This document shows, piece after piece, positions 1 to 64,000 of a stretch of 64,000 nt of DNA. The stretch comes from Mytilisepta virgata. Lineage: Eukaryota > Mollusca > Bivalvia > Mytilida > Mytilidae. The stretch lies in contig CM051521.1 in assembly GCA_028015205.1 (NCBI GenBank), forward strand, positions 99,052,513 through 99,116,512, written 5' to 3'. The first letter of the stretch is position 1; every line of letters starts with the position of its first letter. The position numbers were made by a program, and so were the translations under genes. Under the pieces are notes generated by a model that was not told where the DNA came from, searched no databases, and worked only from the letters and a program-made list of their open reading frames with translations.

Positions 1-300
1 ATCAACCAATAATAAAACTTACTGCATTATCTAACTATTCAGCAATTTATAAGTCCAACTCAATAATATCATGTTTATACTTATTCACTCATATCAAAAT
101 CACAATAATGTTTGTATCAAGTACAAAAAGTAGATACAATAAATCGTATATTTTTATTACATGATTTTGTTGGGTTTGGTTCAGATTTTAATTTTAAATT
201 GTACTATGAAATAGCTCTGGTCTTCCGAATGTATAAACTTTAGCATACTTTTAATATCATTCATTTTTTCTGTGCTAACAACAAGGGTTTTTAACAAGTT

Positions 301-450
301 AATTTGTGGTGGGGTCCATGGTGTTCATATGTTTTTAGTTTTTAAGTGTAGTGTTTGTATTCTTTTGGTCTTGTCTTCGCTGTTCTCCGGACTTTGTCAG
401 TTGTTTTCGGTCCCCCCTTTCGAATATCCCTTTGATCTATGACTACTGGG
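301..450 (+). mobile_element. Penelope-like element, 3' tail only (family B)
   Basis: This stretch matches, in opposite orientation, the 3' untranslated tail of the PLE copies at 11427-12519 and 4105-7420. Shared blocks include GGTGGGGTCCATG and the run around TTGGTCTTGTCTTCG, ending near CGAATATCCCTTT. No RT sequence precedes it, so it is a severely 5'-truncated insertion or a remnant. The small open frame on the other strand across it is not a gene. Confidence 0.7.
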
Positions 451-654
451 TCTAGATTGACTAATAACAAAACTCTCCTCAAATTCATAATCTGTATAGA
501 AATATTTAAAATAGATATGACCCGGACATCCACCGAGATGGACACCACGGGCAAACTTAGTTTTAGATAGGACACTATGGGAAAATTCACTTAAAAATAT
601 TTTTGTTTGAAACTAGTGAGCAAATTGAAAAAAATTGGCAGCAATGGTCTTTAG

Positions 655-755
655 ATGGTCCTCTTACAGCAGAGACGAACACTGTTTACCATAATACCAC
701 GTTCATAACTTACGAACACTGTTTACCATAATGCCACGTTCATAACTTAAACTCG
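655..755. repeat. Short direct duplication (2 x ~41 bp)
   Basis: The phrase beginning CGAACACTGTTTACCATAAT and ending CACGTTCATAACTTA occurs twice back to back with one base changed (ataccacg / atgccacg). It is a simple local tandem duplication with no coding content. Confidence 0.75.
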
Positions 756-759
756 GTAT

Positions 760-3060
760 TTTATATTAAAAGAAACGATACAGGGTACATGTATGCATTT
801 TTCATATATTCATAATTTCAAATAGCTGTACTAAGCAGAAAAATAGACCCACACGTCTGATTTTCATAGTATATTGTTTTCTCATCAAAAGCATGGATTT
901 TGTGCAAATAGTTTGAAATAAAAATTTCAAAAATAACATTTTTCAACCCAAAATTAAAAAATCAGCATGTTTACCCCGTTATGTGAATCACAATGTCTGT
1001 GTGACAAAAGATTTGAGTTTCTTCTATTGATTTCAGCCACTGGATTTTCATTTTACAAAATTGGTGTCGATTTTCTTCTTGATTTTCCGCAAATTTAATT
1101 TAACCATATTTTGGAAATTTACATTTTTCAACCATTTCAAATTTTATTCAAATTTCAAAATGAGACGCATTAAATCAAGAAATAGCAAACCACTCTTTCC
1201 CTCATACTTAAGGTTTTTTTTAAGGAATTACCAAGATATTTGGTTCCGAACTCGTGTGTGTATCATTACCTTTGTTGACTAGTATATTATCGTGAAATAT
1301 CTTGGGTTTTATTTTTTGATAAGTGTACAGTTGGTACAGTCTTGAAATAGACAAATCTAGGTCTTTTTTTAATCAAGATATAGGGAGGACATTTTAGAAA
1401 ACTAGTTGATATGCTTTCGTAAAATAACACTCAAAAGAGTACCTTGAATTTTCTTGTTTTGTTTTTTTTTGCTCCTTAATATTTTAAAGCCAGTTTTAAA
1501 GTTCTGCTGTCATTAAATAATGAAAAAGAATCAAAGCTTTTCTTCCCGTCTTTTTTTAGATATGTTCTCACTTCGTTTAGACCTACAATTTTCTGTGAAC
1601 TCTTTTACTTTTTTTCAACCTTCACCCTTTACATTAGTATATTCTTTCCCCGATGGACGAGATGTTTTTCTTCTATTTTGTTTCCAGTTATCTTTCTTAT
1701 TCAGTATAATTTAAAAAATCATAAGTATCAGAATTATTGTGACAAGTCATTTGCTAAAGTGTCGTTGTTGACTTGTTTTATCCTTTTGTAGTTTATGCAC
1801 ACAATCTTTAGAAAAAAACATACGTTTCGGGCAAGGTTTTAATTTAGCCGTTCATGGCTGAACCTTTTTTGACATGGTGTTCTAAGATCATTTTCATTGG
1901 CTTTTGATATAGCTCTGACAGTAAAATTCGTCTGGGAAAATGCTGAATTGAACATATTTATGTAAAAATATAATACTGTCAAATATAGTTTCAAGATAAA
2001 TGATTAAAGTATAAGCGAAGGAGATAGATCAGTAAAATTTGGACATATACATGTAACAGTAACACGATATTATCAGAGTAAAATACTTTTTATGTACTAG
2101 TATGTGCTCTTTCTGTATGGCAAGTTTATAAACATTAAAAAGTTGCAATAGAAACTAAGGTTGTTGAATTCGCAGAAAATAAAACTTTCATGCCTCTCCG
2201 ACCTCACATTTTTTCTTATTGTTAAGTCGAATTATATATATAAAATAACATAAACAAAATAAGCCGGAATCTGGTATAGTTTGAATGCATTCGCTTTTGG
2301 GGTTTAGGAAAAAATTTTGATGTGAATGCCAATCCAAATTATCTGAAAATTTGTATAAAGTAACTATGAAAGGAACTTTATTCAGTTATCGGTAGGGTGG
2401 TTACGTTATGTGCATCCAATCATGTTCGACTGGTCGAATTTAAGCAAAAAAATATAATGGCCAAATGAACTGATTCTTGATGTGAAGCACCTATAAAATC
2501 AACTGAATGAAATCTGACATAACTTCCAGGAAAAATTATTTAAATCGTTTCTTCTGAAAAAGCAAGTCCACGTAAATTAAACTTAAAGAAGGGCAAATAT
2601 AAAATTTGCATGTTTAAGGCAGACTCGAGACTTGGTTAAATGAAGAGGGTCTAAATCATCTTGAAACAAACCGTAGCTTCTAAATAAAGACTGAAGGATG
2701 CAGCGACGGTTGGTCTTTAAAAGCCATTAAACAATTCCTTATTTCTGACTTTTCGAATAATAAAGAGCTTGCATTGCTCCTAAAACCGAAACTGAATTGA
2801 AAATTAGTAAAAAACAACTACAACTTTGCACATTTTGTTCTGGGTGTACACCCAATTTTTGATTGGGAAGAATTGAACTTTCAAACATTTTCTCGGAAAC
2901 CACTTTTCCGAATGAAATTTGATAAGAGGCATGCTTTGGAAGTTCTGTATAAGCATATTTGCTTTGCATTGGAAAACATTTCAACTGCATAACCAATTCT
3001 TATAATCCCTATAAGAATCGGATGAAAAATTAAAAAAAAAAATACATATCATTGCTTTTT
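760..3060. other. AT-rich non-coding DNA; reference block of a segmental paralogy
   Basis: I recognise no gene here. About 1500-2710 is paralogous to sequence at 16310-16510, 19085-19590 and 24730-26270: shared phrases include TTCTATTTTGTTTCCAGTTAT, GAAGGAGATAGATCAGTAAAA, GGAATCTGGTATAGT and CACCTTGAAACAAAC (or close variants). This copy lacks the transposons found in the other block, so it serves as an empty-site reference. Confidence 0.6.
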
Positions 3061-3238
3061 TGTCCCCTTCAACCCCTTGACAACTGTAAAATATATAGAA
3101 AATATCTATCACTAGTATTTCCCCATTGAAATCGAATGAAAAATAAACATTTTAAGTATCCTACAAATGGATGTTTTTCCATTTTCAGCAAGACAAGGAA
3201 CATTAAAAACAGAAATTACTAAAAAAAAATTTAAAAAA

Positions 3239-3993
3239 AGAACAAATATACCTAAGGAGCAATAAACAAAACGAAATCCATTCGACAGACAAACCCGGGA
3301 AGACAAATGAACAACCACAAGCACAACAAATAAATACAGGAAACTAAAAAGCAGTGAACAACACGAACAAATCGGTGGAGGCACATAAACGGTTACGACA
3401 GTGGGAACATGTCCAACATCATCTTAGATATTGGAACACTGTAATGGTCAATCAATTTGTGATGACGACCGTAAAATTTCCTAAGTGATGACATCAACTT
3501 ATCCCTGATAAAACCCTGGTTAAGAAGCATTTGTGACAGCAGTAATCTTCTTTGTCGAAAGTCAGGGTAACTCACGCATGCCCTTGAAAATCGGATAAGC
3601 TGAGAAACGTAGACGCCATATGCAGGCGATGCTTGTATATTGTTACTCAAGAAGGGAAAATTAACAATAGGAAAGTTGAAGTCATCACTTTTGTCATAAA
3701 GTTTTGTCTTCAAATGTCCCTCATAGTCTATTTTAAGAAACAAATCCAGATATGAAGCGGACTTTTGTGTATCTGTAGAATCCTTAATTTCAAGCTCACT
3801 GGGGTAGATAAGATGTAGAAAGTCTTGGAATTTGTCGTTATTTAACGACAACACATCATCTATATAACGAAAAGTGAAATTAAAGGATTGGGCTAGTTTC
3901 TTTTTGTTTTCACGTAGTAACGTTTGAATGAAGTCCGCTTCATATGAGTACAGAAACAGATCGGCGAGGAGAGCAGCAGAGTTGGTTCCCATT
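3239..3993 (-). pseudogene. Penelope-like reverse transcriptase fragment (family A), 5'-truncated
   Basis: Read on the minus strand, the open frame 3393-3993 encodes the C-terminal half of a Penelope-type reverse transcriptase. It has MGTNSAALLADLFLYSYE (motif B; other copies read NCAP), FRYIDDVLSLNN (motif C, catalytic YIDD), then KSASYLDLFL (the conserved LDL block after motif D). It ends KMMLDMFPLS and stop. The 3' untranslated tail follows down to 3239, where the terminus GGTATATTTGT lies; compared with the copy at 21997 it has lost about 105 bp between CACGAAC and ACAAATCGG. The 5' break falls inside motif B: beyond 3993 the sequence is unrelated, although the frame stays open to 4037. 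No GIY-YIG endonuclease follows the RT. The element cannot be autonomous. Confidence 0.85.
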
Positions 3994-4104
3994 GAATCGA
4001 TCAAAAAACCCCTACCGACAAAAAAAGAAAAAAACAACAGGAGCCAGATTTCGAACCTGTGTTTCTTATGGGGGCTGATTGTGTTAAAATATCATAAGGA
4101 TATA

Positions 4105-4614
4105 AAGTAAGTAAAGTCAAGAAATACCAAAGAGATATTCGAAGGTGAGAAAAATCGTAACAACTGAAAAACTCCGAAGAACAACGAAGGCCAGACCAAA
4201 ACAATACATGCACTACAATTAAAAACTAAAAACATATGAACAACATGGACCCCACCAAAAAACCGGGGGTAGACTCAGGTGCTCCGGGACAACCGCCATG
4301 CTCGCCATGTCAAATCCGTTATGAGGAAGGGATAATATCAATGGAACAGGTCCATTTTCATTTGGGAAACAGTTTTTTCATACGTTTCAACCAAGTCATG
4401 ATGACGCCCATAAAATTTTAATAAGGATGACTTCAGCTTAGAAGCAACGTACTCCTGTCTGAGCAACTTTTCTGTCAGGAGCCGGGCTCTATCCAGGAAG
4501 TCAATGTATATGTCACAAGCTCTGGAATAACGTATGAGTTTTGAATTTTATACTCTATACGCCGGCGCCTCTGGAATATTACCTCTCAAAAATGGGAAGT
4601 TGACGATTGGAAAG
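4105..4614 (-). pseudogene. Penelope-like element (family B), 3' part, left of the ribozyme array
   Basis: On the minus strand this holds the C-terminal RT coding remnant (around 4430-4614) and the 3' tail of a family B PLE. It is collinear with the less disturbed copy at 11427-12519. Shared phrases include AGTTGACGATTGGAAAGTC, GCCGGCGC, CAAATCCG and the tail near ACATGCACTACAATTAAAAA. The frame is broken. At 4614 the match stops in mid-codon and resumes at 6981, because the 378-bp repeat array has inserted at that point. Confidence 0.8.
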
Positions 4615-4664
4615 TCAAAATAACAATCCAAAGATAGTAATATTAGATATAGTAAATTTATACT

Positions 4665-4711
4665 ATGCTGTATACGACGCATTTCAAGGAGTTACCTCTC
4701 ATCAGCAGCAT
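4665..4711 (-). ncRNA. Hammerhead ribozyme motif, array copy 1
   Basis: Read 5'-3' on the minus strand. Stem I 5' arm is ATGCTG; core box CTGATGA; stem II GAGG-TAACT-CCTT; core box GAA; stem III ATGC-GTC-GTAT (A15.1-U16.1 closing pair, one G-U pair); H17 = A; stem I 3' arm CAGCAT. All conserved hammerhead core bases are present and the three stems pair. Predicted cleavage is between the bases complementary to 4671 and 4670, after A17. A17 obeys the NUH rule but is rarer than C. Stem III is short, as in animal type I hammerheads that work better as dimers. Confidence 0.87.
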
Positions 4712-5041
4712 TAAAACCGAAACATTTGGAAGACCAAAAACCAAACTTATATTAAACAAGAAGTACTCAACCAAAAATACCGAAATAGGAATCCAAATTT
4801 CAGCTAAGGAGATCTACCATGTGCAATACAAGGAATGAACCCTTAGTATTTCTATTATTTTTGAATTTTGCTAAATACTGGTAATTTCTGTAACAAATCA
4901 ATGAATAATCATGTCAGACAAGTCTGACGACTGGGTTTGCGAATACCCTCGGGGACAAGGGTCCACCAGCAGAGGCATCATCCCAGGAGTTTCAAAATAA
5001 CAATCCAAAGATAGTAATATTAGATATAGTAAATTTATACT

Positions 5042-5088
5042 ATGCTGTATACGACGCATTTCAAGGAATTACCTCTCATCAGCAGCAT
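5042..5088 (-). ncRNA. Hammerhead ribozyme motif, array copy 2
   Basis: Same fold as copy 1. One base differs in the stem II loop (TAATT in place of TAACT), outside the catalytic core. The distance from the cleavage site of copy 1 gives a 377-nt monomer. Confidence 0.87.
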
Positions 5089-5419
5089 TAAAACCGAAAC
5101 ATTTGGAAGACCAAAAACCAAACTTATATTAAACAAGAAGTACTCAACCAAAAATACCGAAATAGGAATCCAAATTTCAGCTAAGGAGATCTACCATGTG
5201 CAATACAAGGAATGAACCCTTAGTATTTCTATTATTTTTGAATTTTGCTAAATACTGGTAATTTCTGTAACAAATCAATGAATAATCATGTCAGACAAGT
5301 CTGACGACTGGGTTGGCGAATACCCTCGGGGACCCAGGGTCCACCAACAGAGGCATCATCCCAGGAGTTTCAAAATAACAATCCAAAGATAGTAATATTA
5401 GATATAGTAAATTTATACT

Positions 5420-5466
5420 ATGCTGTATACGACGCATTTCAAGGAGTTACCTCTCATCAGCAGCAT
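5420..5466 (-). ncRNA. Hammerhead ribozyme motif, array copy 3
   Basis: Identical to copy 1 in core boxes CTGATGA and GAA and in all three stems. The monomer to the previous copy is 378 nt. Confidence 0.87.
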
Positions 5467-5797
5467 TAAAACCGAAACATTTGGAAGACCAAAAACCAAA
5501 CTTATATTAAACAAGAAGTACTCAACCAAAAATACCGAAATAGGAATCCAAATTTCAGCTAAGGAGATCTACCATGTGCAATACAAGGAATGAACCCTTA
5601 GTATTTCTATTATTTTTGAATTTTGCTAAATACTGGTAATTTCTGTAACAAATCAATGAATAATCATGTCAGACAAGTCTGACGACTGGGTTGGCGAATA
5701 CCCTCGGGGACCCAGGGTCCACCAGCAGAGGCATCATCCCAGGAGTTTCAAAATAACAATCCAAAGATAGTAATATTAGATATAGTAAATTTATACT

Positions 5798-5844
5798 ATG
5801 CTGTATACGACGCATTTCAAGGAGTTACCTCTCATCAGCAGCAT
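5798..5844 (-). ncRNA. Hammerhead ribozyme motif, array copy 4
   Basis: Identical to copy 1 in core and stems, and 378 nt from the previous copy. Confidence 0.87.
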
Positions 5845-6175
5845 TAAAACCGAAACATTTGGAAGACCAAAAACCAAACTTATATTAAACAAGAAGTACT
5901 CAACCAAAAATACCGAAATAGGAATCCAAATTTCAGCTAAGGAGATCTACCATGTGCAATACAAGGAATGAACCCTTAGTATTTCTATTATTTTTGAATT
6001 TTGCTAAATACTGGTAATTTCTGTAACAAATCAATGAATAATCATGTCAGACAAGTCTGACGACTGGGTTGGCGAATACCCTCGGGGACCCAGGGTCCAC
6101 CAACAGAGGCATCATCCCAGGAGTTTCAAAATAACAATCCAAAGATAGTAATATTAGATATAGTAAATTTATACT

Positions 6176-6222
6176 ATGCTGTATACGACGCATTTCAAGG
6201 AGTTACCTCTCATCAGCAGCAT
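6176..6222 (-). ncRNA. Hammerhead ribozyme motif, array copy 5
   Basis: Identical to copy 1 in core and stems, and 378 nt from the previous copy. Confidence 0.87.
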
Positions 6223-6553
6223 TAAAACCGAAACATTTGGAAGACCAAAAACCAAACTTATATTAAACAAGAAGTACTCAACCAAAAATACCGAAATAGG
6301 AATCCAAATTTCAGCTAAGGAGATCTACCATGTGCAATACAAGGAATGAACCCTTAGTATTTCTATTATTTTTGAATTTTGCTAAATACTGGTAATTTCT
6401 GTAACAAATCAATGAATAATCATGTCAGACAAGTCTGACGACTGGGTTGGCGAATACCCTCGGGGACCCAGGGTCCACCAGCAGAGGCATCATCCCAGGA
6501 GTTTCAAAATAACAATCCAAAGATAGTAATATTAGATATAGTAAATTTATACT

Positions 6554-6600
6554 ATGCTGTATACGACGCATTTCAAGGAGTTACCTCTCATCAGCAGCAT
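6554..6600 (-). ncRNA. Hammerhead ribozyme motif, array copy 6
   Basis: Identical to copy 1 in core and stems, and 378 nt from the previous copy. Confidence 0.87.
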
Positions 6601-6931
6601 TAAAACCGAAACATTTGGAAGACCAAAAACCAAACTTATATTAAACAAGAAGTACTCAACCAAAAATACCGAAATAGGAATCCAAATTTCAGCTAAGGAG
6701 ATCTACCCTGTGCAATACAAGGAATGAACCCTTAGTATTTCTATTATTTTTGAATTTTGCTAAATACTGGTAATTTCTGTAACAAATCAATGAATAATCA
6801 TGTCAGACAAGTCTGACGACTGGGTTGGCGAATACCCTCGGGGACCCAGGGTCCACCAGCAGAGGCATCATCCCAGGAGTTTCAAAATAACAATCCAAAG
6901 ATAGTAATATTAGATATAGTAAATTTATACT

Positions 6932-6978
6932 ATGCTGTATACGACGCATTTCAAGGAGTTACCTCTCATCAGCAGCAT
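6932..6978 (-). ncRNA. Hammerhead ribozyme motif, array copy 7 (5' end of the array)
   Basis: Identical to copy 1 in core and stems. Its stem I 5' arm lies only two bases from the junction with PLE sequence at 6981, so the insertion begins almost exactly at a ribozyme. This is expected if the integrated template was a self-cleaved or circular RNA with the ribozyme at its end. Confidence 0.87.
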
Positions 6979-6980
6979 TA

Positions 6981-7420
6981 AAAGTCATCCCGTTTGTCGT
7001 AAAGTTTTGTATTCAACCTTCCTCTGGTGTCAATTTCGAGGCGAAGGTCAAGATAAGATGCAGACTTGGCAGTGTCTATGGTATCCTTAATTTCGAGATC
7101 ATTGGGATAGATGAGATGTAAGTAATTCCCAAAACGTGAATTGTTGAGTGATAAGACATCATCTATGTTTTTCCTTAAAAAGCCTGTCAAGGAAGTCTGC
7201 CTCATGTGAGTAAAGGCACAAGTCGGCCTGTAGTGGCGCACAATTAGTACCCATAGGAATTCCAATTGTCTGTTGGAAAACACGTCCACCAAATTGAACA
7301 AACATGTTGTCGATCAAAAATTAAATCCTCAAGACAATTTTGTCCTCTGTTTATTTTTGTTAGATTTAGAGTGGTTTTTAACAAAGTATGATTTATCTCT
7401 ACAAATGACAAGTAAATGAT
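6981..7420 (-). pseudogene. Penelope-like RT pseudogene (family B), part right of the ribozyme array
   Basis: This continues the RT copy left off at 4614. On the minus strand it encodes IDDVLSLNNSRF (motif C region), EIKDTIDTAKSASYLDLRLE and NTKLYDKRDDF. About 41 bp between motif B and motif C have been lost relative to 11427-12519, removing the FRY before IDD and shifting the frame. Upstream the frame reads MLL-type fragments of motif B in another phase (the bases for ATTGGCATTCC and ATGGGTAC are recognisable around 7240-7275). The match fades near 7420. The copy was probably inactive before or after the array inserted; the order cannot be read from the sequence alone. Confidence 0.8.
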
Positions 7421-7593
7421 CGGAAACACACCGGTCTAAGGACGACAACGCCAAAGATGACGGCAGGCTCAGGAAAAAATTTGCAGTCCTATAAAATTAC
7501 ACCAAATAACCACAACATTATTAAACGATTATCAGATAGAATTACTAAAATTCGACTTCTCGAGATTTCGTACTTTATCATCTATTCTAGAAA

Positions 7594-7815
7594 ATGATAC
7601 TTTAGTGCTTCATTTTTTAATTTTTTATAAGTTCCTTGGAGCAAGCGAAATTTTAATTTTAATTTTTTTTCTTGAGGATTATTTTTTCTTTTTTTTCGGG
7701 GGGGGGGGGGGGTCAAAATTTATTTGCAGCACACATTTTTTAAACTATGATATTGCAAAGAATGGGGAAAAAATCCCAATTTATACAAAATTTTGGAGCG
7801 TAATGAAGCGTATTT
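7594..7815 (+). mobile_element. Partial relative of the G-run MITE at 10746-11108
   Basis: This aligns in the same orientation with the middle of the MITE at 10746-11108: both have AAATTTTAATNTTAATTTTTT, a 15-16 base G run, a CACATTTTTTAAACTA-like phrase, then AATGGGG, AAATCCCA and ACAAAATTTTNGGAGCG. The terminal GGCCACACC repeats are not visible here, so it is truncated or more diverged. The open frame spanning it is spurious. Confidence 0.65.
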
Positions 7816-7984
7816 CCTTTTGTCACTGGATGATGTTAAAGTCACCTTTAATTTATAAAGTAGAAAGATGTGTATCAAATCACCTGATCATGAAAAGGTT
7901 TCCGTAGCTGAACTTTAATTTTACTTCCCTGTTTTATATTAATTTGAGACGGTCTCCAGAATATTAAATTATTGTGAAAATTTA

Positions 7985-8130
7985 ATGATAGTTCCCTTCA
8001 AGGAGTTATTGACATATTTCGGATTTAATGCTGCTGATGGGAGGAAACCCCTTGAAATGCGTCGTATACAGCATAGTATAAATTTACTATATCTAATATT
8101 AGTATCTTTGGATTGTTATTTTGTTATACA
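7985..8130 (+). repeat. Solo copy of the 378-bp retrozyme unit, inverted
   Basis: From about 7999 to 8127 this matches the reverse complement of the ribozyme-bearing part of the 378-bp unit, through GTATACAGCATAGTATAAAT and on to GGATTGTTATTTTG. It extends past the ribozyme on its 5' side (TTCGGATTTAATGCTG), beyond where the big array starts. It is diverged from the array copies and is not tandem, so it is an older single insertion. Confidence 0.8.
8028..8074 (+). ncRNA. Degenerate hammerhead ribozyme motif (solo unit)
   Basis: Stem I ATGCTG/CAGCAT, stem II GAGG/CCTT, GAA, stem III ATGC/GTAT and A17 are all preserved. The core box reads CTGATGG instead of CTGATGA, so invariant A9 has become G. 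From hammerhead biochemistry this should strongly reduce or abolish cleavage. Stem I and stem III are conserved while the core is broken, as expected for a dead copy. Confidence 0.7.
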
Positions 8131-8609
8131 AATGACCATTGGGCGATCATCAACCCAGCAATGTGTTTGCCCAAAATGATCCAACATTTATTTGATGCAT
8201 TTTATTTTATGAGAAATAAAATAGTTTAATTTTAATTTTGGCATCTGTCATTCAGAAACAAGTGTAATGGTTTAGTGCTGATAGATGTTTTTCCTATTTA
8301 CTTGAGCAACATGCTGCTCAGTATGTTGACGATTGGCAAAATTTTCAAATTAAAATACCAATTTCTTAAGTGTTGTTTTTAATCATCATTTAATAGTTGA
8401 ACCTTCTAAATGTTCAGATTTGACTTGGTATCATAACTTAACAGTTTAAAAGCTATTCAAATATATAACGTCTTGTTCGTCAGATGTTTCACCGTTCATA
8501 ACAAAATGCACTCATTTTGGTGGTTAAATGATTTTTTTTACTTTTCCTTTTTTCAACATTGACTCTTATGTCATGTATTTACCGTAATAATTAACATTCT
8601 TGTATGAAA

Positions 8610-9840
8610 TGGTAATGACTAGTTGCTTAAAGTAATCAAAAGCAATACAGCTTATAGGTATAACAGATATTACTATAATCAATATATAATATGACAAGAT
8701 GACATCGGAGGCATGACTACACAGGATTTGTAACAAAATAATAAAATAATTTACATCACAAGTTTTAATTCTACGATTTCAAGTTTTTTTACTAAATTTG
8801 ACGGAACCTTTACATTGTTGGACAGTAATTGCACCAATTCAAAAACTGAAGTTTGTGTGTAATAATAAGTTTTATATACCTTTGACGTAAATCATTATAG
8901 ATAGGACATTTCAAAATAAAGTGAAATTTATCCTCTACATCATTTTCATTACATAATGTACATAATCTTCCTCTTCTACCTCTTTATACAAACCTACCAA
9001 TATCAATATGCAAAGAATAAGAACATAATCTATATTTAGTCAAAATGTTATTCTTTGTGGAGATAAATTATTAGTAAGATAATATCATTAGATGTGGAAA
9101 CAATCCATCAAATGTCTATAAAAAAAACTTCGACCAAGATTCCAAAATATTCTTGAATAAAACAATCAAAAGTCAACAATGTTTGATTACCAACATACCA
9201 TACATCACCAAAACCTAAATCAAGCAACTGACATTTAACATTATATAACCACTCTGAAAAACCTCATACATATTCTTATATAAAGTCCCTAGAATACAAT
9301 TATCAGTTTTCAATAATCACGAGTCAAAGAAGAGGAAATCTCCCTAATTCTGAGCATACCATGATATTACAGGTAGACATTTTAGTTTCAAAATAGTTTT
9401 ACAAAATCCTGAATGAAGTTATTTCTATTTCTAGTAACTTGTGAAAATCCCCACACTTCATTTCCATAATTTAATACAGGAGAGACAAGACAGTTTTGTT
9501 TGGACGATAAGTACAATGTTCTGCATGTTCCCATATAACAAAGTTAGACATTTTTCTACCTTTCGTAGCAATATTTAATTAAATTCGATAAAAAAAATTC
9601 CAGTGAAGTATAATATAACAGCAAGATAAAGATACTGATCTACTACTTCAATTTTATCACCATTATATATCCATTGCTCTTCTTGACGTATTTTCTCACC
9701 GTTTCTTAATACAAATATTTTTGTTTTACTTATATTAACCGACAAATTCCATCTATTCCAATAAGTATACAAAGAATTTAACATATTTTGTCATCCATTT
9801 GCTGTCTCAGAAACTTTTACTGTATCGTCCACATACTTTA
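8610..9840 (-). pseudogene. LINE (jockey/CR1-like) RT C-terminal part and 3' end, degraded
   Basis: Read on the minus strand, this is the last third of a non-LTR retrotransposon RT. It starts with YVDDTVKVSETANG (catalytic Y-x-DD motif C; the next codon is a TGA stop), then NMLNSLYTYWNRW, VNISKTKIFVLRNGEKI and QYLYLAVIL, typical of the RT thumb in this group. Further down, broken frames give RGRLCTLCNENDVEDKFHF and LKCPIYNDLRQRYIK, the C-terminal Cx2Cx9Hx4C zinc-binding region, and then MPPMSSCHIIY near 8690. Several stops and frameshifts make it dead. It continues the element seen at 10596-10745, 11109-11420 and 12526-13433, from which it is separated by the TIR element at 9841-10595. Confidence 0.8.
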
Positions 9841-10595
9841 GAGACTAGAGACTTAGAGGGCTGAGCATGTATCGCTCACCTGTCAGAAACAAGAATTGCC
9901 CATAGCGGCATGTTTGTCACTTGATCTGGACAAAATGAGAAAACTTAATAAAGAACCTCCCGTAGATGTTTCCTGTCAAGTTTCGTTCCATTTGGCCAAG
10001 CGAGGTCAGAGAAGATGATTGTTTTATATCAGCCAATCAAAAAAAAAGAACTGCCCATGGCGTCCACATTTGTTGTCCAATCGGGACGAAATGAGGATAT
10101 TTTATAAAGGACTTCCCATATATGCTTCTTGTCAAGTTTCGTTCCATTTGGCCCAGTGATTTCAGAGGAAAAGATTTTTTTATTTCAGCCAATCAGAAAC
10201 AAGAACTGCCCATGGTGGCCATATTTGTAGTCCGATCGGAACAAAATGAGGATACTTTGTAAAGAACCTCCCATATATGCTTCATGTCAAGTTTTGTTCC
10301 ATTTGGCCCAGCAGTTTCAAAGGAGAAAAGTTTTGAAAACTTAGCCAATTAAAATCAACAATTGCCCATGGCGGCCATATTTGTTCTCTGATCGGGACGA
10401 AATGAGCAAACTTTATTAAGGACCTTACATAGATGCTTCCTGCCAAATTTAATTTTATTTGGCCCTATGGTTTCAGAGGAGCCTAATTTCATTTGGCCCT
10501 GTGGTTTCAGAGAAGATTCAAATGTAAAAAGTTAACGGACGACGGACGCCACGTGATGACAAAATCTCACATGGCATTTGGCCAGGTGAGCTAAA
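9841..10595 (+). mobile_element. TIR element made of ~155-bp internal repeats (copy 1)
   Basis: It starts with TGTATCGCTCACCTG-like sequence (9869-9883) and ends with CCAGGTGAGCTAAAAA (10580-10596), so the ends are inverted: GCTCACCTG and CAGGTGAGC. The interior repeats a ~155-bp module: GAACTGCCCATGG, GCCATATTTGT, CGGGACGAAATGAG, GACTTCCCATA, then TTCCATTTGGCCCAG and TTTCAGAGGA. Near the end lies GACGACGGACGCCACGTGATG, also present in the copy ending at 41275. It sits inside the LINE RT reading frame between …ISLFL and YVDD, so it is a later insertion. No transposase is encoded; it is non-autonomous. Confidence 0.8.
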
Positions 10596-10745
10596 AACAA
10601 AGATATATCTCTTATTTAAATAGGTATACATAAACTTTCAATAAATTCATTTTCAAAATCATTTTAGAGTAGAGAAAAGGCATAGGTGAAAGCGGTTCCC
10701 CCTGTAATACACCCTTTTAAAACACTGAATTTATCTGAAAATTAA
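10596..10745 (-). pseudogene. LINE RT fragment between two insertions
   Basis: On the minus strand this reads FSDKFSVLKGCITGG, then NDFENEFIESLCIPI and IRDISLFL, with stops. This is the segment of a non-LTR RT between the 'VK' strand and the YxDD motif (in intact relatives, the QGxxLSPxLF…NDFE region). It joins the fragment at 11109-11420 on one side and the one at 8610-9840 on the other when the MITE and the TIR element are removed. Confidence 0.75.
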
Positions 10746-11108
10746 GGCCACACCAAATTGATTTTTAGTACTTTGGATTTTTGGATGGCGAAAAATAGGT
10801 GCCAAAGAGCAAAATTTTAATGTTAATTTTTTTTCTTGTTGACTATTTTTTTTGGGGGGGGGGGGGGGGCGAAGTCACAATTTACCAGCGGCGTACATTT
10901 TTTAACTAAAATATTGCAAAAAATGGGGGGAAAATCCCACTTTTTACAAAATTTTAGGAGCGGGCGAACAACTTTTATTTCTTGAAAAATTAAGAATTTG
11001 GGGCGAATTTTCAGCATTTTTATAAAATGAAGCGGCAACAAATATTTTTCTTAAAATTTACATAGTCAAAAAATCGGAACAGCAAAATCAGATAAATTTG
11101 GTGTGGCC
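10746..11108. mobile_element. PIF/Harbinger-like MITE, 363 bp, TAA target duplication
   Basis: The ends are inverted repeats: GGCCACACCAAATT at 10746 and AATTTGGTGTGGCC ending at 11108. They are flanked by TAA on both sides (10743-10745 and 11109-11111). A 3-bp TWA target duplication and GG-starting termini are the habit of PIF/Harbinger elements. The interior is AT-rich with a 16-base G run (10854-10869) and no coding capacity. It is inserted in the LINE pseudogene. A related piece lies at 7594-7815. Confidence 0.85.
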
Positions 11109-11420
11109 TAACCCTTAAATTTTACAAAACCAACAGAATTCTGATACATTGATTTAATTAAAGCAAACACTATTCTCCGTATACAAATTCTTGCTAGCTT
11201 GAAAAATAAAATAAAATTCTTTTCAAATTATCAAAAACTCGTCGATAATCTATAAAACAATAGTATATATTTTTCCTTTGACCTATGTATTACCGCTTGC
11301 AACTGAGCAGCAAAACCTGGTCAAAAACCAAACTGTGCATCAGTCAGAATTCCATTCGTCTATGCCATTGCAAAAGCCTCTGTTTAATAATTGAATTAAA
11401 AATCTTACGAAAACAACTAC
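11109..11420 (-). pseudogene. LINE RT palm fragment
   Basis: On the minus strand it reads ITLSSCFRKIFNSIIKQRL, then QWHRRMEF and, after stops and shifts, YYCFIDYRRVFDNLKR (the FxDYxKAFD motif A of non-LTR RTs). This follows directly on the NYRDFSL block at 12526, which is now separated by the PLE at 11427-12519. Several stops are present and it is dead. Confidence 0.8.
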
Positions 11421-11426
11421 TTAAAG

Positions 11427-12519
11427 TAATATGTAAAGTCAAGAAATACAAAAGGGATATTCGAAGGAGAGAAAAATCGTTACAACTGACAAACTCCGGA
11501 GAACAACGAAGACAAGACCAAAACAATACATGCACTACAATTAAAAACTAAAAACGTATGAACAACATGGACCCCACCAAAAAACCGGGGGTAGACTCAG
11601 GTGATCCGGAAGAGTAAGCAGTCTCTGCTTCCTGCAGGACACCCGCCATGATGCTCATGTCAAATCCGGTATGAGGAAGGGATAATATCAATGGAACAGG
11701 TCCATTTTCATTTGGGAAACGGTTTTTTCATACCTGTCAACCAAGTCATGATGACGCCCATAAAACTTTAATAAGGATGACTTCAGCTTAGGAGTAACGT
11801 ACCCCTGTCAGAGCAACTTTTCTGTCAGGAGCCGGGCTCTGTCCAGGAAGTCAATGTATATGTCACAAGCGCTGGAATAACGTATGAGTTGTGAAATATA
11901 TACTCCATACGCCGGCGCTTCTGGAATATTGCCGCTCAAAAATGGAAAGTTGACGATTGGAAAGTCAAAGTCATCCCGTTTGTCGTAAAGTTTTGTATTC
12001 AACCTTCCTCTGGTGTCAATTTCGAGGTGAAGGTCAAGATAAGATGCAGACTTGGCAGTGTCTGTGGTATCTTTAATTTCGAGCTCATTGGGATAGATGA
12101 GATGTAAGAAATTCTCAAAACGTGAATTGTTGAGTGATAAAACATCATCTATGTAGCGGAAGCTGAAATTAAAGGTACGGGCTAACTTCTTTTGTTTTTC
12201 CTTAAGAAGCCCGTCAAGGAAGTCTCCCTCATATGAGTAAAGGAACAAGTCGGCCACTAGTCGCGCACAATTAGTACCCATAGGAATGCCAATTGTCTGT
12301 TGGAAAACACGTCCACCAAATTGAACAAATATGTTGTCGATCAAAAATTCAATCATCAGGATTCGTCCTCTGTATATCTCTACCAATGACAAGGTATGTG
12401 ATCTGTTGTTGCCATTTTTATTTTGAAAGCATCGATGGATTAGATCTTTCAACTTCTCCTTTAGTTGTGAATGAGGAATGGTAGTATAGAGGGTAGAGAA
12501 ATCAAATGTTTTTATGCTG
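11427..12519 (-). mobile_element. Penelope-like element (family B), longest RT in the window, 5'-truncated
   Basis: On the minus strand, an open frame encodes a PLE reverse transcriptase from motif A onwards: IKTFDFSTLYTTIPHSQL (motif A), QTIGIPMGTNCARLVADLFL (motif B), FRYIDDVLSLNN (motif C) and KSASYLDLHLE (motif D/E), then SGNIPEAPAYGVYISQLIRY. The frame stops near 11808, short of the KFYGRHHELI end seen in family A, because of a frameshift. The upstream part of the open frame (12530-12692) is LINE sequence read in the wrong phase, not PLE. TTAAAG occurs at both edges (11421-11426 and 12520-12525), consistent with a short target duplication. The 5' region of a full PLE (N-terminal RT, pLTR) is missing. 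No GIY-YIG domain follows. The 3' tail shares the GGAGCAxx-like block of the other families. Confidence 0.87.
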
Positions 12520-12525
12520 TTAAAG

Positions 12526-13433
12526 ACTGAAATCTCTATAATTATCAATTTTATTAACATCTTTACTTTTATAAACAGGTACAATAATTCCAACACACCA
12601 GCCTTTGGGCATGTATCCAAAAACATAAATCGCATAAAATACCTTGCGTAAACAATGGTAATAAAATATCTAACTATGCATGAAATATTCATTCAACAAA
12701 TTATCAATACCAGGCGACTATTTGTGCTTTAAGTTACTGATCACCTTTCGTATTTCATCCAAAGTAATAGGTAAACCTAACTGTTCATAAACACATTCCT
12801 GATTATCGTTTCCAAATTAATGTGTTCTTCATCCGTTTCAGATACTAAACTTTTGAAATGTTTGTAAATGTTTCCAAAATTCAAATTACAGTCAACACTT
12901 TTAGGAATCTACAGGAAAGCTTTAAAAAATCTTTTTTGGATTGCGTTTCCGCCAAAAGTTCATTTGGTTCCGCTCGAGTTCTTCGTATCAACGTTTAGGA
13001 CTATGTTCATAATTTTCGTGAGGCCTCTTTGAGTCGATTAAACATTGCCTGTTAAAATTATTTGTTGAATATGCGAAGTTTTGGTTGATAGGTAAAATAG
13101 AGTTCTTTGCAGCTTACGTCGAACCATGGCTTATAAATTGTTGCTCTGATGCCTGTGCACTTCTAGCGTTCACTAAGATTATACGATAGTAGTTTTCACA
13201 GAACGGTTTTATATCAAGCAGACTACAAAATTTGTGAACCGTGGAATCAATGCTATTCCAAGAATACTCCTCTAATTGTTCCATTATTTCGTTCATACTA
13301 TCTAAATTAGAAAGCATACAATTTTTAATAACGTCAACTTTTTCTTTATTGAATGGGTAGCTACTATTAGAACTTTCAGAGTCTGTCCCTCCCTCAATTT
13401 CCATACCAGAAGTATCAAAAGTCACACAGATTC
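12526..13433 (-). pseudogene. LINE ORF2 pseudogene: linker and N-terminal RT
   Basis: On the minus strand the first ~100 codons (13114-13433) form an open frame with no close motif, ending in frame-shifted KPWFDVSCKELYFTYQ, the 'PW…C' linker found between endonuclease and RT in jockey/CR1-type LINEs. Then come LERNQMNFWRKRNPKK-like residues, LPITLDEIRKVISNLK, SPGIDNLLNEYF and YMPKGWCVGIIVPVYKSKD, ending NYRDFSL: the classic start of the RT domain (KSPGxD, GxxPxxW, NYRxISL). Frameshifts and stops disable it. The endonuclease domain is not visible above 13433. Family is uncertain between jockey, CR1 and related clades. Confidence 0.8.
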
Positions 13434-14569
13434 GTGCATGAGCTGACCATTATACAGAAGCATTTTACAGTTTAGAGAGCCTCTATGAACAAAAGCAAAG
13501 CGATTGAAGAAAGTTATTCGACTTCTCATATTACTTGTTGGCCTTCCATTACAAACTGTCAATGGAGTAGATTGACGCAACCGCAAAAGTTTTCTTTAAA
13601 AATTGTTGACAGTTGAATCTTCAGAGAAGTGGGTCGGCATTTTTTCGCAATTTTCATAGACTATAAAATGCCCAGTTGTGTCTCTGAGATTTTCACCTAA
13701 TCCATCAAATCAATGAAATCAGGTTTTTAATTGATTTAATTGTTGCAGTCTCCTGGCCACAATTGCACTAATTAGAAACATTTTCCAAAATATCAAGAAA
13801 TATCATTGCATCAATTTCTTATTGTTGCATCTTTGAGTTATTCACAATAAATTCACGCAACGATTTTTCTCTGGACTCTGCGGTAAAGTTCAGTATCTTA
13901 AATATCTATAGAATAATTGTTTTTCCTCAAAACATTGGGCAAAGTTTTTTTCTTTCTTGTGTTTTTTTTTAGACCTTTGGTCTCACTGAAGCTTCAGGAG
14001 ATATTTTAACTGGTTTTAAGAATTTATTAGTCCTTGCTATTTTTTTCTTTATTTGCGATGAATTTGACCGACCATATTCTCAGGGATGCTGACTTTTATG
14101 TCAATAAAACTTCGTGTGATAGTTTTTTCGAATTTCAAAAACATCCAATCTTCACAAAACTGATATCAAGGACAATGAGCAAACACATTCAGGATTTATA
14201 ATTTCAAGAAATTTCTACTACCTAGAGTGTACGTTTTTGGTTTTGAAATTTTCAATTGTCCTACAAAACATATTTTAAAGATTTTAACATTCATATTGAC
14301 ATGTATTAAAGAAGGACTTCAGAATTACTGAGAAACATGATATTCTACCAGTGGCGTCAATCAGATGTGGTTTCTTAAAAAACTCAATAAATGTACTACA
14401 AAATCTAAAATCAAAATCTTTGGCTACATGCAACAGTATAAAAACATTCGACTTCTATACACTCTACCATACCACATTCTCAATTTAAATATCGATTGAA
14501 ACTAGTTCATCAATGCTTTTCAAGCAAAATGGCACAAACAGGTATGAATTTCTAGTTTTAAATAGAATA
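13434..14569. other. AT-rich non-coding DNA
   Basis: I see no gene, ordered repeat or RNA structure here. Only short chance frames are present. Confidence 0.5.
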
Positions 14570-15517
14570 AAGGCTTATTTTATTCTGAAGATGAAGTTAC
14601 AAATACGTTAGATTTTCTCATAGACAACATATTTGTCGAATTTGGCGGTCGAATATTTCAACAAACAATCGGCATTCCAATGGGAACCAATAATCCTCTG
14701 TTTCTTCACTCATATGAAGCGGACTTCCTTCAAGGGCTACTGCGTGAAAACAAAAAGAAACTAGCTCAATCCTTTAATTTCATTTTTCGTTATATAGATG
14801 ACATGTTGTAGTTAAATAACGAAAAATTCCAGGACTTTCTACATCTCATCTACTCCATTGAGCTTGGAATTAAGGATACTACAGATACATAGAAGTCCGA
14901 TTCATATTTGGATTTAGACTATGAGGGACAGTTGAAGACAAAACTTTATGACAAACGTGATGACTTTCCTATTGTTGATTTTCCCTTCTTGAGTAGCAAT
15001 ATACCAGTATCGCTTCCATATGGAGTCTACGTTTTTCAGCTTATCCGATATTCAAGGGCATGTGTGAGTTACCATGACTTTCGACAAAGTGGATTACTGC
15101 TGTCACAAAAGCTTCTTAACCAGGGTTTTAGCAGGGATAAGTTGATGTCATCACTTAGGAGATTTTACGGTCGTCATCACGAATTGATTGACCGTTACGG
15201 TGTTCTCATATCCAAGATGATGTTGGACCTGTTCCCACTCTCATAACATTTCATGTACCTCCATCGATTTGTGACTACCACCAGATTGACTTTGTTTAAC
15301 ATCACGACGGCTGCCGTATACTGAGCAGGAACTGCTTACCGGTCCGGACCACCTAAGTTCACTCCTGGTTCTGATGGAGTTCGTGTTGTTCATTGTTTTT
15401 TTTTAGTTTTCAGTGTTTATTTTTTGTGCTTGTTGTTGTTCCTTTGTCTTCTCGGGTTTGTCTGTCTGATGGATTGCGGTTTTTTTTTTGTTGATTCTTA
15501 GGTATAATTGTCCTCTT
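14570..15517 (+). pseudogene. Penelope-like RT pseudogene (family A)
   Basis: From 14581 it encodes YSEDEVTNTLDFLIDNIFVE and IFQQTIGIPMGTN (motif B, with the following CAPLLAD codons deleted), then FRYIDDML (motif C), then a stop codon TAG at 14809. A second TAG lies at 14890. The rest (14908-15246) stays open: YDKRDDF, GVYVFQLIRYSRACVSYHDF, RRFYGRHHELIDR, ending LDLFPLS and stop, the family A C-terminus. The 3' tail has the conserved GGGTGC/TACTGAGCAGGAACTGCTTA-type block and ends near TTAGGTATAATTGTCC at 15517. It is dead by two nonsense codons and a deletion. Confidence 0.87.
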
Positions 15518-16310
15518 TAATACGGTCTTATACTTTGTTTAAAGTATTGTTGTTTGAACGATCAACAGAAAACCTCGTAGATTATTAGTGTTTTTTTCGT
15601 TCCGATCTAAAATTCAAGATATTTCAATCAGTGAAAGAAATATTTTAGCAATAAAATTTACTGCTTACACAGGGCCCAATTCTAATCAGCTTTGAAATTC
15701 AAGACTGTTTTCATTGGAAACGCAAATCCATATCTCAAACTCTCAGAATGAAGATCCTTAGTTATATGGTCTACACTAGTGACTAGTGATTCTTCTGATC
15801 ATATCCAAATTTGAAGATGTGAAAATATTCTGCTGAATGTAGTTTCTAATGAGACGAATTAAATTTCCTTGTTGATTTCTTGAAAATTATCAGTAGCGAC
15901 GGCCAAATTGACGTAAACAGGACTATTCAACATAAAAAGTTCCATTTTCTTTGTAGATCTTCATTATCATTTTGCTGATATTTTTAAAAATTATTATTCG
16001 GAGGATCGAGACCGATACCAAAAAATCACAAAACAGCAAATACAATTTTTAATTATCCTCTGAAAGCAGTGGGGCAGTTAAGTGGTCCCTTACAAAATTA
16101 TGTTCAGGGGGTCTGCACCTTGGACCAATAAAGCCACTATTACTTAAAATGGAAAGAATGGCAAAGAATATTTTAAAAAATCGTAGCAATTGAGACATTG
16201 AAGCACAACTTGCAATTATACATACATTTTAATTCTATATCAGTGAAAATGTTCTTTCGACTTTCATTTAATGACCAAAGATTTCTTTCCTTTGAACCTA
16301 CAATCCTTTT
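15518..16310. other. AT-rich non-coding DNA
   Basis: No gene or recognisable repeat. The open frame on the minus strand at 16173-16412 has no family features and overlaps paralogous repeat DNA. Confidence 0.5.
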
Positions 16311-17520
16311 TGTTTTCGTTTTTCCAAACCCCTCCACTTCAAAAGTATATTCTTTCCCTGATTGATGAGCTCTTGTTCTTCTATTTTGTTTCCAGTTATT
16401 TTTCTCATACAAGGTATAATTAAAAAAAACCCATAATTTTCAAAAGCACAATCAGAGTTACTGTTAAGTCAAAAATAAAAAACAAAATGAATATCCCATT
16501 TGCTAAAGTGCAATTGTCTTCTAATGAATGTATGTCAGCATCCACACAGGTAGTAATTGGTGCTAAGTCTGTATTAGATAATATGCTGTAAAAGAATTTT
16601 GTAATCTTAAATATGTACCTACTATTGTATGCAACTCATTTTTATGTTATCAAACATAAATTTTATGCAATCATTCATAGTTCAAGTGTTCTACCATCAA
16701 AGGTTCTGTATAGAGGCGATTTGGGTCCATTGCCAAGCATTTTGTATCATTTTGTCGGAATGTCACCAAGAAGGGCACTCAGAACCAAACCATTCTACAG
16801 TCATATAAAAGCACCTGCATAGTCCCTTAACTTCATCTCACATGATTTTACAAGACCAATTAGAGCAGATTAAAATTGTTTTGAATTATTCAAAAGTGTC
16901 TTTTAAAAAGAAAGGGAATACACTATCTTTTTTAACGTTTGTTTGGCTCCGCTGGCACAATTTTAAAACTTAATCAAGATATAACATACCAGGAAAACTT
17001 TGGTATGGTTTAAAATGTATGAATCAAGTATATAACTTTAGAAAGTGTGGCTTAAAACTCATTTCCATTAACAGAGTCACATTATCTTTCCAGCAGCCAT
17101 CAGAGGCTCTGCTATTTTTACAGTTAAAACAAGCACATTTTCATCCTACTATCTAAATTGTGTATCGTCCAACCAATTTTTGAAGTTCTAGTGAGCAGTC
17201 ACCTTGTTAGTAATCATACCGTATTGGCTTTTATAATGTATTTCATAAAAAAGTCATAAACTAAGTTTCGGTTACCAATAAAACAGGTCTAACCCCCACC
17301 ACTTAGTGTCTGTACCATGTCAAACAAGCATGGCACTGTTACTCCGGTGTTTGTGTTTAATGCATTTTAATTTTTTTGGGGTCTGAAATTTTATCGGTTG
17401 GATTTTTTTTATTGAGTGATATGTCATTGTTGACCATTTGTGTTATCGGTTTTCTTGTTTGCTTACATAATATTTAGAAAATAACAAATATTTTAGGCAT
17501 GGTTTTGATTTGGCCCTCCA
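16310..17520. repeat. Paralogous block, first copy of a local ~0.9-1 kb duplication
   Basis: 16310-16510 matches 1650-1760 (TTCTATTTTGTTTCCAGTTAT, CATTTGCTAAAGTG). From about 16690 the sequence is repeated at 17560 onward: GGGTCCATTGCCA, ACATGATTTTACAAGAC, AATTAGAGCAGATT, CAGGAAAACTTTGGTATGGTT / CTTTAGTATGGTT, CAATAAAACAGGTCT. Divergence and small indels show the duplication is not recent. No coding capacity is seen. Confidence 0.75.
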
Positions 17521-17554
17521 TGACAGTATTATGTACAGATATATAATGTTATGG

Positions 17555-19440
17555 GGATATTTGCGAAAAATGCCAGTCGAGAGACGTGATTTTGGGTCCA
17601 TTGCCAGTCAGACACTCAGAACCAAAACCATTCTACAGTCATATGAAAGCAGCTACATAAAGTCGCTTAACTTCATCTTACATGATTTTACAAGACAAAT
17701 TAGAGCAGATTGAAACTGCCTAGAAATATTCAAAGTGTCTTATAAAAATTAATGGACTACACTGTCTTTTTTTAACGTTTGTTTGACTCCTCTGACACAT
17801 TTTTAAAATTTGGAAAAGTGTACTGTGTAAAATATAGATTTTCACTGAAGATGTTTTATCAACCCATAAAATATCAGGAAAACTTTAGTATGGTTTAAAA
17901 TGTATGTATCAAGGATATAACTATAGAGGGTTTGGCTTAAAACTAATTTCGATTAACATTTTATCTTTCCACTAGCTATGAGAGCCTCGGCTAGTTTTAC
18001 AAATAAAACAAGCAAATTTTGACCCTGCTATCTAATTTATATACCGTCCAACCAATTTTAACATTTCTGGTTAGTGGTCACATTGTATTCATTCCGTACT
18101 TGCTTTTATCATGTGTTTTATACAAAAGTCATAAGATAAGTTTCGGGTACCAATAAAACAGGTCTCATGTCAACCACTGTTCATTTTCTGTACCAAGTCA
18201 GACTAAACAACAAAATAGATAACAGGGAAGATCAACAGTGAGAGGCCAGTATGAATTTAAAGTCTTCAGGTCATTGGGAGAAAGAGCATTTTTTACAGAA
18301 TTGCAGGCACTGTTGTTCCGGTATTTGTGTTTTATGCTTTTTAATGTTATTTTTGTCTGAAATTTTATCGATTTGATTCGTTAATTATAAATTATTACAT
18401 GGCATTTTCCATATCGCCCTGGTATCATCCAAGACTCCCATATCGGACCGAGGGCTCTGTCCGAGGTCCGACATGGGTCGAGGGATGATACCAGGGCCAA
18501 TATGGGTAATACCATGTTATAATCTATGTATCACATATTTTCAACTATAAATATTTGGCCTGTAGAAAATAGAAAAAAAATATGATTAACAACCAATTTT
18601 TTATTCAAAAACTCAAAAACAATGTTTTTCAATTTCATAGTGGAATTTGTTTACTTCTATTATGGGTTTTTGTCACTGTAAATGTTTATGGTCACATTGC
18701 CAATAGATGAATTACTCATCATTGAAAATCTTTAATGTATAAAAATGTTTTACTTATTCATTACTGTTTCACATGATTTACATGTAAATTAACAGAAATA
18801 TTATTTTATATCTTTCATATTTACTGATTTGCTTTGTAGTGTCCTGAACATTTTCAAAATCTAAGTTTAATAACTAGTCATTGTCTACATAAATTCTCCT
18901 CAAATACAATTTCACTTGTAGATTCAAATGACGTCACGATTCCAAAGGTAATATGACTTTGCGGGAGCAAGCATGTGAGGGCCGATACGGCTTTTACATT
19001 GAAAATCCATATCGGACCTCACATCAACCCCCGTATCAACCATGCAAATTACACCATATCATCATAGAATATGTGATAATTGATTGGTATGTCATTGTTG
19101 ACCTTTTCTGTTATCGATTTTGTTGTTTGCTCACATCATCTTTTGAAAATAAAATATATTTTAGGTATGGTTTTAATTTGGCCCTCCATGACTAACTTTT
19201 GTCACATGGTTGTCCAGGACCGTTTTCATTGACTTTAGAATTATCTCTGAAAGCATAAATCTTCTTGGAAAACGCTGAATTGAACATATAACAGTATAAT
19301 ATTGCCAAATATAATATTTAAAGATATTATTATATGATTAATGATTACAGTATCAGTGAAGGAGATAGATCAGTAAAATTTGAACATATAACAGTTTGTA
19401 TAATAGTATGATGTAATCTGTCTGGGAAATATTATAAGGT
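17555..19440. repeat. Second copy of the local duplication, interrupted by a fold-back insertion
   Basis: The match to the first copy runs to about 18380 (…GAAATTTTATCGATTTGATT) and resumes at about 19080 (GATTGGTATGTCATTGTTGACC …TTTGGCCCTCCATGAC). Removing 18380-19080 restores collinearity. The tail from 19150 to 19440 also matches 1830-2060 (GAAGGAGATAGATCAGTAAAA). No coding sequence is recognised. Confidence 0.7.
18380..19080. mobile_element. Fold-back insertion of ~0.7 kb with nested hairpins
   Basis: It is recognised because it interrupts one arm of the 16.7/17.6 kb duplication. The first 130 bases (18391-18523) form nested stems: ATTATTACATGG with CCATGTTATAAT, GCCCTGGTATCATCC with GGGATGATACCAGGGC, and CATATCGGACC with GGTCCGACATG. 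A second part (18950-19030) repeats the theme with CCATATCGGACCTCACAT against ATGTGAGGGCCGATACGG. The ends look inverted (ATTATxACAT). There is no transposase. A short relative lies at 33761-33844. Confidence 0.65.
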
Positions 19441-19610
19441 ATGATCATATTCAAAAAAAAAAAATCAACATGAAGCTGTAATAGATATTAATAATAGGAA
19501 AACGTTGTGAAATAAAATTGCAGTCCTCTTTTTGAAAGTATATTAAGTTACGGGCACATTTGCAAGGTTAGAAACATTTATGGCAAGCCGCTTTACTATT
19601 TATTCTAACT

Positions 19611-19780
19611 ACAAGATATCTAATAAACTTTATAAGATATCTCATATAGTTTATAAGATATCTTATATAGTTTATAAGATATCTTATAAATTATATGAGA
19701 TATCTTATAAACCATATGAGATATCTTATAAACTATATTAGATATCTTATATAAAAATATTATGAGATATCTTATATAGT
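19611..19780. repeat. Palindromic satellite (ATAAGATATCTTAT units), left copy
   Basis: About eight GATATC-centred palindromes spaced ~22-24 bp apart: TTATAAGATATCTTATATAG, ATGAGATATCTTATAAAC and variants. Each unit is self-complementary, so single strands can fold into many alternative hairpins. The array is ended by the (TAAC)n tail of the LINE at 19781. Confidence 0.85.
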
Positions 19781-20494
19781 TAGTTAGTTGGTTAGTTATC
19801 TTTTAACGCCACGTCGACACAAAAAGGTCATATCGTGGCGAAAACAAATTTATTATTATTAAAATAATCAAAATAAAATAAAGATTAATAAAAGAAACTA
19901 AATATACACAAGTAAAAAAGCACGTTTAAAAGAATTGCTAAACAATACAACATTTGAAAGCAAAATTAGATAAATATCACAGTTGTGGCTATTAAAACAG
20001 TCAACAACATCAAATATTAAATAAACAGAACATTATCATAAACAAAACAAATACTAAACTATCACAGATTAACATGTAAATTAAATGAAATCATTAAAAG
20101 GAAAAATAATATTTAAAACACATGTATGTGATGTTGACTATATTCTAGAATATAGTCCAACATCCTTGAAATATTGTAAAAGACGGCCGCCAGCGACCTT
20201 TGTAAATAGTTCTTTAATATTATCGACTGTGTAGTACCTACGAATGATGTCGGATTTATCTACACAGTCTATTAAAAGGTGCTTGACACTGTGTAGGCAT
20301 TGGCACGGAATGCACTCAGGAGTCGATTCATTCTCCAAAAGGAAAAAATGAGTCGTCCTGGTATGACCAATGCGACATCTAGTTAAAACAACTTGATCTT
20401 TCCGGCTTTTACCTACAGAATAAATAATAAAATGCTCCGCTGGGCGCAGCTTGATACGACCGCAGAGGTCGAACCATGAACAGTTGGGGCAAGT
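19781..20494 (-). pseudogene. LINE 3' end: RT/RNase H C-terminus and 3' UTR
   Basis: On the minus strand an open frame from about 20485 to 20138 has no start codon and encodes the C-terminus of a second LINE family: DQVVLTRCRIGHTR (the RIGHTRxTH block at the end of the RNase H-like region), ECIPCQCLHSVKHLLIDC (C-x2-C…H…C) and YFKDVGLYSRI and stop. The frame after the RT is intact over ~115 codons, so this copy is younger than the one at 8610-13433. The 3' UTR ends with GTCGACGTGGCGTTAAAA and a short TAAC repeat at 19781-19797, a typical target-primed LINE terminus. The 5' part is cut off at 20494 by the composite repeat. Confidence 0.85.
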
Positions 20495-20909
20495 ATGGAC
20501 ACAACATTCAAGCTTGATACAGCACTGAATTTGGATTGTGAATAAATATTTGACACAGCATAGGTTTCTGACACAGAATTAATGTGGTCTAAGAACTTAA
20601 AAATTTTTAATTTACCTATTCAAACTATATCAGTATTATTTGCTTTTATATATAAATCAGAAATAACCAATTTAAAATGGAAAATTTTAAAGAAGTTTAA
20701 TTTTGGACCCTTTGGACCTTAATGTAGACCAATTTGAAAACGGGACCAAAAATTAAGAATCTAAATACACGGTTAGATTCGGCATATCAAAGAACCCCAA
20801 TAGTTCAATTTTTGATGATTCAATTTTTGATGAAATCAAATAAAGTTCAATTTTGGACCCTTTAAACCTCAATATGGACCAATTTGATAACCGGGCCCAA
20901 ATATCAATT

Positions 20910-21065
20910 TCTTGCTATTTCTCAATACTGTGCAATTGAAGATTTCTTGCTATTGCGCAATACTGTGCAATTGAAGATTTCTTGCTATTGCACAATACTG
21001 TGCAATTGAAGATTTCTTGCTATTGCGCAATACTGTGCAATTGAAAATTTCTTGCGATTGCACAT
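20910..21065. repeat. 35-bp tandem repeat (about 4 copies)
   Basis: The unit TTGCTATTGCGCAATACTGT followed by GCAATTGAAGATTTC is repeated with single-base changes. Each unit contains the inverted pair TTGC…GCAA and TTGCGCAA-type palindromes. Confidence 0.85.
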
Positions 21066-21962
21066 TATTATAATAATTTACACATCCTGTTTGGTGTGTA
21101 TCTCTGGCCTTATCATTATTATTTGCTTTTATATATAAATCAGAAATTTAATAATAAAGTTTTTGGCAAATTTCCAATATACAAATCAAATAAAGTTCAA
21201 TTTTGGACCCTCTAAACCTCAATGTGGACCAATTTGATAACCGGGCCAAATATCAAAAATCTAAATACATGGTTAGATTCGGGATATCGAAGAATACCAT
21301 ATATTCAATTTTTGTTGAAATCAAACAAAGTTTAATTTTGGACCCCGATTTGGACCAACTTGAAAACTGGGCCCATAATAAAAAAAACTAAGTACATGTT
21401 TAGATTCAGAATATCAAAGAACCTCAAGAATTCAATTTTTGTTAAAATCAAACTAAGTTTAATTTTGGACCCTTTGGACCTTAATGTAGACCAATTTGAA
21501 AACAGGACCAAAAATTAAGAATCTAAATACACGGTTAGATTCGGCATATCAAAGAACCCCAATAGTTCAATTTTCGATGAAATCAAACAAAGTTTAATTT
21601 TGGACCCTTTTGGCCCCTAATTCCTAAACTGTTGGGACCAAAACTCCCAAAAACAATCCCAACCTTCCTTTTGTGGTCATAAACCTTGTGTTAAAATTTC
21701 ATAGATTTCTATTTACTTATACTAGACTTATTGTGCGAAAACCAAGAAAAATGCTTATTGGGCCTTTTTGTGGCCCCTAATTCTTAAACTGTTGGGACCA
21801 AAACTCCCAAAATCAATCCCAACCTTCCTTTTGTGGTCATTAACCTTGTGTTTAAATTTCATAGATTTCTATTAACTTATACTAAAGTTATAGTGCGAAA
21901 ACCAAATGTCTTCGGACGACGCCGGACGACGACGACGACGACGACCCCAACGTCATACCAAT

Positions 21963-21991
21963 ATACGACCGCAAATATTTTGTGGTCGTAT
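21963..21991. other. Terminal hairpin of the composite repeat
   Basis: ATACGACC (21963-21970) is the exact reverse complement of GGTCGTAT (21984-21991), with GCAAA/TTTTGT-type extension. It marks the 3' edge of the composite repeat. The PLE at 21997 starts five bases later. Confidence 0.7.
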
Positions 21992-21996
21992 AAAAA

Positions 21997-22477
21997 GGAC
22001 AAATATACCTAAGGATCAATAAAAAAAAACGTAATCCATTGGACAGACAAACCCGGGAAGACAAATGAACAACCACAAGCACAGCAAATAAACAAATAAA
22101 ACTAAAAAACAATGAACAACACGAACTCCTATAAAAACCAGGAGTGAACCCAGGTGCTCCGGAAGGGTAAGCAGTTCCTGCTCCGTATACGGCACCCTTC
22201 GTGAAGTTCAACAAAGTCAATCCTTGGGAAGTCACAAATCGGTGGAGGCACATGAAAGGTTACGACAGTGGGAACAGGTCCAACATCATCTTAGATATTG
22301 GAACACTGTAATGGTCAATCAATTCGTGATGACGACGTAAAATTTCCTAAGTGGTGACATCAACTTATCCCTGATAAAACCCTGGTTAAGAAGCTTCTGT
22401 GACAGCAGTAATCCTCTTTGTCGAAAGTCAGGGTAACTCACGCATGCCCTTGAAAATCGGATAAGCTGAGAAACGTA
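21997..22477 (-). pseudogene. Penelope-like element 3' fragment (family A)
   Basis: On the minus strand it holds the last ~60 codons of the family A RT (YVSQLIRFSRACVSYPDF, LLLSQKLLNQGFIRDKLMS, LRKFY then a frameshift) and the full 3' untranslated tail, ending GGTATATTTGTCC. The tail is nearly identical to those at 24759-25020 and 59190-59457, which suggests young age or constraint. The break at 22477 falls between AAACGTA and TATGCAGTGG, where gag-like LINE sequence begins. Confidence 0.88.
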
Positions 22478-23328
22478 TATGCAGTGGAAGGTTAAACGTT
22501 TACTTTGTCTGCGTATGTTGTGGAAGATGTCAATTTTTCGAGTTTCTTTATAACTAATTCTATTTTCAGCTTTTATTTTTTGAATTTTAAATTCTTTTTT
22601 ATAATATTCACAAATTCTAGAATTTGCCAAATGATCTAAACCACAATTTGCACATTTAATTTGGCCTTCACATTCAAAGCTGGAATGGCCCTCTGCAGAA
22701 CATTTGACACATCTTTCCGTACCTCTACAAGAACTCCTACCATGTCCAAACTTCTGACATTTAAAACAACGACTAGGGTTCGGTATGTAAGTGTCAATTC
22801 TTATTCTGTAGGGTCCAAGGTAAATGTGACTGGGTACAACTGAAAGGTAAAAAGTAAGAATGTAAGTATTTAATTTAATGATATTGCTATCAGATTTTTT
22901 TGTAAACCTTTTGATTTTCGCAGCGTATTGTGATTTAGGTTCTTCAAAGATTTCATCATCAGAAAGTTCAGCCAAATCACGATCAGGGTCTCTGATTATT
23001 CCTTGACACGAATTTAATGTCCTGTGAGGAGTAACGGAGATCTGGATATTGCCAATTGTAATCAAAGAGAGCAGATTTTTTTACTGTTGTTGCCTGAAAC
23101 ATTCGATCCTTCCATTTTTCATTTTAGAAACTTTTTAAACGGTGTCTTGTATTGACTTTTGGAGAACGAAAGGTGAAATTTTGGTTAATAGTTTTTCCGG
23201 ATCTACACTTGTCAAGACTTATTATTTGGAAAATGTATTTGTAGATTTAACGGTGTGGTTCTCATCATCACTTGATTCTAATTTCGTTTAGAGCATGTTG
23301 GTGTTTGGGGGTTTTGTAGAGAAGCCAT
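22478..23328 (-). pseudogene. LINE ORF1 (jockey-like gag) with three CCHC zinc knuckles, truncated
   Basis: On the minus strand the likely start is ATG at 23328 (MASLQNPQTPTCSKR). Frameshifts and two stops follow (SSDDENHTVKSTNTFSK; PEKLLTKISPFVLQ; VSKMKNGRIE). From 23065 the frame is open: ITIGNIQISVTPHRTLNSCQ, IIRDPDRDLAELSDDEI, then zinc knuckles CFKCQKFGHGRSSC, CVKCSAEGHSSFEC and CANCGLDHLANSRIC. This layout is that of the nucleic-acid-binding gag of jockey-type LINEs, which coats element RNA. At 22478 the frame runs, by chance, into PLE sequence, making an artificial fusion. No ORF2 follows. Not functional as it stands. Confidence 0.85.
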
Positions 23329-24000
23329 AGTAATTTTATACTGTTGCGTTACCCTTGTTCCCCGCCCGCCTCGGAGCAGCACCAGTACGATGTAAACCTG
23401 CGCATTTGCGACAGGCACTAGGCCTGCAAGGGCAAGATACTCGCATAGAGTACTTTTATATAGACACAAGCTTCGTGCCGGGGGTTACCCGACGAAACAA
23501 TTGTCCAAAGTGGCGTCTACACGATTGACCCATAAGCCACCGCTTTCTTGAACCCAACCTACATAAATGGTACTATTGTTGAACATTTTGCAAGTTCAAG
23601 GGCTTGGCGTGACCAGCCGATTGATCAGGACCGGGCCCATCCGACCGCCCGTTTAAGATAAAGTAAGGGCCAAAGTGGCGTGTTTCAGCCACCATGATCC
23701 CGTCCTCTATCCTTACGGGTATCCACACACGGCAAACATGTGGCCTCATTAAGCCGAGGAAGCCTTACCCCATTAGCCACCGCCTTCTTCGCTGATTCTG
23801 TCAGTGGCTATCTTCAAGGACCTCAGAGCCGAAACATCAACCTCGTGCAATACATGCATACCACCCTAACACGACCATTGTACCGAGCCGTCATAAAGGG
23901 TTCATTTGGGTCTTCAGACAACCACGAGAAAACAGCAGAGGGCAAGACATGACCAGTTTTGGGTGGACCGGGGTAATCCAGCCATTCATGAGCTGGCTGT
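23329..24000 (-). promoter_or_regulatory. GC-rich leader, possible 5' UTR/promoter of the gag-like LINE
   Basis: This 0.67-kb stretch is clearly more GC-rich than its surroundings and lies directly upstream (minus strand) of the gag-like ATG at 23328. LINEs of this type carry an internal promoter in a 5' UTR, so that role is likely but inferred. It contains CpG-rich phrases such as CGCCCGCCTCGG and CGGGCCCATCCGACCG. Part of it (23605-23770) is repeated at 24296-24480. The open frame 23740-23952 on the plus strand has no recognisable product. Confidence 0.4.
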
Positions 24001-24295
24001 ATAAAATATGTGTATTAATAAACCAAATGAAAAAAAATCAAATCTATCGGAATTGAACAAAAGGTAATCATGTAGAATAAAAAGATTAACTAAATTCTAT
24101 AATTTAGTAATTAAATTGAATGAACTATATCCCAGAAGATAGTAGAAAAATAAACAAATAACCGAAATAAATAATAATTTGAGCCTGTTGAATTTTGTGA
24201 CCCTTAAGCCAACACCAATCCATAAATCAGTAATTTGGAATTTTAACCATATTGAGCAGGAGAAAAAAACCAAAAACATTATATAGTGATGTAAA

Positions 24296-24528
24296 GGAAT
24301 GGTGTGACCAGCCGATTGACCGAATCGGGTCCATCCGGCCTCCCGTCTAGGTAAAGATTGTGTACCAGATGGTGATCAGAACCGTTTTGTCCGGCCATCC
24401 AGGAACACTCCCTATTACCGGCACGGGTTTGCGACACACAGCAAACATGTCACCTCTTTGGTGGCCTCTTACGCCCTCCGAGGAGGTGTGGGCCTATTCT
24501 ATTTGTGTCCCCGGAACCCACACGGGGG
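24296..24528. repeat. Second, diverged copy of the GC-rich sequence
   Basis: Matches 23605-23770 in the same orientation: GTGACCAGCCGATTGA, CGGGxCCATCCGxCC, CCCGTxTAxGxTAAAG, then GCAAACATGTxxCCTC. Between the two GC-rich copies lies ~295 bp of AT-rich DNA (24001-24295), either an insertion or a spacer. It may be a second promoter monomer of the LINE or a separate repeat. Confidence 0.6.
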
Positions 24529-24700
24529 GATATCTTATATACTTTATGAAATATCTTATATACTTTATAAAATATCTTATAAAAACTATATTATATAAGA
24601 TATCTTATATATTATATGAGATATCTTATATACTTTATAAAATATCTTATAAAAACTATATTATATAAGATATCTTATATATTATATGAGATATCTTGAA
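24529..24700. repeat. Palindromic satellite (ATAAGATATCTTAT units), right copy, inverted
   Basis: The same GATATC-centred palindromes as at 19611-19780. Here a ~80-bp higher-order unit (TATACTTTATAAAATATCTT … ATATTATATGAGATATCTT) is present twice. The outer flank AGTTAGAATAAATAGCAAAA is the reverse complement of the left flank of the first array. Confidence 0.85.
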
Positions 24701-24758
24701 GTTAGAATAAATAGCAAAACTGTTTGCCATAAACATAATTAAAAAAATTGCAATAGAA

Positions 24759-25790
24759 AGGACAAATATACCTAAGGAGCAATAAAAAAACGTAATCCAT
24801 TGGACGGACAAACCGGGGAAGACAAATGAACAACCACAAGCACAACAAATAAACACAGAAAATTAAAAAAACAATAAACAACACGAACTCCTATAAAAAC
24901 CAGGAGTGAACCAAGGTGCTCCGGAAGGGTAAGCAGTTCCTGCTCCGTATACGGCACCCGTCGTGAAGTTCAACAAAGTCAATCCGGGGGAAGTCAAATC
25001 AATGGAGGCACATGAAAGGTTACGACATTGGGAACAGGTCCAACATCATCTTAGATATTGGAACACTGTAATGGTCAATCAATTCGTGATGACGACCGTA
25101 AAATTTCCTAAGTGATGACATCAACTTATTCCTGCTAAAACCCTGGTTAAGAAGCTTCTGTGACAGCACTAATCCTCTTTGTCGAAAGTCAGGGTAACTC
25201 ACGCATGCCCTTGAAAATCGGATAAGCTGAGAAACGTAGACGCCATATGTAGGCGATGCTGGTATATTGCTACTCAAGAAGGGAAAATTAACAATAGGAA
25301 AGTTGAAGTCATCACGTTTGTCATAGAGTTTTGTCTTCAAATGCCCCTCCTAGTCTATTTCAAGAAACAAATCCAAATATGAAGCGGACTTTGGTGTATC
25401 TGTAGTATCCTTAATTTCAAGCTCACTGGGGTAGATAAGATGTAGAAAGTCTTGAAATTTGTCGTTATTTAACAACAATACATCATCTATATCACAAAAA
25501 GTGAAATTAAAGGATTGGGCTAGTTTCTTTTTGTTTTCACGTAGTAACCCTTGAATGAAGTCCGCTTCATATGAGTACAGAAACAGATCGGCGAGGAGAG
25601 AAGCACATTTGGTTCCCATTGGAATGCCGATTGTTTGTTGAAAAATTAGACCGCCAAATTCAACGAATATGTTGTCTATGAGAAAATCTAACATGTTTGT
25701 AATTTCATCTTCAGAATACTTTTTGTCACAATCAAAGTGGTTCTTCACGAAAGAAGCCTTTTCTCTATTATCTTTAATTCAGTGGAGAGG
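24759..25790 (-). pseudogene. Penelope-like RT pseudogene (family A), nearly full C-terminal RT plus 3' tail
   Basis: On the minus strand it starts KDNREKASFVKNHFDCDKKY, then MLDFLIDNIFVEFGG, FQQTIGIPMGTKCASLLADL (motif B), then FCDIDDVLLLNN where the catalytic YIDD has become DIDD. EIKDTTDTPKSASYLDLFLE follows, then a TAG stop at 25352-25350 replacing the Tyr codon of family members. The rest reads YDKRDDFNFPIVNFPFL … RKFYGRHHELIDHYSVPI and LDLFPMS stop. The 3' tail is intact to 24759. The paralogous block at about 2140 (GCAATAGAAAC) shows the empty site. It is dead by one nonsense codon and an active-site change. Confidence 0.9.
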
Positions 25791-26299
25791 TTAGGGAGGA
25801 GAATAAAACAGTCCTCTCTCAAATGTATTTTTTCTTATTGTCAAGTAGAACTAGAGTAACAAAATAACAATATTAATTTTTAAAAGTAAGGAATCTGGTA
25901 TAGTATGAAAGTATTCGCTTGTATGGCTGTTGGTAAGAATTTCCTTTAAACGAAACCCAGTGCCATCATGAGTGTGTTATGTTTGGTTGGTCGAATTTCA
26001 GAAAATATCTGATGAAACCAAATGGCGAAATGATTGAAAATTGATACATGTATGAAGCATTTATGAAATAAACTTTATTAAATATACATGATCGCCTTAA
26101 GGCTAAATGAATTAAAACTTAAGGAAAGGTCTATATAAAATTTTCATAAATTTAAGGCATATTCAAGATCTGGTTAAATGTAATCACGGCTGTAAATCAC
26201 CTTGAAACAAACAGTGGCTTATTTTGAAAAAAGTTGTTGCGGCTTTCGGTCTTCAAAAAGGCAGAGGATGCCCCCTCTATAAAATAAAATAATAACAGC

Positions 26300-27415
26300 C
26301 TTTGTCAATAGACATATTTTTAAAAGAAAACCATCTAACGACCATTACTGATAAGTCTTGTTCCAACTGACTGAGTGGTTTCAGACAATAAGATTTTAAA
26401 ATGGATTTTTCAATAGGGTCCTATATTAAACTAAATTCGGCTGTGGCGGCCATCTTGGTTGACAATCCGGGTGATCAGACACATGTCTGAAAGGAGACCT
26501 CCTAAGGACCATTGCTGCCAAGTCTGGTTCCAATTGGTAAAGTGATTTCAGACAAGAAGATTTTTCAATGAATTGTCCATAGGGTCCTATTGTAAAACTA
26601 AGTTCGCTTGTGGCGGCCATTTTTGTTGCTAGTCCAGTTCTTCGGACATATTTCTGAAAGAGGATCTCCTAAAGACCATTGCTGCCAAGTCTGGTTCGAA
26701 TTTGTCAAGTGGTTTCAGACAAGTAGATTTTCCATAGGGTCCTATGTTAACTAAGATCGGTTGTGGCGGCCGTCTTGGTTGACAGTCCGGGTCTTTGGAT
26801 ATAATTCTGAAAGATGACCATCAGAAGACCATTGCTGCCAAGTCTGGTTCCAATTTGTCAAGTGGTTTCAGACAAGAAGATTTTTCAATGAATTTTCCCA
26901 TAAGGCCCTATGTTCGGCTGTTGCAACCATCTTGGTTAAGAGTCCTGGTCATCGGACATAATTTTGAAAGAGAACCTCCTAAGGACTATTACGGCCAAGT
27001 TTGGTTCCAATTGGCCTTATAGTTTCATAGAAGATTTTTTTTAATTCATGCCCCCCTTTTTCTATTTTTAGTAACAGCCGCCATGCCGGTTGGAAATCGG
27101 GGATGCCAGACATAATTTTGGAAGGGGGCCATCCAAGGACCATTCCACCAAAGTTTGGTCCCAATTGGCACAGTGGGTTCAGAGTAGAAGATCTTTAAAG
27201 GAAAGTTTAAGCCGGACACCATCTTTAAAGGTCAAAAACTCCTATAAGGGGTCAATCAATGATTTTTTTGCTGTAAATGCTTTAGTTTTTGAGATACAAG
27301 ACAAAAACTGCAGTTTACCCCTATGGTCTATTTTTAGCCATGTCGGCCATGGTGGTTGGCAGGCGGAGTCATCGGACACATTTTTTTAAACTTTGGGTCA
27401 GGTGTGCTAAAAAAT
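26300..27415 (+). mobile_element. TIR element made of ~150-167-bp internal repeats (copy 2)
   Basis: The module GTGGCGGCCATCTTGGTTGA, then CAGTCCGGGTCATCGGACA-type, then GACCATTGCTGCCAAGTCTG, then TTTCAGACAAGAAGATTTTT recurs at ~26443, 26610, 26763, 26910, 27075 and 27340. It ends TCAGGTGTGCTAAAAA near 27412, the same edge as copies 1 and 3. The left edge is diverged and the GCTCACCTG start is not seen. Long open frames over it arise only because the repeat is read through in one phase. Confidence 0.75.
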
Positions 27416-27429
27416 ATTGATCCTTGAAC

Positions 27430-28550
27430 CTAATATCTAATTAAATTGAAAGTTAGAAAAAAAAATAACTACAAAGAAGGTTTGTAGGAAGTGTATTTTG
27501 GCCTGTCTACTTACATTGTAGTTACATGTTGACAATTTCAGTTTCTGATGAGTCGAACTTTAAAATCTTTTCTGAAATTACCTGGCAAAATGAATTAAAA
27601 CTTGATATGAGTCAAGGAGAGTCGATGTAAAGTTTGAATAATTAATTTAAAAACAAATCCGACATAAGATGTATAGCATATTATATGAAAGAAAGTAGTG
27701 GTGGATTAATGTTTGACACAAAATCTCTATCAATACTTACAAAAGTATAAGCAAAAGAACATCGCTTTTATTGCTGTTCTTCATCTTACACTCAAATAAT
27801 ACCTTCATTACAGAAAAAAAATCTGTAAGTTCAAGACGGCAAGAACCGATTTGAACAGAATTCTCTGCTATATCAATCATGTATCATCCGTGTCATTGAA
27901 GAATTGCTGTACCTGAATGTGCCGAAGTCACACCTCGTGTTTTCCGTGGTCGTCACTTAACTACTTTTTCAATGCTTTCCGTATGGAATAGTGTGTTATA
28001 TATTTGGGATTAGTTAAAAAATTTAACAGATATTTCTGGGCATTTAGTACGTGTCTTTAGGGTTGTTATTCATCGTTGAAAGTCACATAATGACCTTAAG
28101 ATTTTATCATTGTATTCCGGTGTATTATCGTAATGGTTTTAGTCTTATTGTTTTTTGACGAGATCGTTCATTTGAATTCCGATAGAATTCAACTTTAAAG
28201 TCTTTTTTGGAAACCATCTTCAAAAATTTAGAAAAGGGCCTCCTAATTATTATCCATGCATTTTAAATATTCAGTAAAGTGTCTTGACTACCCGATCTCG
28301 CAAGTTTCAGCTCAATTAAAACACATGTTTGGTCAGAACTTAAAAAAACAATGACAAAACTTCACGTTTCTTTAGGCCATATGAGCTAAAAGAAAAGAGA
28401 TGGTCCAAATCCAACTTTAGTATTATATCGCGAAATCATCTGTATTGGAACATAAATTCATAGAAATATGTATATTTTTTATATGGAAAATTTTATTGAA
28501 TCTCAAATGCACGCATTTTTCCAAATTGACGCAAACAACATAATTTATTT
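27430..28550. other. AT-rich non-coding DNA with a possible degraded TIR-element relic
   Basis: No gene. 28190-28395 ends with GGCCATATGAGCTAAAAG, reminiscent of the AGGTGAGCTAAAAA edge of the TIR elements, and may be an old copy. 27540-27720 has weak similarity to the paralogous blocks at 2430 and 26000. Confidence 0.45.
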
Positions 28551-28554
28551 CCAT

Positions 28555-29215
28555 AATTTTAATTTCTGCACTAATATTGTCACACCCGCTTATCTTTCTA
28601 ATTCATAACAATTGGTTATTGCAAATTTTTACAACATTCGGAATAATTTCACAATTTGAGGATTGCGATTCGATCAAATATTTCACTTTTGGTGTGTGTG
28701 TATGTGTTACCCCATTTAGCATCCTCCCAAGTCTGGGTGTTCAGTATCCACTTCGTTTCTACAAACCCATGAGATCACACATTCATATTTTGCGAGTCGA
28801 ACATATTGCGGCCTGGTGTGTGACCTAGAAAAATGGATTCTCTTTTCACCTTGAGGAGACCCAATGAAAATCGTTCACTTCCGAGCCGCAAAATATGAAC
28901 GTGTGATTTTAGGGGTTTGTAGGAAGCCTGACTCGGGAGGATGCCCATTTAGATACATGCCAGTTATGTTTGAAAAATCTTTTCTGAACAAATATTGGTT
29001 ACGAAAAAGATTGAAAATGAGTTCAGACTGGATTTTGCAACTATTCTTGTATTTAATTAACTAGAATTAAGCAATCAAAGCAAGGAAATAATATTACGGC
29101 GAATCACATTCTTGGATTTTGGAAATAAAACATAATAATCAGAATATTTAACATTGTTAATTGTTATAATATGCACGCGACAGATAAGCAGGCGTAATTG
29201 TACTTAGAGATAACG
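28555..29215. mobile_element. Long diverged fold-back element
   Basis: Inner arms are clear: GCATCCTCCCAAGTC, TTTCTACAAACCC, ATCACACATTCATATTTTGCG (28718-28800, in pieces) against the reverse complement of CGCAAAATATGAACGTGTGA, GGGGTTTGTAGGAA and GACTCGGGAGGATGC (28888-28950). The outer arms also pair weakly (CACACCCGCTTATCT at 28578 with AGATAAGCAGGCG at 29181). This fits a MITE-like fold-back about 0.66 kb long. Two open frames on the plus strand cover the arms and are not genes. Confidence 0.6.
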
Positions 29216-29219
29216 CCAA

Positions 29220-32200
29220 TAGTCAAAACAGACTTTTCATGCTATTGATATTGCTTTTCGGCCTGTTTGTTAATATTTTAGGGGAGGCGGGAAGATCTAT
29301 TTTTCATTATGATTGTTTATTTCAAGCTGTCGCAACAGACGATCATTTAGTTTGTGACATATTGTTGCAATATTATTTAATTTCAATTTTTTTTTCAACA
29401 CTGAAGAATCTATCGTTCAAGATATTTGTTTTTCAGAAACCTTTCGACAATATTTATTATTACCAAAATCGGGCTATTTAGTCTGAACTCGTTTCTAGAT
29501 TATGAAATGTTTGACCACTTCCCTAAGATTGCATATTTAATTATTTGTTAAATAAATTGTGTAACTAAGAAGCTTAATTCTACTTTTATCACAAATTAGA
29601 ACTATATCTTCTTCCTGGGAAGACAATAACGATGAGATGAGATTTTAGTTTCCAATTATAGACATTCTTATGCAAAAACTTCTACCTTTTAACGGGAAAA
29701 AAATATATTTTATGCAATAAATGTATACAAATTACAAACACATCAGCAAAAAAAGGGTTAAATAATCTTAAACAGAAATTGCTAACTCTGTTTGAGTATG
29801 TTTTCTCTGTTGTCACATTTGAGTTAACAGTATATTTCCTGGTTATTATGTATATCTGTAACCTTTGACCTACTATACGTAGACGAATCCGGCCACTGAA
29901 AATGTCCCATTTACATTGAATAACATTTTATATTTTCTTATCAGACAAATTAAATTACTTTATCATTATTTAATAACAATGTGGTGCATAATCGACGGTT
30001 CAAGGAAGTTCGAAATATCGATCTCATTGGAGCTCTGTTCCTTTGGAAAGGTGGGGGGAGGGAGTGGTTGTTGCAAAAAAGTATTTGTTTGCATAAGGAT
30101 TATTTTTATCTAATTTGTTATTATTCATAGTAAAATTGCATATATTTTTTATATGTGTATTTATTAAGGGTTTCATGAAATAGTGTAGGATTTTATTAAT
30201 AAAATAAAGAGAATAAACAAAATATTAGAGAATTAAAATGTTTTGTTAAAAATAAAATTAAAATGTTAGTTCTCCATATGATTACCTAGTATTATTATTT
30301 TTTTTCTATTTTTTTTTTTTTGCTATATCGTATACATAAAATTTTATATCTGAATTAATAATAACGCAATAGCAGGCATTTTTATTTAACTTAATATTTT
30401 TTTTTTTAAATATTAAAGTATTATCTACAAAAATATATCTTGAAGAAATGATGTTTTATAAATTTAACTTAAGTTTTTGTTTATTCCTAGACTGCACATA
30501 TTAAAAAATATACAAAATGTTTTTTGTTGGTTATTTTGTAGGTTATTAATATGAACTAATCAAAGGATATTTTCCTAATTTGTTTGATTACCCCTTTTTA
30601 TATATTTATTTATTTTTACTTTGTCTAAATACTTATTTAATTTGAATTTATGAACTCTGTATTTCTGCATAAATAATAATTTTAAATTTAATTATAATTT
30701 CAAACAAGAACAATTTCACAACAAAAAACTATTAATTTAATGGATTTGCATTAAAATTGTGATTTAGAAAGAATGAAATCTAAATAATAAAGTAATATAT
30801 CAAAATTGAATAATAATGCCGTACTTTATTAGTGCAGCAGCTAAAAAGATGCATTTACTTTTTAGATTTAAAAAATAAAAGGCTGAACAATCCAATGATT
30901 CGGCTTAAAAGTTATATTATATTTCAGATTTTAAGGCCAGGATTTTCAGTATGAGAAAAAGTATACCTTCCATGCTCATCTCCCAATGTTTCGGTGAAAT
31001 AAACCTTACATAATTTATTTATGTTTTTAAACGTATATACCTAATCGAATGCCTAATTTAAAATAAAATAATAAAAACTTTACAATCTTAAACGAAAAAA
31101 ATAAAATAAATAAGATTCAAACAACATTTGTTTAATGGAATTATACACATCAATCAATAGAAGTTTTACAAAACAATAAATTATTTTCCTTTTTTTTCTT
31201 TGACGAACCATATTTATCAATGTTGCCAAAACAAGATCTGGTTAATTATGTCATACAAGTTGTTTTGTATTTGATTGCCTTGGTCTCAGCGGACCCATAG
31301 TCTTTTAGCATGTTCTTATAATATTTCTCATTTCATTTGTTTTATGAGTTAATATCATATCTCATCCTTATAAATCTATTTATATATTTGCATGTTACCC
31401 AAATATGTTCTTATTTCTAATAATTTTGAACTATAGCTAAATGACTTCATGAATAAAGATACATGTATGTTATGTTAACATTGTATTGGTCATAAATGGC
31501 ATACTGAAAGTTTCCCTGTTCATTTCATGTAATAAAAGGGGTTTTTACAGTTGAATTTACTTCACTGTTATATTTATATACATTATTTATTTTCTTGAAC
31601 AGACATATTAAACAATTATAAATGAAATAGAAATGAAATTGACAGAATTCCAAAACTTGACCTTTGGTGGTTATATTATCACGACATGTTCCGTGACTTA
31701 ACAAAAGTATTTATGGATTGGTAACAATCCAATTTAGTTGTTTATATAGAGGTGTTCAAGGGTATCCGGGTTCACCTATATTCTATGACTCATTACGACC
31801 AGGTTTATTAATTTATATGCACAGTTGATGTGTATTGACAACGATAGCCATAACACTGATCCAAAATAACAACAAATAGTTGTTTCTATAGAATCTGCAT
31901 TAAAACGTGTCTCGTGCTACATTAACGACGTCACAACCATACAGATACAGCCACGCAAGATTTTAAACACATGCCATTCATGATTTATAATTAATAATCG
32001 TATTGATTTCCGATAATGGGTTAACCACAATACAAGTCATAAACACACAGATTTTTTCCAACCATTCGCTAAGAAATAAACCACAGAACGTAGAATTCAC
32101 CCAAAAACAAAACACAAAACTGAAAATCATTTTCTGCAAATCTGAAGAACAAATTCTCGCTTGATTTGGGATTTTGCAGGCCAGTATGATGAAATCTACA

Positions 32201-33190
32201 TGTCTGTCAAGCAAAACCCCCAATTAACGAGAGATAAGATACATTTTCCACATGAAAAGAACTTTAAACCACATTTTACAAAGCATAATAAATATATATA
32301 TAAAATGTAATGTATAAATATAGATAATGACTAAACCGACAGAAAAATTGCAGCGTCATTACTTGAAGAAAATCCTCAACTATTTCTATCCTAATAGTTA
32401 TAACTTCATTTCATGTACATCGCTCGTATCCGACTGGTACAGATCTGTTCCAGGATATATACAGCATATGTTGTGTGACTTATTCACATGTTAATTGTAA
32501 ATGCGGAAATGCATATTTATTATTAAAACGTAGAAATAACGACTTACCTGAGGTAAATACTCTTATCCACTATATATATATGTATAATAAAATTCTAACT
32601 CATCGCGTTCTAAAACATTTTTTTTTCAAATACTAGAGGAAGCGTATAACACCCACGCCTGGGAATTCATGGGATTAAATATTCGGTCACATTTTTAAAG
32701 TTTGAGCTCAACATACCTATACACATCCACCGTATGTAAGAAATCTTAAGAAAAACGAATATGAATATTTAGACATCATGTAATATAAATCCCGGGATAA
32801 ATCCGTGTATGTTTCTTAATGTTTTAGCACTTATCTAAAGTTTACGCGATGTTCAATAAAAGAAGCGATATTACCTAATTTAAAAATAAAACCCGTTTTA
32901 ATTTGTCACTATGCAATAACTATATCAGCATTTCCCGCCTTACCATGTGCTTAAAGTGTACTTCTAGTAAAACCCATTCACAAAAATAGTATGTGGGTGT
33001 GTCATTTGACGTCATATGTCGAAATAACCATGTAAGCAGCTCACGTGGTTATGAGGTAATCAATAATCTAGATTCATGAATGAAACTACGTGTTTTATTC
33101 AAAATCCATTAATCGCTTTTATTTCATAATTTTCCATGTCAAGTGCACTGAGTACATTAAAAACATTATTTTTGTCGTGCCATTTATATT
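29220..33190. other. AT-rich non-coding DNA
   Basis: Very AT-rich, with long A/T runs. I find no gene, ordered repeat or structural RNA. A CRE-like TGACGTCA variant (TTGACGTCATATG) lies near 33007 but without a promoter context. Confidence 0.5.
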
Positions 33191-33195
33191 TACAG

Positions 33196-33293
33196 AGAAG
33201 AATTTCGAAGACCAATATCGTGACCCACTTATTGATTCTTCATCTGTATGTGGGAGATATGAAAAGAATGAAATTGACATAACGTATAGCTAG
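33196..33293 (+). CDS. Possible exon (unassigned)
   Basis: A good 3' splice site (CATTTATATTTACAG, ending 33195) precedes a frame reading KNFEDQYRDPLIDSSSVCGR and then YEKNEIDITYS, ended by TAG at 33291-33293. A GTATGT that could be a 5' splice site lies inside at 33245. The composition looks more like coding DNA than the surroundings, but no partner exon or family is recognised. It may equally be chance. Confidence 0.2.
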
Positions 33294-33760
33294 TGGTGTC
33301 ACCGAAAAAATCACTGGAGTATGGTACAATCTAAGGTCAATATTATGTTATAAATTTCAACTTCACAAGTGTGATCTAACTTTCAGATTTAGAATAAATC
33401 CCCAAATTATCTATCCCTACTGATAATTCCATGAGTTTGAATTAATGGAAACTTATACCGTTAAGCTTTTTTAATTAAATATTTATTTTGATATGGACGA
33501 TGTACTTATGATATTTCCGTTGTATGTCTTCTTCAAAAATGATATTCTGGAAAATTTCGATTAGACATAGATCTTCGAAGGAACCCGAAGAGTACAAAAA
33601 GGTTGTCTTACAGCTTTACACACAGTCCATAGTGTATACAATTTACGATTTCAATGGCCACATAGATATATCATAAAACTATTATTAATAAACTCATCCG
33701 AAACCAAAATGTTTGAAATAAAATTATAAAAACCTAATTGACAATATTTCATCTTACAGA

Positions 33761-33844
33761 TTATTACATGGCATTTTTCATTTTGACACTCAGGGTATCA
33801 GCCCTAGGGCTTGCGCGAGGGCCAATATGGAAATGCCATATTAA
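33761..33844. mobile_element. Short fold-back related to 18391-18523
   Basis: It starts with TTATTACATGGCATTTTTCA, nearly identical to the left edge of the fold-back at 18391, and ends GGAAATGCCATATTAA, which pairs with the start. The middle contains CAGGGTATCA…CCTAGGGC. It is a small deleted member of the same fold-back family. Confidence 0.65.
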
Positions 33845-34168
33845 CTTGTATTAAAATATAAATCTTAGATGTTCTTAACCATTTTTATGTTATATTCTAA
33901 ATTAAAATCTTACACATGACATAAAATGTGTTATATTAGAAAAATAAGAACCCGAAATTTACAAACTGTCGTAGCTTTGAAAAACTAACACGTTTTTCTT
34001 AATTTTGCTATTCAGCCTTACAACCGGCCTTCATAACTGACCTTGATTAGTAACAAAATTTGCTAAATGTGGATATTTCTACAAATTATGCTCAGGCCTG
34101 ACACTTTGGGAAATTAAAACAATACACCGCAACGTTATAAAGCAAAATCTAACAATACTGTAAAAAAA

Positions 34169-34345
34169 TGTTAAGGCAAAAATCATCTATAAGGACCACA
34201 GACTGAGATTAAGGCAAAAATCATCTATAAGGATCGCAGGCTGAGATTAAGGCAAACATCATCTATAAGGATCGCAGACTGAGATTAAGGCAAACATCAT
34301 CTACAAGGACCGCAGACTGAGATTAAGGCAAACATAATCTAAAAG
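34169..34345. repeat. 38-bp tandem repeat (4.6 copies)
   Basis: The unit starting TTAAGGCAAAAATCATCTAT recurs at 34171, 34209, 34247, 34285 and 34323, exactly 38 bp apart, with a few substitutions (AAAATC/AACATC, GACCACAG/GATCGCAG). It is a minisatellite and lies in no open frame. Confidence 0.92.
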
Positions 34346-35600
34346 CCGCAGAGAAGGGCATCTCTTCTGAGTGTCCATTAGTTCCAAAATATTATAACAG
34401 TAAATCCCTATCAATTTCACGCCAGTACCGAGTTGGTAACATGTACCACCACAGTGTGATTGCCACTGTCAGTAAACTCACACCCCTGGTTGTACATGCC
34501 TTTTGAGATAATATCGATTTCGATGCTGGAGAGGTAGATCTTTCGATATAAGGCTAGATTTGGACAGTGTTGTTAAAAATAAGTTTGTGGTGCAACTGTT
34601 CCTTTATACATATGTCAGTCGAACTTTTAAATTATAATCTCATTTTTAAATGATTTTTGTATCCTACTGAAAGATTTCTTACATTCATCTTCATTCAAAC
34701 ACTGTACAAAAGATATGAGAAAAGGGTACCCCGGAAATGCTGAGTATAGAATAATCTTGTTTATCCTACCTGTGTTCGTTATGGGTAACTGATATCTATA
34801 AAAAAAACTGTCAAGGCCAGACATGATAGACTGTGTACAATTGTTTGTACTTTATTCTTGTCTTCAAGGTTAAATACTTGTTATGTGTCATTGACAAACA
34901 AAATAAAGAAAAATGATATCAACGGATTTTTTCCCCATTCAAATAAAGGATATTGTGTCTTTTTTCTGTAATGCCAATCACTGTAGAACAAACAAAGAAA
35001 AATATGCAATTAGATTTGGCATTTTAGTAAGTATAATTGAAATAATGGCCCTAAAATTTTTTACATTATAAGGGTTACCAGCTTAAATGTTAAATTTTAG
35101 ATATTGTGCCAAAATATTTGCAGTTCTGGCATACCTGGGAATCCTTCCATTAAAAAGATAAATTAACACAAAGTATAATCAGCACTTTTAATGTAATCCA
35201 TTTTAACATTTTTAATCACACATTTTAAAAGCATTGTCAACTCCAGTTTTAGTGTTCTTGATTATTTTTATTCATGATGTATTTTGCAGTAATTATACAT
35301 CCATATAACTTGCACTTACAATAAAAGCAAAATTCAGAAAGTCATTTTATTTGATATTAGGCTCAGTGCTACAGTGTATAGCTGTATGAAATAATTTTGG
35401 ATATACGTGAATGAATTTTATGGAGGTATGTTTGTAAATGAGCTTAAATGAAATGAATATATTTCAGGCACATGGTCTTCATCATGTAATTGTATTTATC
35501 TTTCTTTTCACTTCTATAAATGTTGACTGAGACTACTATAACGTTATAGTTGTCTCAGATGTTGAACTTATTTTGATTTCAACTGGCCTTCAAAGTATTA
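34346..35600. other. AT-rich non-coding DNA
   Basis: No gene or repeat is recognised. Confidence 0.5.
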
Positions 35601-35608
35601 TTTCACAT

Positions 35609-35691
35609 ATTTGTTAAATTTTCTGTATTAGAATAACCTCGACCACATCTCGTGTGATCGAGATTATTTTAATACAGAAAATTTAACAAAT
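35609..35691. repeat. 83-bp near-perfect palindrome with an extra half-arm
   Basis: Left arm ATTTGTTAAATTTTCTGTAT… (from 35609) pairs with right arm …ATACAGAAAATTTAACAAAT (to 35691), with about four mismatches over ~39 bp and the centre at CACATCTCGTGTG. A third copy of the left arm follows directly at 35693-35734 (AATTTTCTGTATTAAAATAA … CATCTCGTGTG). It is a fold-back element or a duplicated palindrome. Confidence 0.88.
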
Positions 35692-35937
35692 AATTTTCTG
35701 TATTAAAATAACCTCGATCACATCTCGTGTGAAATGCGTGAGATATTGGTGCAGGTCTTCTGCTGATAATACGTCCTACAAATTATCATCAACATATCTG
35801 CATGGTTTTTTTTTCTGTATGAAGAATTTGATAAACTATCGTTGAATGGGAAGAGGGGTGGCTGGTGTTGTGAACAAAAATCATTCTCTGATTTTAGTAT
35901 TGATGTATTATATATACACCATTTCATGTCTGATCAG

Positions 35938-36239
35938 AGGTGCCCAAGATCAAAAATGTGGAAATCAGAAAAAATAAAATAAAATGTAAAGCAGATGCAA
36001 AAATCAAATTACCGAATGGGGTAAAAGTGAAAACCTTTAAGATAAAGGACCTATGCATGAAAGAGACAAGCCTTAGTTTCCAAATATTCAACAGTTTTAT
36101 AATAGTCAAAATTCGTATATATTTCATGGTAAATAGCAAAATACTCAGTGGTATAAAAATAATCGTCCCTGATACCAATTGTGACGACATTTCAACTTTT
36201 TATGTCAAATCATCAACCCTCAGGGCTGAACATTTGTAA
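35938..36239 (+). CDS. Possible 3'-terminal exon (unassigned protein)
   Basis: A ~100-codon open frame follows a plausible 3' splice site (TTTCATGTCTGATCAG, ending 35937) and ends with TAA at 36239. It has no in-frame early ATG, so it would be an exon, not a whole gene. The peptide is lysine-rich with alternating hydrophobic residues (CKADAKIKLPNGVKVKTF, QIFNSFIIVKIRIYF, GIKIIVPDTNCDD), suggesting beta strands. Codons ending in C or G are commoner than in the flanking DNA. No family is recognised and the opposite strand also has an 88-codon frame over the same bases, so chance is possible. Confidence 0.25.
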
Positions 36240-39084
36240 ATCAAGGCTAACTTATGATGATCTCAAGTTATGATAACTATATATAGATATATTTTTGTAA
36301 TAGTTGCTGTGTAAAATGTGTGTTAGAATACTGGTTGATATTGAAATTCTTGTTGAGACTATTATTTAGTAGATATACAAAACATTTGCTAAGAAGATTT
36401 TGTTTTACACACTAGTTAGGACAGATCAAAGCTCAGAATGTGACAATGAATAGACTGTATCAAATTAAAAGTCCTGACCTATCAGTTTATAAACAGTTAT
36501 AAAATATTTCTTTAATGTTAAAATTTTAGAATATCTTGTCCAAAGTTTATTTATTTGATTTATATATATATTGTATAAACTAAATGGTCTTTAGATACAT
36601 ATTTTGTTGTCCTATCTTTAGGATAAAATTTGCAATACTTCCTAACTTTCAATAACTTGACTTAGGACTAAGATATCTCTTTAGACCATCATTAGATATG
36701 TATCTTCGTAGTGTCTCCATAGTGTTTCAGTTAGGAGTGTTCCCTCTTTTCGTCACAACATATTTTCATTTAATAAATGCTAAACAGAAAGTTGAATTTT
36801 CATAGCAAACGCTGAATAGAAGAATATGTTATAAATATACAAAAAGCCAATTAGTAATCATGAATTCAGGGACAGAGACAACATAGGATAGACAAGAACA
36901 AGAACAAATGAACAATACAAACACGACAAAAAAAAAACTATCATCAATAGATGTGCAACACGAACCTCACCAATACTAAATGTAATATGACATATAATTC
37001 TAATTTATCTATTGATTTAATGAAGAGTGTACTATCTAGAAATAAGTGATTATTAGGGATGATCCATACGCTGTTAACACACTATATAAACATGTATGTG
37101 GAAGAAAGAATGGAGGGGTGCAATAAAAAAAAGGTAAAGACTGGTTGAATTCGATCATTTTAGTATAGAAGAAATAGGTTGAGGAATGGCGGCCCTTTCT
37201 ATTTCAATTTCATTTTCATAGTTTAATTAAATTAAAATATAAGTTTGCAAAAAAGTGATACTACAGTATAGTGCACCAGCCTTATTCAGAAACTTAAAAG
37301 TTGGAATTCAGTCAATGGTCGAGAGAGGATCTGAAACAGCATCTCCACAAATTCAAATTCATCACAAAAGACAGTTTAAAGCCAGTTATGTGAGATTAAA
37401 ATTAAAACAGTTTATAAAGACATTAATGGAATAATTGTTAGTGTGATTATGTCAGAATACATAGTATGCGGATAAAACACACAGACATGTAACACAAGTA
37501 CGTTAACTTCCAACTACTACCATTTCAGTTAATTTTATGGAAAGTTGTTCCAAAGACTTGTGTGTCGAAAAATCTCAGTATAGAATCTAGCTAATTGCAG
37601 ATGCATGTATATATATAAAGGGTACTCATAAGGATGCTTCTACTTTGATGATGTCATCAACATTTCATCAGATTCAAACCTTAACAAACATTAACAATTA
37701 GTTGAGTCTTAAATTATATATACTTGTATCGGTAACTTGATTCATTTTATTTGAATTATAGGCGTATCTTCTCGTGTAAAATATTAACATCCTGATTTGG
37801 AGGTGGTTTTACAGTGATTGTTTAGTGGAGTCAGATTTATGATTTGTTGTGCTTTCCTTCGCAATAGAAGTAAAGCTTTCCAATAATGTTTCTTAAATCT
37901 GTATTATTCATGTACGAACATTTTATTCATATTGTATTCCATAACATGCATATAAGATGTCAAGTGTTAAAGTTCGTGCTAATGAACCCATGTATTCAGG
38001 CTTTAAATTTCGTAACATGAGAATGTTTTCTGCTACATAGACTTTCATTATACTGTACTTAAATATATTGAATAATATAAAAAAAAATAAAGCTTATATT
38101 CTCTAGATTTTAAAAGATTTTCTCCGTTAAACGAAAATAAAATAAAAATTTTGCCTAACTGACGAGTCATGCATCATTTTTGAAAATTTAGTTTTTTTGC
38201 AAAACTATTTTAAATAAAGTTCATGTATTAGAAATTAAACTATTCAAAAACTATATAATCTTATGCATAAGTTGTTTGTTATTCGAACGGAAATGACGTC
38301 AAAGAAAAGTAGTCAGGATACGCTTGATATGTAACGATTACATCTTAAATTTTAACCTTTTAATTCCAAATAAAAATATAATTGCTTTCAACTAAAGCCT
38401 TCTTATTTTCTATTGTGCAAACTTTTAAACTAAGCATTGAAGTACAATAGCTAGGATTTAATTAGCAAATCTTATGTTAGAAGTAAGAAGAAAAAATACC
38501 ATAAAATTTAGTACAACAAAATATTACACCCTCCTGCTGATTTAGATTCTTTCAAAAAAATTAAATGCGTAAAGTTACATCAACATAAATATTAGAGCAG
38601 TATATCAAATCAAATGAAATCCAAATGTTTTCTTTTACTTTTAATCACTTCATTCTGATATATTAGAAAATTAAGAATTGCATTGTATACATTATAAAAA
38701 TAGTCAAAACAAAAAGATATTTCAGCTATATTACTTTAAACGTTCTCAGAAAATTTAGAAATATAGTATCAAATAAAAGTTTGAATAAAAAAGCCCATAA
38801 AACAAAACAAGTAAATGCAAACAGGATAAGCTTAGTGTCACTGAAACGAACGTATAAGCAGATAATAATCAGATGTAATGGATGTACAATACGTCATATT
38901 TAGATATAACATGTTTGGAAAAATAATTGATTAATTTATGAAAGATATGAAAGAAATGATTCTTAGATCGTGACAAATGTTGATTTATAAGATATCCATA
39001 AGCTCTCCAATCATAACAGGTGAGTTTATAATTATTTCATTTATTCAAAGACAGCAAAAGGGATGAAAAGTCTTCTCCCGGTTA
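36240..39084. other. AT-rich non-coding DNA
   Basis: I see no gene. 36870-36975 (AGACAACATAGGATAGACAA … CAACACGAACCTCACC) faintly resembles a PLE 3' tail read backwards, but too weakly to call. Confidence 0.45.
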
Positions 39085-39290
39085 CAGTTTTATTAGAAAA
39101 GAGAATGGAAACGAGGGATGTGTCAAAGAGACAACAACCCGACCAAAGAGCAGGAAACAGATCAAGGCTACCAACGCAGTGAGAAAATCCCGCACCCGGA
39201 GGCAGGCTTCAGCTGGCACCTTAACAATAATGCATACTAGTTCAGCGAAATGGACGGCAAACTAACTCCGAAAAATACAAATGAACCAAA
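39085..39290 (+). repeat. Dispersed GC-richer repeat (SINE- or UTR-like), bivalve type
   Basis: The phrases ATGTGTCAAAGAGACAACAA, CCCGACCAAAGAGCA, CCCGCACCCGGAGGCAGGC, TTCAGCTGGCACC and GCATACTAGTTCAGCG form a block whose composition contrasts with its surroundings. I recall near-identical blocks scattered in mussel transcripts and introns. There is no clear Pol III box A/B pair and no coding frame, so its class is open. Confidence 0.55.
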
Positions 39291-40104
39291 ATTTAAAAAA
39301 AAAACATACCTTATTTCATGTTGTGCTCCAGAGGCAACAATTTTGAAAGCCCAAACAATAATCTAAATATTTAAAAGCATATTCATATGCTAAATTGACT
39401 ATATAATAAGGCTACAATCAAACCACTATAAAAATGCAAAAAAAATATTTGCCCATTATTTTTGCATGTTAAAGTCAACAAAAAGATTTATTTATGCTAA
39501 TCACAGATTGATATCATGATTCAGCTACAAGTTCGACCAACTTCGGGAGTCTTTTCCAAATAATTATTTAAACGAGAATTATTGCATTAAGATAGATCAT
39601 GCTTATCATTACAATTCAAAGCGAAACGGAATTTCATAAAAATTTCTACATTAACAAGTAAAGAAATAAAATAAAATAATAAAAAAAATATGTCTTTCCA
39701 AGACAAAGATTGGGAATATAAAAAGTATAAACTTCCAGGAGCGAAATTGCAAAAAAAGAAGGCGAATGGAGTTATTTCTGGGGGCCTGGAACTTTCCATA
39801 AGGTATTATAGCGCGAGTTTCTGTCTAATTTTAGAGCTTACAGGGACTTACGAAAAAAAAAAAAAAAGATAACAGTAAAGGCTGACGATGAAACATACGA
39901 TTAACATCAGTCCCTTCGTCGAACTGAAATATGAGATATGATTACAAAATATTGAGGAAAATCTTACAGAATCAACCTGAACAATGATCTTGGTTAAAAC
40001 GGTTTTATAGGTACCTCCTTATCTTTTCTGACAAATAACAAATCTTACAAGCCAATGCATTATGATATCCAAATAAGTAAACATTACCTAGAATAATAAT
40101 AAAA

Positions 40105-41275
40105 CTGGAGGCTCCAAAGAGCCTGTATCGCTCACCTGGATTCAATTTGCCAATCAACAGCCATAAAAGCACCTAAGAAACAAACGTCTGTATTATTGGA
40201 CATAATTCTGAAAGAGGACAATCTATTAACCATGGCTGCCAAGTCTGGTTCCAATTGGCTGAGTGCTTTCAGACAAGAAGCTGTTTTAAATGAATTTCCC
40301 CAAAGAGTCCTATGTTAAACTAATTTCGACTGCGGTGGCCATCTTTGTTAACTGTCCGGGTCATCTGACAAAATTATGAAAGAGGACCACCAAAGGGCCA
40401 TTTCTGCCAAGTTTGGTTCCAATTGGCTTATTTTAGACCAGAAGATTTTTTAATAAATTTTCCCATAGGGTCCTTTGTTAAACTAAGTTCGGTTGTGGTG
40501 GCCATCTTGTTTGACTTTCTGGGTCATCGGACGCATTTCTGAAAGACGAACATTTAAGGACAATTTCTGCCAAGTCTGCTTCCAACTGGCTCTGTAGTTT
40601 TAGACAAGAAAATGTTTTAAATGAATTTCCCAATAGGGTCCTATGTTCGGCTGTGGCGGCCATCTTGGTAGACAGTCTGGGTCATCTGGACCATCTAAAG
40701 ACCGTTGCTGCCAATTCTTGTTCCAACTGGCTCTGTGGTTTCAGACAATAAGATTTTCAAATGAATTTCCCAATAGGGTCTTATATTAAGTTGGACTGTG
40801 GCAGCCATCTTTTGAAAGAGACCATCTAAGGACCATTGCTGCTAAGTTTGGTTCCAATTGGCTCAGTACTTTCAGACAAGAAAATGTTTGAATTGAATTT
40901 CCATTGGGGTCCTATATTAAACTAAGTTCTGTTGTGGCGGCTATCTTAGTTGATCGTACGGGTCATCGGACACAATTCTGAAAGAGGACTATCTAAGGAC
41001 ATTGCTGCCAAATTTTGTTCCAAGTGGCCATGTAGTTACATAGGAGAAGATTTTTTAAATTCACCCCTTTTTCTATTTTTAGTCATAGCAGTCATGTTGG
41101 TTGAAAGTCGGGGATCCCGGGCACAATTTTGGAAGGAGGCCACCCAAGGACCATTTGGTCCCAAATGGCTGGGCGGTTTCAGAGAAAATTGTTTTTGTTA
41201 TTGTGGACGGATGGACGACGGACGCAAAGTGATGGCAAAAGCTCACATGGCCGTTTAGGTCAGATCAGCTAAAAA
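40105..41275 (+). mobile_element. TIR element made of ~150-170-bp internal repeats (copy 3)
   Basis: It starts with GGAGGCTCCAAAGAGCCTG, a small hairpin, then TATCGCTCACCTGG. It ends GTGATGGCAAAAGCTCACAT and GTCAGATCAGCTAAAAAG at 41275. The interior repeats the same GTGGCGGCCATCTT / GGACCATTGCTGCCAAGT / TTTCAGACAAGAAGAT modules as copy 2, followed by GGACGACGGACGC as in copy 1. It is non-coding; open frames over it are repeat artefacts. Confidence 0.8.
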
Positions 41276-41379
41276 GAAGGGTACTAAATTTGATTAACAA
41301 GCCAACATTTGTTTGTTTCTGTTGCAAAGCTGTAGCTGCTTTAATTCCCCAAAAATCAATCCCAATATGTATAATTACT

Positions 41380-41505
41380 TGGGATCATTGTAGAAAACGT
41401 AGGATATATTTATTAGAACAAAAGTTAAGCGGACACCTAGGGATCATTGTAGAAACGTAGGATGCGTTCGTTAGAACAAAGGTTAAGCGGACAAAGCTGC
41501 CTATG
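41380..41505. repeat. Direct duplication of ~60 bp
   Basis: GGGATCATTGTAGAAA-ACGTAGGAT … TTAGAACAAAAGTTAAGCGG is present twice in tandem (41384 and 41440), with about 10% change. Confidence 0.8.
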
Positions 41506-41989
41506 GGTAAAATCAAGCTTGATAATATTTATTAACTAGAAACAACAATATCCAAAAGCATTTGATTATTCGATGGAGTAAATATTCATGTTCAATACAA
41601 TTAAAACAAATTACAAAATAAAATGTCATATCTTATGTAACTATATTACATATACCTATTTATTTTCTCATAAAATAATACAGCAATGCTGCTATGATTT
41701 TAATTACGCAGTTAAATCTTAAACACACTGACTTCGTCAATAAAACAAGATTGATAGTCAAATGACGTAAGAAATTTCATATGATATTCACAAGGTTATA
41801 ACAAATAAAAAACATTTTAAGTAGTCACAAATCACAATATAGTATTCCCCGTTTCACAAACATTCGTAAGAAGATTACGATCAAGACTGGTTCCAGAATA
41901 TAATGGCCATAGAAAAAAAAAGACACTGTAGACCGGAAATCAGATCACACTTCCGTCTAATGGTAGTCGTACCAATGTTTGTGAAACGG

Positions 41990-42082
41990 AGCAGAGAACC
42001 CTCCAAAAATATAAAACGGACCAGAGAACCCTCCAAAAATATTAAACGGAGAAGAGAACCCTCCAAAAATATAAAACGGGTT
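41990..42082. repeat. 30-bp tandem repeat (3 copies)
   Basis: CTCCAAAAATATAAAACGGA plus CCAGAGAACC recurs at 42001, 42031 and 42061, exactly 30 bp apart. Because the unit is a multiple of three, open frames exist on both strands (REPSKNIKR repeats on one); they are by-products and I see no evidence of a gene. Confidence 0.88.
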
Positions 42083-42149
42083 AAATGGAGCGTGTCATTT
42101 TTATCAATGCTACGACTTATGATCACTTACCTTTAGTCTGAATATATCA

Positions 42150-45100
42150 CTGGAGTAAAATTCAATCCCTTATATAATAAATCGAAGAAATTCGCTGTCA
42201 AAGCGAACAGTATTTCAATACTTCAGTTCATTCTGTAAACAACAAAATTGATAACAGGAAAGGTCGACAATAACAAACCAATCAATCATAGCAACCCAAC
42301 GGACAAAATGCTGTACAAAAAAATAACATAAAAGAGTACATGTACCTATATCCGCCGAAACCCAATACCTTACATCAGAAAACGTGAAATGTTTACATAT
42401 AACTTATTGGACTGACTTTTTTCTACATAATAAACTTTGTTTGAAGGATTGCACCTGAGCCATTCTAACATTTGACTGCGACAATATGGTCAGTCAAGAA
42501 TCTGACTTGAAATATCGTTAAGTTAGGTTTAAATGTATACAGGCTTATTTTTAACAAAAAGCTGCTAAGGAGCATACTGTGGTATTAGTGATACGGATAT
42601 TGGCAAATAATCATTGAATCATATTTAATAATAATGTACTTTGAACGTTATTATATCCTGTTAATTCTAATTAAATCTGATGAAACATTTTTAATGAAGT
42701 AAGGGTCGTTGAATGATAGCACATCTTTTCAGCCTCTGATATTGTTGACGAAGTGGAATTTTAAATTTTAGCAAAAACATAAAGAAACAACGCCTAGTAA
42801 AATACTTTCATTTCCGGTTTTATTTCTTCCTGTTTTATAAGAAAACAAAAAATTTAGATATGAAACTTTCATCTCAGCTGTATCGTTCAATACAAAAAAA
42901 AACAAAAAAACAAAAAAACAACAACAAAAAAACAAAAACAAAAGGCCAAACCAATTACTCCAAAGTTTTTCGAGCAAACCGAATTGAAAAAACGACAATA
43001 AAAATATAAATAAAGACAGAGTTTAAATATGCTTGATGGATCTACTCCTTCTTTGAAAAATGTTATCTATTTTTTTTCAAGAATTTGCCACAAATTTAAT
43101 GAGAAATTCTATATGTATAAGTAGTCACTTATTCGTTTGTATAAAGGAACAAAGCAAAACTAAAAACTTCTTTAACAACAGCTTGTTTTTCTCTGAAGAT
43201 TAAACTTAAATTTATCAAAAAAAGGTCTTTTGTAGTGCAATAATTGGTGTTAACCAGTTGTTTTGGAAACGACCATTGTGTGGGAATCCTCATTTTTTAA
43301 TTTATTTTCAGGTGCTAAGAATGTACCTCACATTGAAAAATACAAAACATATTCGCAATTTAGGGAATTTTTGCACAGATAAAATCTATTTATAGATAGT
43401 GTTGTTAGTATACCTAGTTAGGGGGGACAGGGGGATATTATTTTCTCAATTCCCTTAAAAATTTGCCATTTTCCCCCTATTTCTTAAATTTTTTGCCCCT
43501 TCTTCCCAATTCCCTAAATTTTTTGCTCAATTTTACCCAATTCCTAAAATTCTTCTGCTCAATTTTCCCAACTTCCCAAAAGCGTGTCACCCCCACCAGT
43601 TATACAAATAATGTTTTTCATGTACGCATTTTCTCGTACTGTTGTTGAAGTGTTCTCATCAACAGAAATAATATTATTTTGGTAATGTTTCTGTCAAAGC
43701 CATATTATTTTTGCTTGTAAATTAATGATATATGTTCGTATACCAATGCAAATGTCATATAAAACAATGTTTTTATCTTATGTTAAAAACTGATTATGTC
43801 TACTTACAATATTAAGGTTTCGGGGTCTGTTACACATTAAACCTTCGTTTATCCTCAAATATATTTACTATTTTAAACAATTCTTAGTGTTATTAAATGC
43901 TTGAATGACACGGATACTGGCGCTTATCAATATTTTAAGTTAAAACATAATTATATCCTGTGAACCATGATCAGAAATTTCCTTATTTTTTTCTCAGAAG
44001 TACTATATTTAAGTCGATATATAAGTTTCTTTTCCTAAAACATTAAAAAAATTTCAGTCTTACGAATTTTATTGATATTCATTTAATTCATGATATGGAA
44101 ATACTAAATATTTTGAAAACTTATAATTATCTCCCTTGTGTATATCTTTTGTCTTTAACCTTTCGGTTTTGTCGGCATTTAAGTCTGCTCTTCAGCATCT
44201 TGGGTTTTTTCGGCTTTCAGCATTTTTGGCCTGTATAAGCACAACTAATTAATCATAGATCGACGAAATATTCATACTTTCTGAATCAAGACAGGTCACT
44301 AACATGTTCATCACAATGATCTCCCAAAGAATTTTGTATTTTCCCAGACTTAAACTATGGTTCTATATTTGTGTGAAGTGTATGTATTTAATCGCCAATG
44401 TGCCCAACGCAACCTTTGGTGTTGGTCTGAATTTATATGGCATAAAAAAAAAATAAATCAGTCCTTGCACATGGGTTAAAGTTTTGCTTTTTGGATGTTG
44501 TAATATTAATACATCTCAGGTAATATACCCAAATGCTAACGGAATTTGTACCTGATTGACAGGTTTTTCCCTGCAGACAATAACTGCAAAGTATGGCCTT
44601 ATTCTAGATTTATTGATTATAATTAAATAGTTCTATATGGTTGATCTATAATGATGACAGACTGAGATTTTAATAATTTTAGAAATTTAATTTCATTCCT
44701 CGAAATGTCCGTAAATATTCGAAATATTCCAGAGTATAGTGCAATTACTGAAATTCCACTAAAATGCAAAATTCATATTTAGAAAATTATCCAGTGTTTG
44801 GATTTTTGACATAAATGATGCATCTTAACTTTTACATGGCCGCAAGTCCTACTGAGGCGGAGACGGCAGCTGCCTCCTCCAAATTTCGAGTGAAACATCA
44901 AATAAATAAAATAAATAAAAAAATATAGAAAAGAATAAGAAAAAACAAGTTTAATTTAAGTGTATTGACCACAGTCACTTCAAAACACATCGTAATATCA
45001 AATTATGACAATGCCTAGCTAACGAGAATAATAGAAAAGGATAAGATTTTATGTTCGAGTAAAAAAAATGAATGGACAAAAAGCACAAGCCCTAAAACCA

Positions 45101-48100
45101 CTAACTTCTTATCCCGTCATAAGTAATCTAGTTGATTTTTTACCCTCACTCGAAATCAGGCTAGACATAATATACCTTGCTTCTGAAGACAATGCTTACT
45201 GGCGAGAAATATGACTATCAAGAAATTTTATGATCATTTCCCTAAAAATACTGTTGGTTTGGAGTCAATGAGTAACTTTAAATGATTTTGCTATATTTTC
45301 ATTATTATTTCTTAAAATATCCTATGTAGTCGAGACACTTGAGTAAGTCTTGAAATGTTTCAGAATCAGACCCTTGCCCGATTTAATGCCTCCATCAAGA
45401 CAAAGTCCAAATTACAGCCATGAAAGGTGCTTGGAAAGTAATTCATCTATGATAAAGAACTTACCTTATCTGGTGACAGTAGGACATTTATCGATTCCTG
45501 GAATGTGTACATACTTATGTATTACGTAATCAGTTGTCATTATTTGAATACTGAAAAAAATATACATTCTGAATGAGATTTTCTTTGATATACGGAATTC
45601 TATCAATACAAAAGACGTTTTCCCATTTTTTTCAAACATCGTATAGCATAATTTTAGATAAAAGGTGCCATATAAATTGTTCATATCGTTCTTACAACTG
45701 ACCGATGATATACTACATCTGGATCTAAAAATGCGATAGTATGTGAATCATAACATTGATTGCGCAAGATCTAAAAATATTTCTTAACACGAAAAAGATC
45801 ACGGGAATAAATATTTGCATGATTCATTAAGAAATGGTCACTTGCATTACTCATAGTGTCCATCATATGTTATTTAATACTACAAGGTTACATTATATGT
45901 TCTAATAGCTAATTATATTGAACATAACAATGACATCCTGGTACTAAAAATAAACAGCAGCTCAAAAAGGAATTCCCTAAATTATTTTCCCATGTTTAAG
46001 TCCTGAAATAAGGAGTGGTTTCCTGTCGTACCCACATTCCAGTGGATGTGCTGATTGAGCATTTTTGTGCTAAAATTATGGGGTCAAAATATAAGAACAA
46101 CGTTGCTTTTCTAAATCAAAAAGGCACAATAGAAATGAAAGGCTTAACATACCAATTTGCTTATACATATTTTTTCTATTGACATAGCATGTGAAATGAA
46201 CAAAATACAAAAGAAAAGTTTTGTGTGATAAATTTTCGAAAGAAAAACGGTGAAAACAACTTAGCAAGAGACAATAATTATTTGAATAAATATAAGTAGT
46301 TTAATAAACTAAACAGATACATTGCACAATTTGCATTTGTAGGAGTTTTGAATGATAAAATAAAAAATACAACTTACCAAAATCTTCACTGTCTGATGAA
46401 CATTTCAGTCGTGTATGGGATATTTATACAGAAGACGAAACTATTAAATCTGTAATGTCTACTTAATTATTGAAAATTATTTCTTTCTCCGACCGATACA
46501 AACATTTTATGAGTCCATTGTTTAGGCAATAAAGAAATATTATTGTGGAATTTTTTCAAGCTAATTTATTATTCATTTTTACAATGTCTTATGTGAACGG
46601 TACTGACAAGAACAGTTAGATTATTTTTTGTAAATTTTGAAATGTTCTTATCAGATTTTCTCTATAATATTTTTTTTTATTAATTTAAAAGATTTTTACG
46701 AATAGCGGAGTACCTATGGAAGAACTACGGCAATTAACAAAAATAATGTTTATCAGCCTAAACAATTTACAGCAATTAGAAAACATTTATTCGATATAAA
46801 AAAATTAAAAACTTTCAAAATTTTGAAATTAGTCCTTAATTATTTTTTTTCAAAGACTTAAATCGGAAAATTTCTCCATTAATTTGTGTTGAGGGATAGG
46901 ACAATTAAATGATCTTGAATTTGATTTTTTTCCCTGCGGAGCAATTCACTTGTGGATTTTTTTCTAAGAAATATTCACCATAACCCCACTATAATCCAGT
47001 GTTCGGTCCTAAGAAAATAAAATTACAATTTCTCGATGTAAGCTCACCTCAAATAGTTTTCATTATAAGGGAATCAATACAAGATCTTTTTGTCTTAAAT
47101 TTTCGAAACATTAAAAACAGATATAGATTCAAGGGCGTAAGAATGGCATAAAAACCAACCGATGTTTTTCATAAACGTGTGCCCTATATATATATAAAAG
47201 TTGAAGCAGAAAAAAATATAGATTTTTTGTTCGAGTCTAGTTTTTCAACCAGGTTATCAAGTTTGTACATATGTCGTATTAAGTGTACTTTTCTTGTATT
47301 TATTGTCGCATGTAGATTTAAAATATTTTTATCAAAAATTTCCCCATTACGATCGCTGATCTGTTTTTGAAAGGTATTCTACAGAACATTTCAGTTGGCC
47401 GTTTATTAATTTAACACAAATTTGACAAATTAACGTCTTTAAGGCAGTTTTCAACGTGAACAATGGTGAAGGAAACTCAGAACCAAAACATTTTTTTTTG
47501 TTCAGCACCATAGTTTATATGCTTTGTACATAAAAACTATTGACATAGATATTTGATTTTATAAATGTTTGAATATTTCCTATCCAAAATTGCCTTGAAT
47601 ATTAGATAAAAAGATTAATAATAATTTTTTTTAAGTATTTGTGGGCATCAGTGATGAATTGTCAGGAAACGGCGTTCACGTGTTATAGGGCTATCCTAAG
47701 AACATATAGTTCTTTTTGTTACCGACTAGATTGTTAAAGAATAGCAACTTTGATGGTACAGCATTTCATGCAATAAAGACAATAGATGTTTTTATGTTCT
47801 TTGGAAGCCAGACCGACATGCAAGGAATGAGAGTTTTCATAGTGACCTCGACATGTTAAATAAAAATACTTTCTGAAGAGAATGATGGTTTTAAAAATAA
47901 TTAACAGTTTACTGATTGATGTTTTTTTGTAAATGGCATTCTACATTACTTGTCGTTATTGCCAGTTGTCTGTTTGTCCGTGACAGTTGTACCATCGCTA
48001 ATTATGTCAAATGGTTTAAAACTGGTCACCCATGTCAAAATTGGACATCATTTCTTGGTACCGAACATATTAAGATTAATTCACAAACTATTTATACCGA

Positions 48101-48282
48101 GGAATAATTTTATTAATTCTGTATATATGTAAAATGGCTGATTTTTTAAGGAAAAGTACACGAAACACAAAAATATATTTCTCTACGAGAGTACACTGGA
48201 TTAAAATTAGATTTATCTATTTACCTTTCTTTATTGGAAATAACTTAAATCCGTCATATGGTATATATATAACACAATACAG

Positions 48283-48317
<35 letters not shown>

Positions 48318-49140
48318 ACAATTATTATGAAATCGTCTATTGCATGCTGGTTAATGAATATTTGGACACGTTTCTGTAAGTTCGCTTCTAAAACACTTGA
48401 TTGCGTTGCCCATTGAAAAGTTTTTTATGTTGTTTATTTCTTTAAATTAAATTTTATTTTAATTTTTGTATTTCGAAATAAGTGGAACACCAAAAATTCT
48501 GCATATGTCAATATACTCCTCTTCAATACGCTTCGCCCACTAATTGTATATCTAATCAAGCTGCATATTTGATGAGTTAGTCTGAAAATTGTCCGTGTAT
48601 AAAACTATGAAAGAATAGTTCAAATATTGAAAATTAAAAATGAAAATGATGAATGACCTCATCCATTTTTAAAAATCATAAACATGGATCATCTGAGTTA
48701 AAACAAATATATTTACTTAAAGCACTTTATTTGAGAGAAGGTTTATTGACTTACATAATTTGGACCATTGTTTCGACTTTCAACATCCTCAGTTTTATAA
48801 CAGAAACACACACATATATATTTATCCCGACTCTGTTAAAAATACTGTCTTTCCATTGCCTACAAAGTGTCCTTATCAATTATTGTATCCCCCTTCCTTG
48901 AAATCACGTGATTCGCTACATGCCCCGATTTTTTTGTATCCCGTCTCCGCGATCTGTATCCCCCTTCCTTTAAATCATGCGAATCGCTTTCACCATTTTC
49001 TGTTAACAAATTGTTTTGAACTTTATAATATTAGTTTTGCTTTTTTCCCATCCCACAAAAATTAAAAGAAAAAAAACATACTAAAGGCCATAATATTAAA
49101 AAAAATCCTGATTGGAAAATTTCATCGCCGGGATAAATTC
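42150..49140. other. AT-rich non-coding DNA
   Basis: No gene is recognised. Simple-sequence tracts occur: (CAAAAA)n-like at 42893-42945, a poly-pyrimidine stretch with repeated TTCCCAATTCC-like words at 43450-43580, and a (TA)n tract at 48281-48312. Confidence 0.5.
48281..48312. repeat. (TA)n microsatellite
   Basis: An uninterrupted alternating AT tract of about 30 bases. Confidence 0.9.
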
Positions 49141-49295
49141 GTTATACAGTCAGTTACAGGGGAGATACGGAAATATATGGAGTGCCTGAAAAAAATTTCA
49201 GATCGGGTCTCGGCTGACGCCTCGCCCGATACGATTTTTTTTCAGGCACTCTATATATTCCCGTACCCCCCTCCCCCCGTAACTGACTGTATAAC
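49141..49295. mobile_element. 155-bp fold-back MITE, almost all stem
   Basis: It starts GTTATACAGTCAGTTAC and ends GTAACTGACTGTATAAC, an exact inverted pair. Pairing continues inward: GGAGATACGGAAATATATGG against CTATATATTCCCGTACC, GAGTGCCTGAAAAAAA against TTTTTTTTCAGGCACT, and ATCGGG against CCCGAT. The whole element therefore folds into one long hairpin with a ~20-base loop. There is no coding capacity. It is GC-richer than its neighbourhood in the centre. Confidence 0.88.
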
Positions 49296-50735
49296 TAATA
49301 ATATAGATGGAAACATCTGCTGGTACAATAAAAGTCTCTAAGGTTTATCACTAGCAGAGTCATTAGCGAACAAATATATATGGTGACAAAGTGGATAAAT
49401 CAGCGAACATTATATCCATGGTGTAACCTGAATCAACACATCCATGATCGGCGATTATATGAAATCATCACTTTTCAAAGACAAACGTTGTATAGATTAA
49501 CCAATGAAAAGATCGAAAGATATAAACATTTTTGAACATAGATGATAACACAAAAATATAATAAAAAATTAGAGAACAACCATTTGAATTTATCGGTGGC
49601 GAGAATGGAATGTAAAATATGGGACAGGCTCCAAATATCATCCTCCCAGGTCAACGTGGGCTTAGAAACTCTGATTTGAAAGGATGCCAAATATCGGTGA
49701 TAGAAATGCGAGATAAAATCACATATTTAGGATGAAATGGTGTATTTTGGAAAAGTTTGTGTGCGCAGGCGCGTCATAAATGCTGCGGGAATTCAGCTCA
49801 ACTTAGAAAATATTCTATGCATTTTTCAATTCTTGATTCAAGAATTTAGTTATTCTTCTCTAAGATATCTAGAAATTACAAACTGAATAGACTTCTACAT
49901 TTAACAGAATTTTTCCTTCCAAGATAAATATTATAAGTTAACGAATTCATTAACTTTCAGGAAATAATGCGTCATATATTGATATCATTCTAGATAAATT
50001 TATTGAATTCATTAACCTGTTACCAAATTTGGCAACGTTAGAAATCGGAGATTTCCAGAGCTTAGACCGAAGTAATAAGGAACTAGCGGATCATCTCCCT
50101 GAGGATTTACAGTAAACCAGCAGTGGTATGTTCCATTGATATTATAAATGACTAAATTAAATGTATACAGAATTGTTTTCTTTTTAAACGTTCATCCAGA
50201 CCAGAACTTTTTATTATTTGAAATATGTGTTCCCAGGAAGGGCTAATAATGACAATAATTGAATGGGTTTTAAGCCGGTTTTATGGAAACAATATCTATC
50301 TGGGCCCGTTTGTTAAACTCGTGTAACCGGGGGTTAAATTTAACCATATGTTAAACGTAGTGAATTTCTATATAATTTAATCTCTGTTTAAAGTCGAATG
50401 AACTGGGCCAGAGAGTATATAAAAATATATTTTTTCAAATGTTTTTCTTAGGATATGAATTGCTTTGGTGGGGGTCGGATCAAAGCAGACTTTAAAATAG
50501 CTAAGCATGCAGCATGTTGGAATAAGAGAAAAGACTGACTCACTAGGAGTCAATAATGTGTACTTGTGGAAGTGAAACGTCTTCTTGTGGACTTTTACTA
50601 CAGCTAACATGTTAAAAATCCGGATGAGTGTGTTGTTCTAGTACAAAGTGGGATTCACATTCATATCATCTCAACAGGCTTTTGTCCTGAAATGCATGAC
50701 ATTATTGCCACTGGAAGTTAACCAATAATTATAGG
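49296..50735. other. AT-rich non-coding DNA
   Basis: No gene or repeat recognised. Confidence 0.5.
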
Positions 50736-50790
50736 ATAACTAATTCAAGAATTTGAATATTTTCGATATTCAAATTTTTGAATTAGTTAT
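50736..50790. repeat. 55-bp palindrome
   Basis: ATAACTAATTCAAGAATTTG plus AATAT at the left pairs with ATATT and CAAATTTTTGAATTAGTTAT at the right, with a TTCG-containing loop and about one mismatch. It is a compact stem-loop. Confidence 0.85.
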
Positions 50791-51734
50791 GCTGTTTATT
50801 ACATTGATAAAATAGACAAAAAAATGCTTCAAAAGTGTCATATTTTCCTTAGATTCCTTCCTGAATCTTTCGACGTCACAAAAGTCATTTGTTAATAACG
50901 CCCTTGACGACGTTAAATAAAAACCGATCTTTCACTGAGTGAAAATATCGAATTTATTTTCACTGGAAATTACGATAAATCACCATCATCAATGTAGTAA
51001 TCAGTTTTAGGCTATACATTTTTGGACAGACAGTTTTTTTAACATGTATAACGACAGTATTAATATAAAGATGTATTGACAATGACAATATGCACTCACT
51101 ATACCCCTATGAGTCAAATTGTGAGAATGTCCTTATGTCATTATGACGGAGATTTTCTTGGAAATAAAGATTAGTAATTTTTATAACAAAAAAGGGAGAT
51201 GTCATCTCAGTATTTGCATGTATCATTATTTAGGGGCATTGTTTTTTCCTTTTTTTCTATTATATAACACACATAACTTGTACCTCATTTCTGTAGATGG
51301 ACATTTTTAAAATTTTTTTTTAGAAGTTACTGAAAACTGAAATGCATGGACGGGGTTTTTACAGGTTTTCATAGTATTTTTGTACTACATATACGAGACA
51401 AAATTACCAGCAAAAAACCGTGCACAGCTATGCTTTGTCTTTTTCACATTAAAGTCATTTCGAGATCCTCAATAAGGCGACCCCTAGCAAGGAGCGCAAT
51501 TCTTTGCTACGTGTCCGTTATATCACATCTGTGTTGTTGAAAAAATGTAGTTGTAAGGTTAATCAACATACGCGCAGTAAAATTCAAGAAACATAACAGA
51601 GATATAAACAATCAGAGAACACATAAAAATAATGTAAAGATGGTATTATTTGGACAAATAAAACGGATGAGATAAACAAGATTTTTGGTAAATATGCAGG
51701 TCAAAAATTAAAAAAAATGATATGGAATACTTGT

Positions 51735-51852
51735 GAGAAATTATTTCAAGAATAATTCCCCCAGTCAGAAATGAGGATATGTTCTCGTCTGCCTTGCTAG
51801 CAGTTCGACCCGAACCATCAAAAGGTATTTCCACATGTTTAAGCCTTAAAGG
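51735..51852 (-). CDS. Possible internal exon (unassigned)
   Basis: On the minus strand a pyrimidine-rich acceptor (AATTTCTACCTTTAAG) precedes a frame reading LKHVEIPFDGSGRTASKADE and then NISSFLTGGIILEIISHK, with a GTATTC that could serve as donor after it. The peptide looks plausible but matches no family I know. No neighbouring exon was found. It may be chance. Confidence 0.2.
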
Positions 51853-52499
51853 TAGAAATTGATTAATTTTGTACAACAATTAATCATGGTGGCCACCGGC
51901 TAGTTGTCGGAGAAGAAATAAGCGCGTTACTTTGTCAGAAAATTGTACTTTCCCAATCATTTACAGGTTATAATATATAGCTTGTTTTCACACCTAAGAA
52001 CTTGCACAAAGTTCTGTTCTAAAAAGACAATAACTTAATGTTGTTACATTTGCAAATGCAAAAACCAATATCCTACTTTTTGTGCAGTTAAAGATTTCAT
52101 GTTTCTTTGCCATCGACAGACATCTAACCTTGGACTCTTCAGCAAGTATAGATATATTTGAAGTACATGTCAAAGCAATGAGTATGAGGCTTATTATTAT
52201 ATATATGCATTTTTATTATTTTTTTTAATCATTTACGTTATAATTGCTTAGTGGATAATACATATCTTTAGCCATTTCTGATGCTTGTGATTTCTGCTAG
52301 TGTAAAGCCAAATAGTAACTACACAAACGAATGTTTTTTCTTGTTTTAATGCGTTTGAGAACAAAACTATTAGAACCGAAAATTATGAATAAAATTTGAG
52401 CCATTGATTTTAAAGGGTGTAAAAGAGAAGCCAAAATCTCAGTTACATTTGCTGAAGAGAGTTTAAAGAGAACTTTTCCCACTGACAACATCACAGTTA

Positions 52500-52730
52500 G
52501 GGACGAGATCAAAAGTTCAATATAGGATAAAAAAAACTTAATTCAAATAGTTTGGGGGTGGGGGTAAAAATCGCTGCAAGTTTTGTTATCCGACATCGAT
52601 TTTTGGATATGCCCATATTGGTCAATCAATTTTTCCCAAATTAAGTTAAGGGGGGGGGGGGGTGGGGGGTCAGTGAAAAAACTATGTGAATTAAGTTTTT
52701 TATCCTACATTGAACTTTTGATCTCGTCCC
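52500..52730. mobile_element. PIF/Harbinger-like MITE, 231 bp, TTA target duplication
   Basis: The ends are GGGACGAGATCAAAAGTTCA and TGAACTTTTGATCTCGTCCC, perfect inverted repeats, and pairing continues through ATAGGATAAAAAAAACTTAA against TTAAGTTTTTTATCCTA to about 57 bp. TTA flanks both sides (52497-52499 and 52731-52733). The centre is G-rich on the plus strand, with GGGGGTGGGGG and a 13-base G run. It is non-coding. Confidence 0.92.
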
Positions 52731-53559
52731 TTACGTATCTTTGATAAATTCATATCGAAGCTTGATAACTTCAGAATGGGCATTGATGCTTAAAAATTTA
52801 ATATTTAGTTTATTTTTTAAATCGCAATAAATGAATACTTTCCCCTACCAAAGCTCTATTCTCAGCTGGGTTTTGGCTTAAAAATTTTTCTTGATCATTT
52901 TTGCATACAAAACATTTAGGGATTTTCTTTTGGGATTCAACTAAATGAGCATTCAGCTCTGCTAACGTGATATATGTTATTTCCAATATTTTCTAGTAAA
53001 GAGCTGTTGACACCATTACCGACGTCCTCAGTAGGTGACCTATTCAATATTATTTGACATGTCAGAAAAGAAGTTTTCTCTAATTTTTTAACATATTCGT
53101 CCTAATGGAGGGTAATCATGAAAATGGCTTCGTTGGAATTAATTCAGTATCAAAGTTATACGTATATGTACTCACCTTTAGGTCGACACACAGAACATCG
53201 ATTGTAACTGTAAAATGGGATAGGTAGAAATCTGCAATGCCCACACAAGCTTTTATAATAGTATGGATTTCGCAATAAAAATTAAATCAATCATATCATA
53301 CTTAGTACGAAAAATAAATATGGGATTGAAAATACAACTGCTAAGTTATAATTATTATTATTTTTTCAAACTTGAAACGTGTTTCTAAAAGTTGACCTCT
53401 GAAGTATTCTTATATCTAAGCATGATAAAAATGTAATAGGCATCAAAGATGCAAAAGCCGAGATGCAACATGATTTTAATGTATTATTAAGGCAATTAAC
53501 CATGACAAATTTCAACTTGATTTCCTTAACAAAATGGTTTCACAGTACTTTTCCCCAAA

Positions 53560-54130
53560 GTTAAAAGTCTGAAAGCCTTCCATGGAAATTTACACAGATT
53601 TAAATAATCTAATTGTTCCAAGTATTCCCTATAAATTGATATCACTGATGGAATGCCGCTAAGAATTTCTATAAAAGTAAATGAGATATACTAAAGTTTG
53701 AATTTATATTCGAAATTTAAATGTTCAAAACAGATGTTATTCCAGTGAAGAGTTCCATGATATATGTTTGCTTTAAGTACTTTCTACAAAGTTTCGAGAG
53801 CCATTCAAGAAATATACCAAAGATAGAATTGCTATGTTTGAGATCAAATTGTTCAAAGCGATTGTTATTCGACTGATCATATCCTTAACACATGGTTGGT
53901 AGTTTTTTTTTCTAAAAAAGAAAAATGTTTTTATTAGGAATGTTTGAAATTCATATATTCAAAACAATTGCTTTTTCAAAGTTGATCACTTTAATATATT
54001 GTTCATAGGAAATTTTAAAAAATTAAAGATCTGGAATTCTTCCTGAATATTCAACAAAATTGGAATTACAATGACTAAAATCGAATTGTGCTATTCAGTA
54101 ATATAACAGACATGTTGCTTCGTTTCCGCT
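53560..54130. repeat. Weak ~170-bp imperfect repeats
   Basis: Phrases such as AAATTGTTCAAAGCGATTGTT, AATGTTCAAAACAGATGTTATTC and ATATTCAAAACAATTG recur about every 130-180 bp (the first shown is split by a base in places). The repeats are old and diverged. No coding sequence. Confidence 0.4.
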
Positions 54131-55364
54131 AAGTATAGAAAGCACCCAGCTTAAGGCTAAGATCTCTGAAAACTTTATATAATGTTTTTTTTTAAAAAAT
54201 CAGCATTTTGAGAATTTAATTTGTGAATTTTTTTTTATAGAAAAAAAGTTTTTTTTTTGGTCGAAAACAACGACAAGGATTGACATCAAAATTAATAGTC
54301 TTCTGAGTCTCATACAGTTTAACAACAGATCAAAATTGAGGCTGAATGGGTCGAGGACATCTCACTGAAACCTTTCCACTTTCTGTTGCTGTCCATGATA
54401 TAACATTGACATGCAGTACATTTTAAAAGCATTTTATAGCGCTAACCGAATCTTTAACGTCTTGCGATGCAAAGAATGATAGCTATAGAGAACGTTAAAA
54501 TAATTAAATATTTTATAATTTTTATTTCAATAGTTTTCCCCAATTATAAAGTTAAATTCCGTCCGTCCGACATACCTCGTGTCGCCTTAAATTAAAACAT
54601 TTGTTTTCGGTGTTGGAGAAAATAATTCTTTGCATATGTTTGCCTCTGGTCTGTAAATGCGCGATTAGGCATTATTTCCAAATAAGGGACCAAATAATAA
54701 TTCATATATTTGACGCAGGGAGTCAGAAAGGACTGTAAGTATCGTTGGTATAATACGAATAATTCATTCCATTTTTCGCAATATTTTATAAAGGTCTTAC
54801 CTAGAATTCGGAATAATATATGCAAAGTACTAAAATTAACTAAAAGTTGTTGAATTGTTTTATTTGGTAAATTTTATTCTGAAATTCTATTATAAACAGT
54901 TTCAGCTCCCTCGGACAAAGTTGATCTTGCCTGAATGTGGGCCACCTTGTTTAGCTAGGAAAGGTTGACAATTTGACATTAGCTTTCTAAAGTTTTGGTA
55001 ATGAGCGCACCTTATGATGGTTAATCTGATTTGCAACAACTTTAGTTTCTAAAAGACTAATATTGTTTGTCGCTCTTTTTCACACAACATTCAGCATAGA
55101 TTTTAATGCTCTCACTTTAAAATCAAATGTACAAAAAATGTCTTAAGCCTATAACAGATAGGAAGGCAGACTGGCTTAAAATAAAATTACAGCTATTGAT
55201 TGTTTGAAATGCAAATAAAAGAATATAACAAAACGCGACAATACGACAATACGGACATACCCCTTTCAGAAAAAAATAATAAAACACAAAAATAAAAAAA
55301 AACAACAGTTTTTGGACCAATCAGAAATACTTTAGTTTATTTATAAATGCATATTTGATGTTCC

Positions 55365-56260
55365 TATCTGGTATTAGGTAAGGACAATGCTTACTTTGTC
55401 AAAAAACACAATGATTCTAACAAAAATTGATGTTGTTAACATGCTTGAATTTCTCATCGACAACATCTTTGTTGGGTTTGGAGGAAATGTTTTTCCACAA
55501 ACGATCTACATCGCAATGGGAACAACCTGTTCTTGTTTTCATGTGACGCTAAACTCTTACAGGGGCTAATGAATCGGAAAGAAAAGAAACTAGCCCAGTC
55601 CTTTAATTTCAGTTTCCGGTATACAGATTATGTTTTGTCACTTAATAATCCTTTCTTTAAGGATAACCTACATCTCATCTATCATAGTGAACTTGAAATT
55701 AAAGAGACCACAGACACACCAACTTCTGCTTCATATCTAGATTTGTACTTTTACATAGATAATAATGTTTAAATCAAAACTTTATGACAAACGTGATGAT
55801 TTTAATTTCTGATTGTGAACTTCCCCTTTCTTAGCAGTAACATACCAAGGTCTCCATCCTATGGGTGTATATTTCACAGTTGATTCGTTACTGCCGCGCA
55901 TGTGATTTATACGGCGACTTTCTCTGTAGGTTGCTATCACATAAACTTCTAAGACAGGGTTATGTTCAGCCTATGTTAATTCCATCACTACAAAAGTTTT
56001 ACGGTCGTCATTACGAATTGATTGGCCGATACGAAGTTTCTATCTCGCTTATGAGACTAGATATCTTCAATTAGATTTCACGTCCTTCTGGAATTGACAC
56101 CTCACCGTACTTGACACTTCACTGGCAATGTGACGGGTGCCGTAAACGGAGCAGGACATGCTTACCCTTCCGGAGCACCTGATGTCGCTCCTGGTTTTAT
56201 TGGGAGTTCACATTGCTAGTGCTTTAGTTTCTGTTCTGTCTTGTTCTAGTTTTATTTAGT
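55365..56260 (+). pseudogene. Penelope-like RT pseudogene (family C)
   Basis: A diverged PLE copy. It reads VVNMLEFLIDNIFVGFGGNV, FPQTIYIAMGTTC (motif B, altered), then, in another frame, QSFNFSFRYTDYVLSLNN (motif C, with IDD changed to TDY), LEIKETTDTPTSASYLDLYF, YDKRDDF, then YISQLIRYCRACDLY and KFYGRHYELIGRYEVSI. The frame is broken at least three times and the catalytic aspartate is lost. The 3' tail keeps GACGGGTGCCGTAAACGGAG and TTACCCTTCCGGAGCACCTG as in family A, although the coding part is well diverged. Confidence 0.87.
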
Positions 56261-57184
56261 TTATTATACGTTTTTTTTTTAATTTTCTTAGTTATACATG
56301 TGGCGTTTGCTTGTTGTGTTCCATTCTCCTTACCTTTCCTGTGGACTTTTCCACTGTATTGTCGCTCCGATATTCAATTGCCGACATTATATGCGTTATG
56401 GTTGAAGGAATATAACAAAAGAAAACAAATAAACAACAAAACGTATAAAAGGGAAGGTAAATAATAATAAAACTAATAAATTAACGCCATCCAATCGAAA
56501 GACGCTTAGACAAAAAAAAACAACATAAGAGAGCACAAAACAAAAACCTCGAAACAACATAGTCAGGATAGTCTGACTTGATACAGACACTGAGCAGTGG
56601 TGAGATTAAACCATTTTTATTGATACCCCCTTCTTATCATTGTGACAAACAACTTATCTTAAACAAAATTTGACAAATAATGAACCTACATGTTCAAGGT
56701 ACACTCCAATTCTATACAGTACTAATCATGGGATGGGAAACAATCTGTAAAGCCTACCTACACAATCTTTTATAATGGTATCGATTCGTAATAAATATTA
56801 AACGATTATTTATCACAATAAATACAATATGGATGACTACATTAGTCTGTTCAATAATGAAGTTTAAGCAGTGGGATCACTGTTTGACGACACCTACAGA
56901 AATTCATAAAAAAACATGCCCATTTGTGATAGATTACACCAATACACCAAGCTGCCATATTGTCAGCTATAGATAATCTTAAAGAGACAGGAATGAAACA
57001 GCCAACAACATTATGGGAATATAAGGTAGATTTTTATCTTTTTATCAGATTTCCTGATAGGCTGATAGTTGTCGGAAATTTGAAGCACAGAATATATACT
57101 GATAAAAATGAAATGAGAAAACAATCCTGAAACCAAATTCAAAGAGGCCAATTTATTTTGTTTTGCAGTTAATAGAAAATTCTC

Positions 57185-57625
57185 AGTTCTAAAAAGTCCT
57201 CAAAGTTAGGATTATTAAGTGATAGAACATCATCTATATAGCGGAAACGGAACTTAAATAGCTTGGCTAGTTTTTTCTTTTCTATATAGTAGCTGTAAAA
57301 AGTTTGCCTCATATGAAAACAAGAACAGATCGGCCGAAAGCGGAGAACGAATTGTCCCTATTGGAATACCGATCGTCTATTGGAAAACATGTCCTCCAAA
57401 CTTAATAAAGATGTTTTCGATGAGAAATTTCAGCATCTTACCACCATCAGTGTCAGAGTACCTTTTTGTTATAATCAGTATTTTTTTGACAAAAAAACCT
57501 TAGCCTTACCTAATACAAGATAGACATACCTTTTTTACTCCGAATTAGCTCACGAAAAACAGATTTTAATTTATCATTTAGAACGGTGGTATAAATTGTA
57601 GGAAAATCAAGTTTTTTATGCTATT
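57185..57625 (-). pseudogene. Penelope-like RT pseudogene (family C), motifs A to C
   Basis: On the minus strand it reads LDFPTIYTTVLNDKLKSVFR (motif A region), then ILY stop, then FVKKIL-like residues, KMLKFLIENIFIKFGGHVF, a TAG in place of Gln, TIGIPIGTI (motif B), then FRYIDDVLSLNNP (motif C intact). It stops near 57185 without the C-terminal RT part or the 3' tail. It is head-to-head with the copies at 55365 and 58500. It is dead. Confidence 0.82.
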
Positions 57626-57794
57626 ACAATAAGTAACGTCACTAGAGAATAGATTCCTGCAAGTCTTTAGGGTTGTTGAGAATCCACAGACATCCGATTC
57701 ACTCCGATCATTAAGTATAGCCCTTATCACAGTAGCTCTTGAGACCAAATAAGATTTGTTAATCCTTTACTTGCTTGAAATATTACACACATAT

Positions 57795-58170
57795 ATATAT
57801 ATATAGGCTCACTGGGCTTTGCTCAGTAAAAGACAATATAATGTAGAAACTAATTGCACATAAAGAATTGTTTTATCAATGAAAGGCACAAAATACAAAG
57901 GAGTACGGTCTATATATAGTTTTGCCTTTACTAACAATAAGTATGAAATTTTCGTCTCAACAGAAAACTTCCCATAATTATGAAAAAACATGCAAAATCC
58001 AAGCAAATAGTACTATTCAAAAGTATTGGTAACTGAGACGGTGACTATTAGCAGTAACCATTCTATGTCATCAGATTTTGTACTCAAAAACATTTCCTTG
58101 CGGCAATGCAATACAATATGGAAAATCTAAACAATAACGCGACATGTTACAGAGCATATTTTATACATTA
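57795..58170. repeat. Local duplication, copy D1
   Basis: It matches 59945-60320: GGGCTTTGCTCAGTAAAAGA / GGGCTTTGCCCAGTAAAAGA, TATAATGTAGAAACTAA, GTCTATATATAGTTTTGC, CATAATTATGAAAAAACATG and AACAGTAACCAT-like phrases. No coding content. Confidence 0.8.
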
Positions 58171-58499
58171 TTGTAACGTATGGATTCAACAGACATGTTT
58201 CTTGAGTGAAAACATTTATATGGAATTCCAGTAAACTTTTCTGATCTGGAATATATGAGCTACAAGATCGACTGTACTAATAAACTAAAGATTTCCAAAG
58301 TTCTCGTTGAACATGAAATCATAAGGGCAGTGACAGTATATCAAAGATTTCAATTAATTAATATACTGGATTTGTGAAAAATTCGTTAATTTGTCGTTTT
58401 CTAATATGAATATAAATTTTAACATTACTTATTTCCAGTTGTTGCGGTGAAGATTCAATTAGGTTTAAGACAATGTCGCACGAATTTGTTTTAGTCATT

Positions 58500-59457
58500 C
58501 TTCTTATTTCGTGAAGAACCACTCTGATTCTGACAAAAAGTATTCTGAAGATGAAATTACAAACATGTTAGATTTTCTCATAGACAACATATTCGTTGAA
58601 TTTGGCGGTCTAATTTTTCAACAAACAATCGGCATTCCAATGGGAACCAACTGTGCTCCTCTCCTCGCCGATCTGTTTCTGTACTCATATGAAGCGGACT
58701 TCATTCAAGGGTTACTACATGAAAACAAAAAGAAACTAGCCCAATCCTTTAATTTCACTTTTCGTTATATAGATGATGTGTTGTCGTTGAATAACGACAA
58801 ATTCCAAGACTTTCTACATCTTATCTACCCCAGTGAGCTTGAAATTAAGGATACTACAGATACACCAAAGTCCGCTTCATATTTGGATTTATTTCTTGAA
58901 ATAGACTATGAGGGACGTTTGAAGACAAAACTTTATGACAAACGTGATGACTTCAACTTTCCTATTGTTAATTTTCCCTTCTTGAGTAGCAATATACCAG
59001 CATCGCCTGCATATGGCGTCTACGTTTCTCAGCTTATCCGATTTTCAAGGGCATGCGTGAGTTACCCTGACTTTCGACAAAGAGGATTACTGTTGTCACA
59101 AAAGCTTCTTAACCAGGGTTTTATCAGGGATAAGTTGATGTCATCACTTAAGAAATTTTACGGTCATCATGGACATGTTCCCACTGTCGTAACCTTTCAT
59201 GTGACCCCTACGATTTGTGACTTACACCGGATTGACCTTGTTGAACTTCACGACGGGTGCCGTATACGGAGCAGGAACTGCTTACCCTTCCGGAGCACCT
59301 GGGTTCACTCCTGGTTTTTATAGGAGTTCGTGTTGTTCATTGTTTTTAGTTTTCTGTGTTTATTTGTTGTGCTTGTGGTTGTTCGTTTGTCTTCCCGGGT
59401 TTGTCTGTCCAATGGATTACGTTTTTTTTATTGCTCCTTAGGTATATTTGTCCTTTT
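58500..59457 (+). pseudogene. Penelope-like RT (family A), longest intact frame, with 3' tail
   Basis: An uninterrupted frame from 58511 encodes FVKNHSDSDKKYSEDEI (start of the preserved part), DFLIDNIFVEFGG, QQTIGIPMGTNCAPLLADLF (motif B), FRYIDDVLSLNN (motif C with both catalytic Asp), KSASYLDLFLEIDYEGR, FPFLSSNIPASPAYGVYVSQ and LLNQGFIRDKLMSSLKKFYG. A ~57-bp deletion then removes the normal C-terminus (HHELI…FPLS) and the frame runs on into the 3' tail until a stop at 59323. There is no N-terminal RT, no motif A and no GIY-YIG endonuclease, so it is not autonomous. The 3' tail ends GGTATATTTGTCC at 59457. Near-identity to the copies at 3239, 21997 and 24759 suggests recent activity of the family. 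Confidence 0.9.
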
Positions 59458-59944
59458 TCTTGAACTACTAAATTTAAAACATTCTAATGGTCATGATATT
59501 TATATATTTTTTCAAGCTCCTTTTGATCAGTTGATTTATTGGTGCCTTTTTAGAAACATAGTATTGCTTATTTTAACCTGCAAACCAAAAATCAAACTGT
59601 AATCTTTTACATTTTGAATATATATAAGCTTTATTAAAATAATACTCACCCCAATTTCAAAACAAACCGTCGTTGAAAATTACTGTACATCTGTTCGTGA
59701 GAGCTAGGTTATGAAGCACATTTGAAAATTTTCGTTTTAAATCGCCAAGATTCGTTTCTTAGAAGTAAACAGTTTATACACCAATCAAAAAGGAGTTTTT
59801 GCGATAGAATTCCCCATTGAATTTCCAAAAAAATGAAAAAATAAAATAAATACTAGAATAAAATTAAAGAAATCGCAATTTATGCTAACATACGAACTCA
59901 TTTTTCATTTAGCTAATCTACTGGTAGCGAGAAATACCAAAGTT

Positions 59945-60320
59945 TACATCGGGCTTTGCCCAGTAAAAGATGTATAATGTAGAAACTAAAGTCTCATAAA
60001 GTGGATTTTATTTGATTTTTTTTAACAATGACAGGCACAATATAAGAAGAGTACAGTCTATATATAGTTTTGCTTTTACAACGAACAAATGATAAATATA
60101 TTTTGTAAGTCATATTTCTTTTCGAAGAAAACGTATACACTTTCCCTAATCATAAAAAAAACATGCCAAATCCAACCAAAACAGTCTTTGGTTCAAACGT
60201 ATTGGCAACTGAGAGGGTCATTAGCAACAGTAACCATTTTTACAGCAGTAATATGGAAAACCTAAACAATAACCCGAAATGTTATAGAGCACATTTTATA
60301 CTTTTTTCGACTTGTGGCTT
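59945..60320. repeat. Local duplication, copy D2
   Basis: The partner of 57795-58170, 2.15 kb downstream in the same orientation. The PLE at 58500-59457 lies between the two, so it entered during or after the duplication, or is itself inside one repeat unit. Confidence 0.8.
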
Positions 60321-62700
60321 ATCGCTCGTGGTAAAATATTTGGCATAAAGGGCCAGCCTGTGATTAAATAAATATAAATCCATGCTTCAACTTGAATCAT
60401 TTCTATTACAGTAAACTTGATATCAAAATATGCTAATTTTACAATATGTTTGGACTCCAAGCTCTTGATGGAAATCATATTAGAATAGACTTTCTTTGTG
60501 AAAACCCGCTTAAAATTTAAATCATCTAATTGAGGTAAAAATAATATGACTCAAGATACTTAACAAATTATTTTTTCGGCACTGAAACTATTTAATGAAT
60601 CAAACCATGTCCTATTTATGTATTTGAGATAGTCTCATATTTGAAAATTAAGTTTCGTAGACAATATACAATATATGCAATTTTATTTTACATCCAATAC
60701 ATCTATTTGAAAGTAATCAGGGATAAATCCTATTTCATTAGTAAGAAACTGGTCAAGTTTTTGGTTCGTTTGTTTCTGCGACTTTAATAGATTTTAAGTA
60801 GAAATAGGCGATAATAAATTGCAGACGAAAGGTTATGGAATTGTGCGATTGGTCCATGCTTCCACAAATTCATTTTCATAGGGTATTTTCAAGCTGGATT
60901 CTTAGGAAAACGTGATTAAGGCTGGCTATTTTTCCAATATGTTTAGCTCCTTTGGTCTAAAACCGAGTTGGAAACCAGAACCATTTATTTTTACCTACAT
61001 TATTTATACAACATACATTTTTGGCTATTTTTTTATTTGAAGATAACGTGGGAGAAACTTCAAACTACTCCAAAAGTAACGAATTTCGATTGTTTTAAAA
61101 GAAGATCATTACGAAAATAAGGGACTGTTCAATATTTATCAAACTACTGTGCCTATGCAATTTTGATTGGAAAAAGTATAAAGTTATATAGGCAATTCCC
61201 TGTATATGTGGTTGGTTGTTATTCAAATGGATAGTACGCCAAATTGAAACTTTTACACACGAATATCTTTGTTTTACATTTGAGGAAAATGGGTTATTGT
61301 ACAGATTTCTAACTTTCAAAAGTGTATTCCTTATATAAGCTATTTGAGAAAAATATCACTTTAAAAATTTATTTTCTTTGAGGGATCTATAGAAAACTTA
61401 ACATGATTAATAGATTATTCTAGGCAATAAGATTTTTTTTCATCATACCCAAGTTCTTCTCTGTTTATCATGCTTGGTAAAAAGTTACTTTAAATAGCTG
61501 AAAAAAATATTGCACCGGCAAAGTTGTTTGGTAAATATTGAATATTCCTCAAGAGTAAGCTGAAATTGTTTGAAATTCGGATATCTCACAAAACGTAGTC
61601 AATACCGTTTGTAGTGCACTGTTTAACACTGGTGTTAATTTTAATGTGTTAGTACGAACTGAATTAGTACAAGGACTTCCTTGTGGAAAAACCCCAGGTG
61701 TATTTTCTGTAAATTGACTACACAACATTGGTGTAGGTCAAAGAAATCTCGACCAGCTAATAGTAAGAAATTAATGACATATTATACTTTGTACGTCATT
61801 GTTTCTAAAAAAAAAAAGCAATGTTATTTTTCAAACACCGAAACATATTAGTACAAAAATAAAGGATGAGAGACAATAATGTAATCGTAACAACACAAGA
61901 ACAAAAATGCAAAGGGTCAATGCTTTTATTACCAGTTTTCTTTTGATAGGTCAAATTGATTTTTTCGAAAACGAATAAAGATCTGTCATGACCCAAAGAA
62001 CGATTCAAGGGATCATTTGATAGACACGGATTATTTAAACAGATACCTTGGATGCGCTTTAGCATTCGTCATAAGATAAGCAGAAATGACATTGAATTAA
62101 ACTTTCAAAAGCCTCTATTTATGAAATATTTTGGATACTAAATACTAAACGCAAAAGGGGGCAATCACAATAGAGTAAAATTGACTTGTGCTTTGGGAAT
62201 TGATACCTTACTTTTAATAAAATTGAAAAAATTATAAACTTCAAGATTCTGATAACTTGGCTATTGTGCCAAAATGTCAAATCAGTGACAAACCAAGCAG
62301 ATGATCCCATTTACCGAATTGTATGTATACGAAGCTTCAGCGGATCGGGTACGTTCTGGAATGATTGTCAAGAAATGGTCAAGATACAGAGAAATGGACT
62401 ATTAAAGATAGTCGAAGAATAGCAAAATAAGATCTATTCCTATGGTTACTTTTGTCAGATAAATGTTTGTTTTTCAGTCGAGAATATATCGTCTTTCATA
62501 TTATAGTGATAGAAAATCTCTGGGATTGTGTGAAAGTTGGAGAGTTTCCCCTGCTCGTGTATGCTCATGTCTTACAGTGATGGCGTATTTATTCTTTAGA
62601 TAAGTGCTCAATTTTTATCTTTTTAAGCCGATATATCTTGATGTGACTTGTGATTGGTTTTAAGTTTTGGGTTTTGAATTGTGAGATTGACGGATAAATT
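60321..62700. other. AT-rich non-coding DNA
   Basis: No gene or clear repeat. Confidence 0.5.
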
Positions 62701-62702
62701 AA

Positions 62703-62813
62703 ATTATTACATTGAGTGAGGTGAAATATCGGGATTTCCGAGTGAAATCAAATTCGATAATTCACCCAGTGAAATCGAAAGTCATATTTCACTCTAGGAA
62801 GTGACGTAATAAT
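62703..62813. repeat. Small fold-back element
   Basis: ATTATTAC (62703-62710) pairs with GTAATAAT (62806-62813). Inside, GTGAAATAT pairs with ATATTTCAC and further TCGATT-type words pair. 50920-50985 carries similar words (CACTGAGTGAAAATATCGAA), suggesting a small dispersed family. Confidence 0.6.
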
Positions 62814-63292
62814 AGCCGTCGCCAACGACGTTGCTATACAATGGTCATCGCGTAATCATATAAAAACATTATCCCATGTATTTGTATTTTCTCGTTAAAA
62901 TTTCTGAATACATGGAATATTTCAATGTAATAAGCAGAATAACTAATCTTGAAATTCGAATACCAAAGATCTACAACTCGTGACCGAAAAACACTAATAA
63001 TTCACTCGTGCGCTACGATGACTTAATAGTAAATAAATAGAAAGGAACATTAAAAACATTCTCGAGGAGATTCAGAACACTGTGGTGTGCAGAAAGAGAA
63101 GCATTGTGCAATACAAAATGCCTAAAGACATACTGAATTTTTGTGTTTCATATGAATCTTATTCATAACCTGGGATACCTGGTAAATATTTGACATAGGT
63201 GTTTTCAGTGCCGATTTAGTTACTGTATTCATGTCCTGCTGTAACAGTATACAATCCATGTATGTAATAAAATTTTTGATACCAATTTTGAT

Positions 63293-63338
63293 GCACAAGA
63301 TGTGCACATTTCGTCGATTTACGACTCATCAGTTGTGC
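63293..63338 (-). ncRNA. Hammerhead ribozyme, type I, canonical core
   Basis: Read 5'-3' on the minus strand: stem I arm GCACAA; CTGATGA; stem II GTCG-TAAAT-CGAC; GAA; stem III ATGTG/CACAT (a perfect palindrome, minimal loop); C17; stem I arm TTGTGC. Every invariant core base is present, stems I to III pair perfectly and the site is AUC, one of the best cleavage triplets. Predicted cleavage is between the complements of 63299 and 63298. Very short stem III is characteristic of animal retrozyme hammerheads, which usually cleave best as dimers. Confidence 0.92.
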
Positions 63339-63610
63339 TCAAGGCCTAAAAAGTTGAAAACCAAAACAATTCAAAAGGTTCAAGAGCAAGTTCAAAAATA
63401 CCAAAGGGGTAAAGCCAAAACCATCTAAGGACAGAGCTATGCACTTAGTTTTCACAAATTGTACAATTTTGTAGCATTGAATTTAAAGTTCCAATTTCGG
63501 GCTAGTATCGAAATATTAGCAATTGAGCTGGGGATACCCTCGTGGAATTGGAGTCCACCAGCAGTGGAATTAATTCAGTGGTTCAAAAAAAATCTGATAC
63601 CAATTTTGAT

Positions 63611-63656
63611 GCAAAAAATGTGCACATTTCGTCGATTTAAGACTCACAGTTGTGCT
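63611..63656 (-). ncRNA. Decayed hammerhead ribozyme (array 2, unit 2)
   Basis: Stem II, GAA and stem III (ATGTGCACAT) are kept, but CTGATGA has lost one base (CTGTGA), C17 is T, and the 3' arm of stem I reads TTTTGC and pairs poorly. Cleavage is not expected. Confidence 0.75.
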
Positions 63657-63941
63657 CAAGGCCTAAAATTTTTAAAACCAAAACAACAATTCAAAAGGCT
63701 GAAGAACAAATTAAAAAAAAAAACAAAATGACCAAAAGGGTTTAAGCCAAAACCATCTAAGGGCCCAGCTATGCACGAGGCAGATACTCCTAAGTTTTCA
63801 CAAATTTTACAATTTTGTAACAGTGAATTTTAAGTATCAATTTCGGATTAGTATATAAATATTAGCAACTAAGCTGGATATAACCTCGGGGACTTAGAGT
63901 CCAACAGCAGTGGCATCGACTCAGTGGTTAAAATAAAATTC

Positions 63942-63975
63942 TGATACCAAAATGATGCACAAGATGTGCATATTC
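63942..63975 (-). ncRNA. Truncated hammerhead ribozyme remnant (array 2, unit 3)
   Basis: GAA, a changed stem III (ATATGCACAT), C17 and the stem I arm TTGTGC remain on the minus strand. The sequence diverges just before the stem II half, at about 63974, so CTGATGA and stem II are absent. Confidence 0.65.
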
Positions 63976-64000
63976 CGTAGAAAATTGTATTCATGTGTAG

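Follow-up and report, generated by a model that had tools for sequence, protein, structure and literature searches.

A tandem array of hammerhead ribozymes in Mytilisepta virgata bears the features of a recent retrozyme that may be functional

We analysed a window of 64,000 nucleotides from Mytilisepta virgata (GenBank assembly GCA_028015205.1, contig CM051521.1, positions 99,052,513 to 99,116,512 of the forward strand), in which a tandem array of near-identical units, referred to here as family A, interrupts an old reverse transcriptase (RT) relic. The window also holds a solo copy of family A and an older array of a related family, B. The two arrays are:

4615..6983, minus strand (RNA sense = minus strand): family A, a probable tandem retrozyme array; six monomers of 377-378 bp plus partial ends, from TRF, monomer cutting and edges
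63266..64000, minus strand: family B, an older array with a spacing of 318/346 bp, cut short by the end of the window; one hammerhead intact (63332), two degenerate ones upstream

TRF reported a period of 378 with 6.3 copies and 99% matches for family A, which confirms the tandem 378-bp array of the original prediction and moves its right edge from 6980 to 6983. Cutting at the predicted cleavage sites yielded the six expected monomers, five of 378 nt and one of 377 nt, which together span 4671 to 6937. Near-identity of the copies was likewise borne out, with pairwise identities among the six monomers of 98.7-100% (mean 99.4%). The unit has a GC content of 36%, stop-free runs in the array reach at most 60 codons, and no ORF of 120 aa was found inside it. 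Six alignment columns vary among the monomers, five of them through a change in a single unit, and each unit diverges from a common template by ~0.3%. Because this divergence is low we infer that the array is young, although gene conversion between units could mimic youth.

Each repeat carries a type I hammerhead on the minus strand, composed of stem I (AUGCUG/CAGCAU, 6 bp), CUGAUGA, stem II (GAGG/CCUU, 4 bp), GAA, stem III (AUGC/GUAU, 4 bp) and A17, with the cut at AUA^C. The complete set is present in 7/7 copies, all of which fit our hammerhead descriptor, in agreement with the seven minus-strand ribozymes with A17 that had been predicted:

6932..6978, minus strand: hammerhead copy 1 (RNA-5' most), by descriptor
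6554..6600, minus strand: hammerhead copy 2, by descriptor
6176..6222, minus strand: hammerhead copy 3, by descriptor
5798..5844, minus strand: hammerhead copy 4, by descriptor
5420..5466, minus strand: hammerhead copy 5, by descriptor
5042..5088, minus strand: hammerhead copy 6, by descriptor; one C->T change in loop II
4665..4711, minus strand: hammerhead copy 7 (RNA-3' most), by descriptor; AUA^C cut between 4671 and 4670

The descriptor matched the window at these seven places and at one more, 63332 on the minus strand in family B, and had no match on either strand of 40 Markov-simulated 64-kb windows. A looser version matched four times among 30,000 dinucleotide-shuffled units, both strands included, and not at all on the opposite strand of the family-A unit itself. 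A small circular-RNA design with a hammerhead might also point to an infectious circular RNA, viroid-like or delta-like, that was copied into DNA. However, the ribozyme descriptor fits one strand only, the 378-nt circle is not predicted to be unusually stable (fold z -1.5, 65% paired) and related families of different ages lie within the same 64 kb, which leaves this origin extremely improbable.

No Rfam family reached its gathering score anywhere in the window, and no Rfam hammerhead family matched at E<=10 in 4400-7200. When one of the seven family-A copies was searched alone, the best match within the clan was RF02275 HH9 (14.4 bits, E 0.36, cut-off 52). At the gathering threshold of RF00163 Hammerhead_1 family A was without a match, and the family-B hammerhead at 63332 scored 29.8 bits (E 5e-6) against a cut-off of 34. 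The Infernal search against Rfam that had been proposed as a check, with a match in every unit, therefore failed for family A, but as the family-B hammerhead, a more canonical relative, likewise falls below the RF00163 cut-off, we regard Rfam as a blunt yes/no test that is uninformative for this family.

The catalytic fold of family A is not the minimum-energy fold (-7.1 vs -12.6 kcal/mol), nor is that of family B (-7.5 vs -10.3 kcal/mol). By nearest-neighbour folding, the catalytic fold would account for ~5e-5 of the ensemble of the bare family-A core, 5-7e-6 with 82-367 nt of context and ~5e-6 for copy 6 with its loop change; the shares are 2e-3 for family B and 1e-3 for the mutated solo copy. 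These low shares suggest that the family-A ribozyme may be slow or misfold. Together with the missing Rfam match, a catalytic fold that is disfavoured in silico would also suit an inactive relic, hammerhead-shaped and non-cleaving, that spread only as a DNA repeat. We consider this very unlikely, given that 7/7 cores are intact in a low-divergence array, that the older family B retains an intact core and its pairing with different stem sequences, and that a mussel relative cleaved, albeit slowly, at ~0.1 per min, as reported in passages of PMC7229834, which also make an exception of some mussel circles where freely folding ribozymes are concerned.

In family B, the ribozyme stems are GCACAA/UUGUGC, GUCG/CGAC and AUGU/ACAU, which differ in sequence from those of family A with the pairing kept; its stem III can have no more than 3 bp if room is kept for a real loop, and the site at the cut is AUC. 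A decayed B-like retrozyme copy, 72-76% identical to B in pieces, lies at 44099-44289 on the plus strand. Two IMG/VR contigs, L001 (11494-11519) and L002 (179-204), both matches of one pattern in a viral-contig scan, were considered as relatives and rejected, their cores being hammerhead-like and their flanks unrelated by eye; three further patterns in viral-contig scans retrieved no relatives.

We then compared the array with known systems. Family A has two of the properties by which metazoan non-LTR retrozymes are recognized, namely non-coding tandem repeats of 150-450 bp with GC below 50% and a type I hammerhead in each repeat (7/7 copies fitting the descriptor). The group is further characterized by the lack of LTR, PBS and PPT, by self-cleavage and circular RNA in tissue, and by target site duplications (TSDs) that, if there are any, exceed 4 bp. 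Its closest fit is to the retrozymes of Mytilus galloprovincialis (Cervera & de la Pena 2020, PMC7229834), which, in the passages concerned, form 350-390 bp repeats, carry ~5000 hammerheads that fall into two similar families, and give rise to abundant circular RNA. The likeness extends to the type I hammerhead, the tandem arrangement and the low GC, and also, by description, to two related ribozyme families that lack archetypal loop contacts. The retrozyme identity put forward originally is thus upheld by the near-identical tandem units and the seven minus-strand hammerheads with A17, whereas the suggestion that the family may be new is weakened, since mussel retrozymes of ~350-390 bp with two type I hammerhead families are already in print and the fit to them means that this kind of element is not new. 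Plant LTR retrozymes (PMC4918200, in part) resemble the array in being non-autonomous, in their ribozyme-bounded circular RNA and in their solo forms; they differ in having type III hammerheads, ~330-bp LTRs (Jatropha), PBS/PPT and 4-bp TSDs. The Sm-alpha / W elements of schistosomes are, as described in parts of PMC8490949, likewise hammerhead-bearing, satellite-like and partly dispersed repeats, but are SINE-like, and repeats of schistosomes are reported to include a tRNA part. The literature consulted also included passages of PMC7761336, PMC6155905 and PMC10294476.

The array is flanked on either side by half of an old RT relic, both halves being on one strand, and the window also holds an uninterrupted paralogue of this relic:

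4201..4614, minus strand: remaining part of the split RT relic, on the RNA-3' side (by blastn against the paralogue, 11.4-12.4 kb)
6984..7354, minus strand: upstream piece of the split RT relic, on the RNA-5' side (by blastn against the paralogue)
11831..12090, minus strand: paralogous uninterrupted RT copy, the empty target; GGAAAGTCAAAGTCATCC on the plus strand

The joined flanks are 85.8% identical to the copy at 11.5-12.4 kb over 860 columns (blastn). The target in the paralogue reads GATTGG-AAAGTCAAAGTCATCC, and the array splits it at AAA with no loss; unit and target share TCAAA at the left junction and AAA at the right. The duplication at the site can be read as 0-3 bp, if the target was like the paralogue, or as 7 bp (AAAGTCA), if the host copy was already without 6 bp. 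A 7-bp TSD of AAAGTCA at both ends appeared convincing at first and was rejected, as the paralogue has AAAGTCA twice, overlapping, in its uninterrupted target. Of eight ORFs of at least 120 aa, three cover the site and 3/3 of these keep the two codons of the uninterrupted target; we therefore prefer the shorter reading, by which 0-3 bp were probably duplicated when the array inserted.

The RT relic may be Penelope-like. Its best match among solved structures was telomerase RT (E 8e-4, with the copy at 58.5-59.3 kb as query), which fits Penelope-like RTs, and the link of the relic to Penelope is weak. A 12-sequence profile returned nothing at E<=0.01, the AlphaFold model was unusable (pLDDT 41.6), so that structure gave no placement, and Pfam searches of four ORFs gave RVT_1 below the cut-off in one and nothing in the other three. 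Copies or fragments of this RT family are present at 3393-4091 (-), 11808-12692 (-), 22319-23080 (-), 25350-25778 (-) and 58469-59323 (+), and the family is abundant, with 7786 of 8000 scored candidates at E<=0.001. The ORF at 22319-23080 (-) also has, by eye, a CCHC zinc-knuckle-like spacing; it is fused in frame to a tail of the RT family and had no Pfam match at E<=0.01.

We also read the edges of the insertion, and a second family-A copy gave a further pair:

4615..4623, minus strand: TTATTTT tract forming the RNA-3' edge (unit position 48-56), the putative start of reverse transcription
8014..8123, plus strand: solo 110-bp family-A copy, unit 324-378 + 1-55; 94.5% identical, core mutated to CTGATGG

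In RNA sense, the family-A array runs from unit position 333 to 56. It begins and finishes close to a ribozyme, so that the earlier statement that it starts and ends at ribozymes is right as an approximation, but the outer edges lie 46 nt 5' of the first and 56 nt 3' of the last cleavage point. The RNA-3' edge falls 55-56 nt after the cut in both family-A copies, and that of family B, TTTTATT, is the homologous tract in the A-B alignment. An RNA-3' edge at the same U-tract is therefore seen in 3/4 in-window insertions (the array, the solo copy and family B), these three being the readable ones; the fourth, the decayed B-like copy at 44.1-44.3 kb, is too worn for its edge to be read by eye. Under a uniform start this agreement has a probability of ~1.7e-4, with tolerances of 1 and 3 nt chosen by us, and of about 1 in 16 if A-rich primers seek any U-run, T>=4 runs being present four times in the unit. 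Since the cleavage junction lies within the solo copy, the template of this copy was uncut, multimeric or circular, unless the solo copy is a collapsed array. It has no clear TSD. Its left flank contains a 12-nt inverted piece of the ribozyme, TAACTCCTTGAA, which perhaps records a snap-back during copying.

The array may alternatively have grown as a satellite, one or two inserted units being expanded later, or collapsed in the case of the solo copy, by unequal exchange. At column 79 the six units read C,T,C,T,C,C, a variant common to non-neighbouring units that a single monomer circle does not predict, which we count against such a circle, and that suggests a duplicated dimer or a dimeric template. 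Moreover, collapse of the array by six units would give the solo copy, apart from 9 nt more or less at one edge, and gene conversion could also keep units alike. However, the single-unit changes in 5/6 variable columns are what simultaneous synthesis of all units would predict, and the ~0.3% divergence per unit from a common template leaves little time for expansion, so that satellite growth appears unlikely.

A different template is also conceivable, in the form of a linear multimeric transcript, in place of a circle, that escaped ribozyme cutting and whose 5' end set the RNA-5' edge of insertions. The RNA-5' edges of the array and the solo copy are only 9 nt apart (unit 333 and 324; ~5% by chance), the family-A ribozyme is predicted by folding to be weak, and the Penelope-like element (PLE) of PMC11167929, in the experiments excerpted, takes uncut RNA in vitro and still inserts when its ribozyme is mutated. 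Against this, the transcript would have to run uncut through six ribozymes, circular forms dominate in mussels according to passages of PMC7229834, and microhomology can explain the RNA-5' edge of the array, where a TTTT run meets the AAA of the target. We regard a linear template as rather unlikely.

Just 3' of the putative start, each unit contains a conserved block that is common to families A and B and to an outside contig:

5677..5746, minus strand: conserved ~60-nt block, unit-3 copy (one per unit), just 3' of the putative start; common to family B and L003

The blocks of A and B agree in 46/59 columns (78%), the U-tract included. A pattern made from the block matched one record among genome contigs, from which the window's own genome or very near ones were perhaps left out. 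This contig, L003, is filed under a Bathymodiolus septemdierum symbiont and is presumably host DNA, likely an assembly contamination. At 4551-6307 it carries the block as the repeat of a 74-bp, 23.5-copy array, preceded by a ribozyme-like remnant (4497) that has no Rfam hammerhead match at E<=10. Eight blocks, two of the six from the A array, two from B and four of the 12 listed L003 copies, are predicted to fold to a common 15-pair stem-loop. Covariation did not support the stem-loop (term +0.39, with 1/15 pairs changed on both sides). A further outer stem, CUGGG/CCCAG in family A, was recognized by eye only.

The arrangement of cut, ~55 nt, start and ~60-nt block is similar to that of the PLE of PMC11167929, a likeness that we take as a lead. 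The passages concerned place the hammerhead cut of this purified element at +26 and have reverse transcription begin internally, between +111 and +118, the RNA being required to +172; by subtraction, it starts 85-92 nt after the cut and needs ~54-61 nt of RNA past the start. Like PLEs with pLTR hammerheads (PAc), family A is tandem, with a hammerhead near the element end, an insertion edge downstream of the cut and an AT-rich target. In contrast to those elements, as far as PMC11167929 describes them in these parts, its stem III is complete and its array has no ORF where PLEs encode RT/EN; an ORF with a telomerase-like RT and GIY-YIG, the hallmark of Penelope-like elements, is absent from the array. 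The starts also differ, in that PAc uses two adjacent sites within an AC-rich stem-loop, neither of them with homology to the DNA that is cut, and the edge of family A is a U-tract that shares 5 nt with its target. As for the enzyme that moves mussel retrozymes, passages of PMC7229834 leave the helper open, acting from circle or linear RNA, with PLEs as a strong candidate and LINEs also named. Nothing on edges offset from the cut appears in the parts of that article at hand, and the words 'boundar', 'solo' and 'rolling' are absent from its main text. Fixed retrozyme edges were not mentioned in the titles or abstract openings of the literature searched, a range that leaves room for prior publication.

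We conclude that the array is probably a recent insertion of a non-autonomous, mussel-type metazoan non-LTR retrozyme, the term mussel-type being based on the block in L003 and on the literature. At the level of sequence, near-identical units, seven type I hammerheads, all canonical and all on one strand, and a precise insertion into the old RT relic are established. In the mechanism we propose, minus-strand multimeric transcripts would cut themselves at AUA^C into 378-nt monomers, which a host ligase would close to circles. A partner reverse transcriptase, for which a Penelope-like enzyme is the best candidate, could then be primed by nicked target DNA and always start at one U-tract, 55-56 nt past the cut, to which the adjoining ~60-nt block probably guides it. 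Some six turns of the circle, or copying along a multimer that had stayed uncut, would yield a tandem array with edges offset from the ribozyme cuts. We count in favour the one RNA-3' edge in 3/4 in-window insertions, the empty-site paralogue and the block common to A, B and L003. Counted against are the lack of an Rfam gathering match, the disfavoured catalytic fold, the block without covariation and the weak link between relic and Penelope; a fixed start, in particular, is weakened by the small number of edges, three, and by the reported PLE start (PMC11167929, in part), which is AC-rich and without homology where the edge of family A is a U-tract with 5 nt shared.

The empty-site paralogue of the array, the edges lying off the cleavage sites, the common RNA-3' U-tract and the shared ~60-nt block may be new. 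More tentatively, a ~60-nt recognition element on the circular RNA of mussel retrozymes might set the start of a Penelope-like RT at one fixed U-tract, giving a constant RNA-3' edge ~55 nt past the cut; we consider this possible, on the doubtful side. If true, it would name the machinery that moves retrozymes and imply an internal-start design like that of the PLE in vitro. With an empty-site paralogue and two other insertions sharing the RNA-3' edge, the question of the mobilising enzyme can be reduced to counting edges in mussel genomes, and it is this edge anatomy, a hint on how the RNA is copied back into DNA, that we see as the main value of the array.

Elsewhere in the window, TRF also found tandem repeats of ~153-167 bp with a similar consensus, CTGCCAAGTCTGGTTCCAATTGG, at 26311-27014 and 40236-40647.
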